From assembly GCF_019633745.1 (NCBI RefSeq), contig NZ_CP037968.1:248001-312000 (forward strand): a stretch of DNA of 64,000 bases, read 5' to 3'. Below the pieces are notes generated by a model that saw only the letters and a program-made list of their open reading frames with translations, searched no databases and had not been told where the DNA came from. Source of the stretch: Methanofollis formosanus (GTDB taxonomy: Archaea; Halobacteriota; Methanomicrobia; Methanomicrobiales; Methanofollaceae). The position numbers were made by a program, and so were the translations under genes. This document shows positions 1 to 64,000 of this stretch, piece after piece (the first letter of the stretch is position 1; the number at the start of each line of letters is the position of its first letter).

Positions 1-800
1 TCATAACACTCTATGGCGTCTTCACAGCGTCCAAGTTCATTGAGGGCGAATCCCTTGCATAGCAATGCTCCAGGGATGTTCGGATCAATTGCAAGCGCCT
101 GATCGCAACACTCTATGGCGTCTTCATACCGTCCGAGTTCAGTGAGGGCAAATCCTTTGCCGAGCAATGCCTCAAGATTGTTTGGGTCGATTGCAAGCGC
201 CCGGTCATAGCACTCTATGGCGTCCTCATACCGACCGAGTTCATTGAAGAGAGATCCTTTCCTGAGCCATGACTGATGATCGTATGGATCAATCGCAATC
301 ACCTGATCATAACACCTTACAGCGTCTTCATACCGTCCAAGTTCATTGAGGGCGAATCCTTTGCTGAACCATACCCCGGGGTTGTTCGGATCGATTGCAA
401 TCGCTCGATCATAACACTCTATGGCGACTTCATACCGTCCAAGCTCATTAAAGGCAAGTCCTCTGACATGCCATGTCTCAGGGTTGTTTGGATCGATTGC
501 AAGTGCCTGATCGCAGCACTCAATGGCATCCTCAAACCTGCCGAGTATCATGAGGGCAAGTCTTTTGCCATTCCATGCTCTGGAGTAGCCTGGGTCGATG
601 GCAATAGCCTGGTCATCACACTCTATGGCGTCCTCGAACCTGTTGAGTTTCATGAGGACGGCTCCTTTGCCATCCCATGCTGCTGGATTGTTTGGATCGA
701 TTGCAATCGCCCGATCATAGCACCCTATGGCATCTTCATACTGTTCTTCATGAAAGAACGTGTTTCCTTCATGGCACCATTCATCTGCACTCTTCTCCAT
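1..800 (-). CDS. TPR-repeat protein, 3' part outside the window
   Basis: Reading the minus strand from an ATG at 800 (preceded by a GGTGGAGGA-type ribosome site) gives a protein made almost wholly of 34-residue tetratricopeptide repeats of the form ALAIDPNxPxAWxxKGxALxELGRYEDAIECYD. About eight repeats are visible before the frame runs off the left edge, so the stop codon is not in the window. TPR arrays are protein-protein interaction scaffolds; no catalytic domain is seen. Neighbouring repeats are very alike even at the DNA level (102-bp period), which suggests recent internal duplication. There is no signal peptide, so a cytoplasmic location is likely. Partners cannot be named from this fragment. 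Confidence 0.9.
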   Translation of the reverse strand, partial: MEKSADEWCHEGNTFFHEEQYEDAIGCYDRAIAIDPNNPAAWDGKGAVLMKLNRFEDAIECDDQAIAIDPGYSRAWNGKRLALMILGRFEDAIECCDQALAIDPNNPETWHVRGLAFNELGRYEVAIECYDRAIAIDPNNPGVWFSKGFALNELGRYEDAVRCYDQVIAIDPYDHQSWLRKGSLFNELGRYEDAIECYDRALAIDPNNLEALLGKGFALTELGRYEDAIECCDQALAIDPNIPGALLCKGFALNELGRCEDAIECY

Positions 801-1042
801 TCCTCTCAAATCCTCCACCAATACGAATATATGTGGAAATTTGATGATTGCACATATCTGTCGGTCGATATTATTCGATTCATTCTTTCTTCCCGCCATT
901 TCACCCCAAAAACGCGCCGATTTCCGCCCATCTCTCCCGCCCTTTCCTCGCCCGCACCGGCACCATCCCTCATGCGAAGTCCGACACCCCCTCTACCTCC
1001 CGTTCTGACGCCGATATACCCGCAGTTTCCACGCTCAACCCG

Positions 1043-1600
1043 TCAAAATATCCCCAGAATAACAATTTCCCAAATGCGGCCCATCCTGCCTGGATCAGCA
1101 GAGCGGAAATCGAAAAAAAAGGTCAGATCGGAGAGATCCGGGGCGAGGTGTGATCCCGTCCCCATATTCCACACCTGCTGCACCACCCGGGCAAACTCCC
1201 GGTGGTCCAGGACGCCCGGCAACGTCTCTTGCAGCCGTCCCCCTCTTTTTTCATCGGTTTTCAGCAGGTTGCGGATGATGGCGTCACTCAACGGACGATG
1301 AGGAGAGGGCTGATCACGATTCGCACCCCGAAACGGGGACATCGCCGGATCGTTTCCACCATTCCGGGGATCGCACCCACACCCACACCCGGACACCGGG
1401 GAACCGGTGCCACCGGGTGCGTGTGCGTTTTGCTGTACTTCAGTACTAAGAGAGAGACGCGTCTCTCTATCTGTACTCGTACTGGCAGATCCAGAACCGT
1501 TCCCGGCCGCTTGATCTTCGCAGACGTCGCTGTAATCCTGCGGCAAACCTGCTGGAATGATGCAAGAGCCGGCGGGGCCGGGACCATCCGACCACCGCAT
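1043..1600 (-). CDS. hypothetical protein (uncertain)
   Basis: An open frame of 185 residues runs from ATG 1600 to a TGA at 1043. The first half is low complexity (Gly/Ser/Thr-rich, with CGCGC) and contains an 18-bp DNA palindrome. The second half (about residues 90-185) has ordinary amino-acid composition, with a segment like DHREFARVVQQVWNMG. I recognise no family. It would be transcribed divergently from the bicupin lipoprotein at 1641. If it is not a real gene, 801-1640 is simply a long non-coding stretch; nothing else was seen in 801-1042. Confidence 0.35.
   Translation of the reverse strand: MRWSDGPGPAGSCIIPAGLPQDYSDVCEDQAAGNGSGSASTSTDRETRLSLSTEVQQNAHAPGGTGSPVSGCGCGCDPRNGGNDPAMSPFRGANRDQPSPHRPLSDAIIRNLLKTDEKRGGRLQETLPGVLDHREFARVVQQVWNMGTGSHLAPDLSDLTFFFDFRSADPGRMGRIWEIVILGIF
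1451..1468. repeat. 18-bp perfect palindrome
   Basis: AGAGAGACGCGTCTCTCT is a perfect palindrome. It is flanked at similar distances by AGTAC (1442) and GTACT (about 1472), giving a roughly 36-bp two-fold symmetric site. It could be a protein-binding site or a hairpin. It lies about 170 bp upstream of the bicupin lipoprotein and inside the doubtful reverse ORF. Confidence 0.6.
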
Positions 1601-1640
1601 CGGATCAGATTTATCAATTCACGCTAACTTTATGCCCATC

Positions 1641-2504
1641 ATGCACAGGACGATCGCGCTCATCCTCATCTCCATCCTCCTCTCTGCCGGATGCCTCTCA
1701 CCAGAACCTCCGCAGGCAGAGGAAGGCGTCATCCCGGTCACGCCAGACGAACCGTTCTCCCTCTTCGGGGGTCAGGGCACCTACACCGGGCTCATCGGCG
1801 AGGAGACCCCGGATATCCCGGCAAACTACAGCATCGGAATGGTCACCATCCCGCCGGGCAACGCCACGCCCCCGCACCGGCTGGTCGGGACCACCGAGTT
1901 CGTCTATCTCATCGAGGGCGAGGCCGAGATCCAGTGCGACAACCAGACGGTGACCGCTCGCGCAGGGGAGGTCGTGCTCCTCCCCGCAGGGGTGCTCCAG
2001 TCGATCGCCTCGGTCGGGGCGACCGACCTCAGGTACGTCGACGTGATCCAGCCGCCCTTCGCGGCGGAAAATGAGATCTCGGGCGACGACCTGACGGCTC
2101 TCGCGGGGACGACCGACGGCGTGCCGGTCGTCATCCCCGACCCCAGGGGCGGGATCGAGTGGGATCTCGGGTCTGAGATGATGATCTACACCCTCGCAAA
2201 CCCGGTGCTGATGGAGGAGATGAACCTCCCGATCGAGTACAGTGTGGCGTACGTCGAATTCCTCCCGGGCGGGTCGATCGGATACAACCGGCTCAACGGA
2301 TCGTCCGAACTGGTCTATGTGCTCGACGGCGAGGTCGAGGTCTTCACCCCGGACGCCGGATCGGTGCGAGTCCCTGCCGGGAGTGCGGCCTATGTCCCGC
2401 CCGACCGCGTGAAAGGCTACCGGAACGTCGCGGCGACGAACTCGACGATGCTCAGTTTCGTCGACCCGGCCTGGACGCCCGAACGGACCGAGATGCTGGA
2501 GTGA
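1641..2504 (+). CDS. secreted bicupin lipoprotein
   Basis: The 287-residue product begins with a lipoprotein signal (hydrophobic stretch ending LLSAGCLS, lipobox Cys about residue 18) and should be anchored outside the membrane. Two cupin beta-barrels follow. The first carries PPHRLVGTTEFVYLIEGEAEI and the second GYNRLNGSSELVYVLDGEVEV; each ends with a RAGEVVLLPAG / VPAGSAAYVPP-type second motif. Cupin metal-binding His residues are sparse (only PPHR), so a metal-dependent enzyme is doubtful and a sensing or binding role is possible. Start: ATG 1641 is preferred over ATG 1632 because a decayed paralogue at 17315 keeps only this ATG. Both share the promoter string GATCAGATTTAT (TATA region about 1604-1615). 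Confidence 0.85.
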   Translation: MHRTIALILISILLSAGCLSPEPPQAEEGVIPVTPDEPFSLFGGQGTYTGLIGEETPDIPANYSIGMVTIPPGNATPPHRLVGTTEFVYLIEGEAEIQCDNQTVTARAGEVVLLPAGVLQSIASVGATDLRYVDVIQPPFAAENEISGDDLTALAGTTDGVPVVIPDPRGGIEWDLGSEMMIYTLANPVLMEEMNLPIEYSVAYVEFLPGGSIGYNRLNGSSELVYVLDGEVEVFTPDAGSVRVPAGSAAYVPPDRVKGYRNVAATNSTMLSFVDPAWTPERTEMLE

Positions 2505-2527
2505 CCGGCCTCTCCATTATTTTTCGA

Positions 2528-2871
2528 GCATATCCCAGAAGTATCCGGGGCTCGATCAATCCCGAGATCGAGACTCTTCTCAGTCATTATTCCTCTACCT
2601 TCCTCGCTTCAATCACAATCCCGGGGATTCCTGGAGCGCTGCCTCCGGCGTGATGATCCGATGTGCCGCCCACAAAGAGAAGAAAGCGTGTTTCCTTGCT
2701 CTCTCTCGCCGGGGGGCCGTGCCCCCCGGAACCCCCCACGACGAAGATAGGGGTGGGGCGGCAGCACGCTCTTGAACGGCGCCGTGCCTCAGAAACGTCT
2801 TCAGGTCACCTATCAAGGCCAGGGGGAGTTCTAGGACGACCTCTGAGTGAACGGCCGCACCGGCCGTTTTT
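2528..2871 (+). repeat. composite intergenic element, copy 1
   Basis: This fills the gap after the bicupin gene. A degenerate module B (about 2595-2645) is followed by module A (2664-2762). Module A has outer arms GCCGCCC...GGGGCGGC and an inner perfect hairpin: CCGGGGGGC at 2709-2717, loop CGT, GCCCCCCGG at 2721-2729, then ACGAAGATAGGG. The flank starting CATATCCCAGAAGTATCC and the trailing part to 2871 align along their length with 8066-8431, so the two loci are diverged copies about 340-365 bp long. Orientation matches the upstream gene. Confidence 0.85.
2850..2871 (+). terminator. hairpin plus T-run closing element copy 1
   Basis: AACGGCCG, loop CAC, CGGCCGTT and then a run of Ts give an 8-bp GC-rich stem followed by a T-tract in the plus direction. 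It would end plus-strand transcripts from the bicupin gene after a long 3' UTR. It also sits near the 3' end of the convergent Cache gene, but lacks a T-run in that direction. Confidence 0.6.
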
Positions 2872-2920
2872 CTCCTGAGAGAGATCGTGAAAAAAAGTGA
2901 TCTTTTGGTCGGGCACGCCC

Positions 2921-3757
2921 TCAGACGAGGGGGCGGATGACGACCAGGCGCCACTCCGTACCGTGCAGACCGACCGTCGTCCAGTACATCTCCTTATCGA
3001 CGACCTCTCCAAAGCCGGTGTCATAGAAGGAGTAGGTCGCATGCCCGGACCAGTTCCCGGAAAATGATCGTGCAGTCTCGAGGATCTCCGGGAAGTCCGC
3101 ATACAGGGATTCGTTGAGCGTCTCCTTCCCGATCTCTTCGGGGTCCGCATCGTAGAGCACCAGACCGCCTGCCTGGGCGGCCATCACGGTATAGGGCGTC
3201 CCGGTGATGGCAGACTCTGCGTGCTCGCCGACGAGACGGTCGGGCAGGAAGGAGACGCTCACCATGCCGATCATCTCTTCATCCGGCGAGAAGACGGGGC
3301 ACTCGATCGTCGCCGCGTACCCGCCCTCTGCAAGGGGGAAGAGGTCTGACATCACCGGCACCTTCCGCTCGAAGACCCGCTGCACAACCGCCTGCTCGCC
3401 CAGGTTGCTCCCGACAAGCCCGAGGGCGGCGGGCCTGGCGGCAGTGACCGTGCCGTTGCGCGCGACCACGATCGCCGTGGAGACGGACGGATCGGCCGCC
3501 AGCGCACCGTCGAGGAGCGCCTCAGCCTCTGGCCCCGAAAGCCCGGTGCTCCCAAGACCCGCGGCCGTCTCCGCCGCCGCCCGGTCGATCGCCGTCAGGC
3601 TTCCGGTGACCGTCCCCTGCATCTCGCCGAGGAGGGAGAGCATCTCCACGCGGGCGGCGTCATCAGAGGCACCGTCCTCTGTGGGGGTCATACAGCCGGC
3701 ACAGAGCAGGGAGGCCGCCACCAGGACGAGAGCGATCGTCCATACGTGTGATTTCAT
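2921..3757 (-). CDS. Cache-domain lipoprotein
   Basis: A 278-residue secreted lipoprotein: signal peptide with lipobox LLCAGC (Cys about residue 22), then a region like the extracellular Cache/PAS-like ligand-binding domains of receptors. It has a helical start (residues 30-65) followed by alternating strands with SVSTAIVVARNGTVTAARP, VMSDLFPLAEGGYAATIECPVF and MVSVSFLPDRLV. No transmembrane helix or signalling output domain follows, so it is a free-standing sensor or binding protein tethered to the membrane. It is convergent with the bicupin gene and divergent from the C69 peptidase (154-bp gap holding both promoters). The ligand is unknown. Confidence 0.8.
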   Translation of the reverse strand: MKSHVWTIALVLVAASLLCAGCMTPTEDGASDDAARVEMLSLLGEMQGTVTGSLTAIDRAAAETAAGLGSTGLSGPEAEALLDGALAADPSVSTAIVVARNGTVTAARPAALGLVGSNLGEQAVVQRVFERKVPVMSDLFPLAEGGYAATIECPVFSPDEEMIGMVSVSFLPDRLVGEHAESAITGTPYTVMAAQAGGLVLYDADPEEIGKETLNESLYADFPEILETARSFSGNWSGHATYSFYDTGFGEVVDKEMYWTTVGLHGTEWRLVVIRPLV

Positions 3758-3911
3758 ACATCACCTGTCGACAGGGGAGGAAAAGAAATCGACGCACGGA
3801 GAAAATGGGGAAACACCGAGAGGAGAACATCTCCGATTCGGTCCATGGGGATCGGAAGTGGTGAAACACACAATGACGATACTTTTATTTCTCAGATCTC
3901 CACTTTTCCGT

Positions 3912-5699
3912 ATGAGACGTACGGGAATCTTTCTGGTCCTGCTGATTCTTCTTGCGTGTGCGCCCGTCTCGGCGTGCACCATCTTTGCGGTCACGCCGGG
4001 CGCCTCAGAGAACGGCACGATGTATGTCGGCCACACCAACGACGGCGTCGGGCCCGACTGGAGAAACATCGACGACATCACCCTGACCTATGTCCCGGCG
4101 GCAGACCATGCCCCGGGAGCGACGAGGGCGATCTACTTCGATCCGAACAGCGGTTCTGACGCCGCAGGCAAAAAAGCAGGGAACGCCACCGGGCTCGTCC
4201 TCGGCTCCATCGAACAGGTGCCGCACACCTACGCCTACTACACCGCCTCCTACGCCATGATGAACGAGCACCAACTGCTCAGCGCCGAGTGCACCGATTA
4301 TGCGAAGGTCCAGCTCGACGCCGAGGAGGGGAAGCGGATCTTCTACTCGTCCGAACTCTCGAACGTGGCGCTCGAACGCTGCACCACCGCACGGGACGCG
4401 GTCGAACTGGTCGGCAGCCTCATCGACACCTACGGCTATTACGGGACCGGCGAGACGCTCATCTTCGCCGACCCGAAGGAGGCGTGGGTCATCGAGATGT
4501 GCTCCAGTCCGGCGGGCACCGGCGGGCTCTGGGTCGCCGAGAAGATCCCGGACGGCGAGGTTTTCGTGGCCGGGAACGAGTTCAGGATCCGCACCTTCGC
4601 GGAGGGCGACCCGGACATGCTGTACACCCCCGACCTTTTCGCCATCGCCGAGGAGTACGGGCTCCGGTCGTCCTCTGAAGGCGACTTCGACTGGCTGGAG
4701 GCGACGAGTTACGGCGAATACTCCCATCCCTATTATTCGTTGATGAGGGTCTGGCGCATCCAGGACCGGCTTGCGCCCTCGCTGAACCTGAGCCCCTATG
4801 TCGAGGACTCGTACACGAAGGCCCTGCCCTTTACGGTCGTGCCCGACACGCCCGTCAACCGCACGACCGCCCTCTCGCTCTTCCGCGACCACTATGAGGG
4901 CACCGACTTCGACCTGACGGCGGGCGTCGCCGCCGGACCGTTCGGGAACCCGTACCGCTATCTCGGGCCCGCCGACGCCCACACCGATTTCCAGAACGAG
5001 TCCTCTATCGAGGTGCGGGCCGGGGCGAACCCGCGGCCGGTATCGGCGGTCTTTTGCAGTTACAGTTATGTCGCCGAGGCGCGGTCCAGCCTCCCCGACC
5101 CTGTCGGGGGCGTCCTCTGGTTCGGTCCGGCCGTGACCTACGAGACGGTGTACGCACCGATGTACGCCGGATCGGAGAATGTCTCAACCGCCTATACGAC
5201 CGGGACGCGGACAGAGTACGACCCCGACGCCGCCTACTGGACCTTCGACTTCGTGACCAACTGGGCGATGCTCAGGTACGACGCGATGATCGAGGACATC
5301 CGGGCAGAACAGGCCGCACTCGAAGCTGACTCGATCCGGCAGGTCGGGGAGACCGACGCACGGGCGGCCGCGATGATCGCCGCGGGCGACGAGGCCGGTG
5401 CCCGCCGTCTCCTCACCGACTTCACGGTGCAGCGGGGCGACGAGATCATCGACGAGTGGCAGGATCTCTCGGCGATGCTGGTCGTGAAGTACTCGAACGG
5501 ACTCATCACCGACCCGGCGACCGAGGACGTCGACGAACCCGGGTATCCGGCATGGTGGTACCAGGAGGCCGACTACCAGTACGGCCCGAGGGTCTACGAC
5601 CTCGAGCGCCTCCGCGCCACGCCGGGCCTGAACTACACCGGCGAGAATGTCTGGGTCCCCAGAAACGCGTCGATCGATCAGATCCTGGAGAGGATCTGA
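3912..5699 (+). CDS. C69-family (U34) secreted peptidase
   Basis: The 595-residue product has a short signal peptide ending VSA, directly before Cys22-Thr-Ile-Phe. Cleavage there would expose an N-terminal Cys, the nucleophile of C69/U34 dipeptidase-type Ntn hydrolases. Family-like segments follow: GTMYVGHTNDG, YASYAMMNEHQLLSAECTD-like text, YGYYGTGETLIFADPKEAWVIEM and FVAGNEFRI. It is longer than typical bacterial PepD enzymes (about 470 aa), the excess being C-terminal. Start: ATG 3912 leaves the TATA-like ACTTTTATT (3880s) about 25 nt upstream, fitting a leaderless mRNA; the upstream ATG at 3873 would put the TATA inside the gene. It probably acts outside the cell with the M3 peptidase downstream. 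Confidence 0.88.
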   Translation: MRRTGIFLVLLILLACAPVSACTIFAVTPGASENGTMYVGHTNDGVGPDWRNIDDITLTYVPAADHAPGATRAIYFDPNSGSDAAGKKAGNATGLVLGSIEQVPHTYAYYTASYAMMNEHQLLSAECTDYAKVQLDAEEGKRIFYSSELSNVALERCTTARDAVELVGSLIDTYGYYGTGETLIFADPKEAWVIEMCSSPAGTGGLWVAEKIPDGEVFVAGNEFRIRTFAEGDPDMLYTPDLFAIAEEYGLRSSSEGDFDWLEATSYGEYSHPYYSLMRVWRIQDRLAPSLNLSPYVEDSYTKALPFTVVPDTPVNRTTALSLFRDHYEGTDFDLTAGVAAGPFGNPYRYLGPADAHTDFQNESSIEVRAGANPRPVSAVFCSYSYVAEARSSLPDPVGGVLWFGPAVTYETVYAPMYAGSENVSTAYTTGTRTEYDPDAAYWTFDFVTNWAMLRYDAMIEDIRAEQAALEADSIRQVGETDARAAAMIAAGDEAGARRLLTDFTVQRGDEIIDEWQDLSAMLVVKYSNGLITDPATEDVDEPGYPAWWYQEADYQYGPRVYDLERLRATPGLNYTGENVWVPRNASIDQILERI

Positions 5700-5765
5700 T
5701 CCTTTTTTTGCCCTCTCGGGCTTGCGCCTTTATCTTCCGTCAGAGCGACGTACAACCTGATTTCC

Positions 5766-7850
5766 ATGCATACCCGCGTCCCCCCTATCCGTCTTCACCG
5801 TCTATCGTGGCTCATCCTCCTGACCGCCTTCCTCCTCACGACCGCAGGATGTCTTGAGAATGCACGGCAAGAAGAGCCCGCAAACGGTGTCGACCCCATC
5901 CGGAGCCACTACTCCCCCGGCGAGATCACGCAACTGAACGAGGCCGCAGAGGAGAAGGCAAACGCTTCGCTCGACGCCATTGCCGCGATCCCTCCTGAAG
6001 ATCGCACCTTCGAGAACACGGTCCTCGCATTCGACCGGACACTCGCAGACTATTCAGACGCCGTCGGCCCCCTCATGCTGATGGGCTCGGTGTACCCCGA
6101 CAAAAGAATCGCCGCAGAGGGCATGGCCTGTGAAGAATCTGCATCGGTCTTCCTTACCGGTGTCTACACCCGGCGCGATCTCTACGACGCTCTCCATGAC
6201 CGGATCCCGCGCACTCCCGAGGAGTCCCGGCTCTACGACGTGACCATGAGGGAGTTTGAGAAGAACGGGCTGAAGCTCCCTGAAGATCGCCTCGTGAAGG
6301 TTCGGGAGATGAGGACTGAGTTGAGCGGACTCGAGACGAGGTACTCGGCCAACCTGAACAACGACAACACCACGATCGAGTGCACCGCCGACGAACTTGC
6401 CGGCGTGCCGTCGTCGTCGATGGCGGCGTTCTCGCAGACGCCGGAGGGGGCCTATCTCGTCACCGCGAAGCGCCCCGACTATGTCGCGGTGATGACCTAT
6501 GCCGACGATGCCGGGACACGCAAGCGGATGTACGAGGCATACCACAACCGGCAGGCGGAGGCGAACACCCCCCTGCTCGAAGAGGCGATCGTGCTCCGCC
6601 AGCAGATTGCACGGGAACTGGGGTACGCCACATGGGCCGACTACCGGATCGAGGGCAGGATGGCAGGGAACACGAGCAATGTGATGGCATTTCTCACCTC
6701 CATGCAGGCACCCCTGAAGGAAAAATACACCGCCGAGATGGCGGGCCTTCTCGCGATCAAGACGCGTATGGACCCGGCGGCGACGACGGTCGAGCCCTGG
6801 GATGTCGCGTACCTCCAGGATATCCAGAAGCAGGAGGAGTATGCCTATGACGAGGAGGAGGTCAGGGAATACTTCCCGCTCGACACCGTCCTTCAGGGCC
6901 TTTTCGACACCTACGGGACGCTCTTCGGCGTCGAGTTCTCCGAGGTCGAGGACGCTGCTGTCTGGGATCCAGATGTCAGGCTTTATGCGGTGAAAGACCA
7001 GACCGGCGATGATCTGATCGGCTACCTGTATCTTGATCTCTATCCGCGTGAGGGGAAGTTCGGGCACTTCTGTGCGACGCCGGTGATCGGCGGGAGGATG
7101 AAGGACGGGACGTACTCGACGCCGGTCGTTGCGATCATAGGTAATTTCCGCACGCCCGAAGGGGAGAAGCCGTCGCTTCTGACCATGTACGAGATCGAGA
7201 CGCTCTTCCACGAGACCGGGCATGCGATGCACTATCTCCTGACGACCGCACCGTATGGCTCTCTGTCAGGGTTCAATGTGGAGTGGGATTTTGTCGAGAC
7301 GCCTTCCCAGACGCTTGAGGAGTGGGCCTGGGATCCCGAGGTCCTGGAATCGATCTCAGGCCATTATACCAACTCGTCCGAAAAAATTCCGCCTGAACTT
7401 CGTGACCGCGTCATTGCGGCCAGGGATGTCGGGGCAGGGAATCTCTATACCGGTCGTCTGCTTGTCAATTCTCTGGAGGATATGCGGTTCCACACCGCGA
7501 CCGCACCGGTCAACGTGACCGAGGTCTGGTCTCAGACCTATGAGGATGTAACGGGTACGCGGCCTCTTGCCGGTACCCATCAGCCCGCGTCGTTCGGCCA
7601 TCTCATGGGCGGGTACGATGCCGGGTATTATGGGTATCTCTGGTCGAAGGTCTATGCCCTCGATATCGTCGACGAGTTCAAGGAGGGCGGGATGACCAAC
7701 CGGACCACCGGGATGAAGTTCAGGGACGAGATCCTTTCACGGGGCAATATGGAAGACGGCACCGTGCTTCTGGAGAATTTCCTGGGGAGAGAGCCGGGGC
7801 CTGAGGCGCTGTGCCGGCACCTCGGGATCGAGGTCGACGGGGAGGATTGA
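5766..7850 (+). CDS. M3-family oligopeptidase, lipoprotein
   Basis: A 694-residue zinc metallopeptidase of the M3 (oligoendopeptidase F/thimet) family. It contains ETLFHETGHAMHYLL with HETGH at residues 482-486 (two His zinc ligands and the catalytic Glu), and the downstream substrate-binding region GGYDAGYYGYLWSKVYALD typical of M3 enzymes. Unlike most family members, which are cytosolic, it begins with a lipoprotein signal (LLTAFLLTTAGCLE, Cys about 29), so it should degrade oligopeptides outside the membrane. It follows the secreted C69 peptidase by 66 bp in the same direction, suggesting a shared peptide-scavenging role. It ends near the domain-terminal REPGPEALCRHLGI, typical for the family. 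Confidence 0.93.
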   Translation: MHTRVPPIRLHRLSWLILLTAFLLTTAGCLENARQEEPANGVDPIRSHYSPGEITQLNEAAEEKANASLDAIAAIPPEDRTFENTVLAFDRTLADYSDAVGPLMLMGSVYPDKRIAAEGMACEESASVFLTGVYTRRDLYDALHDRIPRTPEESRLYDVTMREFEKNGLKLPEDRLVKVREMRTELSGLETRYSANLNNDNTTIECTADELAGVPSSSMAAFSQTPEGAYLVTAKRPDYVAVMTYADDAGTRKRMYEAYHNRQAEANTPLLEEAIVLRQQIARELGYATWADYRIEGRMAGNTSNVMAFLTSMQAPLKEKYTAEMAGLLAIKTRMDPAATTVEPWDVAYLQDIQKQEEYAYDEEEVREYFPLDTVLQGLFDTYGTLFGVEFSEVEDAAVWDPDVRLYAVKDQTGDDLIGYLYLDLYPREGKFGHFCATPVIGGRMKDGTYSTPVVAIIGNFRTPEGEKPSLLTMYEIETLFHETGHAMHYLLTTAPYGSLSGFNVEWDFVETPSQTLEEWAWDPEVLESISGHYTNSSEKIPPELRDRVIAARDVGAGNLYTGRLLVNSLEDMRFHTATAPVNVTEVWSQTYEDVTGTRPLAGTHQPASFGHLMGGYDAGYYGYLWSKVYALDIVDEFKEGGMTNRTTGMKFRDEILSRGNMEDGTVLLENFLGREPGPEALCRHLGIEVDGED

Positions 7851-8003
7851 TCGGCTCTGGAAAAGATCTTCCTGACGGAGGTCTTCGGCGGGGGCCTTCC
7901 TCACGTCCTCCCGCGAACAGAGAATAAGCAGGGGACAGAGGATAGCGATCAGGGATTTTACCCTGCAGATTTTCTGAGTCGATCTTCGGTAGTGCCCCAA
8001 AAT

Positions 8004-8042
8004 GTAACTGAAAATAAATTTCAGGAAATCTGACTGAGTTAC
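8004..8042. repeat. small AT-rich inverted repeats downstream of the M3 gene
   Basis: GTAACT (8004-8009) and AGTTAC (8037-8042) are inverted around an inner CTGAAA/TTTCAG hairpin (8008-8024). The composition is much more AT-rich than the surroundings. It may be a relic of an element end or a processing hairpin. Nothing gene-like was seen in 7851-8065. Confidence 0.4.
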
Positions 8043-8065
8043 GTTGAGCAGTGACCTGTATTCAT

Positions 8066-8431
8066 AGACCATATCCCAGAAGTATCCAGGTTTCGATCCA
8101 TCATCAGGATCGAGACTCTTCCTGGCCATTCCTCTTCCTCCCCCGCCTTAACCGGCATCACGGGGTTCTGGAGTCGGTACTCCCGGCGCGATTGACGGAG
8201 GAAGGCGGACCGATCCGACGTGCCGCCCACAGAGAGTAGAAAGCATGTTCCCTCACTCTCTCCTGCCGGGGGGAGACCCCCCGGACCCCCCCCACGACGA
8301 AGATAGGGGAGGGGCGGCAATAATCTCTGGAACGACACCGTGCTTTCCGATAATTCTTCCACTCGCCTGTCAGGGCAAGGCGAGTTCTGGGACGGCTTCA
8401 TAACAAAAACTCGCACAGATAGAGTTTTTTT
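8066..8431 (+). repeat. composite intergenic element, copy 2
   Basis: A diverged full-length copy of the element at 2528-2871. A degenerate module B (about 8128-8205, with a GGAGGAAGGC arm) is followed by module A (8222-8318). The inner hairpin is CCGGGGGG, loop AGA, CCCCCCGG (8266-8284), then ACGAAGATAGGGG and GGGGCGGC. It is oriented with the upstream M3 peptidase gene. Confidence 0.85.
8405..8431 (+). terminator. hairpin plus T-run closing element copy 2
   Basis: AAAAACTC (8405-8412), a 9-nt loop, GAGTTTTT (8422-8429) and further Ts. The sequence is unrelated to the terminator at 2850-2871 but sits at the same relative position in the repeat. Confidence 0.6.
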
Positions 8432-8525
8432 GGTGTCAGATATTGCCTGGAGCACTCCCCGATCTTCGGTTCTATTCTGAGCACGTCCCACAATCTTTAT
8501 GCCCTATAGTCCTCTATGGATCACT

Positions 8526-8756
8526 ATGGTCACGACGATCCAGCTTCGGCCCGAGACAAAGTCCCGTCTGGACGGCATCAAGATCCACCCCCGAGAGACC
8601 TACGACGAGACGTTGAACCGTCTTCTGGACATGGCATATGACCCTGAACCCTTGAGCGAAGATACTTTGAAAAAGATTGAGGAGGGTATCGCAGATATCC
8701 GGGCCGGTCGGGGTCGCCCCTTTGAAGGGGTTGTCCGGGAACGGGGCCTTGAATGA
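8526..8756 (+). CDS. antitoxin of a RelE-type pair
   Basis: A 76-residue protein that starts VTTIQLRPETKSRLDGIKIHPRETYDETLNRLLDMA, the pattern of short ribbon-helix-helix/VapB-like archaeal antitoxins (beta strand then two helices). The charged C-terminal half (residues 45-76) would bind and neutralise the toxin. The gene overlaps the downstream toxin by 4 bp (ATGA), as is usual for type II modules. A TATA-like CTTTATG about 30 nt before ATG 8526 supports this start and a nearly leaderless transcript. Autoregulation by the complex is expected for the family, but no clear operator palindrome was seen. Confidence 0.85.
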   Translation: MVTTIQLRPETKSRLDGIKIHPRETYDETLNRLLDMAYDPEPLSEDTLKKIEEGIADIRAGRGRPFEGVVRERGLE

Positions 8757-9025
8757 TCTGGCGGCTGATCATCCTGCCGGGTGCCGAGCGAGACTTCAAC
8801 AGGATCCCGGATCCCGATGCCCGACAGATCAAAGAGGAACTCTATGCCCTGGCAGACGAGCCGTATCCTCGATCTCACGTTAAGAAATTGAGGGGACACC
8901 AGAGCAGTCCGGTGTACTCTCTTCGTGTGGGACATTATCGGGTCATTCTCATCATTGAAGATAATACGATGGTTATCGCCGTGATTGAGATTGGAAACCG
9001 GAGCACGGTTTACCGGAAATATTGA
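8753..9025 (+). CDS. RelE/ParE-family toxin
   Basis: A 90-residue product with the full RelE/ParE pattern: IWRLIILPGAERDFNRIPDPDARQI at the start, the central VKKLRGHQSSPVYSLRVGHYRVILIIEDN and a final strand VIAVIEIGNRSTVYRK. The conserved LRVGxYRV core and a basic/aromatic C-terminus (RSTVYRKY) are those of ribosome-dependent mRNA interferases such as archaeal RelE. It overlaps the antitoxin by 4 bp. A composite repeat element lies directly downstream. Confidence 0.9.
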   Translation: MIWRLIILPGAERDFNRIPDPDARQIKEELYALADEPYPRSHVKKLRGHQSSPVYSLRVGHYRVILIIEDNTMVIAVIEIGNRSTVYRKY

Positions 9026-9053
9026 CACACCGACTCTGGAGAAACGCTCTTGA

Positions 9054-9340
9054 TACGGCTCTGTAGAAATCATCTTGATGGTTCTCTTCGCCGGGGAGCT
9101 GGCCGCCCCCCGAACCCTCCGTGCGAAGATAGGGGGAGGACGACATCCCGTCTTTCAGAATCATTTATTCGGCCTTCCCTGCCCTATCTTCATCACGGGG
9201 GTCCGGGGGCAGAGCCCCCGGCACAAGCATGGGGGAAGGCACGTTGATCGACAGTGCCGCCCTCAATTGCAATATCTTTCCTGTCAACGTGCGTGAAGAT
9301 AGGTGGGGGCGGCTCAACACTTGATTTCTGTTCGCTCCCT
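9054..9340 (+). repeat. composite intergenic element, copy 3
   Basis: Downstream of the toxin gene are a degenerate A-type piece (9091-9143, CCGGGGAG...GAAGATAGGGGGAGG), an intact module B (9172-9240, arms GCCTTCCC/GGGAAGGC, inner hairpin CCGGGGGC-AGA-GCCCCCGG at 9203-9221), and a shortened module A lacking its inner hairpin (9256-9313, GCCGCCC...GGGGGCGGC). The following TCAACACTTGAT.TCTGTTCGCTCCC text recurs after the copy at 13954. This accounts for most of the 9026-9421 gap. Confidence 0.85.
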
Positions 9341-9421
9341 GGTCACATGGAGAAGGATCAAGGATCAGTTCCTTCCACACTCCAGAACGGGGATACGAAC
9401 TTTTATTTCCGATCCAGCCCT

Positions 9422-10474
9422 TCATGGAATCTTTGCCGCGGCTTTCACGGCGAGATCCTCAAGCAGTTCATAATCGGGATCAGGCCCGACGGTCACGAAC
9501 ATCTCATAGAGATCGTATTGCGAGAAGGTGATCACGTAATGAATGTGGTCCTCGGTCGCATTCCGGTCACGTCCGATCAGTTTGAATGCCGCGGAGTTCT
9601 CCCCGATGGCGGGCGGGTCGAGCACTTCGTTTCGTCCGATGGAGTAGGTCTCGTAGTCGGAGTCGACCATTCTGGTGGCATTTCCTTCAGGGAAGGTGAT
9701 GAGTTTCTGCGAGATGACGAGGTCCCCCGGCTTTGGTGCCGGTTCTTCTGAAAAAAATTCTACAAATCCTACGTTCGCCCCGAGTTCTCTCATGGTCGGG
9801 GAGAGGTCCGACTCGGGTATCAACTTGTATCTGGGCGGGGCATAATCTGCGGGAAGATCGTCTTCTGTCAGGAAGAGGTCGAAGAACTCTGTTCTCTGGG
9901 TGTCGGGCGCCGGCGGCGTGGTCGCCACCGGTACAGGGGCATCTATGATGTCATCGGCATGTTCTTCTGCCGGAGGCACCGGCCCGATGAGCAGGATCAC
10001 CGCGATCATGGCGATCACCAGAACATACACTGAGGCCGGCACCCAGAAGAGCCTGCTCTTCCCGGTGAATGCCGCGTCGCCCCGGTTGATTTTGTCCGCC
10101 GTCCTGTAGGCGTCGTATATGGAATGGCCGAGGATCCCGACGACGGCCGCGACGGCGAGCAGGAGCACTGCCGCGGATGCCCAGAACGAGACGAAGAAGA
10201 GCGGCACGACGAGGAAGGTGGCGAGGAGTGCCGTGACTGTGTATGCCCCGAGATAGAAGAGGCCGTCGTCGGTCCGCCCATTATACCACTGTCCCCACCC
10301 GACCCAGAGGAGACTGCAGAGGGCGGCGACCAGGGGGTTGCGGACCGTTCCCCTGTCCGGCGATGAGAGCGGCCCGTGCGGCAGGGTATCGTTCGGGGCC
10401 CCGCAGAACGGGCATGCAGGCAGGCTCTCGTCATAATAGATCGTACAGGAGGGGCATCTTCTGATCGACGGCAT
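9422..10474 (-). CDS. zinc-ribbon membrane protein with extracytoplasmic domain
   Basis: A 350-residue protein in three parts. An N-terminal zinc ribbon (CPSCTIYYDESLPACPFCGAP, residues 8-27) is followed by three or four transmembrane helices (about 48-68, 75-105, 108-125 and 148-170; first LVAALCSLLWVGWGQWYNGR, reminiscent of TM2-domain proteins). After a Pro/Thr-rich linker comes a soluble C-terminal domain of about 170 residues (EFFDLFLTEDDLPADYAPPRYKLIPESDL...). The C-terminal domain has alternating strands and looks like an archaeal surface domain of unknown function. It is convergent with the toxin-antitoxin pair and its trailing repeat. Role unknown. Confidence 0.8.
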   Translation of the reverse strand: MPSIRRCPSCTIYYDESLPACPFCGAPNDTLPHGPLSSPDRGTVRNPLVAALCSLLWVGWGQWYNGRTDDGLFYLGAYTVTALLATFLVVPLFFVSFWASAAVLLLAVAAVVGILGHSIYDAYRTADKINRGDAAFTGKSRLFWVPASVYVLVIAMIAVILLIGPVPPAEEHADDIIDAPVPVATTPPAPDTQRTEFFDLFLTEDDLPADYAPPRYKLIPESDLSPTMRELGANVGFVEFFSEEPAPKPGDLVISQKLITFPEGNATRMVDSDYETYSIGRNEVLDPPAIGENSAAFKLIGRDRNATEDHIHYVITFSQYDLYEMFVTVGPDPDYELLEDLAVKAAAKIP

Positions 10475-10538
10475 GCATCAACTCTGATGAGAGAATGCCG
10501 CCGCACCTAATGTGCCTGTTGATGTTCTTTTCAACCTC

Positions 10539-11402
10539 TTACTCCCTCTCCGGGCAGACCGACCCGGGGCGGGTCGCCGGGTTCTGGAGGTACTCCATCA
10601 CCCTCGCGATCACTTCGGGGTTCCTGGGCAGGCCGATATGGCAGTATTGTTCGGGCCGCTCTGCCAGGGCCACAGGGTCTGCCGGGAGGATGTCCATGCC
10701 TGCGCCCCGCAGGTACGAGTCGGTGAGCGGCACGATGCCGTCGCCAGCATAGGTCGTCAGCCACTCGCCGTCGGGGCCGAGGGTCCAGGTCTTTCCCTCG
10801 AAACAGGGGAAGAAGGCAGGGGTGGCCGTGAGGTTCGCGGCAAGGATCAGCCTGTACGCAATGTCGTCGCGGCCCTTCGCACCCCGCAGCGCGGCGATGG
10901 TCCTGCTGCCCGGCCTGAACTCCTGCACGATGACGTCGTCTTCGGGGTCGAAGGTGCGGGGCACGAAGACCCCGGCCAGGCGGTCGACGACCTCGGGGCC
11001 GTACTCGGGATCGCTGAAGAGTTCGGCAATGGAAGATCCGTTGTTCGGCGGCCCGAGGCCGATCAACTGCCCGACCCGCTCCTCCCGCCGTCCCCCGTCG
11101 ATCACCTCCAGGAGGTAGCGGGCGATGCAGGTTCCCATCGAGTGGCAGACGATGTCCACAGGTCCGGCATACCCGGTCTCGTCCCGCGTCAGGGCGAGGA
11201 AGTCCCCGAACGCCGCGGCGGTCTCGCCGGGTACGGCGTCGCCCATCTCGCTGTGGTCATAGATCCAGTACGGTATCTTTGCCGCCTCAAGGTGCGGTAT
11301 CAGGCGTTTCCAGACGCCGGGATGACTCCTCCACCCGTGGACCAGTACGGCCGGACAGCTTTCTCGCCGCATCTCGCGATTTCTCTCTCCCTGAAACACC
11401 AT
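10539..11402 (-). CDS. lipase-like alpha/beta hydrolase
   Basis: A 287-residue serine hydrolase. The strand-loop CPAVLVHGWRSHPGVWKRL is the oxyanion-hole HG motif, and VDIVCHSMGTCIARYLLE carries the nucleophile elbow (G/C-H-S-M-G). A later DGIVPLTDSYL supplies the likely acidic residue, and YCHIGLPRNPEVI the catalytic His. The pattern resembles PGAP1/LipA-type lipases. No signal peptide is evident, so it is probably cytoplasmic. Start ATG 11402 is preferred because the element at 11427-11452 gives a TATA box about 27 nt upstream; an earlier in-frame ATG at 11447 would lie inside that promoter. The substrate cannot be stated. Confidence 0.85.
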   Translation of the reverse strand: MVFQGERNREMRRESCPAVLVHGWRSHPGVWKRLIPHLEAAKIPYWIYDHSEMGDAVPGETAAAFGDFLALTRDETGYAGPVDIVCHSMGTCIARYLLEVIDGGRREERVGQLIGLGPPNNGSSIAELFSDPEYGPEVVDRLAGVFVPRTFDPEDDVIVQEFRPGSRTIAALRGAKGRDDIAYRLILAANLTATPAFFPCFEGKTWTLGPDGEWLTTYAGDGIVPLTDSYLRGAGMDILPADPVALAERPEQYCHIGLPRNPEVIARVMEYLQNPATRPGSVCPERE

Positions 11403-11426
11403 GAGCCTTTGGTCCGGTCCGGGGAA

Positions 11427-11452
11427 GAGATATATGGCATGGCCCATATCTC
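11427..11452. promoter_or_regulatory. shared divergent promoter with inverted repeat
   Basis: GAGATAT (11427-11433) and ATATCTC (11446-11452) are perfect inverted arms. A TATATGG core (11431-11437) reads as a TATA box on both strands. It lies about 27 nt from the hydrolase start (11402, minus) and about 24 nt from the HEAT-repeat start (11461, plus). One TATA region therefore probably serves both genes. Confidence 0.6.
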
Positions 11453-11460
11453 AGCGGCAT

Positions 11461-12039
11461 ATGGACCGCACGATCCGGGCATTTGAGAAGGAGTCCTGGG
11501 ACTGGAGAGAGGAGTTCACCGACCTTGGCGACGACGCCGGGGCGTCCTTGATAGAGAAACTCTCCGACGACGATATCGCCGTGCGGTGGAAGGCCGCCTG
11601 GGCCCTCGGCCATCTCGGCGACCCCCGCGCCGTCGACCCTCTCATCGCCTCCCTGGACTTCACCGCTCCTGTCGTCAGGGAGGAGGGGGAGTTCACCCTG
11701 AATATGGCCGCCGCCTGGACCCTCGGAAAACTGAAAGACTCTCGGGCGGTCGAACCCCTGATCCGGGGCCTCTCAAGCGCCTGCTCCGACTATGTCTGGG
11801 TCGCGGCCTGGGCCCTCGGCGAGATCGGGGACAGGCGTGCGATCGGGCCCCTGCAGAAGGCGCGGGAGCGGGACGAGTTCGAGTGTGTCTGGCAGAGTGA
11901 CGCCTCGTGGAGCGGACGGGTGACCGATCCTGCCGAAAAAGTCGTCCTCGCCTCCATCACGGAGCGGACGTTTCACACCCCGGAGACGCCGGTCGAGAAG
12001 GCGCTCGAAAAGTTGGGTGAGATAAAGGATTTCACCTGA
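11461..12039 (+). CDS. HEAT-repeat (PBS-lyase type) protein
   Basis: 192 residues of HEAT/PBS-lyase repeats. Visible units are VRWKAAWALGHLGDPRAVDPLIASL, NMAAAWTLGKLKDSRAVEPLIRGL and VWVAAWALGEIGDRRAIGPLQKA, each an alpha-helical pair. Such short arrays act as protein-binding scaffolds; some methanogen members adjoin modified-tetrapyrrole or signalling genes, but no such neighbour is here. The start is set by the promoter at 11427-11452; ATG 11401 in the same frame would lie upstream of the TATA. Confidence 0.85.
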   Translation: MDRTIRAFEKESWDWREEFTDLGDDAGASLIEKLSDDDIAVRWKAAWALGHLGDPRAVDPLIASLDFTAPVVREEGEFTLNMAAAWTLGKLKDSRAVEPLIRGLSSACSDYVWVAAWALGEIGDRRAIGPLQKARERDEFECVWQSDASWSGRVTDPAEKVVLASITERTFHTPETPVEKALEKLGEIKDFT

Positions 12040-12063
12040 TCCGTTCGGTAGTGCCGCGGGGAT

Positions 12064-12744
12064 TTACCCCTTCTTCCCCTTTCCGTCCTGACCTTTTGTT
12101 TTTGTGTACTTTCTCGGGATAGCTTGAATGATCTCCCGGCCTTTCTCGGATTTTAATACCGTGAGCACTGCATTCTCAAGCACATCGCTATCAATTTCGA
12201 TCGTGATCTTCCCCCTGTTTGCGGGGTGAGGTACGGGATCTTCGATTTGAGGAGTTGGTTTCTCCCCTCTCTTTTCGGTGAGAGGACCTACATATTCCGG
12301 GATGTCGAACTTCACGCCGTCGATCTGAGCCCCGCGAGTTTGAATTACAATCACCCGACTATGTGCGGTCAATTTCTTTTTCTCGGTGACATTAATGATA
12401 TTCGCCAACATCTCCCGGTATCCCTGGTGACATGCGGGACAATCACAGAAACCCAGTTTCCTTTTACCGCTGGCAAAAACCAGAATAAGATTCATGAAGA
12501 GTGGAAAGGACATCTCATGCGAGTCACAGAGAGTACGGATCGCACACCAGTGAATGACGTCCCCGTCTTTCGGAGAATCTTTTTGCAAGGTGGATTTTTT
12601 TCCGTTTCGGGAGGGTCGAGATTTTTCGATCATGATCTCGGGTTCGTCCGGGCTTTTTGCCTCCCGTAAATCGACACCACACATGCCACAAAAAGAATTG
12701 GTATCACCAATGTCATTCCCGCAAATATCACATTTTCTTTGCAT
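12064..12744 (-). CDS. zinc-ribbon protein of unknown function
   Basis: A 226-residue soluble protein. The N-terminus MQRKCDICGNDIGDTNSFCGMCGVDL is a double-CxxC zinc ribbon. A basic Ser/Lys linker and a central domain with further Cys (FCDCPACHQGYREMLANIINV) follow. An RVIVIQTRGAQIDGVKFDIPEYVGP segment leads to a helical lysine-rich end (KYTKTKGQDGKGKKG). The start ATG 12744 is chosen because the zinc ribbon begins there and an ATAATATTT TATA-like box lies about 26 nt upstream; the longer frame upstream would add an unlikely Ile-rich stretch. The Lys-rich tail suggests nucleic-acid contact, but this is inference. Confidence 0.7.
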   Translation of the reverse strand: MQRKCDICGNDIGDTNSFCGMCGVDLREAKSPDEPEIMIEKSRPSRNGKKSTLQKDSPKDGDVIHWCAIRTLCDSHEMSFPLFMNLILVFASGKRKLGFCDCPACHQGYREMLANIINVTEKKKLTAHSRVIVIQTRGAQIDGVKFDIPEYVGPLTEKRGEKPTPQIEDPVPHPANRGKITIEIDSDVLENAVLTVLKSEKGREIIQAIPRKYTKTKGQDGKGKKG

Positions 12745-12890
12745 AAAATGAACTAGAAATATTATCTGACAGATAATGATGCCCATCATGGAAATCGGGT
12801 GTGCCCACGAATTTGTGATAGTTCCATCATCTGCATGTTGAATCACACCGACGGTCATGCAGGTATCGGCGGCCCCGGATAATTCACAAT

Positions 12891-12914
12891 AGGAATCTAA
12901 AGATAACGATTCCT
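12891..12914. repeat. 7-bp inverted repeat in AT-rich gap
   Basis: AGGAATC (12891-12897) and GATTCCT (12908-12914) form a perfect inverted repeat in the 353-bp gap (12745-13097) between the zinc-ribbon and HEPN-like genes. Apart from this and AT-rich promoter-like sequence before 13098, nothing was seen in the gap. Confidence 0.5.
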
Positions 12915-13097
12915 CTTTCTCTCTATCGCGAACAGATGTGAGGAGACGACGATTTCGATGGTCAATCTAGAGGGGGGCATTGACATTTTACTGGCAGGGT
13001 ATGTTGCCCATGTACAAATATTACAATAATATGGCCAAAATTACAAAATAGAGGCAAAAAGAAAGGAATATATTAAGAAAAAACATCTGATCGGATA

Positions 13098-13754
13098 ATG
13101 CAAGAGAGCCAACAAGAATCCCTAGCAAGGTATTACCGTGAAAAGTTGCACTTTGACGGAGGTTCTCAAGAAGATATTGAAATACCATTTGAAATAACAT
13201 CTCATCAGTATCTAAAATATTCTGAAGACGATTTAAACAGCGATTTAATACACAAATATATAAACTGTCTTTCAAATGTAAAACGGGCAATCCACTGTCA
13301 AATAGACTCTCTTCTGTACGTTTTCGACTTATATGATCATGCAATTGAAAAAAGATGGGATTTTCCAAAAAAAGTAGATCATTTAAAACAAATTGGTGTA
13401 ATAACACCACGGATCTTAGGAAAAATAAATAAAAATCGAAATTTACTGGAACATGAATATCTGAACCCAAATGCAGATGTTGTAGAAGATGCTCTTGATG
13501 TTGCAAAACTTTTTGTGGGTTATACAGATCGATTTTTAAAACGTCCATTCATTGATGCAAGTTTCGTGAACGAAGCAGATACGTTATGCGTCAACATCGA
13601 GCTGAATCGTTTAGATAAAAGATTTGCCATAAGTGAAATAAATACAACAAAGAAAGGAGAGCGCGAAGTAATCGAATTTGAAATATCCTCAGACTCTGAA
13701 GATTATATGCTCTTTTTGAAGTTTTGGATAATACACCTTAGCGAAATCAAATAA
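13098..13754 (+). CDS. HEPN-like protein, AT-rich, probably acquired
   Basis: A 218-residue soluble protein. After an N-terminal acidic region, residues 50-150 are helical (KYINCLSNVKRAIHCQIDSL...VVEDALDVAKLFVGYTDRFLK). They include NKNRNLLEHEY, where R114-N115 and H119 fit the Rx4-6H signature of HEPN-fold ribonucleases. A basic/beta C-terminus (residues 155-218) follows. Base and codon use are strikingly unlike the neighbours: the gene is AT-rich, with AAA/ATA/TTA codons common, indicating transfer. HEPN proteins are frequent in defence and toxin-antitoxin systems, usually next to an MNT nucleotidyltransferase; none is adjacent here, so it may be solitary or an abortive-infection effector. 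Confidence 0.65.
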   Translation: MQESQQESLARYYREKLHFDGGSQEDIEIPFEITSHQYLKYSEDDLNSDLIHKYINCLSNVKRAIHCQIDSLLYVFDLYDHAIEKRWDFPKKVDHLKQIGVITPRILGKINKNRNLLEHEYLNPNADVVEDALDVAKLFVGYTDRFLKRPFIDASFVNEADTLCVNIELNRLDKRFAISEINTTKKGEREVIEFEISSDSEDYMLFLKFWIIHLSEIK

Positions 13755-13849
13755 ATTGAAAATTGATTTCGTCGAAATCCATCCTCAAAAAAGTACATAA
13801 CCGATAGACCGAGATCAAAAACTATACCCTCTTAATCCCCTCATTCACA

Positions 13850-14130
13850 ATAAGAGGTCATCCCAAAAGTATTCACGCTTGAACCATCCCCAGGATCAAA
13901 AACATTTTTTGACTCTGTAAAATTGCTTTTTCGGAGTGCGAGTGGGGGGGTTGGCCGCCCCCGTCGCAGGATCTTCATCGCCATATCGTGCCTGGGGGCC
14001 GTGCCCCCCGATCCCCCGATGAAGATCGGTGGGGGCGGCTCAACACTTGATATCTGTTCGCTCCCCGGTAACAAGCAGAAGGATCGCCCCTTCCACACAC
14101 AACAGGCGATGAGAACACCGGCAAAGACCG
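13850..14130 (+). repeat. composite intergenic element, copy 4
   Basis: Fills most of the 430-bp gap between the HEPN-like and GNAT genes. The 5' flank TCATCCCAAAAGTATTCACGC resembles the flank of copies 1 and 2. Module A spans 13954-14039: arms GCCGCCCCC / GGGGGCGGC, inner hairpin around 13991-14010 with loop near CGT, then CCGATGAAGATCGG. The 3' flank TCAACACTTGATATCTGTTCGC matches that after 9313. Module B is absent. Same orientation as the upstream HEPN gene. Confidence 0.85.
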
Positions 14131-14185
14131 ATCGAATAATATCGACCAGATAAAAAGAAACCATACGTGCACGAGATATGATACA

Positions 14186-14716
14186 ATGAAACCGCCCCTC
14201 TGTATCCAGACAAAATCAGCATCTCTTCGTCCCTGGGAGAGAAATGATGCACCCGCCCTTGCACGCCATGCGAACAATCCGGATATCGCGGGTTCTATGC
14301 GGGACGGCTTCCCCTCCCCCTATACCCTGAACGATGCCGAAAATTTCATACATATGGCATCCGGCACGTCGTCCGCGATCCTGCTCGCAATAGAGGTGGA
14401 CGGAGAGGCTGCCGGAGGGATCGGTGTCACCCCTCTGGACGACGTGTACCGAAATACGGCAGAGATCGGGTACTGGCTGGCAGCACCCTATCAGGGCAGG
14501 GGAATTGTTACCGAAGCAGTGAAGGCTCTCGTACCAATTGCCTTCGAGCGTCTGGACGTTGTCAGAATTCAGGCGGGAATCTTTGAGAACAACCGTGCAT
14601 CAGCGCGTGTCCTTGAAAAATGCGGTTTTCAACGGGAGGCCGTGCATAAAAAAGCGATCACAAAGAACGGGGCGATCATGGACGAAGTGATATACGCTTG
14701 TTTCAGGGACGAATAA
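14186..14716 (+). CDS. GNAT acetyltransferase, RimJ/RimL type
   Basis: A 176-residue N-acetyltransferase. It opens with the family's ASLRPWERNDAPALARHANNPDI. It has IGYWLAAPYQGRGIVTEAVKALV (acetyl-CoA pyrophosphate-binding Q/RxxGxG/A motif on the central helix) and ends with the VRIQAGIFENNRASARVLEKCGFQREAVHKKA segment of RimJ/RimL-like enzymes. These acetylate N-terminal or small-molecule amines; the substrate is not evident from context. An upstream AT-rich stretch around 14130-14160 likely holds the promoter. Confidence 0.9.
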   Translation: MKPPLCIQTKSASLRPWERNDAPALARHANNPDIAGSMRDGFPSPYTLNDAENFIHMASGTSSAILLAIEVDGEAAGGIGVTPLDDVYRNTAEIGYWLAAPYQGRGIVTEAVKALVPIAFERLDVVRIQAGIFENNRASARVLEKCGFQREAVHKKAITKNGAIMDEVIYACFRDE

Positions 14717-14793
14717 ATGCAAAAACGATGGGATGGTTCATCTTCGAACGGCTTTGTTGAAATCATCTGGGTGGCTATCTCTGGGGAAAACGG

Positions 14794-15126
14794 TCAGTAT
14801 CCGAACCGCCGCTCATAGGTCGTGTGGTCCAGCCACTCGATGATCACCACGATCGTTTCCCCGTCGCTGGCCACGGTATAGATCAGGCGCCAGGAGTCGG
14901 TCAGGTTGTACTTCCAGAGATTCTGGATCGAAGAATGGCACCGCCGATACGCCTTCGGCACCTGCTTTTTCTGGATCTGGACGCCACGGAAGGCGTTCTC
15001 TGAGAGGGCGTCGAACGCCCGGTCAAGAATCGCCGAGAGTTTCTGGTCCTCGGAGCGGCGTGAATGTTTCAGGGCGACAAAAGAATCCCTGACATTCTCG
15101 TCGGCAAAAAAGATCTTCGCCTTCAT
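14794..15126 (-). CDS. RelE-like toxin
   Basis: A 110-residue basic protein with a RelE/YoeB-like arrangement: helical start (ENVRDSFVALKHSRRSEDQKLSAILDRAFDAL), a middle with QKKQVPKAYRRCHSSIQNLWKYNLTDSWRLIYTV, and the closing VIIEWLDHTTYERRFGY. The NLWKYNLTDSWRLIYTV...E-W-x-D-H-x-x-YERRFGY core is the archaeal RelE-like toxin pattern. It overlaps the upstream HTH gene by 4 bp and is co-transcribed with it. This suggests a toxin-antitoxin pair with a winged-helix partner in place of the usual RHH antitoxin. Confidence 0.75.
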   Translation of the reverse strand: MKAKIFFADENVRDSFVALKHSRRSEDQKLSAILDRAFDALSENAFRGVQIQKKQVPKAYRRCHSSIQNLWKYNLTDSWRLIYTVASDGETIVVIIEWLDHTTYERRFGY

Positions 15127-15392
15127 CGGATCTGCAGGTCGTCACGCCCCAGGTAGCGTCGCGTGAGGTCGGGGTCGAAGATCCAGCAGACCTTGCCTCC
15201 TGCATCGATTGCAATCTTGTTCGACTCGATGAGATAGTCGATCACCGTCTTAAAGGTCTGGTACATGGTTTTTCTGGGGAGACTGGACCACATGGCACGG
15301 CGCCGGTATTCGCCGCTGTGCTCCCGGGCGAAGTCCTCGATCATGCGGATGGTCTCCAGGGTGGGTGAGTGCGAGGCGGTGGAGGTGGACAT
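15123..15392 (-). CDS. winged-helix partner (putative antitoxin) of RelE-like toxin
   Basis: An 89-residue protein. Residues 12-80 (LETIRMIEDFAREHSGEYRRRAMWSSLPRKTMYQTFKTVIDYLIESNKIAIDAGGKVCWIFDP) have the helix-helix-recognition helix-beta wing order of a small winged HTH. It ends in ATGA overlapping the toxin start. The AT-rich GTTATATATAGTTATAC at about 15408-15425, just upstream, is the likely promoter. DNA binding and autoregulation are inferred. Confidence 0.7.
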   Translation of the reverse strand: MSTSTASHSPTLETIRMIEDFAREHSGEYRRRAMWSSLPRKTMYQTFKTVIDYLIESNKIAIDAGGKVCWIFDPDLTRRYLGRDDLQIR

Positions 15393-15535
15393 GGGCGATC
15401 GTTTGGTGTATAACTATATATAACAAATGGGGACGCCCATGGGAGAGGACCTCCTCTCCTCAGCCCGAAACCGCTGTGAGGAGAGGGAGTCCTTCCCATC
15501 CCCGTCTATCGAGAGGAAAGCCCCCGGAGAAATTC

Positions 15536-16900
15536 TCAATTTTTGAAACTATGAATCGGCGCCGGGATCCTCCCGCCGCGGTTCACGAACGCCTCGCAGC
15601 CGAAGGGGTTGACCTGCTGCACCGGCGCATACCCGAGCAGCCCGCCGAACTCCACCGTGTCGCCGACCTCTTTCCCGATGACCGGGATGAGCCGGACGGC
15701 GGTCGTCTTCTGGTTGATCATGCCGATCGCCGCCTCGTCGGCGATGATGCCGGCGATGGTGGTGGCCGGGGTATCGCCAGGGATCGCGATCATGTCCAGG
15801 CCGACCGAGCAGACGCAGGTCATCGCCTCGAGTTTCTCGATCGAGAGGGCCCCGCGGTTGACGGCGTCGATCATGCCCTGGTCCTCGCTGACCGGGATGA
15901 AGGCGCCGCTCAGTCCGCCGACAAACGAACTGGCCATCACCCCTCCCTTCTTCACCTGGTCGTTGAGGAGCGCGAGCGCCGCCGTCGTGCCCGGCGCACC
16001 GACCGACTCCAGGCCCATCTCCTCCAGGATCCCGGCCACGCTGTCGCCCACCGCCGGTGTCGGTGCGAGCGAAAGGTCGACGATCCCGAACGGCACCCCG
16101 AGCCGCTCCGAGGCCTCCTGGGCCACCAGTTGCCCGACGCGGGTGACCTTGAAGGCCGTCTTCTTCACGGTCTCGCAGAGCACCTCGAAGTTCTCGCTCC
16201 GCACGCCTTCGAGGGCGTGCTTCACCACGCCCGGCCCGCTGACGCCCACGTTGATGACCGCGTCCGCCTCGGTCACGCCGTGGAAGGCCCCGGCCATGAA
16301 GGGGTTGTCGTCGGGGGCGTTGCAGAAGACGACGAGTTTTGCACACCCAAGAGAACTGTCCTCTTTCGTCGCCTCGGCCGTCTCCAGCACGATCTCGCCC
16401 ATCAGTTTCACGGCGTCCATGTTGATGCCGGTCCTGGTGGACCCGACATTCACCGAACTGCAGACCCGCTCCGTGGATGCGAGGGCCTCCGGGATGGAGC
16501 GGATGAGATTCTCGTCGGCCTTCGTCATGCCCTTGGAGACGAGCGCGGAGTAGCCTCCCAGGAAGTTCACCCCGGTCTCCTTCGCGGCCCGGTCAAGGGT
16601 CTCTGCGATCGTCACGAAGTCCTCGGGAGAGGTGCAGGCCCGTCCTCCCACCAGGGCGATGGGGGTGACGGAGATGCGTTTGTTGACGATCGGAATGCCG
16701 TATTCAAGTTCGATCTCCCTGCCCGTCGAGACGAGGTCTCGTGCGACGCGGGTGATCTTCTCGTAGATATTTCGGTTGAGGGTGTCCAGGTCGGCGTCGA
16801 TGCAGTCGAGAAGACTGATGCCCAGCGTGATGGTGCGGACATCGAGCTTCTCCTGCTCGATCATCGTGTTCGTCTCGTTGACCTCTAAGAGATTGATCAT
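15536..16900 (-). CDS. UPF0210 (PFL-like, DUF711) protein
   Basis: A 454-residue member of the UPF0210/DUF711 family, structurally related to pyruvate-formate-lyase-type barrels but of unknown reaction. Recognisable segments are [29 protein letters not shown] near the start, [62 protein letters not shown], and the C-terminal [44 protein letters not shown] 16900 leaves 11 bp after the ACT-domain gene; the pair (UPF0237 then UPF0210) is a conserved two-gene operon in many bacteria and archaea. This argues for ligand-controlled activity, with the ACT protein as sensor. Confidence 0.93.
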
Positions 16901-16911
16901 CGGCACGCCTC

Positions 16912-17184
16912 TCAGATCCGGTGCATTTTCGTAAAGATGTCCTCGCGCTGGCACCGGATCCTGACCCCGATCTCATCGCCGAGCGCCTCGAGTTCATTGA
17001 CCATCTCGCCGAAGGGTTTGGTTGACCTGCCGGTGTCGACGATCATCATCATATTGAAGTAACCCTGCACGATGGTCTGGGAGATGTCCTCGACATTCAC
17101 CTGGTTCTCCGCGAGATAGGTGCAGACCTTCGCAATGATCCCGACGGTGTCTCTGCCCACGACCGTGATGATGGTTTTTTTCAT
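16912..17184 (-). CDS. ACT-domain protein, UPF0237
   Basis: A 90-residue single ACT domain starting [43 protein letters not shown], the classic beta-alpha-beta with VGxDxxGIIA. ACT domains bind amino acids or related small molecules and regulate partners; this subfamily (UPF0237, GcvR-like) is regularly coupled to UPF0210, which follows 11 bp later. The start ATG 17184 is set by the domain; the open frame upstream has no family similarity. Confidence 0.93.
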
Positions 17185-17274
17185 GCCCTGGCACATCCTG
17201 GTAATACATTGGTGTTCTCTCAAGATTAATTTCGTCGCAGAGGAAACACCGGGCAGGTCTGAGACGATCGCTTC

Positions 17275-17560
17275 CGGAAGATCAGATTTATTTTTTCGGT
17301 CGAGTCTCGAGCCCATGCACAGGACGATCGCGCTCAACTTCATCTGCACGCTCCTCTCCGCCGGATGCCTCTCCGGTACACCGGGCTCATCGGCGAGAAG
17401 AACCCGCAGATCCCGGCAGGCAATGCGACGCCCCCGCACCGGCCGGTCGGGAGCACCGAGTTCGTCCCCCCATGACCTGGTGAAGGGCTACCTGAACGGA
17501 CGGTCCTGCTGTAGACGCAGAGATCCCGGGGCGCTCGCCCGAACCGGAAGGGGGGACCGC
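17275..17560 (+). pseudogene. decayed copy of the bicupin lipoprotein gene
   Basis: From the promoter string GATCAGATTTAT through ATG 17315 the DNA matches the gene at 1641. The signal-peptide region (MHRTIALNFICTLLSAGCLS) is nearly identical. The text then jumps, with a frame change, to the equivalents of YTGLIGE..IPA, then GNATPPHR.VG.TEFV, then the VKGYxN segment near the gene's end, with large internal deletions and a stop. The last clear match is near 17500, with weaker similarity to about 17560. It is a relic of a second lipoprotein gene, truncated by deletion and frameshift. Confidence 0.85.
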
Positions 17561-17639
17561 GTCTGCCATGGCCTGCGATTCGGTTCCGCTGCCCGGGACA
17601 CCGTCCCGGATCTTTGTTTGAGACCCCTGGGACAAACCC

Positions 17640-17830
17640 ACAATTATGAAAATATTGAGCATATATTCATTATATATTCCATATCGACAAATTTTCAAGA
17701 TAAAAATAGAAAAGAATATAATATTGCCATCCTTATTGGGGGATCATACCTGATATGGAGCGTTCCATCCCGGCGCGGACCGTACCGTGCCGCACCGTCT
17801 CCAGATCTCATCGGTAACGGAGTGAAATCG
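17640..17830 (+). promoter_or_regulatory. AT-rich promoter and leader of the surface-protein operon
   Basis: A sharply AT-rich island (17640-17735) with TATA-like ATTATATATTCC (about 17668-17679) and AATATAATATT (about 17714-17724) precedes the S-layer-type operon. An untranslated leader of roughly 100-140 nt follows, ending in a Shine-Dalgarno-like CGGAGTGA nine bases before ATG 17831. Long AT-rich promoters with leaders are common for highly expressed archaeal surface proteins. Confidence 0.6.
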
Positions 17831-20647
17831 ATGAAAAAACCCCCCTTCAACCATGTTATTATTGTCTTTCTGCTTATTGCGGCCCTGCTGATCATGCCGG
17901 CCGCGGCGAGGACCGTCGCAGAGGGAGATCTCATCTTCGACTATGAGACCGACCTCGACCTCACCGCCATCGCAGCGGACGGCGACAGACTGGTACAGTA
18001 CACCGACGACGATCCCGGCAAGGTTCAGGTCTACGTTATCCCGATCCCCCAGGCGGCATCTCTCGACCTGACGGCGATCGACCTGCAGGGCCATTACGGC
18101 ACCTACTACCTCGTCTCCGGCGGTGCCGCGACCGGCAAGCGCGTCTACGTCCGTGAACCGACCGTAACGCTCGACGTGGTCCTGGAGTATGACCACTCGT
18201 CCTCGATCGACGGGATGAAGGTCTCACCCCGGACCCCGATTGCCTTCAAGTTCGTCGCCCCCCAGGTCGCACTCTCCTCCCTGGACGCCACGGTAAAGGT
18301 CGAGATCACCAAACCCAACGGGGCGAAGACGTTCGTCATCGGGGACCGATACCTCACGAACCACGCCCTGAACAGATCGTTGACATATATCGGTGCCATC
18401 GACCTCTTCGGGCTTGAAGAAGGCACCTATACCGCTCAGGCAACGTGGCAGAGCCCCCATAGCTTCGCAAACTATGCCGCCGACTCCAACACGGTGAACT
18501 TCACGGTCGGCACCTTCCCCTTCGGGATCGAGTCCAACAAGGAGCGCCTTGTCAGGGGCAACTCCTTTGCCGTGACCCTCGCCGGCGAACCGAAAGCGGC
18601 GTACTTCCTGTATGTCAGGGACGCAGCCATCCCACCCGACGGGTACCCCCTCATCAAACCCGGCCAACCGGGCGTCACCCTGATGGCGACGGAATTCACC
18701 GGCGCCCCCGACCCGGCAGCAAGCCAGATCGCAAATCGTGAGCGTGCATACGGGTACGGTCCCTATGCGCCCGACACCGCCGCCGTCGTGACCACCACCT
18801 CCGCCGGCACCCGGACCCTCGAGTTCTCGACGACGGCCGCCACCGACGATCGGACCTTCACGATCAAGGTCGTCGACCCCTCAGACGCCACCAGGTCCGA
18901 CGAGGTCACGGTCACCGTCGAGCAGGGCGAGGTCACCATAACCGCCGGAGGGGCGGGCACCTCTTATCCGGGAGAGGAGATCGCACTCTCCGGCACCAAC
19001 ACCGACAGCGACACAGTCTACCTCTTCATGACCGGCCCGAACCTCGACAAGAACGGCGTGCCGCTCGACAATCTCTCGGCATCGGCGGCGAACGGTGCCT
19101 ACCTCACGGTGGACGTGCAGGCCGACGACACCTGGGAATACTGCTGGGACACCGGGATGTACCCCGACGCTCTCCCCCCCGGCATCTACACCCTGTACGC
19201 CGCCAGTTCCTTTGTGGACGGGAGCGGCAGATATGTCTGCGCTGGAGACCTGGGAGACGTGAAATACGACTCCGCTGTTGTTCGGGTCCAGGGCCCATCC
19301 GTATCGGTGCAGGCCTCGGCCACCCGCATCGCCGCAGGGGACGAGGTCTCCATCGAGGGTACGGCGACTGGATCCCCCGAAACCGTCGCCCTCTGGGCAT
19401 TCGGGGACGGCGGTGCCGTTGAGACCTACACGCTCCCGGTCCAGGGAGACGACACCTTCCTCCACACCTTCGAGCGGGACATGACCGCCCTGATGTACCC
19501 GGGCCAGCACTACCTCATCGTCCAGCACCCGATGACCGACGGCACCTATGCGGTCAGGCCCGACCCGACTGTTCCTCAGGGCGGGAGCGTCAGGGTCGTC
19601 AACGCCACCGGCGCCGTCCTCGACCTGAGCGGCATGACCGCCTCTGACGCCGCATTTACCGTGCTGGAAGCGATCCGGGAACCCGCATGCGACGACATCT
19701 GTGCCGGCGCCGCGTTTACCGTCCAGATCCCAGAGATCGTGATCGACGAGATCGGGGAGGTCGATATCGGTGAGAACGTCACGATCACGGGCACGACCAC
19801 CCTGGCCGCCGGCGACCATCTGGCGCTCACGGTCAGGTCGGCCTCAGTGAACCTCTCCAGCGTTCTTGAGGTTGCGGACGTGAACGGCGAACACCGCTGG
19901 TCCCATGTGATCAGCACCGTCGGCCTCGCACCCGGCGGCTATGAGGTCCAGGTCTCAGGGGTCGAGGTGGAGACTTCGGCCTCAGGGTCCTTCGTCGTCA
20001 GGGGAGCACCGACCCCCACCCTCTCGTTCACCCCGGCCACGGGCACGGCCTTCCTCTCCTCGACCACGGAGTACGCCGTCGTCCTGAACACCGCGCCGGA
20101 AGGACTCTCAGGATACAACCTCACCGTCTCCCTCGACGATCCCGCCGTGGCCGAGATCGTCGGAGTCTCCTTCCCCACCTGGAACGCCCTCTCCTCGACC
20201 GGCGCTCTGCCCGCCGACACCCTCTGGATCACGGGCGTCGACCTGAACGACGAGGTCGCGGCCGGGGCCGCGGACGTCACCCTCTGCACCCTCACCATCA
20301 GGGGCACGGCGACCGGCACGACCGGGATCACCCTTGTCCCCACCAAAGTGGACACCGACTTCGGCGGCAGGTATGCACCCGAGACCGTCAAGGGAACCCT
20401 TGACGTGGTCACGGTCGTCCCGTTCCAGAGAGGGGACGGCAGTGCGTATCCGCCACCCACCGATCCGGACGGTGACGGGGTGTTCGAGGACCTCGACGGC
20501 AACGGCTGGACCGGGTTCAACGACGTGGTGCTCTACTTCAACGGGATGGACTTTATCGAGCACAACCAGCCCATCGATGCCTTCGACTACGACGGAAGCG
20601 GTTTCATCGGGTTCAACGATGTGGTCGGCCTCTTCGAGAGGATCTAG
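17831..20647 (+). CDS. DUF3821 S-layer-type protein with cohesin-like and dockerin-like domains
   Basis: A 938-residue secreted protein. The signal peptide ends MPAAA-RTVAEGD. A DUF3821-like domain follows (LIFDYETDLDLTAIAADGDRLVQY... to about residue 330), then several Ig-like repeats with VRGNSFAVTLAGEP and the GTNTDSDTVYLFMTGPNL motif (about 230-720). A cohesin-like domain (about 730-863) carries EGLSGYNLTVSLDDPAVAEIVGVSFPTW and VDTDFGGRYAPE. The C-terminus (875-938) has two calcium-loop segments, DLDGNGWTGFNDVVLYF and DYDGSGFIGFNDVVGLF, of archaeal dockerin type. There is no C-terminal membrane anchor. It is first of a four-gene operon; attachment through dockerin-cohesin binding to the proteins downstream is inferred. 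Confidence 0.9.
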   Translation: MKKPPFNHVIIVFLLIAALLIMPAAARTVAEGDLIFDYETDLDLTAIAADGDRLVQYTDDDPGKVQVYVIPIPQAASLDLTAIDLQGHYGTYYLVSGGAATGKRVYVREPTVTLDVVLEYDHSSSIDGMKVSPRTPIAFKFVAPQVALSSLDATVKVEITKPNGAKTFVIGDRYLTNHALNRSLTYIGAIDLFGLEEGTYTAQATWQSPHSFANYAADSNTVNFTVGTFPFGIESNKERLVRGNSFAVTLAGEPKAAYFLYVRDAAIPPDGYPLIKPGQPGVTLMATEFTGAPDPAASQIANRERAYGYGPYAPDTAAVVTTTSAGTRTLEFSTTAATDDRTFTIKVVDPSDATRSDEVTVTVEQGEVTITAGGAGTSYPGEEIALSGTNTDSDTVYLFMTGPNLDKNGVPLDNLSASAANGAYLTVDVQADDTWEYCWDTGMYPDALPPGIYTLYAASSFVDGSGRYVCAGDLGDVKYDSAVVRVQGPSVSVQASATRIAAGDEVSIEGTATGSPETVALWAFGDGGAVETYTLPVQGDDTFLHTFERDMTALMYPGQHYLIVQHPMTDGTYAVRPDPTVPQGGSVRVVNATGAVLDLSGMTASDAAFTVLEAIREPACDDICAGAAFTVQIPEIVIDEIGEVDIGENVTITGTTTLAAGDHLALTVRSASVNLSSVLEVADVNGEHRWSHVISTVGLAPGGYEVQVSGVEVETSASGSFVVRGAPTPTLSFTPATGTAFLSSTTEYAVVLNTAPEGLSGYNLTVSLDDPAVAEIVGVSFPTWNALSSTGALPADTLWITGVDLNDEVAAGAADVTLCTLTIRGTATGTTGITLVPTKVDTDFGGRYAPETVKGTLDVVTVVPFQRGDGSAYPPPTDPDGDGVFEDLDGNGWTGFNDVVLYFNGMDFIEHNQPIDAFDYDGSGFIGFNDVVGLFERI

Positions 20648-20656
20648 GTGATTTCC

Positions 20657-23518
20657 ATGGACGTGAAAAAATTCTTGACAGGCGGCTGCGTGGTTGCTCT
20701 CGTCGTCGTGCTGACCCTCTCGGCGATCGCCATGCCGGTGTCCGCACGGACGGTCGCAAGCGGCGACACTGTCTTTGATTATGAGGAGGGGCTGGACCTC
20801 TCTTCCTTCGTTATGAACGGCGACCTGTTCGCACAATATCAGTACGATGACGTATCCTACGGCCAGGAATATGCTTTCAGAGTGGATAATGCTGCAGATC
20901 TCGACCTGGTCCAGATCGACCTGGCGGGCCACTACGGCACCTACTACCTCCACCAGAACTCGGCGCCGACCGTCGAGAAGATCTACATCAGGGATCCGTC
21001 GGTCTCGCTGGACGCCGTGCTCGATGTGGACAGGAGCGCCTCGATCGACGGCGGCACTGTCTCCAGAAACAGCAGGATCGCCTTTGTGCTCGATGCCCCC
21101 GAGGTCGGCACCTTCCTGCCGACGGCCACCGTGAGGATCAAACTCACCACACCGGACGGTGCGACCACCACGCAGATCGCAGGTACCAGTCTCACCGGGA
21201 TCGCACTGGACTGCCCGAAGGTGTACGTGACCGGCCTCGACGTCGGCGAGATGGAGGACGGCACCTACACCGCCCGGGCTGAGTGGGAGAGCCCCCGCGG
21301 CTTCAACGACTATGCCGACAATTCGAACATCGTGACCTTCAAGGTCGCCACCGTCGGCACGACGATCGAGACCGACAGGGAACGCGTGATACGGGGCAAC
21401 CCCTTTGTGGTCCGCATCACCGGAGACGCGAAGACCTGCTATAACCTCTACATCGAGGACGCCGGGGACGCCGCGTACCCGTTCATCTCCCCGGCCCAAC
21501 CCGGGGTCATAATGACGGAAGGCGCCTTCTCCGGCGCCGCCGACGCGGCCGCCGACACCAGGGCAAATGATGAACGCGCCTGTGCCGGGGACATCTATGT
21601 CTCCGGTACGGCGGCGACGGTCGCCACCGATGCAACCGGCACGCGGGTGATCGAGTTCGCGACCAACGCCTCCACCAGCGACACCGTCTACACGCTCACG
21701 GTCGTCAACACCGGCGACGCCACGGCCGCCGACAGCGTGCAGGTCACCGTCGAGAAGGGCAAGGTCACCCTCGCTGCAAAAGGGACGTCCCATTCTGTCG
21801 GCGACGAGATCGTCTTCACGGGCACCAACACCGACAGCGACGACGTCTACCTCTTCCTGACCGGGCCGAACCTCGGCGACGGGAGGGGTGTCAGTCCGAA
21901 TGACGTCACCGGGATGGCGTCGTGGGGCCACTATGCTTGCCGGTGCGTCGAGTCGGACGGCACCTGGGAATACCGCTGGGCCTCCCCGTGCTGCGGCGCG
22001 GTCCTCAGCGCCGGCACCTATACGCTCTATGCGGCGGGTACGTGCACCGATGCAGACGGATATTGGGTCGATGCCGGCCATCTCGATGGCGTCATCTATG
22101 ACGCTTGCTCTTTCGAACTCAAAGACCCCACCCTTGTCGCCGGGACATCCGGTGAAGAGGTAGCACAGGGCGATTGCTTCACGATCACCGGCACGGCGAC
22201 CGGTTCTCCGGACTGTGTCCTGGTGTGGATGCTCGGGAACAACTACAATCTCCTGGGATATACCGCAACCGTCGGTGAGGACGGCACCTTCACGTTCATT
22301 GTTGAACGGGCCGATACCGCCTATCTGAGCCCGGGCAACTACTCGGTGATCGTCCAGCACCCGATGAAAGACGGGATGTTCAACGTCCGCCCTGCCACCC
22401 AGGTTGAGATCGAGGAGGCAATGGCCACCGGGAGGCTCCATAACCCGACATATTTCGTCATCCGTGACGCCGTCGGCAACCTCATCGACCTCGGCAAACT
22501 CTCGGCCTCCGGGAATGTGGCCGCCCTCGTCAACGCCCTCGACTCACCGAACTGTGACGACATCCATGCCGACTGCGTCGTCACCATCGAAGAACCGCGG
22601 ATCTCCGTCGACGAGATCGGCGAGCGGCCGGTCGGCGACCGCTTCGTCATCACCGGCACGACGAACCTTGCAGAAGGGAACGTCCTCTACGTCGACGTCG
22701 CCGCCGCAAACTCTTCCGTCGCCTCGGGCACGGCGACGGTGGTCGGAGGAGAGGACGGCGGGAACGAGTGGTCGTTTGAGATCGACACCTCGGCGTTCGC
22801 GCCCGGCACCTACACCGTCTGCGTGGAGTCCGTGAACATCGACGTGCAGCAGACCGCCACCTTCACCGTCAGCGGTTCGGTCCCCTGCACTCTCCGGCTC
22901 AGGCCCGGGAACAGCACCGTCGCCGTCGGCGGGACCGAGACGCTCTCGGTTGTCCTGGACCGTGCACCACAGGGACTCTCCGGGTTTGAGATCACCGTCG
23001 ACCTGACCGAGACCGGGGCCGCCGAGATCGTGAAGGTCGACCTCCCCGCATGGGCCGGCCTCGCAAAGACGGGGGACCTGCCCGCCGACACTCTCACGAT
23101 CCGGGCCGCCGACCTGAACGACATGGTCACGCCGGGAGCGTGCGAGGTCACGCTCTGCACCCTCTCCGTCCGCGGCGACGCCGCAGGGAGCACCGGCATC
23201 GCCATCTCGCCGCGGACCGTCGAGAGCGACGCCTGGAGCAGGTATGCCCCGCAGACAGAGGACGGCCTCCTGGAGGTCATCGCCATCCACGCCTTCCCGC
23301 ACCCGGAAGGAGGGTTCTATCCCATCCCGACCGACCCGGACGGGGACGGGAGGTATGAAGACCTTGACGGCAACGGCTGGACCGGGTTCAACGACGTGGT
23401 GCTGTACTTCAACGGGATGACGTTCATCGAGAAGAGCCAGCCTTGCGGCGCCTTTGACTATGATACAAGCGGGTTTATCGGTTTCAACGACGTCGTCGAA
23501 CTCTTCAGGTCGATCTGA
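20657..23518 (+). CDS. DUF3821 S-layer-type protein, tandem paralogue
   Basis: A 953-residue paralogue of the preceding protein with the same order: signal peptide (ending MPVSA), DUF3821-like start (RTVASGDTVFDYEEGLDLSSFVMNGD), Ig-like repeats with the shared GTNTDSDDVYLFLTGPNL block, and a cohesin-like domain (about 741-876, QGLSGFEITVDLTETGAAEIVKVDLPAW). Dockerin-type loops close it (891-953, DLDGNGWTGFNDVVLYF / DTSGFIGFNDVVELF). It is richer in cysteine than its partner (CRCVESDG, SPCCGAV, PNCDDIHADCVV), suggesting disulfides. It starts 10 bp after the first gene with GGTGAT as ribosome site; an in-frame GTG at 20648 is an alternative start. Confidence 0.9.
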   Translation: MDVKKFLTGGCVVALVVVLTLSAIAMPVSARTVASGDTVFDYEEGLDLSSFVMNGDLFAQYQYDDVSYGQEYAFRVDNAADLDLVQIDLAGHYGTYYLHQNSAPTVEKIYIRDPSVSLDAVLDVDRSASIDGGTVSRNSRIAFVLDAPEVGTFLPTATVRIKLTTPDGATTTQIAGTSLTGIALDCPKVYVTGLDVGEMEDGTYTARAEWESPRGFNDYADNSNIVTFKVATVGTTIETDRERVIRGNPFVVRITGDAKTCYNLYIEDAGDAAYPFISPAQPGVIMTEGAFSGAADAAADTRANDERACAGDIYVSGTAATVATDATGTRVIEFATNASTSDTVYTLTVVNTGDATAADSVQVTVEKGKVTLAAKGTSHSVGDEIVFTGTNTDSDDVYLFLTGPNLGDGRGVSPNDVTGMASWGHYACRCVESDGTWEYRWASPCCGAVLSAGTYTLYAAGTCTDADGYWVDAGHLDGVIYDACSFELKDPTLVAGTSGEEVAQGDCFTITGTATGSPDCVLVWMLGNNYNLLGYTATVGEDGTFTFIVERADTAYLSPGNYSVIVQHPMKDGMFNVRPATQVEIEEAMATGRLHNPTYFVIRDAVGNLIDLGKLSASGNVAALVNALDSPNCDDIHADCVVTIEEPRISVDEIGERPVGDRFVITGTTNLAEGNVLYVDVAAANSSVASGTATVVGGEDGGNEWSFEIDTSAFAPGTYTVCVESVNIDVQQTATFTVSGSVPCTLRLRPGNSTVAVGGTETLSVVLDRAPQGLSGFEITVDLTETGAAEIVKVDLPAWAGLAKTGDLPADTLTIRAADLNDMVTPGACEVTLCTLSVRGDAAGSTGIAISPRTVESDAWSRYAPQTEDGLLEVIAIHAFPHPEGGFYPIPTDPDGDGRYEDLDGNGWTGFNDVVLYFNGMTFIEKSQPCGAFDYDTSGFIGFNDVVELFRSI

Positions 23519-23528
23519 GGGAAGAACC

Positions 23529-24281
23529 ATGTGGTCGAGAACCATCGTTCTTATCCTTCTTTCGCTGGGGGTGTTCCTCGCCGTCCCGGCGAGCGCAGAA
23601 CCCGCCCTCGTCGTGGACGGCGACCTCTCGGGTGCCGGGATCGGCGTGCCGGTCCAGGTCTCGGTCAGCCTCAACGACGCGGCGAAGGGAGTCTCGGGTT
23701 ACAACATCAGCGTCTGCGTGGAGAACGGGGACGTGGCGGCAATCACCGCCGTCTCCTTCCCCTCCTGGGCGACGCTCCACTCCAACGGCACCCTGCCGTC
23801 CGCATGCACCTGGGCCTCGGGCGTAGACATCGGTCGGCAGGTGGAGGGGAGTGCGGATACCGTGGACCTGCTGACCGTTACGGTCACGCCGACCGCCGAG
23901 GGGACGACCGCCCTGGTCATCACCCCCGAAAAGATCGACGACGACACCGGGGGACGGTATGTGCTTGCGGTTGTGGAGCGCCGGTTGAGCGTGGGAGAAG
24001 AGGCTTCTTCCTCCGGGGACTCCGGGGATGATGAATGGGCGACGACAGCACCCGTCACCACGCCCCCGGCAACCGTGACCGAGACCCCGGGCGGCACCAC
24101 CGCCCCGGCCGAAACACCGCAGGAGACGGAGACGGTCGCCAGGACGCCGGCCACGGCCGCCGCCGCAACGACCTCTGTGCCAACAGCCACGACAGAGCAG
24201 GCGGCGGGCACCGATCAGGCTCTCCTGGTCGGTGCAGGCCTGGCCGTTGCCGGCATCGTCTTTTGCAGGAGGGAGCGATGA
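23529..24281 (+). CDS. membrane-anchored single-cohesin protein
   Basis: A 250-residue protein. The signal peptide ends PASA. One cohesin-like domain (about 20-152) carries AKGVSGYNISVCVENGDVAAITAVSFPSW and KIDDDTGGRYVL. A Thr/Pro/Ala-rich linker (about 155-225, likely O-glycosylated) follows. A C-terminal hydrophobic helix (LLVGAGLAVAGIVFC) ends in RRER. This is the layout of an anchoring cohesin: ectodomain, stalk, membrane anchor. The tail resembles archaeosortase-type signals only loosely. Its stop overlaps the start of the next gene by 4 bp (ATGA). Confidence 0.85.
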   Translation: MWSRTIVLILLSLGVFLAVPASAEPALVVDGDLSGAGIGVPVQVSVSLNDAAKGVSGYNISVCVENGDVAAITAVSFPSWATLHSNGTLPSACTWASGVDIGRQVEGSADTVDLLTVTVTPTAEGTTALVITPEKIDDDTGGRYVLAVVERRLSVGEEASSSGDSGDDEWATTAPVTTPPATVTETPGGTTAPAETPQETETVARTPATAAAATTSVPTATTEQAAGTDQALLVGAGLAVAGIVFCRRER

Positions 24282-26284
24282 CCCGCATCACCGGTCGGGC
24301 GGCCGTCGGAGCGCTGCTCCTTCTCTCGCTCCTCCTCGTCGCACCGGCATGCGCCGCGGCGCCGGTGGTCGGCATGAGCCCTGCCGAGGTGCAGGCGGAA
24401 TCAGGGGAGAACGCGACGGTCGCGGTCGTGATCGACACCCTCCCGCAGGGGCTGTCCGGATATGCGATCACCTTCGCGATCGACGACCCGGCGGTCGCCG
24501 GGATCGCCGGCGTGGAGTTCCCTGACTGGGCCCGGATGACGGCCGCCGGCCCTCTGCCGGCAGACGCCCTGGAAGTCAAGGTCGCGGACCTGGAGAATGC
24601 CGTCGGGGCGGGTGCGACCGACGTCACCCTCTGCACCCTCACTCTCAGGGGTGAGACCGCGGGCACGACCGCGCTTACGGTCACCGCGATGGCGGTGGAC
24701 GACGACGCGGGCGGGAGGTATGCGCCGCTCTCCGCGCCGGCGACGGTGGTCGTGGGCGGCGGGCCGACGACATCGGTCGCCATGGACCCGGCCAGCGCCA
24801 CCCTCCTCCCTGATCAGGTCGTCGAGGTCGCGGTGACGATGGACCGTGTGCCCGGGGGCCTCTCCGGCTATGAGATCACGGTGGCCTCGGACGATCCCGA
24901 CGTGGCGGTGATCGACGGGATCGTATTTCCGGCATGGGCCGGGATGACCGGGAACGGGACGGTGCCCGCGGGCTGCATCCAGGTGAAGGCCGCGGACCTG
25001 AACCATGAAGTCGGTGCGGGTGCGACCGATGTCACGCTCTGCACCCTCCGCCTCCGCGGGGTCGCGGCCGGGTCGGCGGAGATCGCGATCACCCACAAGC
25101 AGGTCGACGACGACGCCGGCGGGCGCTATGCTCCCGCTACCGGCGGGTGCCAGGTGACGGTCGCGCCCGCGGCAGATACTTCCCTTGAGATCGAACCCTC
25201 GGTCGCGGAGGTGGCGCCCGGCGAGACGACCACGGTCTCGGTGGTGATGGACACCGTGCCGCAGGGGCTGTCAGGGTATCTGTTCTCCTTCGAGGTCCGG
25301 GATCCGGCGATGGCCGAGATCGCCGCCGTCGCATTCCCGGAGTGGGCGCAGATGCAGACACACGACACCCTGCCCGCCGGTTCGGTCCGGGTGAAGGCCG
25401 CGGACCTGAACAATGCCGTACGCCCGGGTGACCGGAACGTCACCCTCTGCACTTTCACCCTCAAGGGCGGGGAGAAGGGCGTGACTGCCTGCGGGATCAC
25501 CGGGGCGAAGGTCGACGACGACGCGGGCGGGAGGTACGCGCCCGCCACCGGCACCGCCACGGTCCTGGTCGGCATCGAGAGACCGATAGCCTCGTTCACC
25601 GCCGATCCGGTCAAGGGCGTCGCACCCCTCGCGGTGACCTTCACCGACGTCTCGTCCGGCGATATCACCGCCCGGCTCTGGGACTTCGGCGACGGGGTAA
25701 CCGCGACCGCCAGGACTGTCACGCACACCTACGCGACGGCCGGCACCTACACCCCCACCCTGACGGTGAGCGGTCCGGGCGGAACCGACACCTCCGGCGG
25801 CACGATCACGGTGAGCGGCACGGGTACCTCCGCCCGGTTTTCCGCCGACGTCACCTCGGGCGCCGCTCCCCTCACCGTGCACTTCACGGATCAATCCACA
25901 GGCGCCCCGACGAACTGGCTCTGGACCTTCGGCGACGATGCCACCTCCACCAAACAAAACCCCACCCACACCTACACCGCACCCGGCAACTACACCGTGA
26001 CCCTCTCGGTCAACGGCGGCGAGGAGACCTGCACGAAGGCCGCTTACATCACGGTCACGCCGCTCCTCTACGGCGACGCGAACGACAACGGCGTGGTCGA
26101 CCAGGCCGACACGCTCAGGGTACTGAAAGAGGTCGTCGGCATCACGGCAGAACCCGCGCCCGGGACCGAACAGTTCCAGAAGACCGACGTCCACCGGAAC
26201 GGCGTGATCGAGGTGGGCGACGCCATGTTCATCGCGCAGTACAATGTGGGGCTGCGGGACGCGTGGTTTGCGTTGAACGGATAA
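24278..26284 (+). CDS. scaffoldin-like protein: three cohesins, two PKDs, dockerin
   Basis: A 668-residue secreted protein. The signal peptide ends PACAA. Three cohesin-like domains follow at about residues 27-162, 163-297 and 298-434, each with (Q/G)GLSGYxxxxxxxDPxxAxIxxVxFPxW, VTLCTLxLRG and VDDDAGGRYAP. Two PKD domains follow (434-517 and 518-596; WDFGDG and WTFGDD motifs). A dockerin-like end (603-668) has GDANDNGVVDQADTLRVLK and TDVHRNGVIEVGDAMFIAQ. There is no membrane anchor. It could bind three dockerin-bearing partners and itself dock on the single-cohesin protein encoded just upstream. This is inferred from architecture; no binding specificity can be read from sequence. Confidence 0.9.
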   Translation: MTRITGRAAVGALLLLSLLLVAPACAAAPVVGMSPAEVQAESGENATVAVVIDTLPQGLSGYAITFAIDDPAVAGIAGVEFPDWARMTAAGPLPADALEVKVADLENAVGAGATDVTLCTLTLRGETAGTTALTVTAMAVDDDAGGRYAPLSAPATVVVGGGPTTSVAMDPASATLLPDQVVEVAVTMDRVPGGLSGYEITVASDDPDVAVIDGIVFPAWAGMTGNGTVPAGCIQVKAADLNHEVGAGATDVTLCTLRLRGVAAGSAEIAITHKQVDDDAGGRYAPATGGCQVTVAPAADTSLEIEPSVAEVAPGETTTVSVVMDTVPQGLSGYLFSFEVRDPAMAEIAAVAFPEWAQMQTHDTLPAGSVRVKAADLNNAVRPGDRNVTLCTFTLKGGEKGVTACGITGAKVDDDAGGRYAPATGTATVLVGIERPIASFTADPVKGVAPLAVTFTDVSSGDITARLWDFGDGVTATARTVTHTYATAGTYTPTLTVSGPGGTDTSGGTITVSGTGTSARFSADVTSGAAPLTVHFTDQSTGAPTNWLWTFGDDATSTKQNPTHTYTAPGNYTVTLSVNGGEETCTKAAYITVTPLLYGDANDNGVVDQADTLRVLKEVVGITAEPAPGTEQFQKTDVHRNGVIEVGDAMFIAQYNVGLRDAWFALNG

Positions 26285-26350
26285 TTTCTTTTTTTCGGAC
26301 GAAGTGCAAGACCTTACAGGCGCCCTGACCTGGGGGTCGTCCAACCTCGT

Positions 26351-26863
26351 TCACTCCGTCTCTCTCCACCCATCGATCCTCCGTTCGCACTCCTCGCCCG
26401 GCAGCCAGCGCCCGTTCTGCCGCATCGTCTCGATCGCCCCGGCCGCCCTGCTCGGCGTCACGATCTCGCCGGCGACGAGGAGATCCATGAGCCAGAGGGT
26501 GCCGTGGAGCACAACTCCTTCTTCCCGTGCGGTTTTTCGCAGCGTGCCGTCCCCGGTGAGAAGGACGGCCCCGCTATGGCGTGCGAGGACCATCACCGAG
26601 ATGTCCTCCATGGAAAGAGCAGGATAGTTCTTCCTGAGTTCAAGCATCTCGAGGACCTGCTCGCCGGGAAGTTCCCGGATCTCGAGCCCAAGACAGAGCA
26701 GGTCCGTGAGCGGGATGGTCCTGACCTCATGGGCCACGATGTCGGTGGTCAGGAAGACACATTCAAGGGAGAAGAGATCGTGCAGGACTCCCCCGGCGAA
26801 GAGATCAAAGAGTACGTTTGCATCGACGGCGCAGGTCGGGGGGATGCCCTGCGTCCGCCGCAC
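26351..26863 (-). CDS. PIN-domain nuclease
   Basis: A 170-residue PIN-like protein (DUF3368-like order). AVDANVLFDLFAG holds the first acidic residue, HEVRTI the second, and SMEDISVMVLARHSGAVLLTGDGTLRKTA the D..A...LLTGDGxLR motif with the remaining active-site acids. The start is GTG 26863, directly after the TAG of the XRE-ImmA gene (zero spacing), so the two are translationally coupled. PIN proteins are Mg-dependent RNases; this one is probably the effector partner of the upstream regulator/protease. It is convergent with the surface operon. Confidence 0.85.
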   Translation of the reverse strand: MRRTQGIPPTCAVDANVLFDLFAGGVLHDLFSLECVFLTTDIVAHEVRTIPLTDLLCLGLEIRELPGEQVLEMLELRKNYPALSMEDISVMVLARHSGAVLLTGDGTLRKTAREEGVVLHGTLWLMDLLVAGEIVTPSRAAGAIETMRQNGRWLPGEECERRIDGWRETE

Positions 26864-27898
26864 CTACTCAGCCCCTGCGGCGATCCCGGGCAGGTCGCCC
26901 CCGAAGAGTTCCCTGGCCCGCGACTGCGTGATCTTCTTCTCGTTCATGGCCCGCAGGATGAGCAGATGCATGTACGTGGGCGTTTCATGTCTCACCGCTT
27001 TCGCCGGCTCTTCTTTGCCGGCCTTCACCTGGTTCAGCCGGGCATCCAGCCCTTTTGCGGTCACCCCGGTGATGACCCCGAGGTCCAGGGCACGACGGAC
27101 CCAGGCCTTCATGCTCATCCCATACTTGTGCTTGAGGAGATAGAGTTCCCGGAGATCGATGGCATGGCGTTTCTTCCCCAGTTCTTTCCAGACCATCTCG
27201 CGGGGCACAAGAAATGCACCGGCAAACCGGTGCGCCGCCGCTTCTTCATCGAGTGGGTGCTCCACCTGGAGGAGCAGGTGCCCCAGTTCGTGGGCGCAGT
27301 TGTAGCGCTGGCGGTCCCCGCTCATGGCGGTGTTGACTGCGATCACCGGCGTCCTCTCGTCGTGGTAAAATGTCAGGGCGTCGAAGGAGTCGGGTGCCTC
27401 GATGGTCCCGACCTTGATCCCGTGCTGTTCCAGGACGTCCATCACGTTCTCGATGGGGTCGAGGCCAAGGTCCCATGCCTCGCGTAGCCGCGAGGCGACT
27501 GCTTCCACCTCCTCCATGCCGGATGCCCGGCACTCTTCGCGCGGCGGGAGGTCCAGATCGGCCCGGATGCCCGAGATCATCTCGATCTCCAGGTAGCGTT
27601 CCAGCCAGTCGGTCACCTTCGCGTGGATGATATGCTCCTCTTTTTTGGTGAGCGGTCGGTGGCACCGGTACTGCGGTGCTGAGAGGTGCACCGTGATCTG
27701 CCGGAAGAAGAAGTCGATATTGACGTCCAGGGCCTCACTGAGGCGGATGAGCGTACCCGAACCCGGGACCACCTCTCCTCGTTCGTACTTCGAAATCGCC
27801 GTCGCACTTACCCCAACTGCTGCACCGAGTTCCCGCTGGTTCATCCCGGCACTTCTTCGGGCCGCTTTTATCCGCTCGGCAATGCTCATATGGCTCAC
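26864..27898 (-). CDS. XRE-family regulator fused to ImmA/IrrE metallopeptidase
   Basis: A 344-residue protein. The N-terminal HTH_XRE (ERIKAARRSAGMNQRELGAAVGVSATAISKYERGEVVPGSGTLIRLSEAL, about 7-57) is followed by an ImmA/IrrE-type zinc protease domain with CAHELGHLLL (HELGH 203-207) and the downstream EEAAAHRFAGAFLVP holding the third ligand. Such proteins cleave a partner repressor or regulate a toxin. A 10-11-residue junction of YMHLLILRAMNEKKITQSRARELFG near the end suggests an added C-terminal helical domain. The PIN gene follows without a gap, and an 11-bp inverted repeat lies in its promoter. Confidence 0.92.
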   Translation of the reverse strand: MSHMSIAERIKAARRSAGMNQRELGAAVGVSATAISKYERGEVVPGSGTLIRLSEALDVNIDFFFRQITVHLSAPQYRCHRPLTKKEEHIIHAKVTDWLERYLEIEMISGIRADLDLPPREECRASGMEEVEAVASRLREAWDLGLDPIENVMDVLEQHGIKVGTIEAPDSFDALTFYHDERTPVIAVNTAMSGDRQRYNCAHELGHLLLQVEHPLDEEAAAHRFAGAFLVPREMVWKELGKKRHAIDLRELYLLKHKYGMSMKAWVRRALDLGVITGVTAKGLDARLNQVKAGKEEPAKAVRHETPTYMHLLILRAMNEKKITQSRARELFGGDLPGIAAGAE

Positions 27899-27922
27899 TC
27901 CTCTTCGACCTGGTTGCCGTGA

Positions 27923-27960
27923 AGTTTACAAAAGTTCTGATGTTCGTGATTTTGTAAACT
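27923..27960. promoter_or_regulatory. operator for the XRE-ImmA/PIN operon
   Basis: AGTTTACAAAA (27923-27933) and TTTTGTAAACT (27950-27960) form a perfect 11-bp inverted repeat with a 16-bp spacer, 25-62 bp upstream of the XRE start at 27898. Position and symmetry fit an autoregulatory operator of a dimeric XRE repressor. Confidence 0.75.
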
Positions 27961-28119
27961 ATGCACCAGTCTCCATCACGATATTTGAAGATTGTGATCT
28001 TTTTCTACGGGGGGTTTTTCAGGTGGGACGGCGGGTTTCAGAGCCTTCTGATTCCATCTTTGAACGAATTGTCCTTCAAAGATCCTGATTCTCCCATGGT
28101 GTACATCTTCTCTTCCGAG

Positions 28120-29841
28120 TCAGGCATATTCGTCCCCATGCACCAGAGAGGCAAAAAACGGGACCATCTCTTCCCCCGAATGATCGGTGATCAGGACGAC
28201 GTTCGATGTTGAGGACGACACGGCTTTTATGATCCGTTCGAACACGAGGAGAGCCCCGTCGGTATCGAGGCCATGATCTTTGCAATAGTCCAGGCCAAGG
28301 AGATGGGCGGTCACAAAGTCGTGGTTCCCTTCGTTGAGCACCTGCTCAAGTTCGGTGAGGACCTTCATGTCCCGGTCCCAGACATGCCTGGTCTTGACGG
28401 AGACCACGGTGTCGGCAGCCGAACAATACTTGAACGATGAATAAAGACCTCCGATGAAGATGCTGCGGCAGTTCCATTTTCTGGGATACCGCCTGAAGAG
28501 TTTTGGTTCCTGGAAGAGCATCTTCATGCCTTCGTCGGTGTTCGTGCACTGCGCCTTCACCGGGACCGGGGGTGCACCGGTGATCCGGCGCATATCCTCA
28601 AGGGTCGCATTGTCGATCAGAAGAAGAACCAGCGGTGGGGGGATGCTCATGATATAGCCCGGGATGTCCTGCTGGGCCTCCAGTCTGACCATTCCTGTGC
28701 GTCCCGGTTGGTGATCTTTTTCCGCCTTGGGTGGATTGTTCAGACATTCTTTGAGGATGGCCTGCACCTGCTCCCTGCTCTTGCCGGTCTCAAGGAGTAA
28801 TCGGGCGGCATTTCTCTGATCTTCGTCGGTCATCTCCCGCCCTTTTCTCAGGAAGATCCCCGCCGACGATCTGCTCTTCTCATGGGTACTCTTCTCGCGA
28901 AGGATTGCACGCTCCGCCTGTTCTCTCCATCTTCCGAGAATCCGGTCGAATCGATCGTCGGTGCACGGGGTTACGTCCCAGGTCAGATCCCAGTCGCCGG
29001 CAACCTCAAGGGAGCGCGGGATCCGATCGATAAGGTTCTCTCTTTCAATTGACCGGAGATGTTCTCTCGCTTCGTCGAAGGTCTCCTCGTCCACCGGGAG
29101 TGACGGGGTGAGACGCCGGTAGTGGAGAGAGTAGGGCGCCCTGATGATCGGGACCGGGTCGAGGGAGTTGTCGTCAACCGGGATCCCCTGCGCCTGCAAC
29201 TCTTTCATGAGGCAATACTGGCAGATGCTCCGGTCGAAGAGTGTGGTGCCGGCATCTGCCGGGAGGCCCACGTTCATGTGCAATCCCTTGAGGGAAGAGA
29301 GTTTTACCGCGTAGTCGAGGCCAAGCGTCTCCATCGCTGCGGTGAGGGCGTGGAACGTCTCTTCAAGTCTGGGCTCGCTGGTGTCGATATCAAAGACCAT
29401 CGAGGAGTCCGACCAGAGGAGGTTGTGTTTGCAGGTGGTGTTCGGGCAGTTATCGCAGTCAAAAAGCCGGGTGCCAACCTTGCAGAATGTTTTTCTCACC
29501 TGTGTCCCGAGACCCGGGTCTTTGAAGGACGGGGCCGAGAAGCAGAGGTCGAAGGCTCCCCAGCGTTCCATGATATCGAGCAGATGATCTGGCGAGTGTA
29601 TCCGGGCGACACATTCCCTGACGTAATCGACCCCCTTCGCCGACCGTGCGTCATTCCGTTTGATCTGGTATTCCTTTGAGACGACCAGCTGCTGGAGCCC
29701 GATCATTTTGACGAGTTTATTGTCTACAAAAAAATAGGGGGTGATTTTGTCCAGTATCTCGTGGTAATATGCTATTGCCGGAGTGAGGTATTCTTCCATC
29801 ACGATATTGGAGGGTAAGACCTCGATGTGCCCGTTTTGCAT
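28120..29841 (-). CDS. archaeo-eukaryotic-primase protein with phosphatase-like C-terminal domain
   Basis: A 573-residue protein. Residues 110-300 carry archaeo-eukaryotic primase motifs. MVFDIDTS has the catalytic D151xD153, KLSSLKGLHMNV has the family's S..GxH (H188), and IIRAPYSLHYRRLTPSLPVD matches the third motif (R234, H240) as in PriS and LigD polymerase domains. A Cys group (C129xxC132, C137) may bind zinc. Residues about 395-570 differ: LVLLLIDNAT (D410), LLGLDYCKDHG (D518, H523) and NVVLITDHSGEE (D553, H554) resemble the metal ligands of the alkaline-phosphatase/PglZ superfamily. I infer a primase-polymerase fused to a phosphatase or phosphodiesterase fold. It stands apart from replication genes, beside XRE-ImmA/PIN, and may be a defence or repair protein. 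The start has GAGG close by and a TATA-like GATATACG. Confidence 0.75.
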   Translation of the reverse strand: MQNGHIEVLPSNIVMEEYLTPAIAYYHEILDKITPYFFVDNKLVKMIGLQQLVVSKEYQIKRNDARSAKGVDYVRECVARIHSPDHLLDIMERWGAFDLCFSAPSFKDPGLGTQVRKTFCKVGTRLFDCDNCPNTTCKHNLLWSDSSMVFDIDTSEPRLEETFHALTAAMETLGLDYAVKLSSLKGLHMNVGLPADAGTTLFDRSICQYCLMKELQAQGIPVDDNSLDPVPIIRAPYSLHYRRLTPSLPVDEETFDEAREHLRSIERENLIDRIPRSLEVAGDWDLTWDVTPCTDDRFDRILGRWREQAERAILREKSTHEKSRSSAGIFLRKGREMTDEDQRNAARLLLETGKSREQVQAILKECLNNPPKAEKDHQPGRTGMVRLEAQQDIPGYIMSIPPPLVLLLIDNATLEDMRRITGAPPVPVKAQCTNTDEGMKMLFQEPKLFRRYPRKWNCRSIFIGGLYSSFKYCSAADTVVSVKTRHVWDRDMKVLTELEQVLNEGNHDFVTAHLLGLDYCKDHGLDTDGALLVFERIIKAVSSSTSNVVLITDHSGEEMVPFFASLVHGDEYA

Positions 29842-30107
29842 TCCTCTATTCGTATATCAGTGATTTGTATGAATATTGTGGTATGATGGGGGATTTGTGT
29901 AAACCTGGAGGTGCGGAACGTGCCGGATAAGTACATACTGACGAGAGAGGAATCAGGTGCAGACCCATTTCCAGAATCCCACGGGAGGGCAAACCGCCGG
30001 TTGTGAAAAGAAAAAAAATTATAGATCGTTTTAATCAAGGGTTATTATGTCAGCGAAATAAATTCAAACCCGTCATATTTATCGGAATATTGATTCCATG
30101 ATATGAC

Positions 30108-30758
30108 ATGGTATCAAACGACGAACCCCGCCTCCTGTCATTGGAAGAGTACGCCAATCTCCCTGACATCATGGATCTCTCCGGAGATATTTCCCGGGAA
30201 GATGCTGAATGTCTCCTCACCAAACATGATATCCTCGGGCTGTCTGCTGGTGAACGGAAAGAATTACTCCTGAGCTTCTGGGACTATTACCATACGATCT
30301 CTGCAGCCGCGACCAGAGAATATCTCAAGGACAAAGTTCCCGAAGACATTGTAGTCGAGATCATTGAGAAAGAAGTGCCCGGAGACCCTGATAACCCGAG
30401 GTATGATTATCTGGTGTACCTCCATCGGCCCTTCGAGTACTGTGGTGCCAGGAACGAATACGTCCTTGAACGACTGAAAACGATCAATCCGGAGATCGAC
30501 GCAATTGTAGGCGACGAGGACGAACTTGAGCGATGTCCCTGTTGCGGGTATCATACTTTGGGTGAGAGAGGGATGTATGAGATCTGCGACGTCTGTTTCT
30601 GGGAGGACGACGGCGTGAACGAGGACCATGAATATAGCGGCCCCAATCATATGACACTGAGAGAAGGAAGAGAAAATTTCCGAAAATATGGTGCCTATGA
30701 TCAGCGCTCAATACACTCTGTCGACAGAGACGGGCCGCTCAAATACAAACGGTCCTGA
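30108..30758 (+). CDS. CPCC-family cysteine-rich protein
   Basis: A 216-residue protein. The C-terminal 75 residues match the cysteine-rich CPCC domain (PF14206): ERCPCCGYHTLGERGMYEICDVCFWEDDGVNEDHEYSGPNHMTLREGRENFRKYGA. This has four zinc-type Cys in CPCC...CDVC order and the F-W-E-D-D signature. The N-terminal 130 residues (LLSLEEYANLPDIMDLSGDISREDAECLL...) are helical and unassigned. CPCC proteins are often found in polymorphic-toxin immunity or defence contexts, in keeping with the adjacent island, but the role here is unknown. A TATA-like CATATTTATC lies about 30 nt upstream of ATG 30108. Confidence 0.85.
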   Translation: MVSNDEPRLLSLEEYANLPDIMDLSGDISREDAECLLTKHDILGLSAGERKELLLSFWDYYHTISAAATREYLKDKVPEDIVVEIIEKEVPGDPDNPRYDYLVYLHRPFEYCGARNEYVLERLKTINPEIDAIVGDEDELERCPCCGYHTLGERGMYEICDVCFWEDDGVNEDHEYSGPNHMTLREGRENFRKYGAYDQRSIHSVDRDGPLKYKRS

Positions 30759-30857
30759 CGGTTCCATAGTGTAACTGTGCTCAGCGCCGGCATGTGATCA
30801 TGCCACCGATTTTTTTCAGAATTCAGGTCGAACAGGACGGTCAGGCCGCCCACCCCA

Positions 30858-31967
30858 TCACCCCTTCTCAATCAACACCACCCCCCGCGTCGCCGCGTAC
30901 CCCACCAGCGTCGCGACCACCACCGCCGGCACGATATCCCACTGCAAAAACACCATCGCGAGGAGGACGAGGACCACCGACGGCATCTTCAGCACCGCGA
31001 CGGTCATCCCGGCCATGGCCGCGGGGACGGCGAGGGCGATGGGGACGCCGGGGGCGAGGAGACTCGCGGCCATGCCGAGGGTGCCGCCCGCAAAGAAGAG
31101 CGGGAAGACCGGGCCGCCCTTGAAGACCGTGGCCATGCACCAGGTACTGGCAAGGATCTTGGCCGCGACGATCCCGAGGAGCATGACCGCGCCCATCGCC
31201 GCCCCCTCGGCAAGCACGGTCCGGAACTCGGTCTGGCCTGAGAAGAGGACGAGCGGGGCGAGGGTGCCGAGGATGCCGAGGCCAAGACCCCCGAGCAGGC
31301 CGCGGAGGAGCGGGCGGTCGGCGAGGGGTGCGGTGAGGCGGGCAAAGAGGTGGTAGGAATAGATGAAGCCCACCCCGGCCGCGGCGCCGACGAGACCGAG
31401 GACCGCCGCGTAGAGGAGGTCGACGGCGACGAAGGTGTAGGGCGGGACCGGGTACAGGGCGCCGGGCGGACCGGTGAGAAGGAGATAGATCGCAAAACCC
31501 ACCAGGCACCCGAGGAAGCCGACCGTCGAGAGGTCTCGGACGCGGTCTTTCAGGGCCGCCACCCGGTCGCCGAGGCGGGTGCCCATCCCGCCGCCCATAT
31601 CGACGGCGGCCACCTCAGGCCCCAGGCTGGCGCCGGAAACGAGGGAGAGGTAGATGGTGAGCAGCCCGGCCGGGAGATACTGCGGTTCGAAGCGGCCGGT
31701 CTTCTCGAAGGTCGCGAGGGTCTCCTGGAGCAGGCCCACGTGGTCGCCGAAGAGATGGAGACAGAGCCCGACCGCGAGGCCGCCCGCGGTGGTGAGGAGG
31801 AGGGTGAAGTACGGCACCGGCGGCGATTCCGGCCAGATCAGTGCCACCCCCCCGTACTGCACCGCGAGGAAGAGCACCATCGCTCCCGCGGCGGCCACCG
31901 CAAGCAGGACGGCCGCGAGTGCGAAACGCAGGGTGTGCCCGAAGGCGGCGGGATCGTCCGGCGGCAT
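30858..31967 (-). CDS. ClC-family chloride channel/transporter
   Basis: A 369-residue, 10-plus-helix membrane protein. LVSGASLGPEVAAVDMGGGMGTRLG corresponds to the ClC G(S/G)xGPE filter region, with the glutamate at the gating position, and TVFKGGPVFPLFFAGGTLGMAASLLAPG to the second conserved GxxxP region near helix N. It is shorter than Escherichia coli ClcA (about 470 aa), so terminal helices may be missing. It acts in the cytoplasmic membrane, moving Cl- or another halide. It is convergent with the CPCC gene (99-bp gap) and divergent from the DUF308-like gene. Confidence 0.88.
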   Translation of the reverse strand: MPPDDPAAFGHTLRFALAAVLLAVAAAGAMVLFLAVQYGGVALIWPESPPVPYFTLLLTTAGGLAVGLCLHLFGDHVGLLQETLATFEKTGRFEPQYLPAGLLTIYLSLVSGASLGPEVAAVDMGGGMGTRLGDRVAALKDRVRDLSTVGFLGCLVGFAIYLLLTGPPGALYPVPPYTFVAVDLLYAAVLGLVGAAAGVGFIYSYHLFARLTAPLADRPLLRGLLGGLGLGILGTLAPLVLFSGQTEFRTVLAEGAAMGAVMLLGIVAAKILASTWCMATVFKGGPVFPLFFAGGTLGMAASLLAPGVPIALAVPAAMAGMTVAVLKMPSVVLVLLAMVFLQWDIVPAVVVATLVGYAATRGVVLIEKG

Positions 31968-32111
31968 CGGTCAGGTCATGGCTGAGATGGGCGGCGTGAT
32001 ATTTATAGGGGCGCGGGACACCGGCGTCCTCCCCCACTCGAAAAGACAAGACATATCCCCTCTCCTGAGAGTGTACTGATACGATTTGCCCGGTACACAA
32101 CGAACGAGACC

Positions 32112-33005
32112 ATGACCAGACTTGAAGAGTTCCTCGGACCCCTGGACCAGGGCGTATGGGAAGTCGCTGTCCCCAGAGAGGCGGTGACCGAACCGCTGGA
32201 CGGCGGGTGGAAGCGGTCCAGGATCAATGTCCCCTCGCCCGGCACCCTGGCCAGTTACCGGAAAGGCAACTACCACCTCCATGAGACCGCCGCCGAGTGG
32301 CGGGTCCATTACGACCGCTACGACCCAAAACAGCACCCGCTCCTCCACCTCATCGACGACGCCCCGCTCATCCTGATGATCGGCGAGACCTTCCTCGCCC
32401 TGGTCACCAGCGCCCGCACCGCCAGAAGCGACGAGACCCGTCTGGTCCTCGAAGGGCAGCGGAGGACCTGGCAGTTCATGGTCATCGCCGGCTGTGCGGT
32501 GATCCTCGCCGCCCTCGCCATCCTCGCCCACCCGGTCCACATCTTCGCCGTGCTCGTCTCGCTCCTCATCCCTCTCCTCATCGCGGGCCTCGGCCTCCTC
32601 ATCGTGATGAATGGCGTCTCCCTCCACCCGCCGGCCGTCGCCTCGAAGGGGAGCGTCTTCCTCGGGCTGTGCGTCGTGGCGCTGGGCGCCAGTTCGGCCT
32701 CCCTCCCGGTCGCGCTCTGGACCATGATCATCTTCGTCGTCCTGGCCGTCTGGATGTTTGCGAGCGCCCTGGTCTCGTTCAGACGCGTCTCCAGGGGACG
32801 GCAGGCCGTACCCGAAGGCCTCTTCAAACGCCTCGCCCTCGGGATCCTCTCGCTCGTCCTCGGTTCGCTCATCTTCCTCGCGCCGCAGGCCTTCCTGAAA
32901 CTGATGCTCGACCTCCTGGCGCTGATCCTCGTCGCGCTCGGGATCGTCTTCATCCAGAACGGCGCGGAACTGAGGCGGCGGATGGCTGCAGGTATCGGGC
33001 GGTGA
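32112..33005 (+). CDS. membrane protein with DUF308-like helices
   Basis: A 297-residue protein. A soluble N-terminus of about 115 residues (VPSPGTLASYRKGNYHLHETAAEWRVHYDRYDPKQHPLLHLIDDAP...) is followed by six hydrophobic helices (WQFMVIAGCAVILAALAILAHP..., LALGILSLVLGSLIFLAP..., LLALILVALGIVFIQNGAEL) arranged as in DUF308/HdeD-like proteins. The function of these is unknown. Its end overlaps the convergent CodB gene by 56 bp (32950-33005). Confidence 0.75.
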   Translation: MTRLEEFLGPLDQGVWEVAVPREAVTEPLDGGWKRSRINVPSPGTLASYRKGNYHLHETAAEWRVHYDRYDPKQHPLLHLIDDAPLILMIGETFLALVTSARTARSDETRLVLEGQRRTWQFMVIAGCAVILAALAILAHPVHIFAVLVSLLIPLLIAGLGLLIVMNGVSLHPPAVASKGSVFLGLCVVALGASSASLPVALWTMIIFVVLAVWMFASALVSFRRVSRGRQAVPEGLFKRLALGILSLVLGSLIFLAPQAFLKLMLDLLALILVALGIVFIQNGAELRRRMAAGIGR

Positions 33006-34230
33006 CGCCGTAGAGCAGAAACGCGGCGACGATCCCGTTGAGCGGGGGGATGCCCGGAGAAGAGACGGCGACGGCCGACGCCAGGATATAGGCGACGACC
33101 CCGGCCCAGCGAACGGCGCACCGGTCCGCCTCCTCGAGAGAGGGATACCGGCCCTTCCGAACAAGAACAAAGTCCGCGAGGATGATCACGCCGATCGGCG
33201 GGATCAGGATGCCGAGCATCTGCATATAGGGGACGAGCCAGTCGTACATCCCGAGAAGCGCGAGGACGGTGCCCGCCCCCGCTCCGCCGAGCGTGATCAG
33301 TCGGCGCCGGTTCGTCCGCAACAGGTCGCACCCGGCCACCGAAAAGTTGTAGATGGTGTTGTCCTGCGTCGTCCAGATGTTCATGAAGAGCATCACGACG
33401 CCCCCGACGAGCAGGCCCTGGAGGCCGAGCATCTGCACGATGTCGCTTTCCCCATAGACCAGCGCACCGTAAGCACCGACCAGGACCATCAGGCCGTTTC
33501 CCAGCAGAAAGGCGATCACCGCCGCACCCACGGCGGTGCGCGGGGTGTCGGAGAACCGCGTCCAGTTCGTCGCCTGCGTCCCCCCGGCGATGAAGGTTCC
33601 GACCACGATGGTCACCGCCTCGCCGACGCCCATGGTGGCCGTGGGCGCGATGGCGAGGATCCCGGCCGCGCCCCCGGCGTCCCGCGTGGCGAGCGCCATG
33701 CTCACGACGATGAGCAGGCACATGAGGGGGACCGAGACCAGGGAAAGCCGTTCGAGCCCGCGGTACCCGATGAAAGCGGTCAGGCAGAAGGTGACGCCGA
33801 AGAGGATCATGAGCGGCGCCGTCCACCCTTCGCCGAGGCCCAGGAGGTCGACAGAGAGGATAGCGATCGTCGCCGTCCCCCAGGCGTACCACCCGACCTG
33901 GGTGAGGCCGAGGACCAGGTCGGGCCAGCGGCTCCCGATTCTGCCAAAACAGTACCTGCCCATCAGCGCCGTGTTCAGTCCGCTCCTCTGGGAGACATAG
34001 GCAAGCGCCGCCACGTAGCCCGCGAGGAGGAGGTTGCCGAGGAGGATGACGGCGATCAGGTCGGGCCAGAAGGGGAAGGCGACGCCGATCGCACCGCCGC
34101 CCCACATCGTCGCCGAGAAGAACGTGAAGCCGAGGAGGATGACGACGGTCGGGAGAAAACCCCGGCGGGCATGCGGGGGGACGGGAGAGAGGGGGTAGTC
34201 TTCGATGGTCTCGTCGTAGCCTTTGTCCAT
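32950..34230 (-). CDS. codB: cytosine permease, NCS1 family
   Basis: A 426-residue, 12-helix transporter of the nucleobase:cation symporter-1 family. MDKGYDETIEDYPLSPVPPHARRGFLPTVVILLGFTFFSATMWGGG is the CodB-type N-terminus; GGTQATNWTRFSDTPRTA and NIWTTQDNTIYNFSVAGCDL are the conserved mid-helix segments. It imports cytosine or a related base with a cation. The deaminase partner is not adjacent; the uracil uptake/salvage genes at 45.2-47.0 kb form the other half of pyrimidine scavenging in this window. It overlaps the convergent neighbour by 56 bp. Confidence 0.9.
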   Translation of the reverse strand: MDKGYDETIEDYPLSPVPPHARRGFLPTVVILLGFTFFSATMWGGGAIGVAFPFWPDLIAVILLGNLLLAGYVAALAYVSQRSGLNTALMGRYCFGRIGSRWPDLVLGLTQVGWYAWGTATIAILSVDLLGLGEGWTAPLMILFGVTFCLTAFIGYRGLERLSLVSVPLMCLLIVVSMALATRDAGGAAGILAIAPTATMGVGEAVTIVVGTFIAGGTQATNWTRFSDTPRTAVGAAVIAFLLGNGLMVLVGAYGALVYGESDIVQMLGLQGLLVGGVVMLFMNIWTTQDNTIYNFSVAGCDLLRTNRRRLITLGGAGAGTVLALLGMYDWLVPYMQMLGILIPPIGVIILADFVLVRKGRYPSLEEADRCAVRWAGVVAYILASAVAVSSPGIPPLNGIVAAFLLYGVTARYLQPSAASVPRRSG

Positions 34231-34328
34231 GGTGGCACCGCCGGGTTGGCTCTGGAAAACGTGGGCGTGGAGAGGTTTTCAGGGTTCTGATCTGTGGACG
34301 ATGGCGGTCTGGAGCCGTAGGCGAAAGG

Positions 34329-34380
34329 ATTATATCTTCTCATGGGGGTACATGGTGTGGAATAGAACGGTTCGGAACCG
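34329..34380 (+). promoter_or_regulatory. promoter and PadR operator
   Basis: A TATA box GATTATATC (about 34329-34337) is followed near the expected start of transcription by CGGTTCGGAACCG (34368-34380), a perfect 13-nt palindrome. It lies 22-34 bp before the PadR start. It is the probable binding site of the PadR repressor controlling its own operon. Confidence 0.6.
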
Positions 34381-34401
34381 AAACATCACGCGACCACCAC
34401 C

Positions 34402-34880
34402 ATGACAGGCATCTGGAAGTTTCCATCAAAGAACGGACGGGAGCGGGGGCTCATCGCCCTCTACATCCTCCACTCTCTCGCCCGGGGCCCGAAGTCAGGC
34501 TACGACCTCCTCAAGGAGATCGAGGAAAAGACCGAAGGGACATGGGTGCCGAGCAAGGGGACCCTCTATCCCCTGCTGAAACAACTCGAAGAAGAAGCAC
34601 TCATACGCGTCTGTGAGACCGGAAAACGTTCGAAGCAGGTCTATGAACTGACGAAGAGCGGCGAGGAGACGCTGCGGGCCCACCGACAGCACCGGAGAGA
34701 GTCGAGAGAGAAGATGCTGCAGATGAAAAATCTGCTCGTCGAGATCTTTGGAGATGAAAAACGCGAGGTGAACGCCCTCTTCGTCGAGATCAGAAGCGTC
34801 ATCGACGCACTCCCACCTGAAAAAGACGAAGAGGCAGAAAAAATTCTCGGGCAATGCCTCGACGACCTGCGGAGGATCAA

Positions 34881-34884
<4 letters not shown>
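34402..34884 (+). CDS. PadR-family transcriptional regulator
   Basis: A 160-residue winged-helix repressor: LIALYILHSLARGPKSGYDLLKEIEEKTEGTWVPSKGTLYPLLKQLEEEALIRVCETGKRSKQVYELTKSGEETL is the PadR N-terminal domain, and the helical C-terminus (about 95-160) forms the dimer arm. It overlaps the ABC ATPase gene by 4 bp (ATGA), so it most likely represses this drug-exporter-like operon until it binds an inducer. Confidence 0.93.
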
Positions 34885-35867
<983 letters not shown>

Positions 35868-35868
35868 C

Positions 35869-36618
35869 ATGGACATCGTCTACACCATCTGGCTGCGAAA
35901 CATCAAACTCTACCTCCGTTCACGGAGCAGGATCGTCGGCAGCCTCGGGATGCCCCTCTTCTTCCTGGTGATCATGGGCTTCGGGCTGAACGAGGTGGTG
36001 CGGATCCCGGGCGCCGAGGAGGGCTATGTCGCATTCCTCATCCCGGGCATCGTCTCGATGAGCGTCCTCTTCACCTCCATCTTCTCAGGCATCCAGGTCA
36101 TCTGGGACAAGCAGTTCGGGTTTCTCAAGGAGACCCTGGTCGCCCCGGTCTCCAGGATCGAGATCATGCTGGGCCAGACGTTTGGAGGTGCCACGACGGC
36201 GTTCATCCAGGGCGTGATCATCCTGGTGCTCTCGCTCTTCATCGGGCTGCAACTCACCAATCCGGCCGGGTTCGTCATCGCATTTCTCTTCATGCTCCTC
36301 ATCGGCGTGACCTTCACCGCCTTCGGGATCGGCATCGCATCCAGGATGGAGGACATGCACGGGTTCCAGCTCGTCATGAACTTTGTCGTCTTCCCGATCT
36401 TCGGCCTCTCGGGCGCGCTGTTCCCCATCAGCAGCCTCCCGTCCTGGCTCAGGCCGTTCACGCTCCTTGACCCCCTCACCTACGGGGTGGAGGGGATACG
36501 CTACGGGCTCTCCGGCTCGGCCCAGATCGATCCGCTCCTCTGCGGTATCGTGCTGAGCGGGTGCGCCGTCGTGATGACCGTCGTCGGGGCCTATCTCTTC
36601 AGAAAGATCACGGTATGA
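35869..36618 (+). CDS. ABC-2 type permease, DrrB-like
   Basis: A 249-residue integral membrane protein with six helices of the ABC-2 family: IWLRNIKLYLRSRSRIVGSLGMPLFFLVIMGFGL at the start, GFLKETLVAPVSRIEIMLGQTFGGATTAFIQG (coupling region) and NFVVFPIFGLSGALFPISSLPSWLRPFTLLDPLTYGVEGIR, the conserved C-terminal motif. It forms the export channel with the ATPase encoded directly upstream. Confidence 0.95.
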   Translation: MDIVYTIWLRNIKLYLRSRSRIVGSLGMPLFFLVIMGFGLNEVVRIPGAEEGYVAFLIPGIVSMSVLFTSIFSGIQVIWDKQFGFLKETLVAPVSRIEIMLGQTFGGATTAFIQGVIILVLSLFIGLQLTNPAGFVIAFLFMLLIGVTFTAFGIGIASRMEDMHGFQLVMNFVVFPIFGLSGALFPISSLPSWLRPFTLLDPLTYGVEGIRYGLSGSAQIDPLLCGIVLSGCAVVMTVVGAYLFRKITV

Positions 36619-36701
36619 GAGGGGGGAGGGCGCCGGCGCTCCCGGCGAGTGTCGGCCCTCTCTCGAAACCCATATCTCGCCTCCCACCGATGAGGATGAT
36701 A

Positions 36702-38132
36702 ATGGACTGGACACTCATCCTCAGCGTCATCCTCTTCTTCAACATCCTCTTCGCCATCGTCGTCGTCTTCTTCGAACGCAAAAACCCCACCGCCGCCCTG
36801 GCATGGCTGATGGTGCTCTTCCTCCTGCCCCCGCTCGGGTTTGCCCTGTACCTCATCTTCGGGCAGAACTTCACCAGGCAGAAGATGTTCACCCTCAAGG
36901 AGGAGGCCGACCAGTACCTCAAAGGGCTCTTCGAGGAGCAGCACCAGGACCTGGTCGACCGCGAGTTCAGGTTTGCAAACCCGGCGGCCGAACAATACCG
37001 CGACACCATCCTCGCCCTCCTCAGGAACAACCAGGCGCTCGTGACCGAGAAGAACGAGGTCGAGGTCTACACCGACGGGAAAGAGAAGTTCGCCGCCCTC
37101 TTCGAAGCCATCGGTGCGGCACGTCACCACATCCACCTGGAATATTTCATCGTCAACGACGACGAACTCGGGCGCTCGGTCGTCCATGCCCTCGCGGAGA
37201 AGGCGAAGGAAGGCGTCGAGGTCCGTCTCCTCTTCGACGCCGTCGGGACGCGGGCAGGCGGCGGGTCGAAGGAGGCCTTCCGCGAACTGACCGACGCCGG
37301 GGGCGAGATCGGGGTCTTCTTCCCCTCGCTGTACCGGGTCAACTACCGCAACCACCGAAAGATCGCCGTCATCGACGGGACGGTCGGGTTCATCGGCGGG
37401 TTCAACATCGGCGACGAGTACCTGGGCACCGGGCCGCTCGGATACTGGCGGGACACCGCGGTCAGGATCACCGGGCGGGCCGTAAACATGCTGCAGCTGC
37501 GGTTCTTCCTCGACTGGAACCATGCGACCGGCGAGTACCACGGCTCCGACCCGGTCTACTTCCCGGACCCCGAGGTGCCCGGCACCGTCCCGGTCCAGAT
37601 CGTCTCGGGCGGCCCCGACACCAGGTGGAGCCCGATCAAGGAGGGCTACATCAAGCTGATCAACTCGGCCCGGTCGTCGGTGTATATCCAGAGCCCGTAC
37701 TTCGTCCCCGACGAGAGCGTCACCGACGCCCTCCGCCTCGCGGCGCTCTCCGGCGTCGACGTGCGGGTGATGATCCCCTGCAAGCCCGACCATCCGTTCG
37801 TCTACTGGGCCAGTCTCTCCTTTGTCGGCGACCTCCTCGACGCCGGCGTGCGGGCCTACACCTACGACAACGGCTTCATCCACGCCAAGACCATCGTCGT
37901 CGACGGGACGGCGGGCTCGGTCGGGAGCGCCAACTGGGATGTGCGGAGTTTCAAGTTGAACTTCGAGGCGAACGCCTTCTTCTACGATACAACGGTCGGG
38001 GGCGAGATGAAGCGGCGGTTTGTCCGGGACCTCGAGGTCTGCACCGAGATCACGCCTGAACTTTATGCCGCCCGGCCCAGGTGGGTCAGGATGAAGGAGT
38101 CGGTCTCCCGCCTCTTCTCCCCGCTGGGGTAG
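36702..38132 (+). CDS. cls: cardiolipin synthase-type phospholipase D enzyme
   Basis: A 476-residue protein. Two N-terminal helices (MDWTLILSVILFFNILFAIVVVFF and AALAWLMVLFLLPPLGFALYLIFG) precede two HKD phospholipase D motifs, NHRKIAVIDGTVGFIGGFN and HAKTIVVDGTAGSVGSANWD. It transfers phosphatidyl-type groups between membrane lipids; in archaea the product would be an archaetidyl cardiolipin analogue. Length and layout match bacterial ClsA. ATG 36702 is favoured by GAGG six bases upstream; in-frame ATGs at 36690 and 36696 are alternatives. Confidence 0.92.
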   Translation: MDWTLILSVILFFNILFAIVVVFFERKNPTAALAWLMVLFLLPPLGFALYLIFGQNFTRQKMFTLKEEADQYLKGLFEEQHQDLVDREFRFANPAAEQYRDTILALLRNNQALVTEKNEVEVYTDGKEKFAALFEAIGAARHHIHLEYFIVNDDELGRSVVHALAEKAKEGVEVRLLFDAVGTRAGGGSKEAFRELTDAGGEIGVFFPSLYRVNYRNHRKIAVIDGTVGFIGGFNIGDEYLGTGPLGYWRDTAVRITGRAVNMLQLRFFLDWNHATGEYHGSDPVYFPDPEVPGTVPVQIVSGGPDTRWSPIKEGYIKLINSARSSVYIQSPYFVPDESVTDALRLAALSGVDVRVMIPCKPDHPFVYWASLSFVGDLLDAGVRAYTYDNGFIHAKTIVVDGTAGSVGSANWDVRSFKLNFEANAFFYDTTVGGEMKRRFVRDLEVCTEITPELYAARPRWVRMKESVSRLFSPLG

Positions 38133-38169
38133 GGGTCTGTGGTTAAAAGATCCTGAGAACCGATCGGAC

Positions 38170-38345
38170 GGACGGGCCGCCCCCATCGCAGAATCTTCAC
38201 CGCTGTCTCGCGCCGGGGGTTTCACCCCCGGACCCCCACGGATGAAGATAGCCGAGGGGCGGCACGGCGCTGTGCTCCTCCCGATGCCCTTGAGTTAAGG
38301 GATCAAGGGTTTACCATGAAAATGATCCAGATGATCGGCTCTCCA
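38170..38345 (+). repeat. composite intergenic element, copy 5a (module A)
   Basis: Module A at 38176-38263 has arms GCCGCCCCC...TCTTCA / TGAAGA...GGGGCGGC and an inner perfect hairpin CCGGGGGT-TTC-ACCCCCGG (38213-38231). Here the closing pair next to the loop is T-A rather than C-G. Degraded trailing text (ATCAAGGGTTTACCATGAAAATGATCC) resembles the tail regions of other copies, for example near 54210. Confidence 0.85.
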
Positions 38346-38433
38346 GATTTTTTATGATGACCTGGCCTCTTTAGGGTCCCTCAAGGGAGATACGCAGAGA
38401 AAATAATACCTCCGCTGAATGATTCCATCCTCT

Positions 38434-38730
38434 GCCTTCCCGGCCCAATCGCAATTCCGGGGGACCGGGGGCAGCGCCCCCGGCGTAAGCGTGTGGGAAG
38501 GCTTGATGATCGGACGGGCCGCCCTCATCGCAGACTCTTCACCGTCATCTCGCGCCGGGGGGCTTTGCCCCCCGGACCCCTCACGGACGAAGATAGCCAG
38601 GGGGCGGCGATAGAGTGGTGTTCACGCTCACCGCACCATCGCAACGGAATAATCATGGACTATTCCACACCCGAAGATTTCATCAGAAAAATTTTCATCC
38701 CGTATGCTTGAGCCCGAGGCTCATGCCCGA
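38434..38730 (+). repeat. composite intergenic element, copy 5b (modules B and A plus tail)
   Basis: The clearest full copy. Module B 38434-38502 has arms GCCTTCCC/GGGAAGGC and inner CCGGGGGC-AGC-GCCCCCGG at 38465-38483. A 15-bp spacer leads to module A 38518-38608 (inner CCGGGGGGC-TTT-GCCCCCCGG, 38555-38575). The tail contains TTTTCATCCCGTATGCTTGAGCC, which recurs near 54430 and, inverted, near 60920. Same orientation as the cardiolipin synthase gene upstream. It accounts for the non-coding gap to 38732. Confidence 0.85.
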
Positions 38731-38732
38731 TT

Positions 38733-39584
38733 CTACTTCCCCATCCCCTCAAAAAACGTCTCCCTGATCCGGCTCCTGAGAATCGGGATGGCGTACGGGA
38801 TGTGGTGGGGGAGGACCGCCGCCCCCATCATCGCCTTCTCGGCGAGGGTGCGTTCCCGCCCGACCACGACGGTCTTGCGATGCACGACGGCCTCCAGAAA
38901 CTCCTCCACACTCTCCGCCTCGGCACAGGTGACGACGCCGCCGAGTTCGCGGAGGAGGTGGGCATCGGTCCCGCCGGTCCGACCAAGGCCATGGCTCCGG
39001 GCGAGGTCGGCGGCGGCGAGGTTGTGGGCGCGGGCCATCCCGCCGCAGATCACCTCCAGGGCGTCGAGGCGGTCGAAGGTCTCGGCCTCGATGCACCCGC
39101 GCTCGATCCCCTGCCGCATGCCGCGGTTCAGGAAGGCGTAGCCGCAGGGGTGCGCCTCGACGGCGACGCAGTGATAGCCCTCCCGGGCGTCCAGGACCTC
39201 TGCCGTCGTCATCTTTATCGCGAGGCACGGACCCTCTCTCTTCTTCCTCTCGATGTGGCGGCGGTAGAAGTCGGTGAGGTCGGAGAGTGCCGGGAAGTAC
39301 AGGAGGAGGTGGGGGCCGTCGTCGGCGCTCACCTCGATCCCCGGGATGACCGGAACACCGCTCCCGGCCCGGCAGGCCTCGACGGCCCCGCCGACCTGGT
39401 TGTGGTCGGTGACCGCGCACCCGATCCCCTGCCTTGCGGCCGATTGCAGGAGGTCTTGCACCCTGGTGGAGGAGTCGGAGTGGTTGGTGTGGACGTGGAG
39501 GTCGGCGGCAAGGAAACCCGGGCGTGCGGTCTCTTCAGGGGTCGGCGTCTTGAAGACGATCGGGGTGGATGGAGGTGCGGTCAT
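38733..39584 (-). CDS. PHP-domain metal-dependent phosphoesterase
   Basis: A 283-residue protein. LAADLHVHTNHSDSS is PHP motif 1 (HxH), CAVTDHNQVGGA motif 2 (DH), VIPGIEVSADDGPHLLLYFP motif 3 and GLGRTGGTDAHLLRELG the final GSDAH-like motif. A short C-terminal part (VVVGRERTLAEKAMMGAAVLPHHIPY) follows, as in archaeal PHP proteins. It probably hydrolyses a phosphoester with bound divalent metals; the exact substrate is not evident. The promoter lies toward 39600. Confidence 0.9.
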   Translation of the reverse strand: MTAPPSTPIVFKTPTPEETARPGFLAADLHVHTNHSDSSTRVQDLLQSAARQGIGCAVTDHNQVGGAVEACRAGSGVPVIPGIEVSADDGPHLLLYFPALSDLTDFYRRHIERKKREGPCLAIKMTTAEVLDAREGYHCVAVEAHPCGYAFLNRGMRQGIERGCIEAETFDRLDALEVICGGMARAHNLAAADLARSHGLGRTGGTDAHLLRELGGVVTCAEAESVEEFLEAVVHRKTVVVGRERTLAEKAMMGAAVLPHHIPYAIPILRSRIRETFFEGMGK

Positions 39585-39715
39585 CGGCGTGGTCCGTCGA
39601 TCGATCTATCTGTTCTCGGGGCGAGAAAAAAGGTCTCATCGTACCGGTCCGTGAGCTTCTGACGATGAAATGGAAGGGAGGCGACCTGCCTACCCCCTTC
39701 TCTTCCGCGTCTCGT

Positions 39716-40174
39716 TCACTGCATCAGGTCCAGCGCCGCCGTAACGGCGAGAAAGAGGGCGGCGTCCTCGTCGGGCGCCACCTCCACGCCATACGTCTCC
39801 CTCATGCGGAACCATTTCCTGGAGACCTCCGCGACCCGTTCGCGTCCTCGCTTGATCTGGTACTCGTGGCCCAGGATATTGCCCTGCACCGTCAGGTCGG
39901 GCCCGCCGGCGATCTCAACCGTCCAGCGGTGGCGGAGCGGGGAGACCAGCACTTTTTTCACCGTGGCCGCGACCTCGTCGCCCCGATAGATCGCCGTCGT
40001 CTCCCGCACCCCGGGCGCCGCCTCCCTGATGGTGTAGCGTTCCTCTCCCGCCACGGTGCGAAAGACCAGCATATCCCTGAGTCTGAGGGCCTTGCCGTCC
40101 ACAGAATAGGCCCGCGCACCCGCGTCGTCCTCGATGAAATAGTCGTCTCCGATGGAGACGAGTCTCTCGCGCAT
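39716..40174 (-). CDS. LURP-one-related protein
   Basis: A 152-residue all-beta protein of the LURP-one/Tubby-like (LOR) fold: RERLVSIGDDYFIEDDAGARAYSVDGKALRLRDMLVFRTVAGEERYTIREA, then RHRWTVEIAGGPDLTVQGNILGHEYQIKRGRERVAEVSRKWFRMRETYGVEVA. The family is thought to bind lipids or act as a scaffold; function in archaea is unknown. ATG 40174 begins at the domain; an upstream Arg-rich extension in frame lacks similarity and was excluded. Confidence 0.85.
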   Translation of the reverse strand: MRERLVSIGDDYFIEDDAGARAYSVDGKALRLRDMLVFRTVAGEERYTIREAAPGVRETTAIYRGDEVAATVKKVLVSPLRHRWTVEIAGGPDLTVQGNILGHEYQIKRGRERVAEVSRKWFRMRETYGVEVAPDEDAALFLAVTAALDLMQ

Positions 40175-40244
40175 CTTATACCGATGACTTCCCCGTGAGC
40201 GGCGGACCAGCGCGCCTCTCCCTTCCCTTCCTCTCATGATCCGC

Positions 40245-40766
40245 TCACACCGCAGGTGCGGCCACCTTCTCCTTCTCTTCGGGCGCCTCCCCGAAGGCCT
40301 CGCGGAGTTTTGTTTCGCTCTCGTCGGTCAGCGAGGTCTTGATCACCGTGCCCCTGAACTCCTCCATCTCCTTGAGGAACTTGTCGGGGGTGACCTCCTT
40401 GATCAGCATGAAGACCGCCGAACCCCCGGGCTTCACGGTCTCCGAGACCTCCTTGATGAAGGCGTCGTCGATCCCGTAGTCGGTGAGGTGCCCGGCCAGC
40501 GCCCCGGTGACGGCCCCGATCGCCAGGCCCAGGAGCGGCATCAGAAAGATGATCCCGATGAGAAGTCCCCAGAAACTCCCGCTCAGCGCCCCCAGGCCGG
40601 CAAGACTCATCGACTGTTTGACGTCGGTCTTCCCGTCCTGGTGGCGGACGACGACGACCAGGTCTTCGAGCCCGATGAGATGCTCCTTGCTCATCCGGGC
40701 AAGTTTGTCCCTGACCCGGAACGCCGTCTGTTCGTCGTCGAATGCGACGACCACTAAATCACTCAT
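40245..40766 (-). CDS. DUF1269-type membrane-associated protein
   Basis: A 173-residue protein. SDLVVVAFDDEQTAFRVRDKLARMSKEHLIGLEDLVVVVRHQDGKTDVKQ is the ferredoxin-like start of DUF1269 proteins. A glycine-rich hydrophobic hairpin follows (AGLGALSGSFWGLLIGIIFLMPLLGLAIGAVTGALAG, about 56-92). The end is soluble (GIDDAFIKEVSETVKPGGSAVFMLIKE...). The glycine-zipper hairpin suggests membrane insertion. A distant relative is encoded at 62945-63499. A CCTATATATC TATA box lies about 50 nt upstream. Confidence 0.85.
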   Translation of the reverse strand: MSDLVVVAFDDEQTAFRVRDKLARMSKEHLIGLEDLVVVVRHQDGKTDVKQSMSLAGLGALSGSFWGLLIGIIFLMPLLGLAIGAVTGALAGHLTDYGIDDAFIKEVSETVKPGGSAVFMLIKEVTPDKFLKEMEEFRGTVIKTSLTDESETKLREAFGEAPEEKEKVAAPAV

Positions 40767-40834
40767 GATCTCCCCTCCGGTCAACCCGGATAGGAATGCG
40801 GATCGCGCCGGCACGATATATAGGCATATGCCTC

Positions 40835-41689
40835 TCAGGCCCGCCTGCCCATCTCGCCGCCGACGACCATCAGGATCACGAGTCCGATCAGTCCGACTAC
40901 CAGCACCATGACGATGACGTCGGGGTCGGTGAAGTTGACGGCCGCCACCGCCGTCGCCGCCGCGAGGTTTCGCTGCGCCGTCCCGACGGCAAGCACCCGC
41001 CGTATCTCGCCCTTCCTCCCGCCGAGGACATACCCGACAGCGCAGGAGATGAGGAGAAAGATCGCCGCGGCGAGGACGGCGGTGCTGCCGACGACTCCGG
41101 CGAGGTCGCTGAGATAGGCCACAAAGAAGGCGACCATCAGCACGACCAGGGCCAGGCCTGACGCCCGGGACATGACCGGCGCCACACCCTCCGCGATCGC
41201 CTGATACCTGGCCCTGACGCCGAGGGCGAGAGCGAGAGGGAGGAGCATCAGGAAAACAAGTGACCGTGCGATCTCCCATGGGCTGACAGCGATTCCAGGC
41301 AATGCCAGCGGGAGGACGAGGGGGAGGTAGGCAATGGTCACCACCATCAGGAGCACCATCAGACCCACCGAGAATGCGCGGTCCCCCTTCGCCACCTCGG
41401 CGAGTTTGGGCAGGAACGGCGCACCTGCGGCACACCCGATGAGGAGCAGACCGACGGCGAGGCCTTCGGTGAGTGGAAAGATCACCAGGAGCACCACCGC
41501 AAGGAGAGGGACCAGCACAAAGTTTGCCGCCAAAGCCCTCGCCACCAGGCGCAGGTCTCTGAGCGGTTCGAGGATTTCAGGCACAGTCAGGGTGAACCCC
41601 ATCGCCAGCATGCTGCAGACCACAAAGACGAGTACGGCGAGATACCCGATACTCTCAAGAAACTGGGTGAAACTCACGGTTTCGACCAT
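40835..41689 (-). CDS. BASS-family (bile acid:sodium symporter-like) transporter
   Basis: A 284-residue protein with nine or ten helices. It has VCSMLAMGFTLTVPEILEPLRDLRLVARALAANFVLVPLLAVVL, the BASS N-terminal repeat with the GxT and N-F-x-x-x-P features, and GCAAGAPFLPKLAEVAKGDRAFSVGLMVLLM, similar to the conserved EGxxP-like region. GTAQRNLAAATAVAAVNFTDPDVIVMVLVVGLI closes with the second sodium-site motif. It probably moves an organic anion with Na+. CCTATAAATGC near 41756 is its likely TATA box. Confidence 0.85.
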   Translation of the reverse strand: MVETVSFTQFLESIGYLAVLVFVVCSMLAMGFTLTVPEILEPLRDLRLVARALAANFVLVPLLAVVLLVIFPLTEGLAVGLLLIGCAAGAPFLPKLAEVAKGDRAFSVGLMVLLMVVTIAYLPLVLPLALPGIAVSPWEIARSLVFLMLLPLALALGVRARYQAIAEGVAPVMSRASGLALVVLMVAFFVAYLSDLAGVVGSTAVLAAAIFLLISCAVGYVLGGRKGEIRRVLAVGTAQRNLAAATAVAAVNFTDPDVIVMVLVVGLIGLVILMVVGGEMGRRA

Positions 41690-41859
41690 CTCTCGTCATC
41701 TCGTTTTCTGGTGTTCGGTCCGCAGTGGAGGGACGGTGCATGGCCGTGCATTTATAGGTACGTATCATCGGTGCAGGGGACGGTGGCCCCTGAACTTCTA
41801 TGGATGTAAGGGATATTCGATCGATCCAAATAAATATCATAATAATTGTTTTCTAATCA

Positions 41860-43005
41860 ATGCGATCGCCGGAGCGGTACTTTTCACCTGTTATTTCATC
41901 AAAGAAAACTCTATTCGCCTGCATTATCGCCTCAATCGTTCTGATATCCCCCGGAGCGGCAGACCCCTGGGAGGTCACCAGACTCTCCCCACACGATTAT
42001 GCCTGGGATGAGGTGGCGGTCTCCGGCGACCGCCTTGTCGGACAGGCCTCGCTTCCGGCCGACGGGATCGTCCTCTGCTCCCTCTCGACCGGCGAGATTC
42101 AGTACCTCGACCGGGAGACCGACGGCTTCGAGAGTGGTGCGCCCGATATCTCCGGCGACTATGCCGTCTGGGTCAGGGTTCCCGGGAACGTCACGACCGA
42201 TGGCGGCGAAGTAGTCCTCGCCGACCTCGTGAACGGCACGCAGGAGGTGATCGACGAGGGGCACCGGTACGACGGGCGGGTCAGGATCGCGGGCGATCGC
42301 GTCTGCTGGATGGAACGCGAGTCTTCGGGAACGGACGTCGTCTCGACGCTCAGGGTGCACGGGATCCGGGAGAATCGGACCTGGAGCGTCAAGACCTTCA
42401 AGGGCTCTGCGGCCCTCGGCGAGATCGAGGGAGAATGGGTCGTCTGTACGGACCCGGAACAGAAAAACGCGGTCGTGGCCCTCAATATCACGGACCGGAG
42501 CGAAGTCGTCCTCTCGGGCCCGGTTCGAAACCCCGAAGATTTTTCGATCTCAGAAGGACGGGTGCTCTGGGTGAAAAAAGACATCAACGGACTCTTCAGC
42601 AGGAAACCATGCGCCGTCCAGAGGATCTCGATAGACTCGGTTCTCTCCCTCATCTCCCTCCCTGACGGCGGCATCATTGACCTGGCAGCCGCCTCGCTCT
42701 CCGGCGAGGGCAGAGGGCCGGGAGATTTTTTGATGAACGGGGCCGACCTGGGGTATGCCGCGATCGAGGGCGACCATGCCGCATGGGTGCTGAGAGCGTA
42801 TGCAGGCAAAACCAGCACCTCCGCGATCGTGGTGCGCCGGATCTCTGACGGTGCGGAGAGCAGGATCACACGGAACGGCACGGTCAGGGCGTTGACGATC
42901 GCCGACGGAAGGTTGGTCTGGCGGGAGAGCGCGGGTCAGGTGTACCTCGCCGTCCCGATCCCTCCCCCAGACGATCACTCCTGCAGGACGGCGGCGAGGG
43001 GATAA
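41860..43005 (+). CDS. secreted TolB-like beta-propeller protein
   Basis: A 381-residue protein. The signal peptide (TLFACIIASIVLISPGAA) is followed by repeated blades of the form (D/P)xISGDYAVWVR...GGEVVLADLVNGTQEVID, RIAGDRVCWMERE and ISEGRVLWVKKD, typical of archaeal TolB/WD40-like surface propellers. No C-terminal anchor is visible. A paralogue with the same blade motif is encoded at 47418-48521. The AT-rich AAATAAATATCATAATAATT (41829-41848) immediately upstream is the likely promoter. The ligand or partner is unknown. Confidence 0.8.
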   Translation: MRSPERYFSPVISSKKTLFACIIASIVLISPGAADPWEVTRLSPHDYAWDEVAVSGDRLVGQASLPADGIVLCSLSTGEIQYLDRETDGFESGAPDISGDYAVWVRVPGNVTTDGGEVVLADLVNGTQEVIDEGHRYDGRVRIAGDRVCWMERESSGTDVVSTLRVHGIRENRTWSVKTFKGSAALGEIEGEWVVCTDPEQKNAVVALNITDRSEVVLSGPVRNPEDFSISEGRVLWVKKDINGLFSRKPCAVQRISIDSVLSLISLPDGGIIDLAAASLSGEGRGPGDFLMNGADLGYAAIEGDHAAWVLRAYAGKTSTSAIVVRRISDGAESRITRNGTVRALTIADGRLVWRESAGQVYLAVPIPPPDDHSCRTAARG

Positions 43006-43056
43006 AACCCCCTCAGATCACGAGACGATTGACGTTCGGACTCGATCGCAGCAGGG

Positions 43057-43653
43057 TCACCGTTCATTGCCGTACGCCCTCCTGACGACCGAGAGGTTCA
43101 TCCCGGCGTATCGTGCCATTGCCCGCACGAAGGAGCGTGCCGGGTAGATGCTCCCGACGCTCACCAGCAGGCCGAGGGCGATGAGCCCGACGGCCGTTGC
43201 AACCCTGGCAAGCGGCGTCTCGAAGGGCATGACCACCGTCATGCCGGCCGGTATGGCCGCGGGCACGGCCGTGACGACCAGAGCCACGATGCCGCCGAAT
43301 ACGAGGGAGACGCCGGTCATGAAGATCGCGAAGATAATGGAGGCGACGACGACGATCGGCACCAGGGCGATACAGAAATTGAAGAGCCCGAGGCCGAGCG
43401 TCGCCAGTGCGGCGCGGCAGAGGGCGGAAAACGATCCGGTCCGCTCGGCGGTCTCGATATGTGAGGCGGCGAGCAGTTGTTTCCCGAGTTCGTCCGGGTC
43501 TCCGAGGGCGGCGGCGATCGCCGCCTCGGTCCGTCCGGCCTCGACGCCGGCGGCAAAGTGTTCTTCGTAATCGGCGACGATCTCTTGCACCTCGTCGTCG
43601 GGAAGACTGTTCAGGCGCGACTTCAGTCTTTCAAGAAATTCGGATTTTTCCAT
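43057..43653 (-). CDS. HAAS-domain (DUF1700) membrane protein
   Basis: A 198-residue protein. Residues 1-60 (EFLERLKSRLNSLPDDEVQEIVADYEEHFAAGVEAGRTEAAIAAALGDPDELGKQLLA) form the HAAS helical domain of DUF1700 proteins. Four hydrophobic helices follow (75-180). HAAS proteins are regularly encoded with PadR regulators and are proposed to relay to or sequester them at the membrane. Here the PadR gene is directly upstream (18-bp gap) in the same operon. Confidence 0.88.
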   Translation of the reverse strand: MEKSEFLERLKSRLNSLPDDEVQEIVADYEEHFAAGVEAGRTEAAIAAALGDPDELGKQLLAASHIETAERTGSFSALCRAALATLGLGLFNFCIALVPIVVVASIIFAIFMTGVSLVFGGIVALVVTAVPAAIPAGMTVVMPFETPLARVATAVGLIALGLLVSVGSIYPARSFVRAMARYAGMNLSVVRRAYGNER

Positions 43654-43671
43654 CTATCTCATCTCTCAGTA

Positions 43672-44001
43672 TCACTCGAAGGTTCTCTCATCTTCATCCC
43701 CGAGAAATCGGTTGACCTCTCCGACGAAGGAGAACCACTCCTCCCGCAGGCGATGCTCGAAGGCGCTCCCGCTCTCGGTGAGGCGGTAATATTTCCTGGG
43801 CGGCCCTCCGGTCGATTCCCGGATGTACGTCTCAAGATGCCCTTCCTTCTTCAGGCGCCGCAGGAGCGGATAGATCGTACCCTCCGAGATCTCCACGGTC
43901 TCAGAGATCTCCTGGACGATCTCGTACCCGTAGCACGCTCTCCTGGAGAGGAGCGAGAGGACGCAGAGGTCGAGGACTCCTTTCTTAAACTGGACATTCA
44001 T
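43672..44001 (-). CDS. PadR-family regulator
   Basis: A 109-residue PadR repressor of the short type: [74 protein letters not shown]. The conserved [11 protein letters not shown] recognition-helix region and the [10 protein letters not shown] wing are present. It is followed by the HAAS gene. Strong palindromes lie directly upstream (44025-44079), probably its own operators. Confidence 0.95.
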
Positions 44002-44024
44002 GGACTCATCTCGTGCTCATATCC

Positions 44025-44079
44025 GTGCAATGCACTGTTGCGTGCGAGACACAGTATCGTGCATTGCACACTAATGTGT
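44025..44079. promoter_or_regulatory. paired palindromic operators upstream of padR-HAAS
   Basis: Two mutually inverted 11-bp palindromes, GTGCAATGCAC (44025-44035) and GTGCATTGCAC (44059-44069), are centred 34 bp apart. ACAC-TAAT-GTGT (44068-44079) directly abuts the second. They lie 24-78 bp before the PadR start, fitting cooperative binding of PadR dimers. Confidence 0.7.
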
Positions 44080-44194
44080 GATGGTGCCATATGAATACCT
44101 TCCTTTTCTCGACGCGCCGGCGCGGGAGATATAATTTTAAGAATATCTCTCTCCCGAGAACGCTCTCCATCAATCAGGGAACAATTAGACGATC

Positions 44195-44215
44195 GGCCCA
44201 TAAAGTTTAAGGGCC
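44195..44215. promoter_or_regulatory. palindrome over the TATA box of the membrane HTH regulator
   Basis: GGCCC and GGGCC arms enclose ATAAAGTTTAA, whose TAAA/TTTA halves are themselves inverted. The AT core is the only good TATA candidate for the gene starting at 44295, so a protein bound here would block the promoter. Confidence 0.55.
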
Positions 44216-44294
44216 GACGTCCCGACTCAGAGTATGCCGATACCGCGCAGACCCTTTGCCGCGACCGCCCCCCCCCAACACCGGGAATAGAGCC

Positions 44295-45083
44295 ATGCAT
44301 CATAGAAGTACCGCCGCCGTTTTTGCCCTCCTCCTGACACTCGTCTTCGTCTGGAGCCCGGCGGCGGCGAAGATCGTCGTCGAACCCGGACCCTCGGAGA
44401 TCCCTACCGACGGGATCAACATCGACGACGAGGAGTTCGTACCGCTCTGGCAGGTCTCGCCGATGCGGTTGCTCACGTACTACACGCTCATCTACTGCCC
44501 CGCCCTCGCCGTGCCGGTCTGCCTCCTCTATTCATCCGGCATCCTGGCATTCCTCGGCTACCGTCGCGCCTCGCGTCAACGCCCCTCCGAAAGCTCCACC
44601 CGCCAGCAGATCTTTGCCTGCATCAGGGAGAACCCGGGCATCACGGTGCCGGGGATCGCCGGTGCAACCGCGTTCAGTCGCGGCACGGTGAACTACCATC
44701 TCTTCCGTCTGCAAAGGAGGGGCCTTGTCCACCGGAAGGGGCAGGGGAACACCTTCGGCTACTTTGCATACACCGACGACCTCGACGCAACAGAGGAGCA
44801 CCTTCTCATGCACCTCAAGAACCGGACCAAAAAGAACCTTCTCGCTCTCCTGCTGGAGGCACCGGGGATTTCCCAGTCTGAGGCCGCAGAGGCGATCGAG
44901 GTCTCGAGGCCGACGGTCGCCTGGCACATGGAGCGGCTCATCAGAGACGGGCTCGTCGAGGCCAGGAGAGAAGGACGGATGCTGCACTACCGGCTTGCGC
45001 CCGACGCCGGGGAGATGATTAAGAGAGAGATGAGAGGAGGCACAGACGAAGAGATGGACGATGCAGGGACTGCGGCGGCCTGA
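44295..45083 (+). CDS. membrane-anchored winged-helix regulator
   Basis: A 262-residue protein. It has an N-terminal signal-anchor, a short extracytoplasmic part (KIVVEPGPSEIPTDGINIDDEEFVPLWQV) and a transmembrane helix (LTYYTLIYCPALAVPVCLLYSSGILAFLGY). Two cytoplasmic winged-helix domains follow: TRQQIFACIRENPGITVPGIAGATAFSRGTVNYHLFRLQRRGLV and RTKKNLLALLLEAPGISQSEAAEAIEVSRPTVAWHMERLIRDGLV. This architecture is common in Methanomicrobiales and suggests direct coupling of a surface signal to promoter binding. A palindrome covers its own TATA box. Confidence 0.88.
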   Translation: MHHRSTAAVFALLLTLVFVWSPAAAKIVVEPGPSEIPTDGINIDDEEFVPLWQVSPMRLLTYYTLIYCPALAVPVCLLYSSGILAFLGYRRASRQRPSESSTRQQIFACIRENPGITVPGIAGATAFSRGTVNYHLFRLQRRGLVHRKGQGNTFGYFAYTDDLDATEEHLLMHLKNRTKKNLLALLLEAPGISQSEAAEAIEVSRPTVAWHMERLIRDGLVEARREGRMLHYRLAPDAGEMIKREMRGGTDEEMDDAGTAAA

Positions 45084-45181
45084 ATAGTGCAGTGAGCCCG
45101 CACTCGATCTCAGGAAAAAGGGCCCCGGAGAACCGCTCATGAAACCTTTGTTTCAGGCAATTCGGTAGAGCCAAAAAAAGA

Positions 45182-45811
45182 TTATTTTGTCCCGAAGAGA
45201 CGGTCCCCGGCATCGCCGAGACCGGGCATGATGTAGCCCTTCTCGTTGAGGTGGTCGTCGACCACCGCCGGGATGATCTCGACGTCGGGATGGTCGGCCT
45301 TCATCCGGGCAAGCCCCTCGGGCGCCGCCAGGATGCAGAGGACCTTGATGCTCTTCACGCCCGCCTTCTTCAGCATCGAACAGACCGCGGAGGTGGTCCC
45401 GCCGGTGGCGAGCATCGGGTCGAGGACATAGTTCCTCCTGAGATGCACGTTCTCGGCCAGTTTCGCATAGTAGAGCTGCGGTTCGAGCGTGTCCTCGTCG
45501 CGGTAATAGCCGATGTAGCTGATCTTGGCACTCGGGATGATGCTCAGGAACCCCTCCTGCATCCCGATACCGGCACGGAAGACCGGGACGATGGAAGGAT
45601 CCTCTTCCAGGAACATCTCGACCTCCATCTTCCGGCCCTGCCACCCGTCGATGGTGGTCGTCTCGAGTTCGAGGTCGCGGGTCGCCTCGTAGGTCAGCAG
45701 GGAGGTGACCTCGGTCACGATCTGCCTGAAGTCCTTGGGCCTTGTCCCGGCGTCACGGAGCATATTGATCTTGTGTGTGATGACCGGGTGGGAGACTGGC
45801 CTGACGGTCAT
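45182..45811 (-). CDS. upp: uracil phosphoribosyltransferase
   Basis: A 209-residue enzyme converting uracil and PRPP to UMP. VFRAGIGMQEGFLSIIPSAKISYIGYYRDEDTLEPQLYYAKLA and YVLDPMLATGGTTSAVCSMLKKAGVKSIKVLCILAAPEGLARM (PRPP-binding DPMLATGGT) are diagnostic, as is the C-terminal uracil-binding GYIMPGLGDAGDRLFGT. It overlaps the preceding permease gene by 4 bp (ATGA), forming a salvage operon. Confidence 0.98.
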   Translation of the reverse strand: MTVRPVSHPVITHKINMLRDAGTRPKDFRQIVTEVTSLLTYEATRDLELETTTIDGWQGRKMEVEMFLEEDPSIVPVFRAGIGMQEGFLSIIPSAKISYIGYYRDEDTLEPQLYYAKLAENVHLRRNYVLDPMLATGGTTSAVCSMLKKAGVKSIKVLCILAAPEGLARMKADHPDVEIIPAVVDDHLNEKGYIMPGLGDAGDRLFGTK

Positions 45812-47046
45812 TCTGCCGCCACCCCCTGGGGTTCAGGGATCACCAGGTTGAGGACGACGCCGATGATCGCCGCGAGCCCGATCCCGGCCAGTTTGAATTC
45901 GCCGAACGGGATGAACAGCCCGCCGATTGCGGTGATCAGCACGATGGAGGCGATGACCGCGTTCTTCTGGGTCGTCAGGTCGACATGGTTCCTGACCAGC
46001 TGGTTGATACCAAGACTTGCGATGAGCCCGAAGAGGAGGATCATCACGCCGCCCATCACCGGGATGGGGATGCTGTGCAGGGCGGCGCCGATCTTGCCGA
46101 CGAACGCAAAGCAGATCGCAAAGACGGCTGCGGCGGTCATGATAAGCGGGTTGAACTGCTTGGTCAGCGCCACCGCACCGGTTACCTCGGAGTAGGTGGT
46201 GTTCGGCGGTCCGCCGATGAACGAGGCGACGAAGGTAGCGATCCCGTCGCCCAGCATGGTACGGTGGACACCGGGATCCTCCAGGTAGTTCTTGCCGGTG
46301 ACTGACCCGATGGCCAGGATGTCCCCGAAGTGCTCGATGGCCGGGGCGATCGCGACCGGGACGATGAAGAGGATGGCCTCAAGATTCCACTCAGGCAGGG
46401 TGAAGGCTGGGACGGCAAACCAGGCCGCCTTGACGATCCCCGAATAGTTGACGATCCCGAGCGCGGCCGAGAGGGCGTACCCCGCTGCAATCCCGCAGAG
46501 GATCGGGATCAGTCTGAGCCATCCCTTCGTGAAGGTGAAGACCACCAGCGTCGTCAGGAGCGAGAACCCTGAGATGAGCAGCGCCGTCTCGACCGGCACG
46601 ATCTGGACGCCGCCGGCGATCCCGAGTGCCATGTTCACGGCGGCCGGAGCGAGGGAAAGACCGATCGCGCAGATGACCGGACCGACCACCACCGGCGGGA
46701 AGAGCCTGTTGATGAGGCCCACGCCGGAGAACCTGATGACAAAACTCAGCACCACATAGAACAGACCGGCCGCGGCAAGGCCGCAGAGGGTGCTGGGTAT
46801 GCCCCATGCCGCGACACCATAGGAGATCGCCGGAATGAACGCAAAAGAGGAGGCAAGAAAGATCGGTACTTTCATTCGTGTAATCAACTGGAAGATCAGG
46901 GTTCCAATACCCGCCGTGAAGAGCGCGACATTCGGATCCAGCCCGGTGAGGAGCGGGACGATGACAAGCGCACCGAAGGCGACGAAAAGGATCTGAACCC
47001 CCAGACACATCTCTTTGATACTTATAGTCACTCGTTCGTGGCCCAT
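45808..47046 (-). CDS. uraA: uracil permease, NCS2 family
   Basis: A 412-residue, 14-helix transporter of the nucleobase-ascorbate family. LGVQILFVAFGALVIVPLLTGLDPNVALFTAGIGTLIFQLIT is the conserved N-terminal QxxxAxxxAxxxxPxxxG-type segment. IAPAIEHFGDILAIGSVTGKNYLEDPGVHRTMLGDGIATFVASFIGGPPNTTYSE holds the substrate-binding E (IEHFGD) and the NTTYSE motif of uracil carriers. It delivers uracil for Upp, encoded by the overlapping downstream gene. Confidence 0.97.
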   Translation of the reverse strand: MGHERVTISIKEMCLGVQILFVAFGALVIVPLLTGLDPNVALFTAGIGTLIFQLITRMKVPIFLASSFAFIPAISYGVAAWGIPSTLCGLAAAGLFYVVLSFVIRFSGVGLINRLFPPVVVGPVICAIGLSLAPAAVNMALGIAGGVQIVPVETALLISGFSLLTTLVVFTFTKGWLRLIPILCGIAAGYALSAALGIVNYSGIVKAAWFAVPAFTLPEWNLEAILFIVPVAIAPAIEHFGDILAIGSVTGKNYLEDPGVHRTMLGDGIATFVASFIGGPPNTTYSEVTGAVALTKQFNPLIMTAAAVFAICFAFVGKIGAALHSIPIPVMGGVMILLFGLIASLGINQLVRNHVDLTTQKNAVIASIVLITAIGGLFIPFGEFKLAGIGLAAIIGVVLNLVIPEPQGVAAE

Positions 47047-47417
47047 AGGATTACCTCAGTCTGATGAACTGTGAATAGGAACGAGTCTGCACCGGCATGA
47101 CGCATCAGACGCGGTGCTCCCATACTTCCTGCTGAAATTTTTACGATTCGTGATGAATATAGCTATGCATCTTCTTTGCCGGAACCTCCCTGATTATCGG
47201 TCTGATCGGCGGGCCGGGCCGCCGGCATGGCGTGCGCTTCTCCGGGCATGCAGGTGGATCCGACCCTGAAAGATCGCCCGGATCCGGGCGGCGGCGGGGG
47301 GGGCCGGAGACCGACCCCTCACCGGAGTTCTTCTCATCCCCGCGCAGGGGCGGGAAAGAACTGCGGGTCGATTTCAGAAGATATATGGTGCTGCGGGCAG
47401 AGGGCACTCTGAAGCGT
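47047..47417 (+). promoter_or_regulatory. intergenic region with the beta-propeller promoter
   Basis: This 371-bp gap separates uraA (minus) from the propeller gene (plus). AGATATATGG (47379-47388) is a good TATA box 30-39 nt before ATG 47418, implying a nearly leaderless mRNA. The rest is GC-rich with no palindrome or gene that I can support. Confidence 0.55.
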
Positions 47418-48521
47418 ATGGGTATGAAGATCATTCTCATCTGGACCGCCTTCATCCTGCTGGCTGGTCTGGTCGGCACTGTTGCCGCCGGCGACCTGCC
47501 TCAGGCGCCGGGCACCCTCGTCGCCCTCACCGACGGCGACGACCTCGTCGGCAGGCACTGGCCGGCGATCGACGGCGACCATGTGGTCTGGACATGGTAC
47601 GACAGAGAGGACCGGACCGGCATCGCCCTCCGGACCCTCTCGACCGGCGAGGAGGTGAACTTCTCCCGGCGGTTCCGTGCGAACAACAATCCCCGCGTCT
47701 CGGGAGATTTTCTCGTCCGGATCGACGACAGCGAGCGCGAGCGCGACCCGCCGGGGCGCAGAGAGGACGTCTATCTCTATAATATCTCGTCCGGGGAGAC
47801 GACCTGCATCAGTTCCGAGACCGCCGGGCCGCGGAGTCTTGCCATCTCCGGGGATTATGTTGTCTGGGAAGACCTGCGAGACCGGCAGGGGGATATCTAT
47901 CTCTACCAGATCAGCACCGGGGAGGAGCGGGCGGTCTGCACGGACTGGGCCTCGCAGAGCGGTCCCGATGTCTCAGGCGATCGGATCGTCTGGACCGACC
48001 GGCGCTGTGAGAATGACGACGTCTATCTCTATACCATCACGACCGGCGAGGAGCGGGCGCTCACCTCTGCGCCCACCGACGAGAGCGGACCCTCCATCTC
48101 AGGCGACCGGGTTGTCTGGGTATCATCGTCAGGTGAAGTGCGCTTCCACAATCTCACCACCGGCGGGACGTGCGTGCTCGCGAATTCGTCGGCCACGAAG
48201 AGCGGCCCCTCCATCTCGGGCGACCTGGTTGTCTGGACCGAGTATGTCTTCAGGGAGAGCGACGTCCCCGACGCCGACACCCATCTCTTCGACCTCGCGA
48301 CCGGCGAGGAGATGATCGTCCATCCCTTTGGTTCTCATTCCATGAGCGACGACCCCATCTCGGGCAACCGCATCGTCTGGGAAGAAGGAAATTCTGTCAT
48401 GCTCTTCACCTATGAGCGCGACGGGACGCCGCCGCCGGCGCCGACGACGGAGTCCCCGGCCTCGCTCGCCGCCCTCATGGCCGCGCTGGCCCTCGTCTTC
48501 GCGGCCCGGCGGCAGGGCTAA
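47418..48521 (+). CDS. secreted beta-propeller protein with C-terminal anchor
   Basis: A 367-residue protein. The signal peptide (LLAGLVGTVAAG) is followed by six or more blades with the core GPxISGDxVVWxD...(D/E)xYLYxIxTGEE (for example LAISGDYVVWEDLRDRQGDIYLYQISTGEE and PDVSGDRIVWTDRRCENDDVYLYTITTGEE). A TPPPAPTTES linker and a hydrophobic tail LAALMAALALVFA ending in ARRQG complete it. The tail looks like an archaeal membrane-anchor/sorting signal but does not match the PGF-CTERM text. It is a paralogue of the propeller at 41860. Likely surface-displayed; function unknown. Confidence 0.82.
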   Translation: MGMKIILIWTAFILLAGLVGTVAAGDLPQAPGTLVALTDGDDLVGRHWPAIDGDHVVWTWYDREDRTGIALRTLSTGEEVNFSRRFRANNNPRVSGDFLVRIDDSERERDPPGRREDVYLYNISSGETTCISSETAGPRSLAISGDYVVWEDLRDRQGDIYLYQISTGEERAVCTDWASQSGPDVSGDRIVWTDRRCENDDVYLYTITTGEERALTSAPTDESGPSISGDRVVWVSSSGEVRFHNLTTGGTCVLANSSATKSGPSISGDLVVWTEYVFRESDVPDADTHLFDLATGEEMIVHPFGSHSMSDDPISGNRIVWEEGNSVMLFTYERDGTPPPAPTTESPASLAALMAALALVFAARRQG

Positions 48522-48593
48522 ACGCCGCAACCCATATATCCGGCGGCCACCTCTCCACCTCCAGTCCTGTCAGGGACACGGGAGGGGAATGAA

Positions 48594-49145
48594 GTGGCAA
48601 AAGTTGCACGGGAAATGGTGGAGAAGGCCGGCATCGACGTCGACAAACTGCTGGAGATGCTGGTCAAGAACGCCGCGGCCGAGTTGACCACCTTTTATTA
48701 TTACACCATCCTGCGGGCCAACCTCATCGGCCTGGAGGGGGAGACGATCAAGGAGATCGCGGAGACCGCACGGATCGAGGACAGGAATCACTTCGAGGCG
48801 CTGGTCCCGCGGATCTACGAACTCGGGGGGAAGCTTCCCGACGACATGGTGGAGTTCCACAACATCTCGGCCTGCCGGCCGGCGAGGTTGCCCCCTGACC
48901 CATCGGACATCACGGCGATGCTCACCGTGCTCGTCGAGGCCGAGCGGTGTGCGGTCCATGGGTATACCGAGATCTGCAACTACACCGCGGGCAAGGACCA
49001 CCGCACCTATGACCTGGCGCTGGCGATCCTCAACGAGGAGGTGGAGCACGAGTCCTGGTTCTCTGAGTTCCTGGGCGAGGGACCGTCGGGTCATTTTCTC
49101 AGGAGAGGGGAGACGTCGCCTTTCGTCTCGAAGTTCATGCGCTGA
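48594..49145 (+). CDS. ferritin-like (Dps/DPSL-type) protein
   Basis: A 183-residue four-helix-bundle protein. ELTTFYYYTILRANLIGLEGETIKEIAETARIEDRNHFEALVPRIYELGG carries the E...E..H iron-site pattern. LTVLVEAERCAVHGYTEIC and YDLALAILNEEVEHESWFSEFLGEGPSGH carry the second E...ExxH set, as in archaeal Dps-like (DPSL) proteins that oxidise iron with peroxide and protect DNA. The start is GTG 48594 with GGAGG eight bases upstream. It is followed 6 bp later by a ZIP transporter gene, suggesting a metal-handling operon. Confidence 0.9.
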   Translation: MAKVAREMVEKAGIDVDKLLEMLVKNAAAELTTFYYYTILRANLIGLEGETIKEIAETARIEDRNHFEALVPRIYELGGKLPDDMVEFHNISACRPARLPPDPSDITAMLTVLVEAERCAVHGYTEICNYTAGKDHRTYDLALAILNEEVEHESWFSEFLGEGPSGHFLRRGETSPFVSKFMR

Positions 49146-49151
49146 GATTCG

Positions 49152-49967
49152 ATGCAGATGATGCCCCTGCTGGAGGGCCTCGGCCCTCTCTGGCAGGCCT
49201 TGCTTGCCGGGTGCTTCACCTGGGGGCTCACCGCTCTCGGGGCCGGGACGGTCTTCCTGACGCGCGGGGTGGACCGGCGGGCGCTCGATCTCATGCTCGG
49301 GTTTGCCGCTGGCGTGATGATCGCCGCGAGTTACTGGTCGCTCCTGGCCCCGGCAATCGAACTCTCGGCAGGACTCGGGGTGCCGGTCTGGCTCCCGCCG
49401 GCCGCGGGGTTCCTCGCCGGGGGCCTGGTGATGTGGGGAATCGAGGCGCTCCTCCCCTATCTGCACCTCGACGCCGTCGACGGTGCCCCCGGCGCCGGGA
49501 ACCCGGGACTGCGGCGGGGCAGTCTCATGCTCATCCTTGCGGTGACCATCCACAACATCCCGGAGGGCCTGGCGGTCGGGGTGGGCTTCGGCGCCCTGGC
49601 CGCCGCCCACCCGTCGGCGACTCTTGCCGGGGCGGTCGGGCTTGCCGTCGGGATCGGGCTCCAGAACTTTCCCGAGGGGATGGCCGTCTCGATGCCCCTG
49701 CGGCGCGAGGGCGTCTCGCGTCTGCGGAGTTTCTGGTACGGCCAGCTCTCCGGCGTCGTTGAGCCGGTGGCCGCGGTCGTCGGAGCGGCGGCGGTCATCG
49801 TCGCCGCACCGGTCCTCCCGTACGCCCTCGCCTTCGCGGCCGGGGCGATGATCTTCGTCGTGGCAGAGGAGGTGATCCCTGAGGCGCAGGGGAGTCCGCG
49901 GCTTGCGACGCTCGGGGTGCTTGCCGGGTTTGCGGTGATGATGGTGCTGGACGTGGCGCTTGGGTAG
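49152..49967 (+). CDS. ZIP-family metal transporter
   Basis: A 271-residue, eight-helix transporter. [21 protein letters not shown] is the helix-IV HNxPEG motif and [18 protein letters not shown] the helix-V xNFPEG motif, which together form the binuclear metal site. The C-terminal [12 protein letters not shown] is typical of the GufA/ZupT-like group. It imports zinc, iron or other divalent metal. Adjacency to the ferritin-like gene (6 bp) suggests iron uptake coupled to storage or detoxification. Confidence 0.93.
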
Positions 49968-50251
49968 TTGAATACAGGCATATCATGCCCCGTTCCGGGA
50001 AAGAGCGATCCGATCCCGACCCAATTCGCCGAGATCAAGAATCCCCCCATTCTTAACCCCATTCCCAAAACCTCCTAAAATCCCTGCACTCTCCACGCCC
50101 CCTGACGCCCTGAAAAGATGAGCAGGATGTTTTGCTACCCCACACCCCGGAGAGGGGACGCACGACCCCTCAAAAAACGCCGGAAATCGCCCCGATCGGA
50201 CGGCCATTAGGCTACTGAATCATCGCCACCGATCCAGAAAAAAATGAGGAC

Positions 50252-50599
50252 TCACCCCGCAACCGCTCCCCCGATCGCCCCCCCAATAAAGGCGAGGATC
50301 CCGTTGACGATGAAGACGCTGATGACCAGGAGCGTCCCGACGGCGAACCCGGAGAGGAGGCCGATCCCGCCCAGGAAGGCGGTCGCCCCGACGAGGATGA
50401 GGATCGCGATGATCACCGCCCCGATGATCCCGGCGACCAGTCCGGCCTTGCCCCCGTTCCATAACCCGCCCTTCGCGATGTAGCCCGCCGCAAACCCGCC
50501 GATCAGGGGCCCGATGACCGGGATGAAGATATTGATGATCATCATCAGCACCCATCCGACGACGACACCCCACCAGAAGTTGCCCTCATTTGCTGCCAT
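50252..50599 (-). CDS. DUF5518-type small membrane protein
   Basis: 115 residues with four hydrophobic helices and a glycine-rich pattern (WGVVVGWVLMMIINIFIPVIGPLIGGFAAGYIAKGGLWNGGKAGLVAGIIGAVIIAILILVG), as in archaeal DUF5518 proteins of unknown function. The 284-bp gap between it and the ZIP gene shows nothing recognisable. Confidence 0.8.
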   Translation of the reverse strand: MAANEGNFWWGVVVGWVLMMIINIFIPVIGPLIGGFAAGYIAKGGLWNGGKAGLVAGIIGAVIIAILILVGATAFLGGIGLLSGFAVGTLLVISVFIVNGILAFIGGAIGGAVAG

Positions 50600-50716
50600 A
50601 TGGCATCACCCGGACGCCGATAGGGTGAGTGCGGATATAAAGATATGCGGAGTCGGGCATCGTGCCCGGTGTTTTATATGGATGGCCGACACCCCATCCC
50701 CTGAGGTGCGAGTATC

Positions 50717-51379
50717 ATGAAAGAACGGCGGGGGGCCGTGTCGGTCATTCTGATCATCTCTCTGTTTCTGCTCGCGCTCCTGCCCGGTCCGGGGTGTGCC
50801 GCGGTCTGGGGGAGCCCGGAACAGATCGGCGGGGGACCGCCCTCCCCCGGTTTCTTCGGGCCCGGGTCGGCGGGCGGCGGGGCGGTGGCACTCTACGAGG
50901 CGGATGCCCGCCCCGTCTCCGAGGCCGAGGCGCGAGAACGCCTGGAAACCTATGCGAAAGCCTTCGGGCCAGAGGTGGAGGTGAGGGACTTCACGCCCTT
51001 CACGCAGAATTATTATGCGGTGCTGGTCGACCGCGCCACCGGCCTGGCAGTCGGCGAGGCTGTCGTCGACCGCTACACCGGCGAGGCCGGCCCTGACCCG
51101 GGCCCCGCCCTGACCTGGCGGCGCTCGGTCCCGAACGGCGCGGCCACGTACGACCTGCACGCCGCAGAAGCGATCGCGGCGACCTTTCTGGAAGAGTTCC
51201 TGCCCGGAGCGACACTTCTCGAGAACCGGACCTTCCCGGGCTACCACACCTTCGAGTACGGGCGCGGCGAGATTGAAGGGATGCTCAGCGTCAACGACCG
51301 GACCGGGCAGGTCTGGGTGCACACCTGGCACGGGCAGTATATCGGCGGGGAGGAGGAAGGCGGGCATTCAGGCGGATGA
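50717..51379 (+). CDS. secreted protein with PepSY-like region
   Basis: A 220-residue exported protein: signal peptide (VILIISLFLLALLPGPGCA), a Gly/Pro-rich spacer and then ARPVSEAEARERLETYAKAFGPEVEVRDFTPFTQNYYAVLVDRATGLAVGEAVVDRYTGEAGPDPGP. This resembles a PepSY-type helix-strand unit, often an inhibitory or chaperone-like domain. A second similar unit (AAEAIAATFLEEFLPGATLLENRTFPGYHTFEYGRGEIEGMLSVNDRTGQVWVHTWHG) follows. Closest family and role are uncertain. Confidence 0.75.
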   Translation: MKERRGAVSVILIISLFLLALLPGPGCAAVWGSPEQIGGGPPSPGFFGPGSAGGGAVALYEADARPVSEAEARERLETYAKAFGPEVEVRDFTPFTQNYYAVLVDRATGLAVGEAVVDRYTGEAGPDPGPALTWRRSVPNGAATYDLHAAEAIAATFLEEFLPGATLLENRTFPGYHTFEYGRGEIEGMLSVNDRTGQVWVHTWHGQYIGGEEEGGHSGG

Positions 51380-51524
51380 AGACGGGAAATAGGCGGCCGA
51401 AGCCGCTTCATCTGCTGAGCGGTCCCGGCCGTCCGGCACTCAGGCCCTGATCCCGATGCACACCTTCATAACCTCAGCGAGCATTCACTCATGTGCAGCA
51501 CACACGTCTGCATGAGTTAATCGT

Positions 51525-51695
51525 ATGGAGAGAAGAGGCAATTTTGGTGGGCGGAGAGACTTCGGCCCCCGTGAGATGCACAAGACAGTTTGCTCTGACT
51601 GCGGCAAAGAGTGCGAAGTTCCGTTCAAGCCCACCGAGGGGAGACCGGTCTACTGCAACGACTGCTTCCCCAAGCACAGAAAGCCCAGGTACTGA
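51525..51695 (+). CDS. small CxxC-x17-CxxC zinc protein
   Basis: A 56-residue protein starting MERRGNFGGRRDFGPREMHKT and then C23SDC26 and C44NDC47 flanking a KPTEGRPVY segment, ending FPKHRKPRY. The basic Arg/Gly-rich start plus a CxxC-x17-CxxC zinc ribbon is a family widespread in archaea and some bacteria, with a probable RNA/DNA-binding or translation-related role. A terminator hairpin follows two bases after the stop, which supports expression as a single gene. Confidence 0.9.
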   Translation: MERRGNFGGRRDFGPREMHKTVCSDCGKECEVPFKPTEGRPVYCNDCFPKHRKPRY

Positions 51696-51696
51696 T

Positions 51697-51724
51697 CTGA
51701 AATCGCCTGATTTCAGAGATTTTT
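51697..51724 (+). terminator. hairpin terminator after the CxxC gene
   Basis: CTGAAATC, loop GCCT, GATTTCAG is a perfect 8-bp stem (51697-51716), followed by AGATTTTT. It lies 2 bp after the stop at 51695. Confidence 0.75.
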
Positions 51725-51785
51725 GAGATGAAGCGGTTCACCAGACCGCTTCCCGATTTTGATCCGCACGTTTTCACCGCCCGCA

Positions 51786-52589
51786 TCACTTCCCGCCATA
51801 AGAGCGCACATGCTCCCAGGCGCGGTGCAGGTCGGGCCGGCGCTCACCTTTTGCATAGACCGAGGCGTCCTCCCGATCGTAAAATGCCCGGTCCTTCCCG
51901 ATCGGGCAGACCTTGATGCAGATCCCGCAGGGGGCGAGGCGCCGCTTCTCCAGTTCGGCACTGTTTCTCGCGCAGGCCTGTTTGTCGGTCAGGCTCGCGG
52001 GATAGTCCTCGCGGCCGAGAGCATCGGCCGGGCACATCTCCACGCACCGCATGCAGCGGTTGCAGACCGCTTCGGTCATCACGGGATCGGCGGGAAGAGG
52101 TGCGGCGGTGAGCACCGAGCCGAAGCGGACCCGCGGACCATACTCTGGGGTGAGGAGCATGTTGTTCACGCCGAAGGTCCCGAGCCCCGCGAAGTATGCG
52201 GCGTGGCGGTGTGAGAAGAACGCGACCGGATTTTTCAGGAGCGCTCCGATACCCCCGTACCCGTCCCGCGGCACGAAGACCGAAGGATACCCCTCTTCGT
52301 TGAGATATTGGGCCAGCCGGTAGGTGTACTGGTCCAGGAGGGCGTTCACTGTCAGGTAGGTCTCGCGGTACCAGATGGAGGGAGCGCTCTCCAGGGCCGG
52401 GAGGTGGACCGGGATGCCGATCACGACCACCGACCGCGCTTCCGGGAAGATACGCTGCGGGTAGAAATCTTCCGGCATCCAGGGCTGGAAAGGCGGTTCT
52501 TCCCACCGTTCGACATCCGCCACCCCGACAAGGGGTATCTCCATCGCCCGGCACCGCCGGAGGAGGGCGGTCTTGAGGTCGCTGCTCAT
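51786..52589 (-). CDS. 4Fe-4S epoxyqueuosine reductase-like protein
   Basis: A 267-residue protein. A QueG/reductive-dehalogenase-like N-terminal part (DFYPQRIFPEARSVVVIGIPV...YGGIGALLKNPVAFFSHRHAAYFAGLGTFGVNNMLLTPEYGPRVRFGSVLTAAPL) precedes two 4Fe-4S motifs, CNRCMRCVEMCPADAL and CGICIKVCPIGKDR. It is shorter than bona fide QueG and probably a corrinoid or Fe-S redox protein rather than a tRNA enzyme. ATG 52589 begins at the conserved part. It is divergent from the HATPase-GNAT gene. Confidence 0.88.
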   Translation of the reverse strand: MSSDLKTALLRRCRAMEIPLVGVADVERWEEPPFQPWMPEDFYPQRIFPEARSVVVIGIPVHLPALESAPSIWYRETYLTVNALLDQYTYRLAQYLNEEGYPSVFVPRDGYGGIGALLKNPVAFFSHRHAAYFAGLGTFGVNNMLLTPEYGPRVRFGSVLTAAPLPADPVMTEAVCNRCMRCVEMCPADALGREDYPASLTDKQACARNSAELEKRRLAPCGICIKVCPIGKDRAFYDREDASVYAKGERRPDLHRAWEHVRSYGGK

Positions 52590-52693
52590 GATGATCCGAT
52601 CTCTCTCCCGGGGATGAAAGGTATTGTGCTCCGCCACCGGCAAAACCAAACACTCATGAACCCTCATACCCAAGAAGGGCAGAAGGTGGTCGT

Positions 52694-54151
52694 GTGCCCG
52701 AGCAGTGTATATTCAGCATCCCCAACGATCGGGCATATCTGCCGCTGGTCAGGTCCGCCGTCGTCCACATCTCGTCCCGTGCCGGATGTAAAGAGGACGA
52801 GGCACGGGAGATTGCCCGGAGTGTCGAGGAAGCGGCCGCCCATATCATCGCCCATGCCTTCCCTGCCGGCGAGGGGAGTTCCCTCACGCTCGCCTGTGTA
52901 TGGTCCGGCGAGATGCTTGAGGTCTCTCTCAGGGAGAAGGGAGCACCCTACGACCCCGCCGTCGAGCCGCATCCCGATGGTCTCGGAAGGTGGCGGGAGG
53001 TGCTCGACGGTGTCTCGTTCCACAACCTCGGCACGGCGGGAAAAGAGACGCGGCTCTGGAAACGCCTCTCTCCACCGACACGAAAGGAAGTGACCGAGCC
53101 GGAGCATGGAGAGGCACATGAACCCGGCCGCCCGTTCGCCTGCGAGATCAGGCCGACGCGCATCGACGAGGCCGTGGAGATCACGCGGCGCGCCTACACC
53201 TGCTACGGCTACTCGTACGGCTACGAGGAGGTCTATTATCCCGACCACCTCAAAGATCTCATCAGGAGCGGACAACTCAGTTCGTTCGTCGCCGTGCACG
53301 AGGGCACGGTGATCGGCCACGCCGGTCTGCTCTTCGGGGACGATCCCGGCATTGCGGAGTTGTCGCTCGGGTTCGTGGACCCGCCTTTCCGCAAGCACGG
53401 GATCTTCAAGCGGTTGATGGCGACGACGGTGCACGAGGCCGAACGGCGGGGCCTCCTCGGGGTGACCGGGCAGGGCGTCTGCACGCACCCGTACTCGCAG
53501 AAGTCGGTCGCCTTCCTCGGCATGAGCGAGTGCTCCCTCCTCCTCTCCCATTATCCGGCGATGCAGTTTACGGGAATCGCCACGGAGAATCGGGTCAGGG
53601 AGAGTGTCGTGGTCCTGTACCGGTACCTGAGAAGACCTGAACGGCAGACCTTTTTTGTGCCCGCCCGCCACGAGGAGATGGTTCAGGAGATCTACCGGCG
53701 CCTCGGGGCCGCGCCCATCTTCGGGACGGCATGGGAGTGTCCGGCGCCGGGGAACGACGCCGGCACCGACCTCGAGGTGGAGACCGAACCCTACGGTTCG
53801 GCCAGGATCCGTGTCCGGTCCTATGGTGCCGGAACCCTCCCCGCTCTCAGGGCCGCCCTCCGCGACCTCTGCACCGGACGGCGGGAGGTCGTCTACCTCT
53901 CCCTCCCGCTCACCGACCCGATCACCCGATGGATCGCCGACACGATCGAGGAGATGGGTTTCTTCTTCGCCGGGGTGGAACCCTCCTCCACCGGCGACGA
54001 CCGTCTCCTCCTGCAGTACCTTAACAACCAGGTCGTCGACTATGACCGGGTGTTTCTCGGTTCTGCGTTCGGGGAAGAGATGAAGGAGTACATACGCCGG
54101 TGCGACCCCGCCGAGAGGGGTGAGGAGCGATCGATCGGATCGCTTCGGTGA
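52694..54151 (+). CDS. anti-sigma-kinase-like HATPase fused to GNAT acetyltransferase
   Basis: A 485-residue two-part protein. Residues 1-130 match the RsbW/SpoIIAB-like HATPase_c_2 domain: IPNDRAYLPLVRSAVVHISSRAGCKEDEAREIARSVEEAAAHIIAHAFPAGEGSSLTLACVWSGEMLEVSLREKGAPYDP, with an altered N-box (AAAHIIAHAF) and a DxG-type ligand site reduced to KGAPYDP. Residues about 150-300 are a GNAT domain (EIRPTRIDEAVEITRRAYTCYGYSYGYEEVYYPDHL...LGFVDPPFRKHGIFKRLMATTVHEAERRGLLGVTGQ). The C-terminal third is unassigned. The start is GTG 52694 with AAGGTGGT upstream. Archaea lack sigma factors, so the kinase-like domain must do something else. Confidence 0.85.
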   Translation: MPEQCIFSIPNDRAYLPLVRSAVVHISSRAGCKEDEAREIARSVEEAAAHIIAHAFPAGEGSSLTLACVWSGEMLEVSLREKGAPYDPAVEPHPDGLGRWREVLDGVSFHNLGTAGKETRLWKRLSPPTRKEVTEPEHGEAHEPGRPFACEIRPTRIDEAVEITRRAYTCYGYSYGYEEVYYPDHLKDLIRSGQLSSFVAVHEGTVIGHAGLLFGDDPGIAELSLGFVDPPFRKHGIFKRLMATTVHEAERRGLLGVTGQGVCTHPYSQKSVAFLGMSECSLLLSHYPAMQFTGIATENRVRESVVVLYRYLRRPERQTFFVPARHEEMVQEIYRRLGAAPIFGTAWECPAPGNDAGTDLEVETEPYGSARIRVRSYGAGTLPALRAALRDLCTGRREVVYLSLPLTDPITRWIADTIEEMGFFFAGVEPSSTGDDRLLLQYLNNQVVDYDRVFLGSAFGEEMKEYIRRCDPAERGEERSIGSLR

Positions 54152-54164
54152 ATGAGCGGATCTC

Positions 54165-54480
54165 AGCTCTGGAGAATCAGGCACGAACCCCGGGCTCATG
54201 CTGAATTACCATGAAAATGATCCCGAATATCGACCCTTGAGATTTTGATGGAGATTTGAAAACACCTGCACCAGGCACGACCCATCCGCAAAGAATAGAG
54301 GCGCCTTCTGAACAATTATTTCTCTGCCTTCCCGGCCCTATCTTCGTCCCGGGGGTCAGGGGGCGGCGATGGAACACGATCCCTACCGGTTCTTCCCTCT
54401 TGAAAAAGAGCGATCAAGCAAGGAGACATTTTCATCCCGTATCCTTGAGGCGTGCTTTCCCTTCATGTCGAATTCTACAG
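54165..54480 (+). repeat. composite intergenic element, copy 6
   Basis: After the HATPase-GNAT gene lie a piece related to element tails (TCTGGAGAATCAGGCACGAACCCCGGGCTCATG, 54170s) and a fused half-copy. Module B's start (about 54325, GCCTTCCCGGCCCTATCTTCGTCCC) joins directly to module A's end (GGGGGCGGC). The well-kept tail ACGATCCCTACCGGTTCTT...GAAAAAGAGCGATCAAGC follows, which recurs inverted at 60940-60990. The inner hairpin is lost. Positions 54480-54895 hold AT-rich promoter-like DNA for the MATE gene and nothing else recognised. Confidence 0.75.
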
Positions 54481-54895
54481 GGTTGATTTTTGGGCTTTGC
54501 AGAGGCCCTCACCTATTCCAGGCACAAGGGTGACTCAACCACCTTCCCACATCTTCGCGCCGGAGAGTCCCGGGATGACCTCCCCTGAATAAATTCCGCT
54601 CGATAGAGAAGCCCGCAATCACTATATGGGTTCAGCCACAAATATAGCGATAGACATCTGCCAATAGTTCTGTCTGGTGGCATGGTCCAGGTCTATTTGA
54701 CGCCCGTGCGTCTCCCTGCACCTCCGGCATCCAGGAGAACATTCACCATACCCGGCGATATTTTTCAGACCTCATAAAGCGGTCATTCTGTCCTGATCGT
54801 TTCCGTCCTGTCCATGTCGTCAGGTATGAAAAATTCTGATACAGAGGGATACCAGGAACGGAGAAAAAAACCAGGAAAATTTCGAGACAAAAGGT

Positions 54896-56311
54896 GTGGC
54901 TCTCCTGAAAGGAGATCCTCGAACGGCGATCCGGAGACTCTCGGGTCCGTTGATCATCTCCATGCTCCTCCTCTCGGCCTTCAACATCGTGGACGCCATC
55001 TGGGTGGCAGGTCTCGGTGAGGAGGCCCTTGCCGCCGTCGGCCTCGCCTTCCCGCTCTATATGATCATGGTCGGGTGCGGCGAAGGCCTGGGCGTCGGCG
55101 TCGGGACCGCGATCGCCCGACGGATCGGCAGAAACGATCGAGACGAGGCCGACGGTGCGGCGGCGCAGGGTATGCTCCTGGCGGCACTCCTCGCCGTGGT
55201 CTTCACGCTCTCGGTGCTGCTCTTCTCCGACACGATCTTCGGCCTCTTCGGGGAGGGCGAGGCCGCCGTCCTTGCCGCAGAGTACGCGACGATCATCTTC
55301 GGAGCTTCGACGATCGTCTTCTTCTCCGAACTTGCCTACGGCGTGTTGAAAGGCGAAGGAGACACCGGACGGGTGATGCAGGTCATCGTGGCCGCCGAGG
55401 TGATCAACTTCCTCCTCGACCCCGTGCTCATCTACGGCGCCGGGATGGGCGTCGCCGGAGCGGCGTGGGCGACGGTGATCTCCCTGGTCGTCGAGTTTCT
55501 GGTGATGATCTTCTGGTTTGTCGTCAGAAAAGATACCTATGTCACCCTCTCTCTGCGGCGAACCCCGGTCAGGTGGCCGGTCGTCTCTGAGATCGTCAGG
55601 GTCAGCATCCCCAACACCCTCGGATGTTTCCTGGTCTCCGGCACCGTCGTCGTGATCAATGCCATCCTCACCTCCATCGCCGGGGATGCGGCCATCGCGG
55701 TCTACACCTCAGGGTGGCGGGTCGTCACCTTCGCGCTGGTCCCGCTCTTTGCGATCTCTTCGGCGGTGATGATGGTCGCCGGCGCCGCGGTCGGGGCAAG
55801 GCTCTATCAGCGCGTGGAAGAGGTCTTCAGGTACGCCGTACGCCTGGGCGTGGGGATCGGCGTCCTGATGAGCGTCGGCGTCTTCCTCTTCGCCCCGCAG
55901 ATCACCCTGATCTTCACCTACTCAGAGGCCTGTGCGGCCATCGCCCCCGAGATCGTCGCCTTCCTCAGGACTGTCTGCCTCTTTTTCCCGGCCGTCCCGC
56001 TGGGAGTGATGGCCGGTGCGTTCTTCATGGCCTCGGGCCGGGGGACCGCCTCGCTTATCGTCACCTCCCTGGGCGTCGGGATGGTGGGCGGCCTCGCCTA
56101 CCTCTTCGGGAACGTCATGGGCCTCGGCGTGGACGGGGTCTGGTGGGGGATCGTCGTCGGCGAGGTGCTCGGCAATGCGGCCGGGTTCCTCTGGATGAGG
56201 CACGACCTCGAGACGCTGGCGGTAAGAAGAGAGGAGCGGGAGTATGCCGCAACCGCCGGGCGCTCCCCGTCCGCGCGGACCGCCGCTCCCGCCCGCCAGA
56301 GCGACCTCTGA
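54896..56311 (+). CDS. MATE-family efflux transporter
   Basis: A 471-residue, 12-helix MatE exporter. LLKGDPRTAIRRLSGPLIISMLLLSAFNIVDAIWVAGLGEEALAAVGLAFPLYMIM is the canonical MATE start (helices 1-2). The second MatE half begins around residue 220 (VSEIVRVSIPNTLGCFLVSGTVVVINAILTSIAGDAAIAVYTSGWRV). It uses an Na+ or H+ gradient to expel cationic compounds. The start is GTG 54896. It is convergent with the cupin gene (9-bp gap). Confidence 0.95.
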   Translation: MALLKGDPRTAIRRLSGPLIISMLLLSAFNIVDAIWVAGLGEEALAAVGLAFPLYMIMVGCGEGLGVGVGTAIARRIGRNDRDEADGAAAQGMLLAALLAVVFTLSVLLFSDTIFGLFGEGEAAVLAAEYATIIFGASTIVFFSELAYGVLKGEGDTGRVMQVIVAAEVINFLLDPVLIYGAGMGVAGAAWATVISLVVEFLVMIFWFVVRKDTYVTLSLRRTPVRWPVVSEIVRVSIPNTLGCFLVSGTVVVINAILTSIAGDAAIAVYTSGWRVVTFALVPLFAISSAVMMVAGAAVGARLYQRVEEVFRYAVRLGVGIGVLMSVGVFLFAPQITLIFTYSEACAAIAPEIVAFLRTVCLFFPAVPLGVMAGAFFMASGRGTASLIVTSLGVGMVGGLAYLFGNVMGLGVDGVWWGIVVGEVLGNAAGFLWMRHDLETLAVRREEREYAATAGRSPSARTAAPARQSDL

Positions 56312-56320
56312 ACGCGACGC

Positions 56321-56659
56321 TCAGAGCAGTTTTGTCCCGGTGGTCGGCCGCGGCACCTTGACCACCAGCACCCTGAAGTCCCGGCCGGAGTCGTTGGACC
56401 ACCGGTGCGGGACTTTGGCCGGGCTCTCGACGAGATGGTCCTTGCTCACGTGCGCCTCTTCGTCGCCGATCTCGACGACGCCGGTCCCCTCGAGGACGTA
56501 GAAGAAGACGTCCACCGGCGTGATGTGCCGTTTCAGGGCCTCCCCGGGTTTGAGAGTGATCACGACACCGACGGCGTCTTTGGAGTCATAGACTTTTCTG
56601 GCGTCCACCTGATGGGGGTTGGGGTGGACCGGCACTTCTGCGATATTAACGATCTTCAT
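56321..56659 (-). CDS. single-domain cupin encoded with CooS
   Basis: A 112-residue protein of one cupin barrel: VGVVITLKPGEALKRHITPVDVFFYVLEGTGVVEIGDEEAHVSKDHLVESPAKVPHRWSNDSGRDFRVLVVKVPRP. It retains RHITPVDVFFYVLEGTG and PHRWxN, so metal-ligand His residues (H-x5-D/E, H) are present. It starts 16 bp after the CooS stop on the same strand and is probably co-transcribed. A role in CooS maturation or sensing is possible but unproven. Confidence 0.88.
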   Translation of the reverse strand: MKIVNIAEVPVHPNPHQVDARKVYDSKDAVGVVITLKPGEALKRHITPVDVFFYVLEGTGVVEIGDEEAHVSKDHLVESPAKVPHRWSNDSGRDFRVLVVKVPRPTTGTKLL

Positions 56660-56675
56660 CTCATTTCACCTCCTC

Positions 56676-58580
56676 TCAGATTCCAAGCCCCGCTCTCTTC
56701 TCCCTGATGTGTCCGGCGATCCCCTCGGCCGCCGCCGCGGCGTCTTTCTCGAGGGCAAGCACGCCGCCGGTGACATCCCGGATCCCGTCGGTGAGCAGGG
56801 CCACGAGGTCCGGCGCACCGGTCACCGGCGGGACCGGGTTGACGTAGGTGTACATCCCGAAGGCAAGGGCAAAGATGGCATCGATCGTCGCCTTCTGCTC
56901 CATGTATTCGGGCGCCGCCACCGCCACCGGGAGAGCGGTCACCGGCACCCCCCCGAGGGCGTCGGCGATCGTTGCGACGAGGTCGGCGCACCGGCCGGTG
57001 TCGGTGCAGGTGCCAAAGGAGAGGACCGGCGGGATGCCGAGCGCGGTGCAGATCTTCTTCAGCCCTGGCCCGGCCTCCGCGGCGGCCTCAGGCGAGCAGA
57101 GGCCCGCGACCTGCATCGCCGCGTTCCCGCAGCCCATCGAGAGGACGAGGATGTCGCGCTTGATCAGTTCTCTGGCCACCGCGACCGAGTGGACGTCCTG
57201 CCCGCTGTCCCGCAGGGTGGTGCAGGAGACGAGGGCGGTGACGCCCTGGATGCTCCCGTCCTTGATCGCGTCGAGGAGCGGAGCGAGACTTCCGCCGAGG
57301 GCGGCGACGATGCTCTCCGGCGAGAACCCGGCGACCGCCTCGCCCACCGGCAGACCGGCGAGCGGTTCGACGGTGCCGTGCCGCTCTTTGAAATTCTCGA
57401 TCCCCATCCGGAGCAACCCGGCCGCCTGCGCATCGGCCAGCACCGGGTCATAGTCCACCCGTTCCTCGACCCCCTCGAAGGCGACGAGTTCGGAGACCGG
57501 GACCAGCCTGAACCGGTACTTCTCCGCATACGCCGGGTCGAGCGGGAGCGAACAGTTCATGTCGGCCACAAAGACGTCGACCGCCCCGGTGGCGAGCACC
57601 GCCTCCTGCATGATCCAGTTGCCGGTATACCCCCAGAAGACCTCGTCCATCTTGAGACGCTGGACCATCTCCTGCCCGGTCTCGATGTTGGCGATGACCC
57701 GGATCCCCTTCGCCCCGACCTCCTCTGCCGCCGCCTGCCAGGCCGGGTCCCTGGCACGCTCCACCAGCGCGAACCCGAGGAAGGGTTCGTGGCCGTTCGG
57801 GAGGATGTTTACATAGTCGGCGTCCAGGACGCCGAGGTCGACCCGGATCGGGTGGGGCTTCGGCGTCCCGAAGAGGCAGTCCTGCAGGGCTTCGAGGACG
57901 ACCTGGCTCTGGTAGGCCATCGCCACCCCGAGGCGCAGCGCCTTTTTGGCGAGGGAGAGATAGAACCCGTCCACGTTCGTGAGGCACGAACTGGTGGTGC
58001 GCATCATCTCCCCATAGATCCCGCCAGGAAAGATCCCGAGGTCGCGCCAGACCTTCTTCCGTTCGGGCGGCGCCAGTCGTTCAACGATCACGCTCTCCTC
58101 CTCAGAGTGCCGGTGAAAGTCTTTCTCCAGGAAGTCGCAGAGGCGCAACGCCACCTCCGCATCCTCGCCGCCGGTCAGGACGCCAAGTCTTCTAGCAAAA
58201 TCTGCGAGTTTTTCAGGCTCCCGGATCCGGTACGGCGTCCTGCCGCGGGCCGTCTCCCGCAACGTCCGCACCGTCTGCTCGCAGTGATAGTGGTAGGTCG
58301 AAGCGCCCATCACGTTGCGCAGGAGCATCATCCGCATCGCCATCCCGTCGGCCGAGATCCCGCAGACCCCGCGTTTGTCCTGTGCCGCGTCGGCCCGGCA
58401 GGGGCCGTTGGAGCAGAAGTCGCAGCGGACGCCGCCGGTACAGAAGGCGCACCGTTGGTCCGGATCGCCGCCCAACCCCTGGGCCTCGTACCGGTCCCAG
58501 ACATTCGAGATGCCGTCTTTTTTCAGGCGTTCGTACGCCTTTTTCACCGACGCATGATATGAGATCCGTTCTGGTTCCAT
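56676..58580 (-). CDS. cooS: anaerobic CO dehydrogenase catalytic subunit, divergent
   Basis: A 634-residue CooS-family protein. The N-terminus has C44xxC47 (D-cluster-type site at the dimer interface, in CxxC rather than Cx7C spacing) and C53, C56, C61, C73 (B cluster). C-cluster counterparts seen are H264 (NGHEPFL), C343 (DMNCSLP), C453 (VSCTT), C484 (SMGCGN), C525 (SFGTC) and K563 (EQKAT). Where canonical enzymes have the CCTGNE cysteine that binds the unique iron, this protein reads ANIETGQE (residues 297-304), so that ligand is absent. No CooF or ACS subunit lies nearby. Ordinary CO oxidation is doubtful; a related NiFe-S or hybrid-cluster-like reaction is possible. The cupin gene follows. 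Confidence 0.85.
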   Translation of the reverse strand: MEPERISYHASVKKAYERLKKDGISNVWDRYEAQGLGGDPDQRCAFCTGGVRCDFCSNGPCRADAAQDKRGVCGISADGMAMRMMLLRNVMGASTYHYHCEQTVRTLRETARGRTPYRIREPEKLADFARRLGVLTGGEDAEVALRLCDFLEKDFHRHSEEESVIVERLAPPERKKVWRDLGIFPGGIYGEMMRTTSSCLTNVDGFYLSLAKKALRLGVAMAYQSQVVLEALQDCLFGTPKPHPIRVDLGVLDADYVNILPNGHEPFLGFALVERARDPAWQAAAEEVGAKGIRVIANIETGQEMVQRLKMDEVFWGYTGNWIMQEAVLATGAVDVFVADMNCSLPLDPAYAEKYRFRLVPVSELVAFEGVEERVDYDPVLADAQAAGLLRMGIENFKERHGTVEPLAGLPVGEAVAGFSPESIVAALGGSLAPLLDAIKDGSIQGVTALVSCTTLRDSGQDVHSVAVARELIKRDILVLSMGCGNAAMQVAGLCSPEAAAEAGPGLKKICTALGIPPVLSFGTCTDTGRCADLVATIADALGGVPVTALPVAVAAPEYMEQKATIDAIFALAFGMYTYVNPVPPVTGAPDLVALLTDGIRDVTGGVLALEKDAAAAAEGIAGHIREKRAGLGI

Positions 58581-58661
58581 ACTTGAAGTCCCCCCATGAT
58601 GGTGGAGAAGAGGCGGGGGAGATGATGGTTGTTTCGCTGCACCCGGCGGCAGGATGTCCTC

Positions 58662-60035
58662 TCACCCGACCCGGCGGATCGGGGGGAGGAGGTATGAACC
58701 GTCCAGGACCGCCCGGTCCGGCTGGTACATCCGCATGATCGGCCTGAACGCCTCTTCCGGCGCCGGCAACCAGTTCGATTCCTTCTCCGGGCCCGGCGAG
58801 TCGTGCTGGATATAGATGTCGAGCGAACCGTCGTCATGATACTTCAGTCCGGGTGTCCGGTCGCCGATGGAATAGCGGCCGAGAGGGTTTTCGACCAGCA
58901 TATAGTCGGGCGAGGAGTACATCGTCACCGACCAGAAGGCGCCGACCGGCGGGAGGCGGTCGAAGTGGAGGAGGTAGCGGCGTTCGCCGGTGAGGAGTTC
59001 GCCGGTGACGTCCTCGTAGGTCCATGGATACGCCGCCTCGTAGCCGTGGTTGCCGAAGAGCCCGGCCCGTGCCGCCGCCGCACGGCGCATGAAGTCCTCG
59101 GTGGTCCAGGACTCTTCCTGCACCGTCCCGACCTCGAAGAAACGGGTGTTGTAGTCCCAGAGGTGCGTGGTGTACAGCCATCCGTTGATCTTGGGGAGGG
59201 AGGTCCTGATGTACGCCCGGATCGCTTTCTCGGCCGCCATCCGGCCCATCGTCAGCGCCGCGGCGATCTCGGGTTCGGGATCGAGGTACGGGCTCTTCGG
59301 ATCGGTGAGCCCCAGGGGAGCGAAGCGGTCGAGGAACTCGCGCTCCCCGGCAGGGGGCGGGTAGGCCTGCATCCAGACCCGCATCTCCTCCCAGACCAGG
59401 AGGTCGGCCCTGACGCCCGGACGGGGGGCGGGCAGTGGCCAGTCTCCGGGGCGCCGTTCTCCGGCGTCCCGGGCGGGCCCGGGCCAGGCGCGGAGCGGGG
59501 CGAGGGTATACTGCTGCTGAAGGGCACGGACGGCGGGCACGTCCCCCGGTCCGTTCACCGCCGTCCGCCCGATGATGCCCACAAGATCGGTCGGCGCCCT
59601 GACCATGGTCATGCCCTCCGGGAGACTTCCCTCCCATCCGGGCCCGACAAGGGCATAGGCACCCTCCTCTGTCCCGGTCCCCCGCCGGCCGATATAGGCG
59701 AAGTTGTTCGTCCAGGCGTCCACGCACTGCATGACATAGTAGCGCCCCTGGGTGTCGGGGACATGGAGGACCATCGGTTCGGGCCCGAGGTCGACGACCG
59801 CGACCGAGTACAGGGTGTCGTTGTTGGGCGAGACCACCTGCCTGAACGCAGGATCGAGCAACCGGTCGGCGTGCCAGAAGGTGTTCACCGGGGCACCCAT
59901 CCCCCCCTCAACCCCGCGGGCCATCTTCATCATGGTGCGGACGCACTCGGTCAGCGGGTAGCCGTACAGATAGGCCTCCCCTGCCAGGTCGACAAGTTCC
60001 TCATATCTCCTCTCTTCTGCCAGTACCGCTCTCAT
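58662..60035 (-). CDS. DUF1254/DUF1214 protein
   Basis: A 457-residue protein. The N-terminal DUF1254 domain (AYLYGYPLTECVRTMMKMARG...VNTFWHADRLLDPAFRQVVSPNNDTLYSVAVVDLGPEPMVLHVPDTQGRYYVMQCVDAWTNNFAYIGRR) joins a C-terminal DUF1214 domain (AAYPWTYEDVTGELLTGERRYLLHFD..PPVGAFWSVTMYSSPDYMLVENPLGRYSIGDRTPGLKYHDDGSLDIYIQHDSPG...NWLPAP). The family is common in bacteria and fungi and scattered in archaea; the biochemical role is unknown. There is no evident signal peptide. It is in the same direction as CooS, 81 bp upstream of it. Confidence 0.92.
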   Translation of the reverse strand: MRAVLAEERRYEELVDLAGEAYLYGYPLTECVRTMMKMARGVEGGMGAPVNTFWHADRLLDPAFRQVVSPNNDTLYSVAVVDLGPEPMVLHVPDTQGRYYVMQCVDAWTNNFAYIGRRGTGTEEGAYALVGPGWEGSLPEGMTMVRAPTDLVGIIGRTAVNGPGDVPAVRALQQQYTLAPLRAWPGPARDAGERRPGDWPLPAPRPGVRADLLVWEEMRVWMQAYPPPAGEREFLDRFAPLGLTDPKSPYLDPEPEIAAALTMGRMAAEKAIRAYIRTSLPKINGWLYTTHLWDYNTRFFEVGTVQEESWTTEDFMRRAAAARAGLFGNHGYEAAYPWTYEDVTGELLTGERRYLLHFDRLPPVGAFWSVTMYSSPDYMLVENPLGRYSIGDRTPGLKYHDDGSLDIYIQHDSPGPEKESNWLPAPEEAFRPIMRMYQPDRAVLDGSYLLPPIRRVG

Positions 60036-60116
60036 ATTCCATCCCCCCGGTGTGAGAGCCTTGACGCCGGAGTATATGAATGTTCACCGACCGCGGCGGG
60101 GGATGACGGTCGGGTC

Positions 60117-60809
60117 TCACCCGCCACCTTCGAGCCTGAGCAGCGCCCCGGACGGTTCCCTGCCGGTCGCCAGCAGCGCCGCAGAGATCCGGTCGTCGAT
60201 GGTGAGGCAGTGGCCGGTCCGTTGCCTGAACTCGTGGATGAGAAAGGAGAGGTGGTTCTTGTAGGTCTGGTCGCGGGTGATGACGACGAGGTCGTCGTGT
60301 GCCTCGTCGAGGAGGATCTCCCAGATCACCTCGTCCCCAACGGTCTGGCCCCGCTCGTTCTTCGGGGGGTTGCCGACGAGTTTGCGGCTCTGGGCCCGGC
60401 TCAGGTGTTCGCCGCTCCACCGGATCACCCGCACCTCAGGGTCGGTGGCGAGGTGCTCGATGGCTGCCCAGACCGGGTCGTTCCTCTTCTCGGCGATCAT
60501 CGCCTCGACCTCGTCGGCGAGTGCCAGGAGAGAACGGCTGTACCTATCGGCCGCCTCCTCGAAGACGGCGACCTCCGGTGAGTCCCTGAGAAAAGAGGGC
60601 GGCTTCAGGACGGCCCCAGCCGCGGCCCTCAGCTCTTTCGCGTGGTGTGCGAGGAGCCGGTCCCTGTTGCGGAGGTACTCGTCGAGGACGGTCTCGGGGA
60701 GGATCAGGTCGGGTTTCAGCCGTTCGATCTCTCCCATGACCGTCTGAAAATCCTCGTCCGATCCGTACAGCCCGAGGAACAGGTTGGTGTCGATGAAGAT
60801 CCTGGTCAT
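60117..60809 (-). CDS. PIN-domain protein (DUF4935-like)
   Basis: A 230-residue protein. RIFIDTNLFLGLYGSDEDF holds the first acidic residue. LILPETVLDEYLRNRDRLLAHHAKELRAA follows, with a long helical insertion and GDEVIWEILLDEAHDDLVVITRDQTYKN toward the end (D..I....E..DDLVVITRD). This is the arrangement of DUF4935-type PIN nucleases, larger than VapC toxins. No antitoxin gene is adjacent. ATG 60809 starts the domain. Confidence 0.85.
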   Translation of the reverse strand: MTRIFIDTNLFLGLYGSDEDFQTVMGEIERLKPDLILPETVLDEYLRNRDRLLAHHAKELRAAAGAVLKPPSFLRDSPEVAVFEEAADRYSRSLLALADEVEAMIAEKRNDPVWAAIEHLATDPEVRVIRWSGEHLSRAQSRKLVGNPPKNERGQTVGDEVIWEILLDEAHDDLVVITRDQTYKNHLSFLIHEFRQRTGHCLTIDDRISAALLATGREPSGALLRLEGGG

Positions 60810-60879
60810 CCTCTTCGAAGTGTCCAATGGGATCACGGAGTGATAAGACTTTTGAGGGGTCTGGAGACGATCGCTCGAT

Positions 60880-61207
60880 TGGCTCTGGAGAATCGGGCAC
60901 GAACTCCCGGCTCAAGCATACCGGATGAAAATATCTCGTCGCTTGATCGCTCTTTTTCAAGACTAAAGAACCGGTAGGGATCGTGTTCAATCGCCGCCTC
61001 CCCCTATCGTCGTCGTGGGAGGGGCCGGGGGGCAACGCCCCCCGGAGCAAGATTCCAGGAAAGAATCTGCGATGGGGGCGGCCCGTCTGATCATCGTGCC
61101 TTCCCACACCATACGCACCGGGGGCTCTTCGAAGATCAAAGATCTTCTCAAACTCGCTATCGCTCGCAGCCACCGGACCCCCGGGATGGCGATAGGGGAG
61201 GGAAGGC
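60880..61207 (-). repeat. composite intergenic element, copy 7 (inverted)
   Basis: On the minus strand, in order: module B (61207 to 61098, arms GCCTTCCC/GGGAAGGC, enlarged to 110 bp by a centre containing GAAGATC-AAA-GATCTTC). A 15-bp spacer then leads to module A (61082 to 60993, inner CCGGGGGGC/GCCCCCCGG with loop AAC on the plus strand, 61025-61045). The tail with GATCCCTACCGGTTCTT and AAAGAGCGATCAAGC runs to about 60880. It is oriented with the upstream DHA2 exporter gene (minus). 61208-61363 shows nothing else. Confidence 0.85.
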
Positions 61208-61363
61208 AGAGTGCCGATCATTCTGAAGGGGTTTCTATCCTCTGTGTAGTGGTCTCAATGAGATTGCGTGAGTTCAAATCGTCATGTAAATCCATTGAGC
61301 CGATAGCTCCCCGGTGACATCTCAAACGGTATCCGGCCGCACCTTCCGCCGACACTCAAACCC

Positions 61364-62911
61364 TTACCGCCCCCTCTCCCTCCCCACCCGCGGGATCAGG
61401 AGAGAGGCAAAAAATCCGATGAAAAGAAGGGCCGCGATCGCATCGAACGAGGAACGCATCGCCTGACTGATGGAGGTGTCCGCGACCCGCTCGGCCTCCG
61501 CAAGTACCGGCGCCGGGATCTCTTCCGGCGTTCCGGTCTCCATCTTCTCGACCCACCGATCGATCTCGACCGCGATCTCCTCCTTCTCCATCCCCTCGAA
61601 GTACCCGGAGGCGTCGAGGGAGGCGAGGAGGCCGGAGAAGATCGAGATGAGGAGGATGACCCCGATAAGGGCGGTCCCCACCGATGTACCGAGTTGTTTG
61701 GTCGTGTTCAACACGCCCGAGGCGTCGGTCTGCTCCTCTTCAGGGGCGGCCGAGAGCGTGAGGTTGGTGATCTGGGAGAGGACGAGCCCCATCCCGACCC
61801 CGAAGACCACGGAACCGGGAACGATCATGGCGGCCGTCGTCTCTACGCCGAAGACGTCCCTGAGCATCACCGTACCCCAGATCCCGAGTCCCATCCCGAT
61901 GAGGACGAGATATTTCGGGTCGACCGCCGTCGAGAGTCTGGCCCCTCCGATCGAGACGATGAAGACGGCCATCGAGATCGGGAGCAGAGCGATCCCGGTC
62001 TCGAAGGCCCCGATGCCGGTGACCGACTGGAGAAAGACCGGGATGATGAAGAGGAAGCCGGCGAGCACCGCGGTCTGGAGACTGCCGACGATGTTGCCGA
62101 CGAGAAACATCCGGTCGAAGAAGAGATCGATCTCGACGAGCGGTGTGCGCCCGGTCCGCTTCAGCCGCCGTTCCCACCAGAAGAAGATCGCCAGCAGGAG
62201 GAGGCCGCCCCCGATGAAGATGGGGATGACCCGCCACACCCCCAGGTTTTTGAGCTGGAGGATCCCGATGACGATGAGGAAGAGCCCGGCGGAGGAGAGA
62301 AAAGTCCCGACAAAGTCGAGGTTCCTGAATCGCTCGGTCGGCTTCGAGCCCGAGAGGAGGACCGAGGCGAGGAGGATGACGACAACGACCAGGAGTTCGA
62401 GCCTGAAGGCCCAGCGCCAGGAATAGAAGGAGGTGAGGTACCCCCCGATGATCGGGCCGAAGGCCGCCCCGGCCGCGGCGACCCCGCCCCAGACCCCGAA
62501 GGCGACGGCCCGGTCCCGCCCCGTATACGCGGCGGTGAGGAAGGTGGCCGTCGCCGGCATCATGAAGACCGCCCCCACCCCCTCGAAGATCGACCACCCG
62601 ACGAGCAGCACCCCGAGGTTCCAGCTCATCGAGGCGACGAAGGTGCCGATGCCGTACAGCACCACCCCGAAGAGGAAGGCGCGTTTTCGCCCCATCACGT
62701 CCTGCATCCTGCTCCCGAAGAGCATGAAGGAGGCCATGATCAGGGCATAGATCGCGATGACCGACTGGATCGCCGGGACCGTGGTGTCCAGTTCGACGAC
62801 GAGGGCCGAGATCGAGACGTTCATGATGGTCGTGTCGATGACCATGATGAAGATGGCCAGGCAGACGACGACGAGAACGCCCCATTTCTTCAGTCCCGCC
62901 GGCCCTTCCAT
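61364..62911 (-). CDS. MFS exporter, DHA2 (EmrB) family
   Basis: A 515-residue, 14-helix major facilitator. VVCLAIFIMVIDTTIMNVSISALVVELDTTVPAIQSVIAIYALIMASFMLFGSRMQDVMGRKRAFLFGVVLYGIGTF is the DHA2 start with the D-x-T-I-x-N-V motif and the loop 2-3 G(R)xxDxxGRK signature. A C-terminal cytoplasmic or inserted loop (VEIDRWVEKMETGTPEEIPAPVLAEAERVADTS, about 440-480) lies between the last helices. It probably exports a drug or other organic compound with protons. Start and stop are typical for the family. Confidence 0.93.
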   Translation of the reverse strand: MEGPAGLKKWGVLVVVCLAIFIMVIDTTIMNVSISALVVELDTTVPAIQSVIAIYALIMASFMLFGSRMQDVMGRKRAFLFGVVLYGIGTFVASMSWNLGVLLVGWSIFEGVGAVFMMPATATFLTAAYTGRDRAVAFGVWGGVAAAGAAFGPIIGGYLTSFYSWRWAFRLELLVVVVILLASVLLSGSKPTERFRNLDFVGTFLSSAGLFLIVIGILQLKNLGVWRVIPIFIGGGLLLLAIFFWWERRLKRTGRTPLVEIDLFFDRMFLVGNIVGSLQTAVLAGFLFIIPVFLQSVTGIGAFETGIALLPISMAVFIVSIGGARLSTAVDPKYLVLIGMGLGIWGTVMLRDVFGVETTAAMIVPGSVVFGVGMGLVLSQITNLTLSAAPEEEQTDASGVLNTTKQLGTSVGTALIGVILLISIFSGLLASLDASGYFEGMEKEEIAVEIDRWVEKMETGTPEEIPAPVLAEAERVADTSISQAMRSSFDAIAALLFIGFFASLLIPRVGRERGR

Positions 62912-62944
62912 CTCTCCCCCCCCGGCCCTTACCGTGCGGCCCCC

Positions 62945-63499
62945 TCACCGTGCGGCGAGCGGGACCTTCATCTTCTTCTCTTCTTCCTCGGCCGCCTCCA
63001 CCGCCTCGGCGAGTTCGGCGCCGACGCTTATCAGGACTTCGGGCGTCAGCATCCCCTGCGTGAGGACCACACCGCCCGCCGACTTGATCGCGTCCCGCAG
63101 CTCGAGCGCCCATCTATGCTCGACGAGCATGATCGCCGCGGCGGAGTTCGACGGGATCGAGAGACTGATGTCCTCAAGGTCGTCCTCGGTGAGCCCGAGG
63201 TCGCGCTCTGAGACGGCCATCGCGCCGGCCTCCGCGCCGGCCCGCGCCCCTTCCCGGCCGGCGGCGCCGTACCCGATGAGCCCGCCGATGACGGCGCCGA
63301 AGCGTGCCGCCTCCTCGTCGGTGAGGTCAGTCGCCTCAAAGGAGGAGATATTCCCGTCCTCGTCCTTCCAGACAAACTGGAGATCGATGAGCCTGAGCAA
63401 CCCCTCCTCTCGCACTTTTCTCAACTGTTCCAGGATCTCTCCGTGAAAGTCGGGGTCCTTGAACCCGATCACGAAGAGCTGTACCGGTCCGAATGCCAT
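62945..63499 (-). CDS. DUF1269/DUF6325-like protein
   Basis: A 184-residue protein. FGPVQLFVIGFKDPDFHGEILEQLRKVREEGLLRLIDLQFVWKDEDGNISSFEATDLTDEE resembles the start of DUF1269 proteins. A glycine/alanine-rich hinge (FGAVIGGLIGYGAAGREGARAGAEAGAMA) and a C-terminal half with SNSAAAIMLVEHRWALELRDAIKSAGGVVLTQGMLTPEVLISVGAELAEAVEAAEEEE follow. A distant paralogue lies at 40245-40766. Function unknown. Direction matches the DHA2 gene downstream; 33 bp separate them. Confidence 0.82.
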   Translation of the reverse strand: MAFGPVQLFVIGFKDPDFHGEILEQLRKVREEGLLRLIDLQFVWKDEDGNISSFEATDLTDEEAARFGAVIGGLIGYGAAGREGARAGAEAGAMAVSERDLGLTEDDLEDISLSIPSNSAAAIMLVEHRWALELRDAIKSAGGVVLTQGMLTPEVLISVGAELAEAVEAAEEEEKKMKVPLAAR

Positions 63500-63533
63500 C
63501 GTTTCATTCCCCCCATATAAGACTCCGAGCCGT

Positions 63534-64000
63534 TTACTCACGGCTCATCATCGCCTCACCTTCGGTCTCCAGGTGGACATAGGGCTCCCCGCTCACGTCC
63601 ACCAGCACTTTCTTCAGCGTCCCGGTGAACTGCCAGGGGCGCTCGCCCGGATAGTCCGCGGTCACCGGACTTCCCCGCTGGAGCCCGACACTGATCCCGC
63701 CGCCGCTGAGCGAGAATTTTCCGGGCTGGGTCTTGATTTCCCCTTCGCCCACCATCCTGTCGTCGATGTACAGCGCAAGTCGGCCGTGGGCCGTCCCCTT
63801 CGGCTCTTCGCCGGTTTTGGTGAAGACGGCCGAGAGGATGCCCGCTCCCTCCGGCACCTCAACGAAACTGCTGACCTGCTGCACGGTGCTGCCCGCAAAA
63901 TTGTAGACATAATGGAGATGGTTGTCCTTGATATAGAGGGCATGCCCGCCGAAGGTGTCGCCCTGGGCGAAGAGCACGCCCTCGGCGCCGCCGTCCGGGA
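63534..64000 (-). CDS. arylsulfatase, C-terminal fragment
   Basis: The frame is open from the right window edge to a TAA at 63534-63536, giving the last 150 or so residues. The text ALYIKDNHLHYVYNFAGSTVQQVSSFVEVPEGAGILSAVFTKTGEEPKGTAHGRLALYIDDRMVGEGEIKTQPGKFSLSGGGISVGLQRGSPVTADYPGERPWQFTGTLKKVLVDV is the C-terminal beta domain that follows the sulfatase fold in arylsulfatases. The catalytic Cys/Ser motif lies outside the window. Sulfate-ester hydrolysis is inferred by family only. Confidence 0.8.
   Translation of the reverse strand, partial: PDGGAEGVLFAQGDTFGGHALYIKDNHLHYVYNFAGSTVQQVSSFVEVPEGAGILSAVFTKTGEEPKGTAHGRLALYIDDRMVGEGEIKTQPGKFSLSGGGISVGLQRGSPVTADYPGERPWQFTGTLKKVLVDVSGEPYVHLETEGEAMMSRE

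Follow-up and report, generated by a model that had tools for sequence, protein, structure and literature searches.

A divergent primase-polymerase with a candidate phosphoesterase-like C-terminal domain in a variable slot of the Methanofollis formosanus genome

The locus and its variable slot

The window, which is the whole stretch of 64,000 nucleotides of M. formosanus DNA analysed here, carries on its minus strand an uninterrupted open reading frame that starts with an ATG at 29841 and ends with a stop codon at 28120-28122. The product of 573 aa, hereafter the primase-polymerase, consists of an archaeo-eukaryotic primase (AEP) half, a helical linker and a C-terminal alpha/beta domain, the tail (Table 1). 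The gene is present in one copy in its own 2.97-Mb genome. Codon statistics preferred the gene's own frame in all seven of seven blocks of 82 codons, and GC3 was 0.73 in the N part, 0.65 in the linker and 0.72 in the C part. By both measures the N half and the tail are a single coding unit, so that the fusion is no product of a frameshift. A preliminary description, made from the letters of this DNA, had placed three primase motifs (DID at residues 151-153, SLKGLH at 183-188 and RAPYSLH at 234-240), a Cys cluster and the residues D410, D518/H523 and D553-H554 in this protein, and all of them were found at those positions.

Table 1. Coordinates of the features in the window and the evidence for each
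Feature	Coordinates	Strand	Evidence
Variable slot, other cargo in sister genome G015	28038..30850		G015 flank alignment, GC
Whole gene, AEP primase-polymerase with C-terminal alpha/beta domain	28120..29841	-	573 aa
AEP fold, residues 9-276 (predicted)	29014..29817	-	AF2 model with distant AEP rows, fold matches, hhalign
Cys/His cluster C120, C129, C132, C137, H139	29425..29484	-	sequence; immediately before motif I
AEP motif I, D151-I-D153, catalytic metal	29383..29391	-	invariant in 15-row alignment
AEP motif II, SSLKGLH 182-188; H188 nucleotide binding expected	29278..29298	-	sequence alignment/profile
AEP motif III, third catalytic Asp D223 through R234-APYSLH240	29122..29175	-	D223 invariant
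Helical linker, residues 296-368	28738..28956	-	predicted helices 296-328, 339-351, 356-368
C-terminal alpha/beta domain, residues 385-573, candidate AP-superfamily (PglZ-like) metallo-phosphoesterase	28123..28689	-	predicted strand/helix alternation, ordered-motif test
D410, candidate first metal ligand, end of strand 405-409	28612..28614	-	model, motif scan
T433-N-T435, candidate nucleophile/metal ligand, N-terminus of helix 435-442	28537..28545	-	MAFFT, motif scan
D518...H523, candidate second metal site, after strand 509-514	28273..28290	-	model; not chosen by motif scan
D553-H554, candidate DH metal motif, end of strand 549-553	28180..28185	-	model, motif scan
CPCC-domain protein, Cys-rich, 216 aa, divergent neighbour in slot	30108..30758	+	PF14206 E 8e-26
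XRE-ImmA protein, RmrA-like antitoxin, outside variable slot	26864..27898	-	PADLOC RmrA E 7e-52; PF06114, PF01381
PIN-domain protein, candidate toxin paired with XRE-ImmA	26351..26863	-	PF01850 E 3.5e-5

The flanks of this region are collinear and 92-95% identical in the sister genome G015, where the alignment stops at 28037 and resumes at 30851, and 2.8 kb of the window are exchanged there for about 4.5 kb (G015:C1:446846-451320, L048). The GC content is mostly 0.48-0.58 over the primase-polymerase gene and its divergent neighbour, against about 0.65 around them. The slot is bounded by the XRE-ImmA and PIN genes on one side and by a CLC-type channel gene on the other. The CPCC gene adjoins the CLC gene, and the genome G062 has a decayed 3' remnant of the CPCC gene at the same place (L049 1249-1596), without the primase gene. 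In G015 the replacing DNA has genes for PDC-M11A (E 1e-212) and a PDC-M11B-like protein, a candidate antiviral system; most PDC systems are candidates yet to be validated (PMC12988326). A 128-aa ASCH-like gene, recognised by eye, also lies in the G015 slot. PADLOC gave no match for the primase-polymerase protein, and it is by its location that the protein may be linked to defence. Elsewhere in the window, three large proteins of surface type (1175, 956 and 749 aa as called) lie at 17120-26284 and share related repeated segments, and the ends of the first and the second are closely similar.

The XRE-ImmA and PIN genes lie about 0.2 kb downstream of the primase-polymerase gene and form a separately conserved unit. 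An RmrA antitoxin adjoining a toxin-type gene is what the profile matches suggest, and the pair can be called RosmerTA-like in this sense. RosmerTA is antiviral, and ImmA-PIN pairings are on record (PMC10440598). A palindrome, GTTTACAAAA-N16-TTTTGTAAAC at 27924-27959, just upstream of the XRE-ImmA gene, lies inside the stretch that G015 conserves and is a likely operator. An operon partnership of the pair with the primase-polymerase was considered and rejected: because G015 keeps the pair without the primase gene, the two are neighbours and not partners. The preliminary description, which took its hint of defence partly from this neighbourhood, overstated the link, as the two are not inherited together; the hint is strengthened in another way, by the candidate PDC-M11 that G015 has in this very slot.

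Further copies of the pair, or of its XRE-ImmA gene, adjoin a type IV restriction enzyme in G009 and an IS-like transposase, named by eye, in G003. A second XRE-ImmA/PIN pair, with 76% identical DNA, was seen in the same genome (G000:C1:397901-399514; L051 2898-4445). This second pair adjoins a protein of 871 aa without a Pfam family (L051 4847-7462, minus strand), whose N-terminal 330 residues resemble AEPs (hhalign 83%) and which has a P-loop-like GNSGKGKS; it is possibly the primase-helicase of a provirus. A sequence similar to the 871-aa protein was also noted in G009 (L146 2-2416). Since the other copies adjoin a restriction enzyme, a transposase and an AEP-like protein, XRE-ImmA/PIN marks variable, conflict-related sites.

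The primase-polymerase half and its distribution

The distribution of the primase-polymerase was found to be extremely narrow. Searches of the order's other 231 genomes gave nothing above chance, and 393 genomes of the phylum gave no relative save the distant L002. Nor did 238 genomes around G330, from a second class of this phylum, or 4 genomes around G206 yield a relative, and tblastn of phages and plasmids gave noise only (E 0.5-1). Peptide-pattern scans of the genome and viral contig collections with parts of the protein found nothing, and a pattern scan of viral contigs with the L002 protein likewise found nothing; three of the alignments behind these scans used hand-made X rows with chosen motifs, which served only to steer the choice of peptides. 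No full-length relative was present in any collection searched. As the pattern scans demand an exact short-peptide match, bacterial or metagenomic relatives are possible. The absence from the other genomes of the order rules out a housekeeping (cellular) primase, which the preliminary description had named as a finding that would refute it.

Residues of about 9-276 form an AEP fold, an assignment that is well supported by the sequence profile and the predicted fold. Across the 15 aligned rows, D151, D153, G186 and D223 do not vary, and H188 is nearly invariant. Residues of the D151/D153/D223/H188 type are those expected for AEP catalysis. Archaeal AEPs were gathered by family search and an HMM was built from distant mobile-type members; it ranked the primase-polymerase protein at the top with E 4e-4 against 2000 shuffles, of which the best reached E 1.1. 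The alignment of the protein to AEPs by hhalign gave 90% and E 1.8e-6 over residues 82-255. In Pfam, a sub-threshold match to LigD_Prim-Pol (PF21686) was seen over residues 146-207, at 12.7-15.6 bits for a cut-off of 27.4. The closest protein by sequence is L002, from a genome of the same phylum and only distantly related, which PF21686 clearly marks as a LigD-type Prim-Pol (E 3.5e-23); RAPYSLHY of motif III is identical in the LigD-type Prim-Pol L002/L100. The latter protein (G244:C27), of 362 aa, has itself an unusual domain order, as a winged-helix-like region stands at its N-terminus (a weak match to HTH_45).

An AF2 model from the single sequence had a pLDDT of 34 and was discarded, and the model made with distant AEP rows had a pLDDT mostly of 70-93 over residues 147-270. 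Fold searches took in residues 9-276 only and returned primases; they are not informative on the tail. The top VIA match was PriS of Sulfolobus (5of3; Z 14.2 over 209 residues, query 13-276); as AEP rows were part of the AF2 input, the fold matches are not fully independent evidence. In VIA, matches over about the same residues were also obtained with LigD PolDom and the Methanocella NHEJ polymerase (Z 12.6) and with the S-2L PrimPol (Z 9.7), and human Pri1 and Prim-PolC were further best structural matches. The best Foldseek matches were LigD PolDom (E 1.9e-5). The predicted fold and the sequence tests agree, and the primase-polymerase claim of the preliminary description is supported by both. 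By sequence, the catalytic core falls between the polymerase domains of LigD and the mobile-element primases of archaea, and the AEP half adds a new and very divergent member to a known superfamily.

The Cys/His cluster is an insertion relative to the other AEP rows of the alignment, and its residues suggest a possible, metal-binding zinc knuckle. The helical linker, judged by eye, resembles the PriCT/PriL-like tails of mobile primases (L106/L113). An AMP phosphorylase assignment for residues 317-460 was rejected as chance, at 10-18 bits for a cut-off of 535 bits; these weak matches run from the linker into the beginning of the tail.

The C-terminal domain

The preliminary description proposed that the tail resembles the alkaline-phosphatase (AP) superfamily and PglZ, and suggested a profile search of the two halves of the protein. 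Such a search placed the AEP half, as given above, and matched nothing for the tail. No family of Pfam, NCBIfam, PADLOC or PHROGs matches residues 385-573, and hmmscan gave no match to PF08665, PF01663 or PF01676 in the tail. Comparison by hhalign with alignments of PglZ, PDE (Phosphodiest) and ApgM sequences taken from relatives' genomes stayed at chance, a test of low power given small alignments and a single orphan query. The HMMER ranks of the tail for the AP blocks went from 8th to 174th of about 2600.

On the other side stand the predicted strand placement and the order of the motifs. The tail was modelled with low confidence (pLDDT 30-66), with no relatives in the alignment for that region, and since none covered it the model is unbiased. 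The predicted order is strand 405-409, a helix, helix 435-442, strand 462, strand 479, helix 493-503, strand 509-514, a helix, helix 527-542 and strand 549-553. In the model D410 and D553-H554 stand at strand ends, T435 starts a helix and D518/H523 follow a strand. The ordered-motif score was derived from PglZ, ApgM and Phosphodiest members; for four motifs the tail reached z 4.6, with none of 3000 shuffles and 3 of 1074 windows of other real ORFs attaining the score, the blocks having been picked after the C-terminus was seen. Three AP blocks align in order in the scan, and the D518/H523 block was not selected. Unaided MAFFT set the D410, TNT and TDH (553) stretches opposite the corresponding PglZ motifs, and T433-N-T435 lines up with the PglZ 'PTLTSISRRSLF' motif in both MAFFT and the motif scan. 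In a mixed alignment, MAFFT set the PglZ rows on the AEP half instead; this alignment was left out of the modelling, as shifting the rows to the tail by hand would have been circular. The usual last metal histidine of the AP superfamily is not evident, the sole option being H568, 5 residues from the end.

Strand placement, motif order and ordered-motif score favour the AP-type reading, which is plausible, over PIN, the sole alternative given a score, and the odds that the tail is an AP/PglZ-type domain are roughly even. The proposal of the preliminary description thus keeps its footing in the motif score, the strand placement and MAFFT, and finds none in the family and profile searches.

Interpretation and comparison with known systems

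Our leading explanation, to which we give a probability of about 0.4, is a horizontally acquired AEP primase-polymerase with a phosphoesterase tail of the AP/PglZ kind, used in conflict with invading DNA. We presume this use to be the most likely one because the gene occupies a cargo slot of defence type; the protein, LigD-like in its polymerase, would probably serve either defence or a mobile element. The AEP half would bind a DNA end, a gap or a single strand and add nucleotides via D151, D153, D223 and H188, and the Cys knuckle may help it. The tail would most likely be a compact two-metal phosphoesterase of the AP/PglZ kind that, by analogy with LigD, could trim or hydrolyse phosphodiesters or terminal phosphates in cis (D410, T433/T435, D518/H523, D553/H554). 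The protein may then serve host defence, or may be a former mobile-element enzyme. The data show the open frame, the AEP core with its catalytic residues, the lack of the gene in relatives and the exchange of cargo at the slot; that the tail has an AP-type fold, as well as metal binding, activity and a defence role, is what we infer here. A bolder form, in which one polypeptide both synthesises nucleic acid and cleaves it, or what is made from it, with a PglZ-type two-metal phosphodiesterase, as a one-gene antiviral effector, would make a new architecture of polymerase and nuclease, an AEP that carries such a nuclease itself, but seems unlikely.

It is also possible, though we hold it with some doubt, that the protein serves as replication primase for a mobile element, either integrated or decayed, and that its tail is an accessory domain, for DNA binding, helicase loading or another task, without phosphoesterase activity. 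AEPs outside PriS are nearly always replication proteins of mobile elements and have varied C-terminal domains (PMC5862659). The helices of residues 296-368 look like PriCT/PriL tails, the second XRE-ImmA-PIN copy adjoins the 871-aa protein with its AEP-matching start, and the tail is without a profile match, all of which would fit such a primase. Against it, the slot is small, 2.8 kb with two genes, and neither an integrase or helicase ORF in it nor a tRNA or a clear att-like repeat at it was seen; the AP-motif score of the tail also lies above the shuffles.

The tail might instead have another Rossmann-like or nuclease fold (NYN, TOPRIM or PIN-like) that came to its AP-like residues by convergence, since several alpha/beta nuclease folds share a strand-Asp followed by a strand-TDH, and 'LITDHSGEEMVPF' can be read by eye as an NYN 'SGDxDF' or a TOPRIM 'DxD' ending. 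We consider this improbable, as the PIN motif pair was at chance (z 0.66, 471 of 2000 shuffles, PIN from three sequences) and the two-motif AP score reached z 4.7, and no Pfam model of such a fold matches the tail. An NHEJ polymerase of the LigD type, serving the archaeon itself, would agree with the weak PF21686 match, with LigD PolDom as the best Foldseek match and with the LigD-type nearest relative, but it is very hard to sustain: in the genome search the primase-polymerase scored 13.3 bits with PF21686, under the cut-off, vs 227-309 bits for canonical archaeal members. No canonical LigD-type Prim-Pol/PolDom was found elsewhere in its genome by family search, and no ligase neighbour was seen.

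Among known systems, the primase-polymerase shares with LigD PolDom the AEP core, the same three motifs and a RAPYSLH-like motif III. In LigD, the 3'-phosphoesterase (PE) and PolDom jointly remodel termini (PMC3898472), a pairing of polymerase and phosphoesterase analogous to the one proposed here. The protein differs from LigD in its PF21686 score below the cut-off, its extra Cys cluster, and the lack of a LigD PE Pfam match and of a ligase, and its tail is of a different kind from PE. Archaeal and eukaryotic PriS (Pri1) gave the highest VIA score, whereas the present gene is absent from the other genomes of the order, its Cys cluster precedes motif I and it has an extra tail. With the archaeal mobile primases (PrimPol-PV1 and the PriS-like L106, L112 and L113) it shares the AEP core followed by PriCT-like helices and the patchy distribution, but no helicase or winged-helix domain was recognised in it.

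Characterised AEPs are without proofreading (PMC5862659), and the same source mentions no phosphatase fusion to an AEP. In the literature searched, a combination of AEP/Prim-Pol with PglZ or the alkaline phosphatase superfamily was not described, which is weak evidence. PglZ domains were lately shown to be metal-dependent nucleases (PMC12205998). The tail has a predicted strand-Asp, T-x-T helix start and strand-DH in the same order as PglZ (PF08665) of BREX and related systems, with similar spacing and a similar domain size. It differs in showing no significant profile similarity, in the last metal histidine that is not evident, in the primase fusion and in that no BREX genes were recognised nearby.

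If the tail is an active enzyme of the AP/PglZ type, the architecture is new; otherwise, the protein is an orphan among the familiar primases of mobile kind. A natural AEP-PglZ fusion, if true, would be a new way of coupling synthesis to cleavage and a small system for PglZ-type activity outside BREX. The neighbouring RmrA-like XRE-ImmA protein and its PIN partner resemble RosmerTA as a separate unit, which is retained where the primase gene is absent. A testable lead comes from the site itself: beside a RosmerTA-like pair, the slot contains PDC-M11 in one of the sister genomes and the primase-polymerase in another.

Follow-up and report, generated by a model that had tools for sequence, protein, structure and literature searches.

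A CooS-V-type protein of Methanofollis formosanus with a predicted hybrid cluster and a probable cupin partner

Does a protein that automatic annotation names the catalytic subunit of a carbon monoxide dehydrogenase (CODH), with another residue in the place of one of the active-site cysteines, act on CO, and if it does not, what might it do instead? The question is raised by a gene at positions 56676–58580 of the stretch of Methanofollis formosanus DNA analysed here, 64,000 nucleotides in all and hereafter called the window. An original prediction had described the gene as encoding a CooS homologue without a canonical C-cluster cysteine, and had suggested that the enzyme, though like CODH, might differ from it in cluster or in reaction. 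Its coordinates hold; the strand, which it did not give, is minus. It was also right about the altered position, and missed two points: a glutamate ligand replaces the cysteine, and the neighbouring cupin is found beside such genes in several phyla.

Active-site residues of the window protein

The open reading frame has an ATG start codon and a product of 634 aa. The protein scores 717.9 bits against TIGR01702, the NCBIfam model of the anaerobic CODH catalytic subunit (cut-off 478) and the source of the CODH name, and 460.9 bits against PF03063; its assignment as a CooS-V-type protein draws further on the best PDB match and the clade described below. The altered segment reads IRVIANIETGQEMVQR. 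In an alignment with seven CCTGNE-bearing CODHs from related genomes, Glu300 (codon 57681–57683, minus strand) falls on the second cysteine of the motif, Cys295, a column that is Cys in 7/7 of these rows. No cysteine lies elsewhere in the segment, so that the missing ligand noted in the original prediction is not merely displaced. Position 300 is Glu in 103/103 sequences, comprising the window protein and 102 homologues from archaea and bacteria, near-duplicate genomes included. Compared with three Methanofollis relatives, the gene is under purifying selection (dN 0.032–0.039, dS 0.22–0.39, dN/dS about 0.10–0.15). The fixed glutamate and this selection indicate that the change from Cys to Glu is neither chance nor a sequencing error.

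The remaining ligands were identified in an alignment of the window protein with CooS-V of Carboxydothermus hydrogenoformans (CooS-V_Ch), 17 CODHs (15 from genomes, two taken over from PDB alignments) and eight HCPs. The CooS-V_Ch ligands His259, Cys338, Cys449, Cys480, Cys521 and Glu556 correspond to His264 (codon 57789–57791; invariant in both alignments), Cys343 (in the Asn342-Cys343 codons, 57552–57557), Cys453 (57222–57224), Cys484 (57129–57131), Cys525 (57006–57008) and Glu561 (56898–56900; Glu in 102/103 rows, the exception being one truncated row), all on the minus strand. Cys521 is reported to be the persulfide cysteine of CooS-V_Ch (PMC9311411), and Glu300 takes the place of its Glu295. 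With Glu300, Asn342 and Lys563, every active-site residue of CooS-V_Ch is present. The His and most of the Cys ligands had thus been recognised correctly beforehand (H264, C343, C453, C484 and C525), and the Ni,Fe-CODH set of five Cys and one His is incomplete, with Cys295 replaced. Two further columns separate HCP from CODH: that of Asn342 is Asn in 8/8 HCPs and Gln in 17/17 CODHs, and that of Glu561 is Glu in 8/8 HCPs and Ser, Thr or His in 17/17 CODHs.

Near the N terminus, Cys44 and Cys47 of the [2Fe-2S] D-cluster and Cys53, 56, 61 and 73 of the [4Fe-4S] B-cluster (58362–58451, minus strand) are invariant in 103/103 sequences. The D-cluster motif, C44-x2-C47-x5-C53, follows the type III pattern, which is marked by an extra cysteine (Cys41 in the family description). 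This C-x2-C-x5-C pattern is given as a trait of structural group D-1, under which the Glu exchange itself is also listed (Inoue et al. 2019, PMC6344411).

Membership of the CooS-V family and genome content

By sequence, the top PDB match is CooS-V_Ch (7b7q; E 3.4e-202, 676.5 bits), followed by a true CODH at 383.2 bits; identity to CooS-V_Ch is 51% (321/624). The AlphaFold2 model of the window protein (mean pLDDT 84.8, pTM 0.89; low confidence at residues 46–60, in the N-terminal Cys region) retrieved CooS-V structures first in a structure search, with a TM score of 0.95 and 51% identity. In a phylogenetic tree, the Glu295-type proteins, including the window protein and CooS-V_Ch, form one branch with a support of 99/100, the outcome of the phylogenetic check that had been proposed for this protein. 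CooS-V_Ch is a long branch whose exact place is less sure, and a widespread sub-branch apart from it holds 41 of the 42 Glu-type rows, the window protein among them. We conclude with high confidence that the window protein is a CooS-V (clade D, structural group D-1) hybrid-cluster protein, a new member of a described family. A divergent HCP was also considered, and was rejected by score (29.1 bits against the HCP model, cut-off 360.8) and by the tree.

Much is reported for this family. CooS-V_Ch carries the same Cys-to-Glu exchange and is Ni-free, with a [4Fe-3S-nO] hybrid cluster whose arrangement changes with redox state (Jeoung et al. 2022, PMC9311411). According to the same source it catalyses neither CO oxidation nor CO2 reduction, its hydroxylamine reduction is very slow and its NO reduction does not exceed background; its redox potentials lie about 300 mV below those of HCP, and the authors propose a different function. 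The C295E variant of CODH-II is reported there to be Ni-deficient and inactive with CO. A 2026 marine survey strips such sequences from its CODH counts (PMC13240472). The earlier idea of a different cluster or reaction is therefore supported by CooS-V_Ch, which has 51% identity, the same ligands and a place in the same clade; it was right but not new, since a different cluster and the lack of a CO reaction are already established for the CooS-V family.

The origin of the family has been described in two ways: as derived from CODH (PMC9311411), and as an ancestor between HCP and CODH, with a Glu295 called unique to the C. hydrogenoformans protein (PMC10502027). This residue is not unique to that protein, being fixed in 103/103 sequences. 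Our tree separates the Glu-type proteins and the CODHs into two branches; built without Cys-bearing clade D sequences, it is not rooted well enough to decide between an intermediate ancestor and a derivative of CODH.

A PF03063 search over the whole genome (one contig, 2.97 Mb, 99% complete) detected two genes only, the CooS-V gene and a classical HCP gene at contig position 240816. Neither CdhA, CooS nor any other CODH was found by this search, although in related genomes it does bring up additional matches of CODH length. In three related genomes (G005, G034 and G049) CooS-V is the sole PF03063 match. These four genomes therefore do not fit the claim, a reported tendency and not a structural criterion, that CooS-V is confined to genomes with another CODH (PMC9311411), and the presence of CooS-V without another CODH argues against a role in C1 metabolism. 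Mutual exclusion of CooS-V and HCP is unsupported in Methanomicrobiales, as both occur together in several genomes. Outside the window and about 7 kb upstream, the classical hcp gene of this genome (locus L134, 8350–10442) stands head-to-head with a regulator gene that looks HxlR-type by eye.

Cupin and FrdX-type neighbours of CooS-V and HCP

On the same strand as the CooS-V gene and starting 16 bases downstream of it, a gene at 56321–56659 encodes a small Cupin_2 protein of 112 aa (PF07883, 57.8 bits; our family A), preceded by a AGGAGGTGA-like ribosome-binding site (read by eye). Conserved residues of the family are H16, H45, D50 and H85. The coupling to a small cupin noted earlier is thus confirmed; the window genome holds no second cupin A copy, and the cupin is a probable operon partner of CooS-V. 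As also stated in the original prediction, there is no CooF or ACS among the window neighbours scanned, nor did we find C1 genes among them.

Other features of the locus were noted in passing. A gene for a DUF1254/DUF1214 protein (58662–60035, minus strand like CooS-V) precedes CooS-V by 81 bases; it adjoins CooS-V in close Methanofollis only and was rejected as a partner. A pair of 101-base inverted repeats (54359–54459 and 60901–61001; 86% complementary, 6.4 kb apart) brackets the MATE-cupin-CooS-V-DUF1254-PIN stretch, and possibly represents copies of a small repeat element. An unusual domain combination occurs in the ORF at 52694–54151 (plus strand), where a GNAT acetyltransferase domain (PF00583) is joined to an anti-sigma-type HATPase domain (PF13581).

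To survey the neighbourhood more widely, we clustered the ORFs flanking 100 CooS-V loci (80 + 20), using mechanically called ORFs and ignoring antisense shadow families; removal of two near-identical loci left 98 non-redundant loci, that of the window included. Profiles were made for four recurring families: cupin A, cupin B, a protein of roughly 260 aa with [4Fe-4S] domains (family F) and a flavodoxin-like protein. Family F corresponds by domain content and position to FrdX; we take the name from this context and not from a match to an established FrdX. In the 6 kb around CooS-V, a cupin A or B occurs at 42 of the 98 loci, FrdX at 22 and either at 59; within 1.4 kb, the counts are 30, 17 and 45. 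The other 39 loci, some of them on short contigs and all eight Methanosarcina loci among them, have neither cupin nor FrdX within the wider distance. As a control, the 1.5-kb flanks of 15 true CODH loci (L154 left out as the same gene as L150) contained a cupin A or B in 0/15 cases, and one gave a weak FrdX match (29 bits, short of the 60 bits required at the CooS-V loci). The difference in cupin or FrdX occurrence, 45/98 for CooS-V within 1.4 kb versus 0/15 for true CODH, has a Fisher p of 0.0003 in a test that ignores relatedness.

The arrangement of the cupin varies. It lies 18–20 bp downstream of CooS-V in one Methanofollis group and divergently upstream in another, 1.2–3.2 kb downstream in Methanoculleus, and upstream and co-directional in Actinomycetota. 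Such lineage differences in orientation and spacing speak against mere inheritance of one arrangement. Two further neighbours were seen. The flavodoxin-like protein (about 204 aa) occurs within 6 kb of CooS-V at 16/98 loci from eight groups, including Loki-, WOR-3 and Dehalococcoidia, and may be another redox partner. A regulator of about 155 aa, judged PadR-like by eye, stands upstream of CooS-V on the opposite strand at six loci from five actinobacterial groups (L049, L054, L055, L060 and others).

The same accessory families are found beside HCP. The 119 Methanosarcinia genomes examined contain 92 cupin A copies. For 51 of these an HCP gene is no more than 3 kb away, always on the same strand and in 43 cases with the cupin directly downstream; most of the gaps measure 26–172 bp. 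The other 41 copies have no HCP nearby. Five HCP-linked cupins that were aligned are 54–57% identical to the window cupin. The link is weaker in Methanomicrobiales, where 15 of 51 cupin A copies are near CooS-V and one is near HCP. In 55 genomes from the class to which a Desulfobacterales genome belongs, FrdX was found in the 1.5-kb flanks of 16/30 HCP loci, once followed by a cupin; here as in Methanosarcinia, the 30 HCP loci taken were mostly the best-scoring ones and not a random draw. Cupin B occurs beside HCP once, weakly (L183, 40 bits). Across 38 CooS-V genomes reached through the loci, HCP exceeded its cut-off in 4 and FrdX (E ≤ 1e-20, some matches partial) was present in 30, including 27 of the 34 genomes in which HCP was not found, many of which are incomplete metagenome assemblies. 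The window genome gave no FrdX match, so FrdX is not a partner there.

These observations agree with what is described for HCP in bacteria such as Desulfovibrio. FrdX is reported as a ferredoxin-like protein in operons with hcp under the control of HcpR (PMC1274295), and the cupin gene Ddes_1828 of D. desulfuricans adjoins hcp and is NO-induced together with it (PMC5701242); we liken Ddes_1828 to the cupins described here by annotation and position, not by sequence. In the open-licence literature that we searched, only Desulfovibrio papers place a cupin beside hcp, and a link between CooS and a cupin did not appear. A 2026 eLife survey of CODH neighbourhoods reports no clear pattern for clade D, with 64% of genes solitary, and its main text has 0 occurrences of cupins (PMC13056359). 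The association of CooS-V with cupin and FrdX therefore appears to be the new part of this work, unreported in that literature.

Proposed function and comparison with known systems

From the residues, the clade, the match in fold and the genes around CooS-V observed here, we consider it likely that the protein is a CooS-V-type hybrid-cluster enzyme and not a CO dehydrogenase, most likely a reductase and probably co-expressed with the cupin. To judge from the CooS-V_Ch crystal structure, it would have the CODH fold and form a homodimer, and His264, Glu300, Cys343, Cys453, Cys484, Cys525 and Glu561 would hold a nickel-free [4Fe-3S-nO] hybrid cluster. Electrons would enter via the [2Fe-2S] D-cluster and the [4Fe-4S] B-cluster, and the enzyme would, like HCP, reduce at low potential some small oxidised compound, for which NO, hydroxylamine or another nitrogen oxide is the most probable candidate. 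The co-expressed, metal-binding cupin might have an accessory role in substrate binding or sensing, which is a guess; in other lineages, the FrdX-type ferredoxin protein nearby could supply electrons.

That CooS-V and HCP, as separate lineages, have operon partners in common suggests an HCP-like role in N-oxide or NO reduction. Considered on its own, this role seems to us about evenly balanced, and an involvement of the cupin, to which the same partners point, is moderately probable. The main result against an HCP-like role is the weak in vitro activity of CooS-V_Ch, which the absence of the native donor or of the cupin could explain. The separate HCP and the absence of FrdX in the window genome also count against it, as do the 39 CooS-V loci with neither neighbour, the weak cupin A linkage in Methanomicrobiales and the 41 Methanosarcinia copies distant from HCP. 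More tentatively, HCP and CooS-V may have independently recruited the same accessories, a metal-binding cupin and an FrdX-type [4Fe-4S] ferredoxin. In many anaerobes, archaeal and bacterial, CooS-V might then take the part of HCP in a nitrosative-stress module, often where the genome yielded no HCP, and the cupin might be a third component that hybrid-cluster biochemistry has overlooked.

An alternative to which we give somewhat less than an even chance is a hybrid-cluster enzyme with a substrate other than nitrogen oxides, for example peroxide, a sulfur species or a redox signal, with common neighbours that reflect general redox stress. The weak hydroxylamine activity, the lack of NO activity and the low potentials reported for CooS-V_Ch (PMC9311411) would fit, as would the report of a methanogen with a high HCP level and no NO source, which leaves even the role of HCP open (PMC10210160); by contrast, the cupin and FrdX partners common to CooS-V and HCP, and the NO induction of the hcp-linked cupin gene in Desulfovibrio (PMC5701242), favour nitrogen oxides. 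A working Ni-CODH with Glu in the place of Cys295 is very improbable: although all other C-cluster ligands and the acid–base Lys563 are kept and the NCBIfam name is CODH, CooS-V_Ch, whose ligand set does not differ, is Ni-free and CO-inactive, the CODH-II C295E variant loses both Ni and activity (PMC9311411), and the genome search and the scanned neighbours gave neither another CODH nor C1 genes. A degenerate, functionless CODH that has lost a ligand would suit surroundings with no C1 link among the scanned neighbours, but we dismiss it in view of the full-length ORF, the low dN/dS, a glutamate fixed in all 103 archaeal and bacterial sequences, and family-specific residues in common with HCP.

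Automatic naming of these genes as CODH, here through TIGR01702, would wrongly credit their hosts, this methanogen for example, with CO metabolism. From the cupin and FrdX associations in common with HCP follow a hypothesis that can be tested directly and a possible electron donor for CooS-V.

Among known systems, CooS-V_Ch (PDB 7B7Q, 7B7T, 7B95, 7B97 and 7B9A) is like the window protein in identity, fold, complete ligand set, D-cluster type and clade; the window protein differs in being archaeal, in belonging to the widespread sub-branch, in its probable operon with a cupin and in having no other CODH found in its genome. With the Ni,Fe-CODHs (CooS, clades C/E/F) it has in common the fold, the B- and D-clusters and five of six C-cluster ligands; unlike them, it has Glu300, Asn342 and Glu561 and no Cys295, is only 32–37% identical to those compared and lies among scanned neighbours with no CODH maturation or C1 genes. 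HCP is a separate subfamily, about 20–24% identical over parts, with a Glu268 (THGEM segment) that is not in the column of Glu300, whereas the window protein has a CODH-type D-cluster and falls below the HCP model cut-off; common to both are the expected cluster type, Asn342, Glu561-Gln562-Lys563 and, for the two families, cupin and FrdX neighbours. From the hcp-frdX operon or HcpR regulon of anaerobic bacteria, the window locus differs in having CooS-V in place of HCP and no FrdX in its genome; of the HCP-type operon traits it has the cupin A neighbour and not the FrdX neighbour, and the likeness of the two systems lies in a small cupin and an FrdX-like protein near a hybrid-cluster gene.
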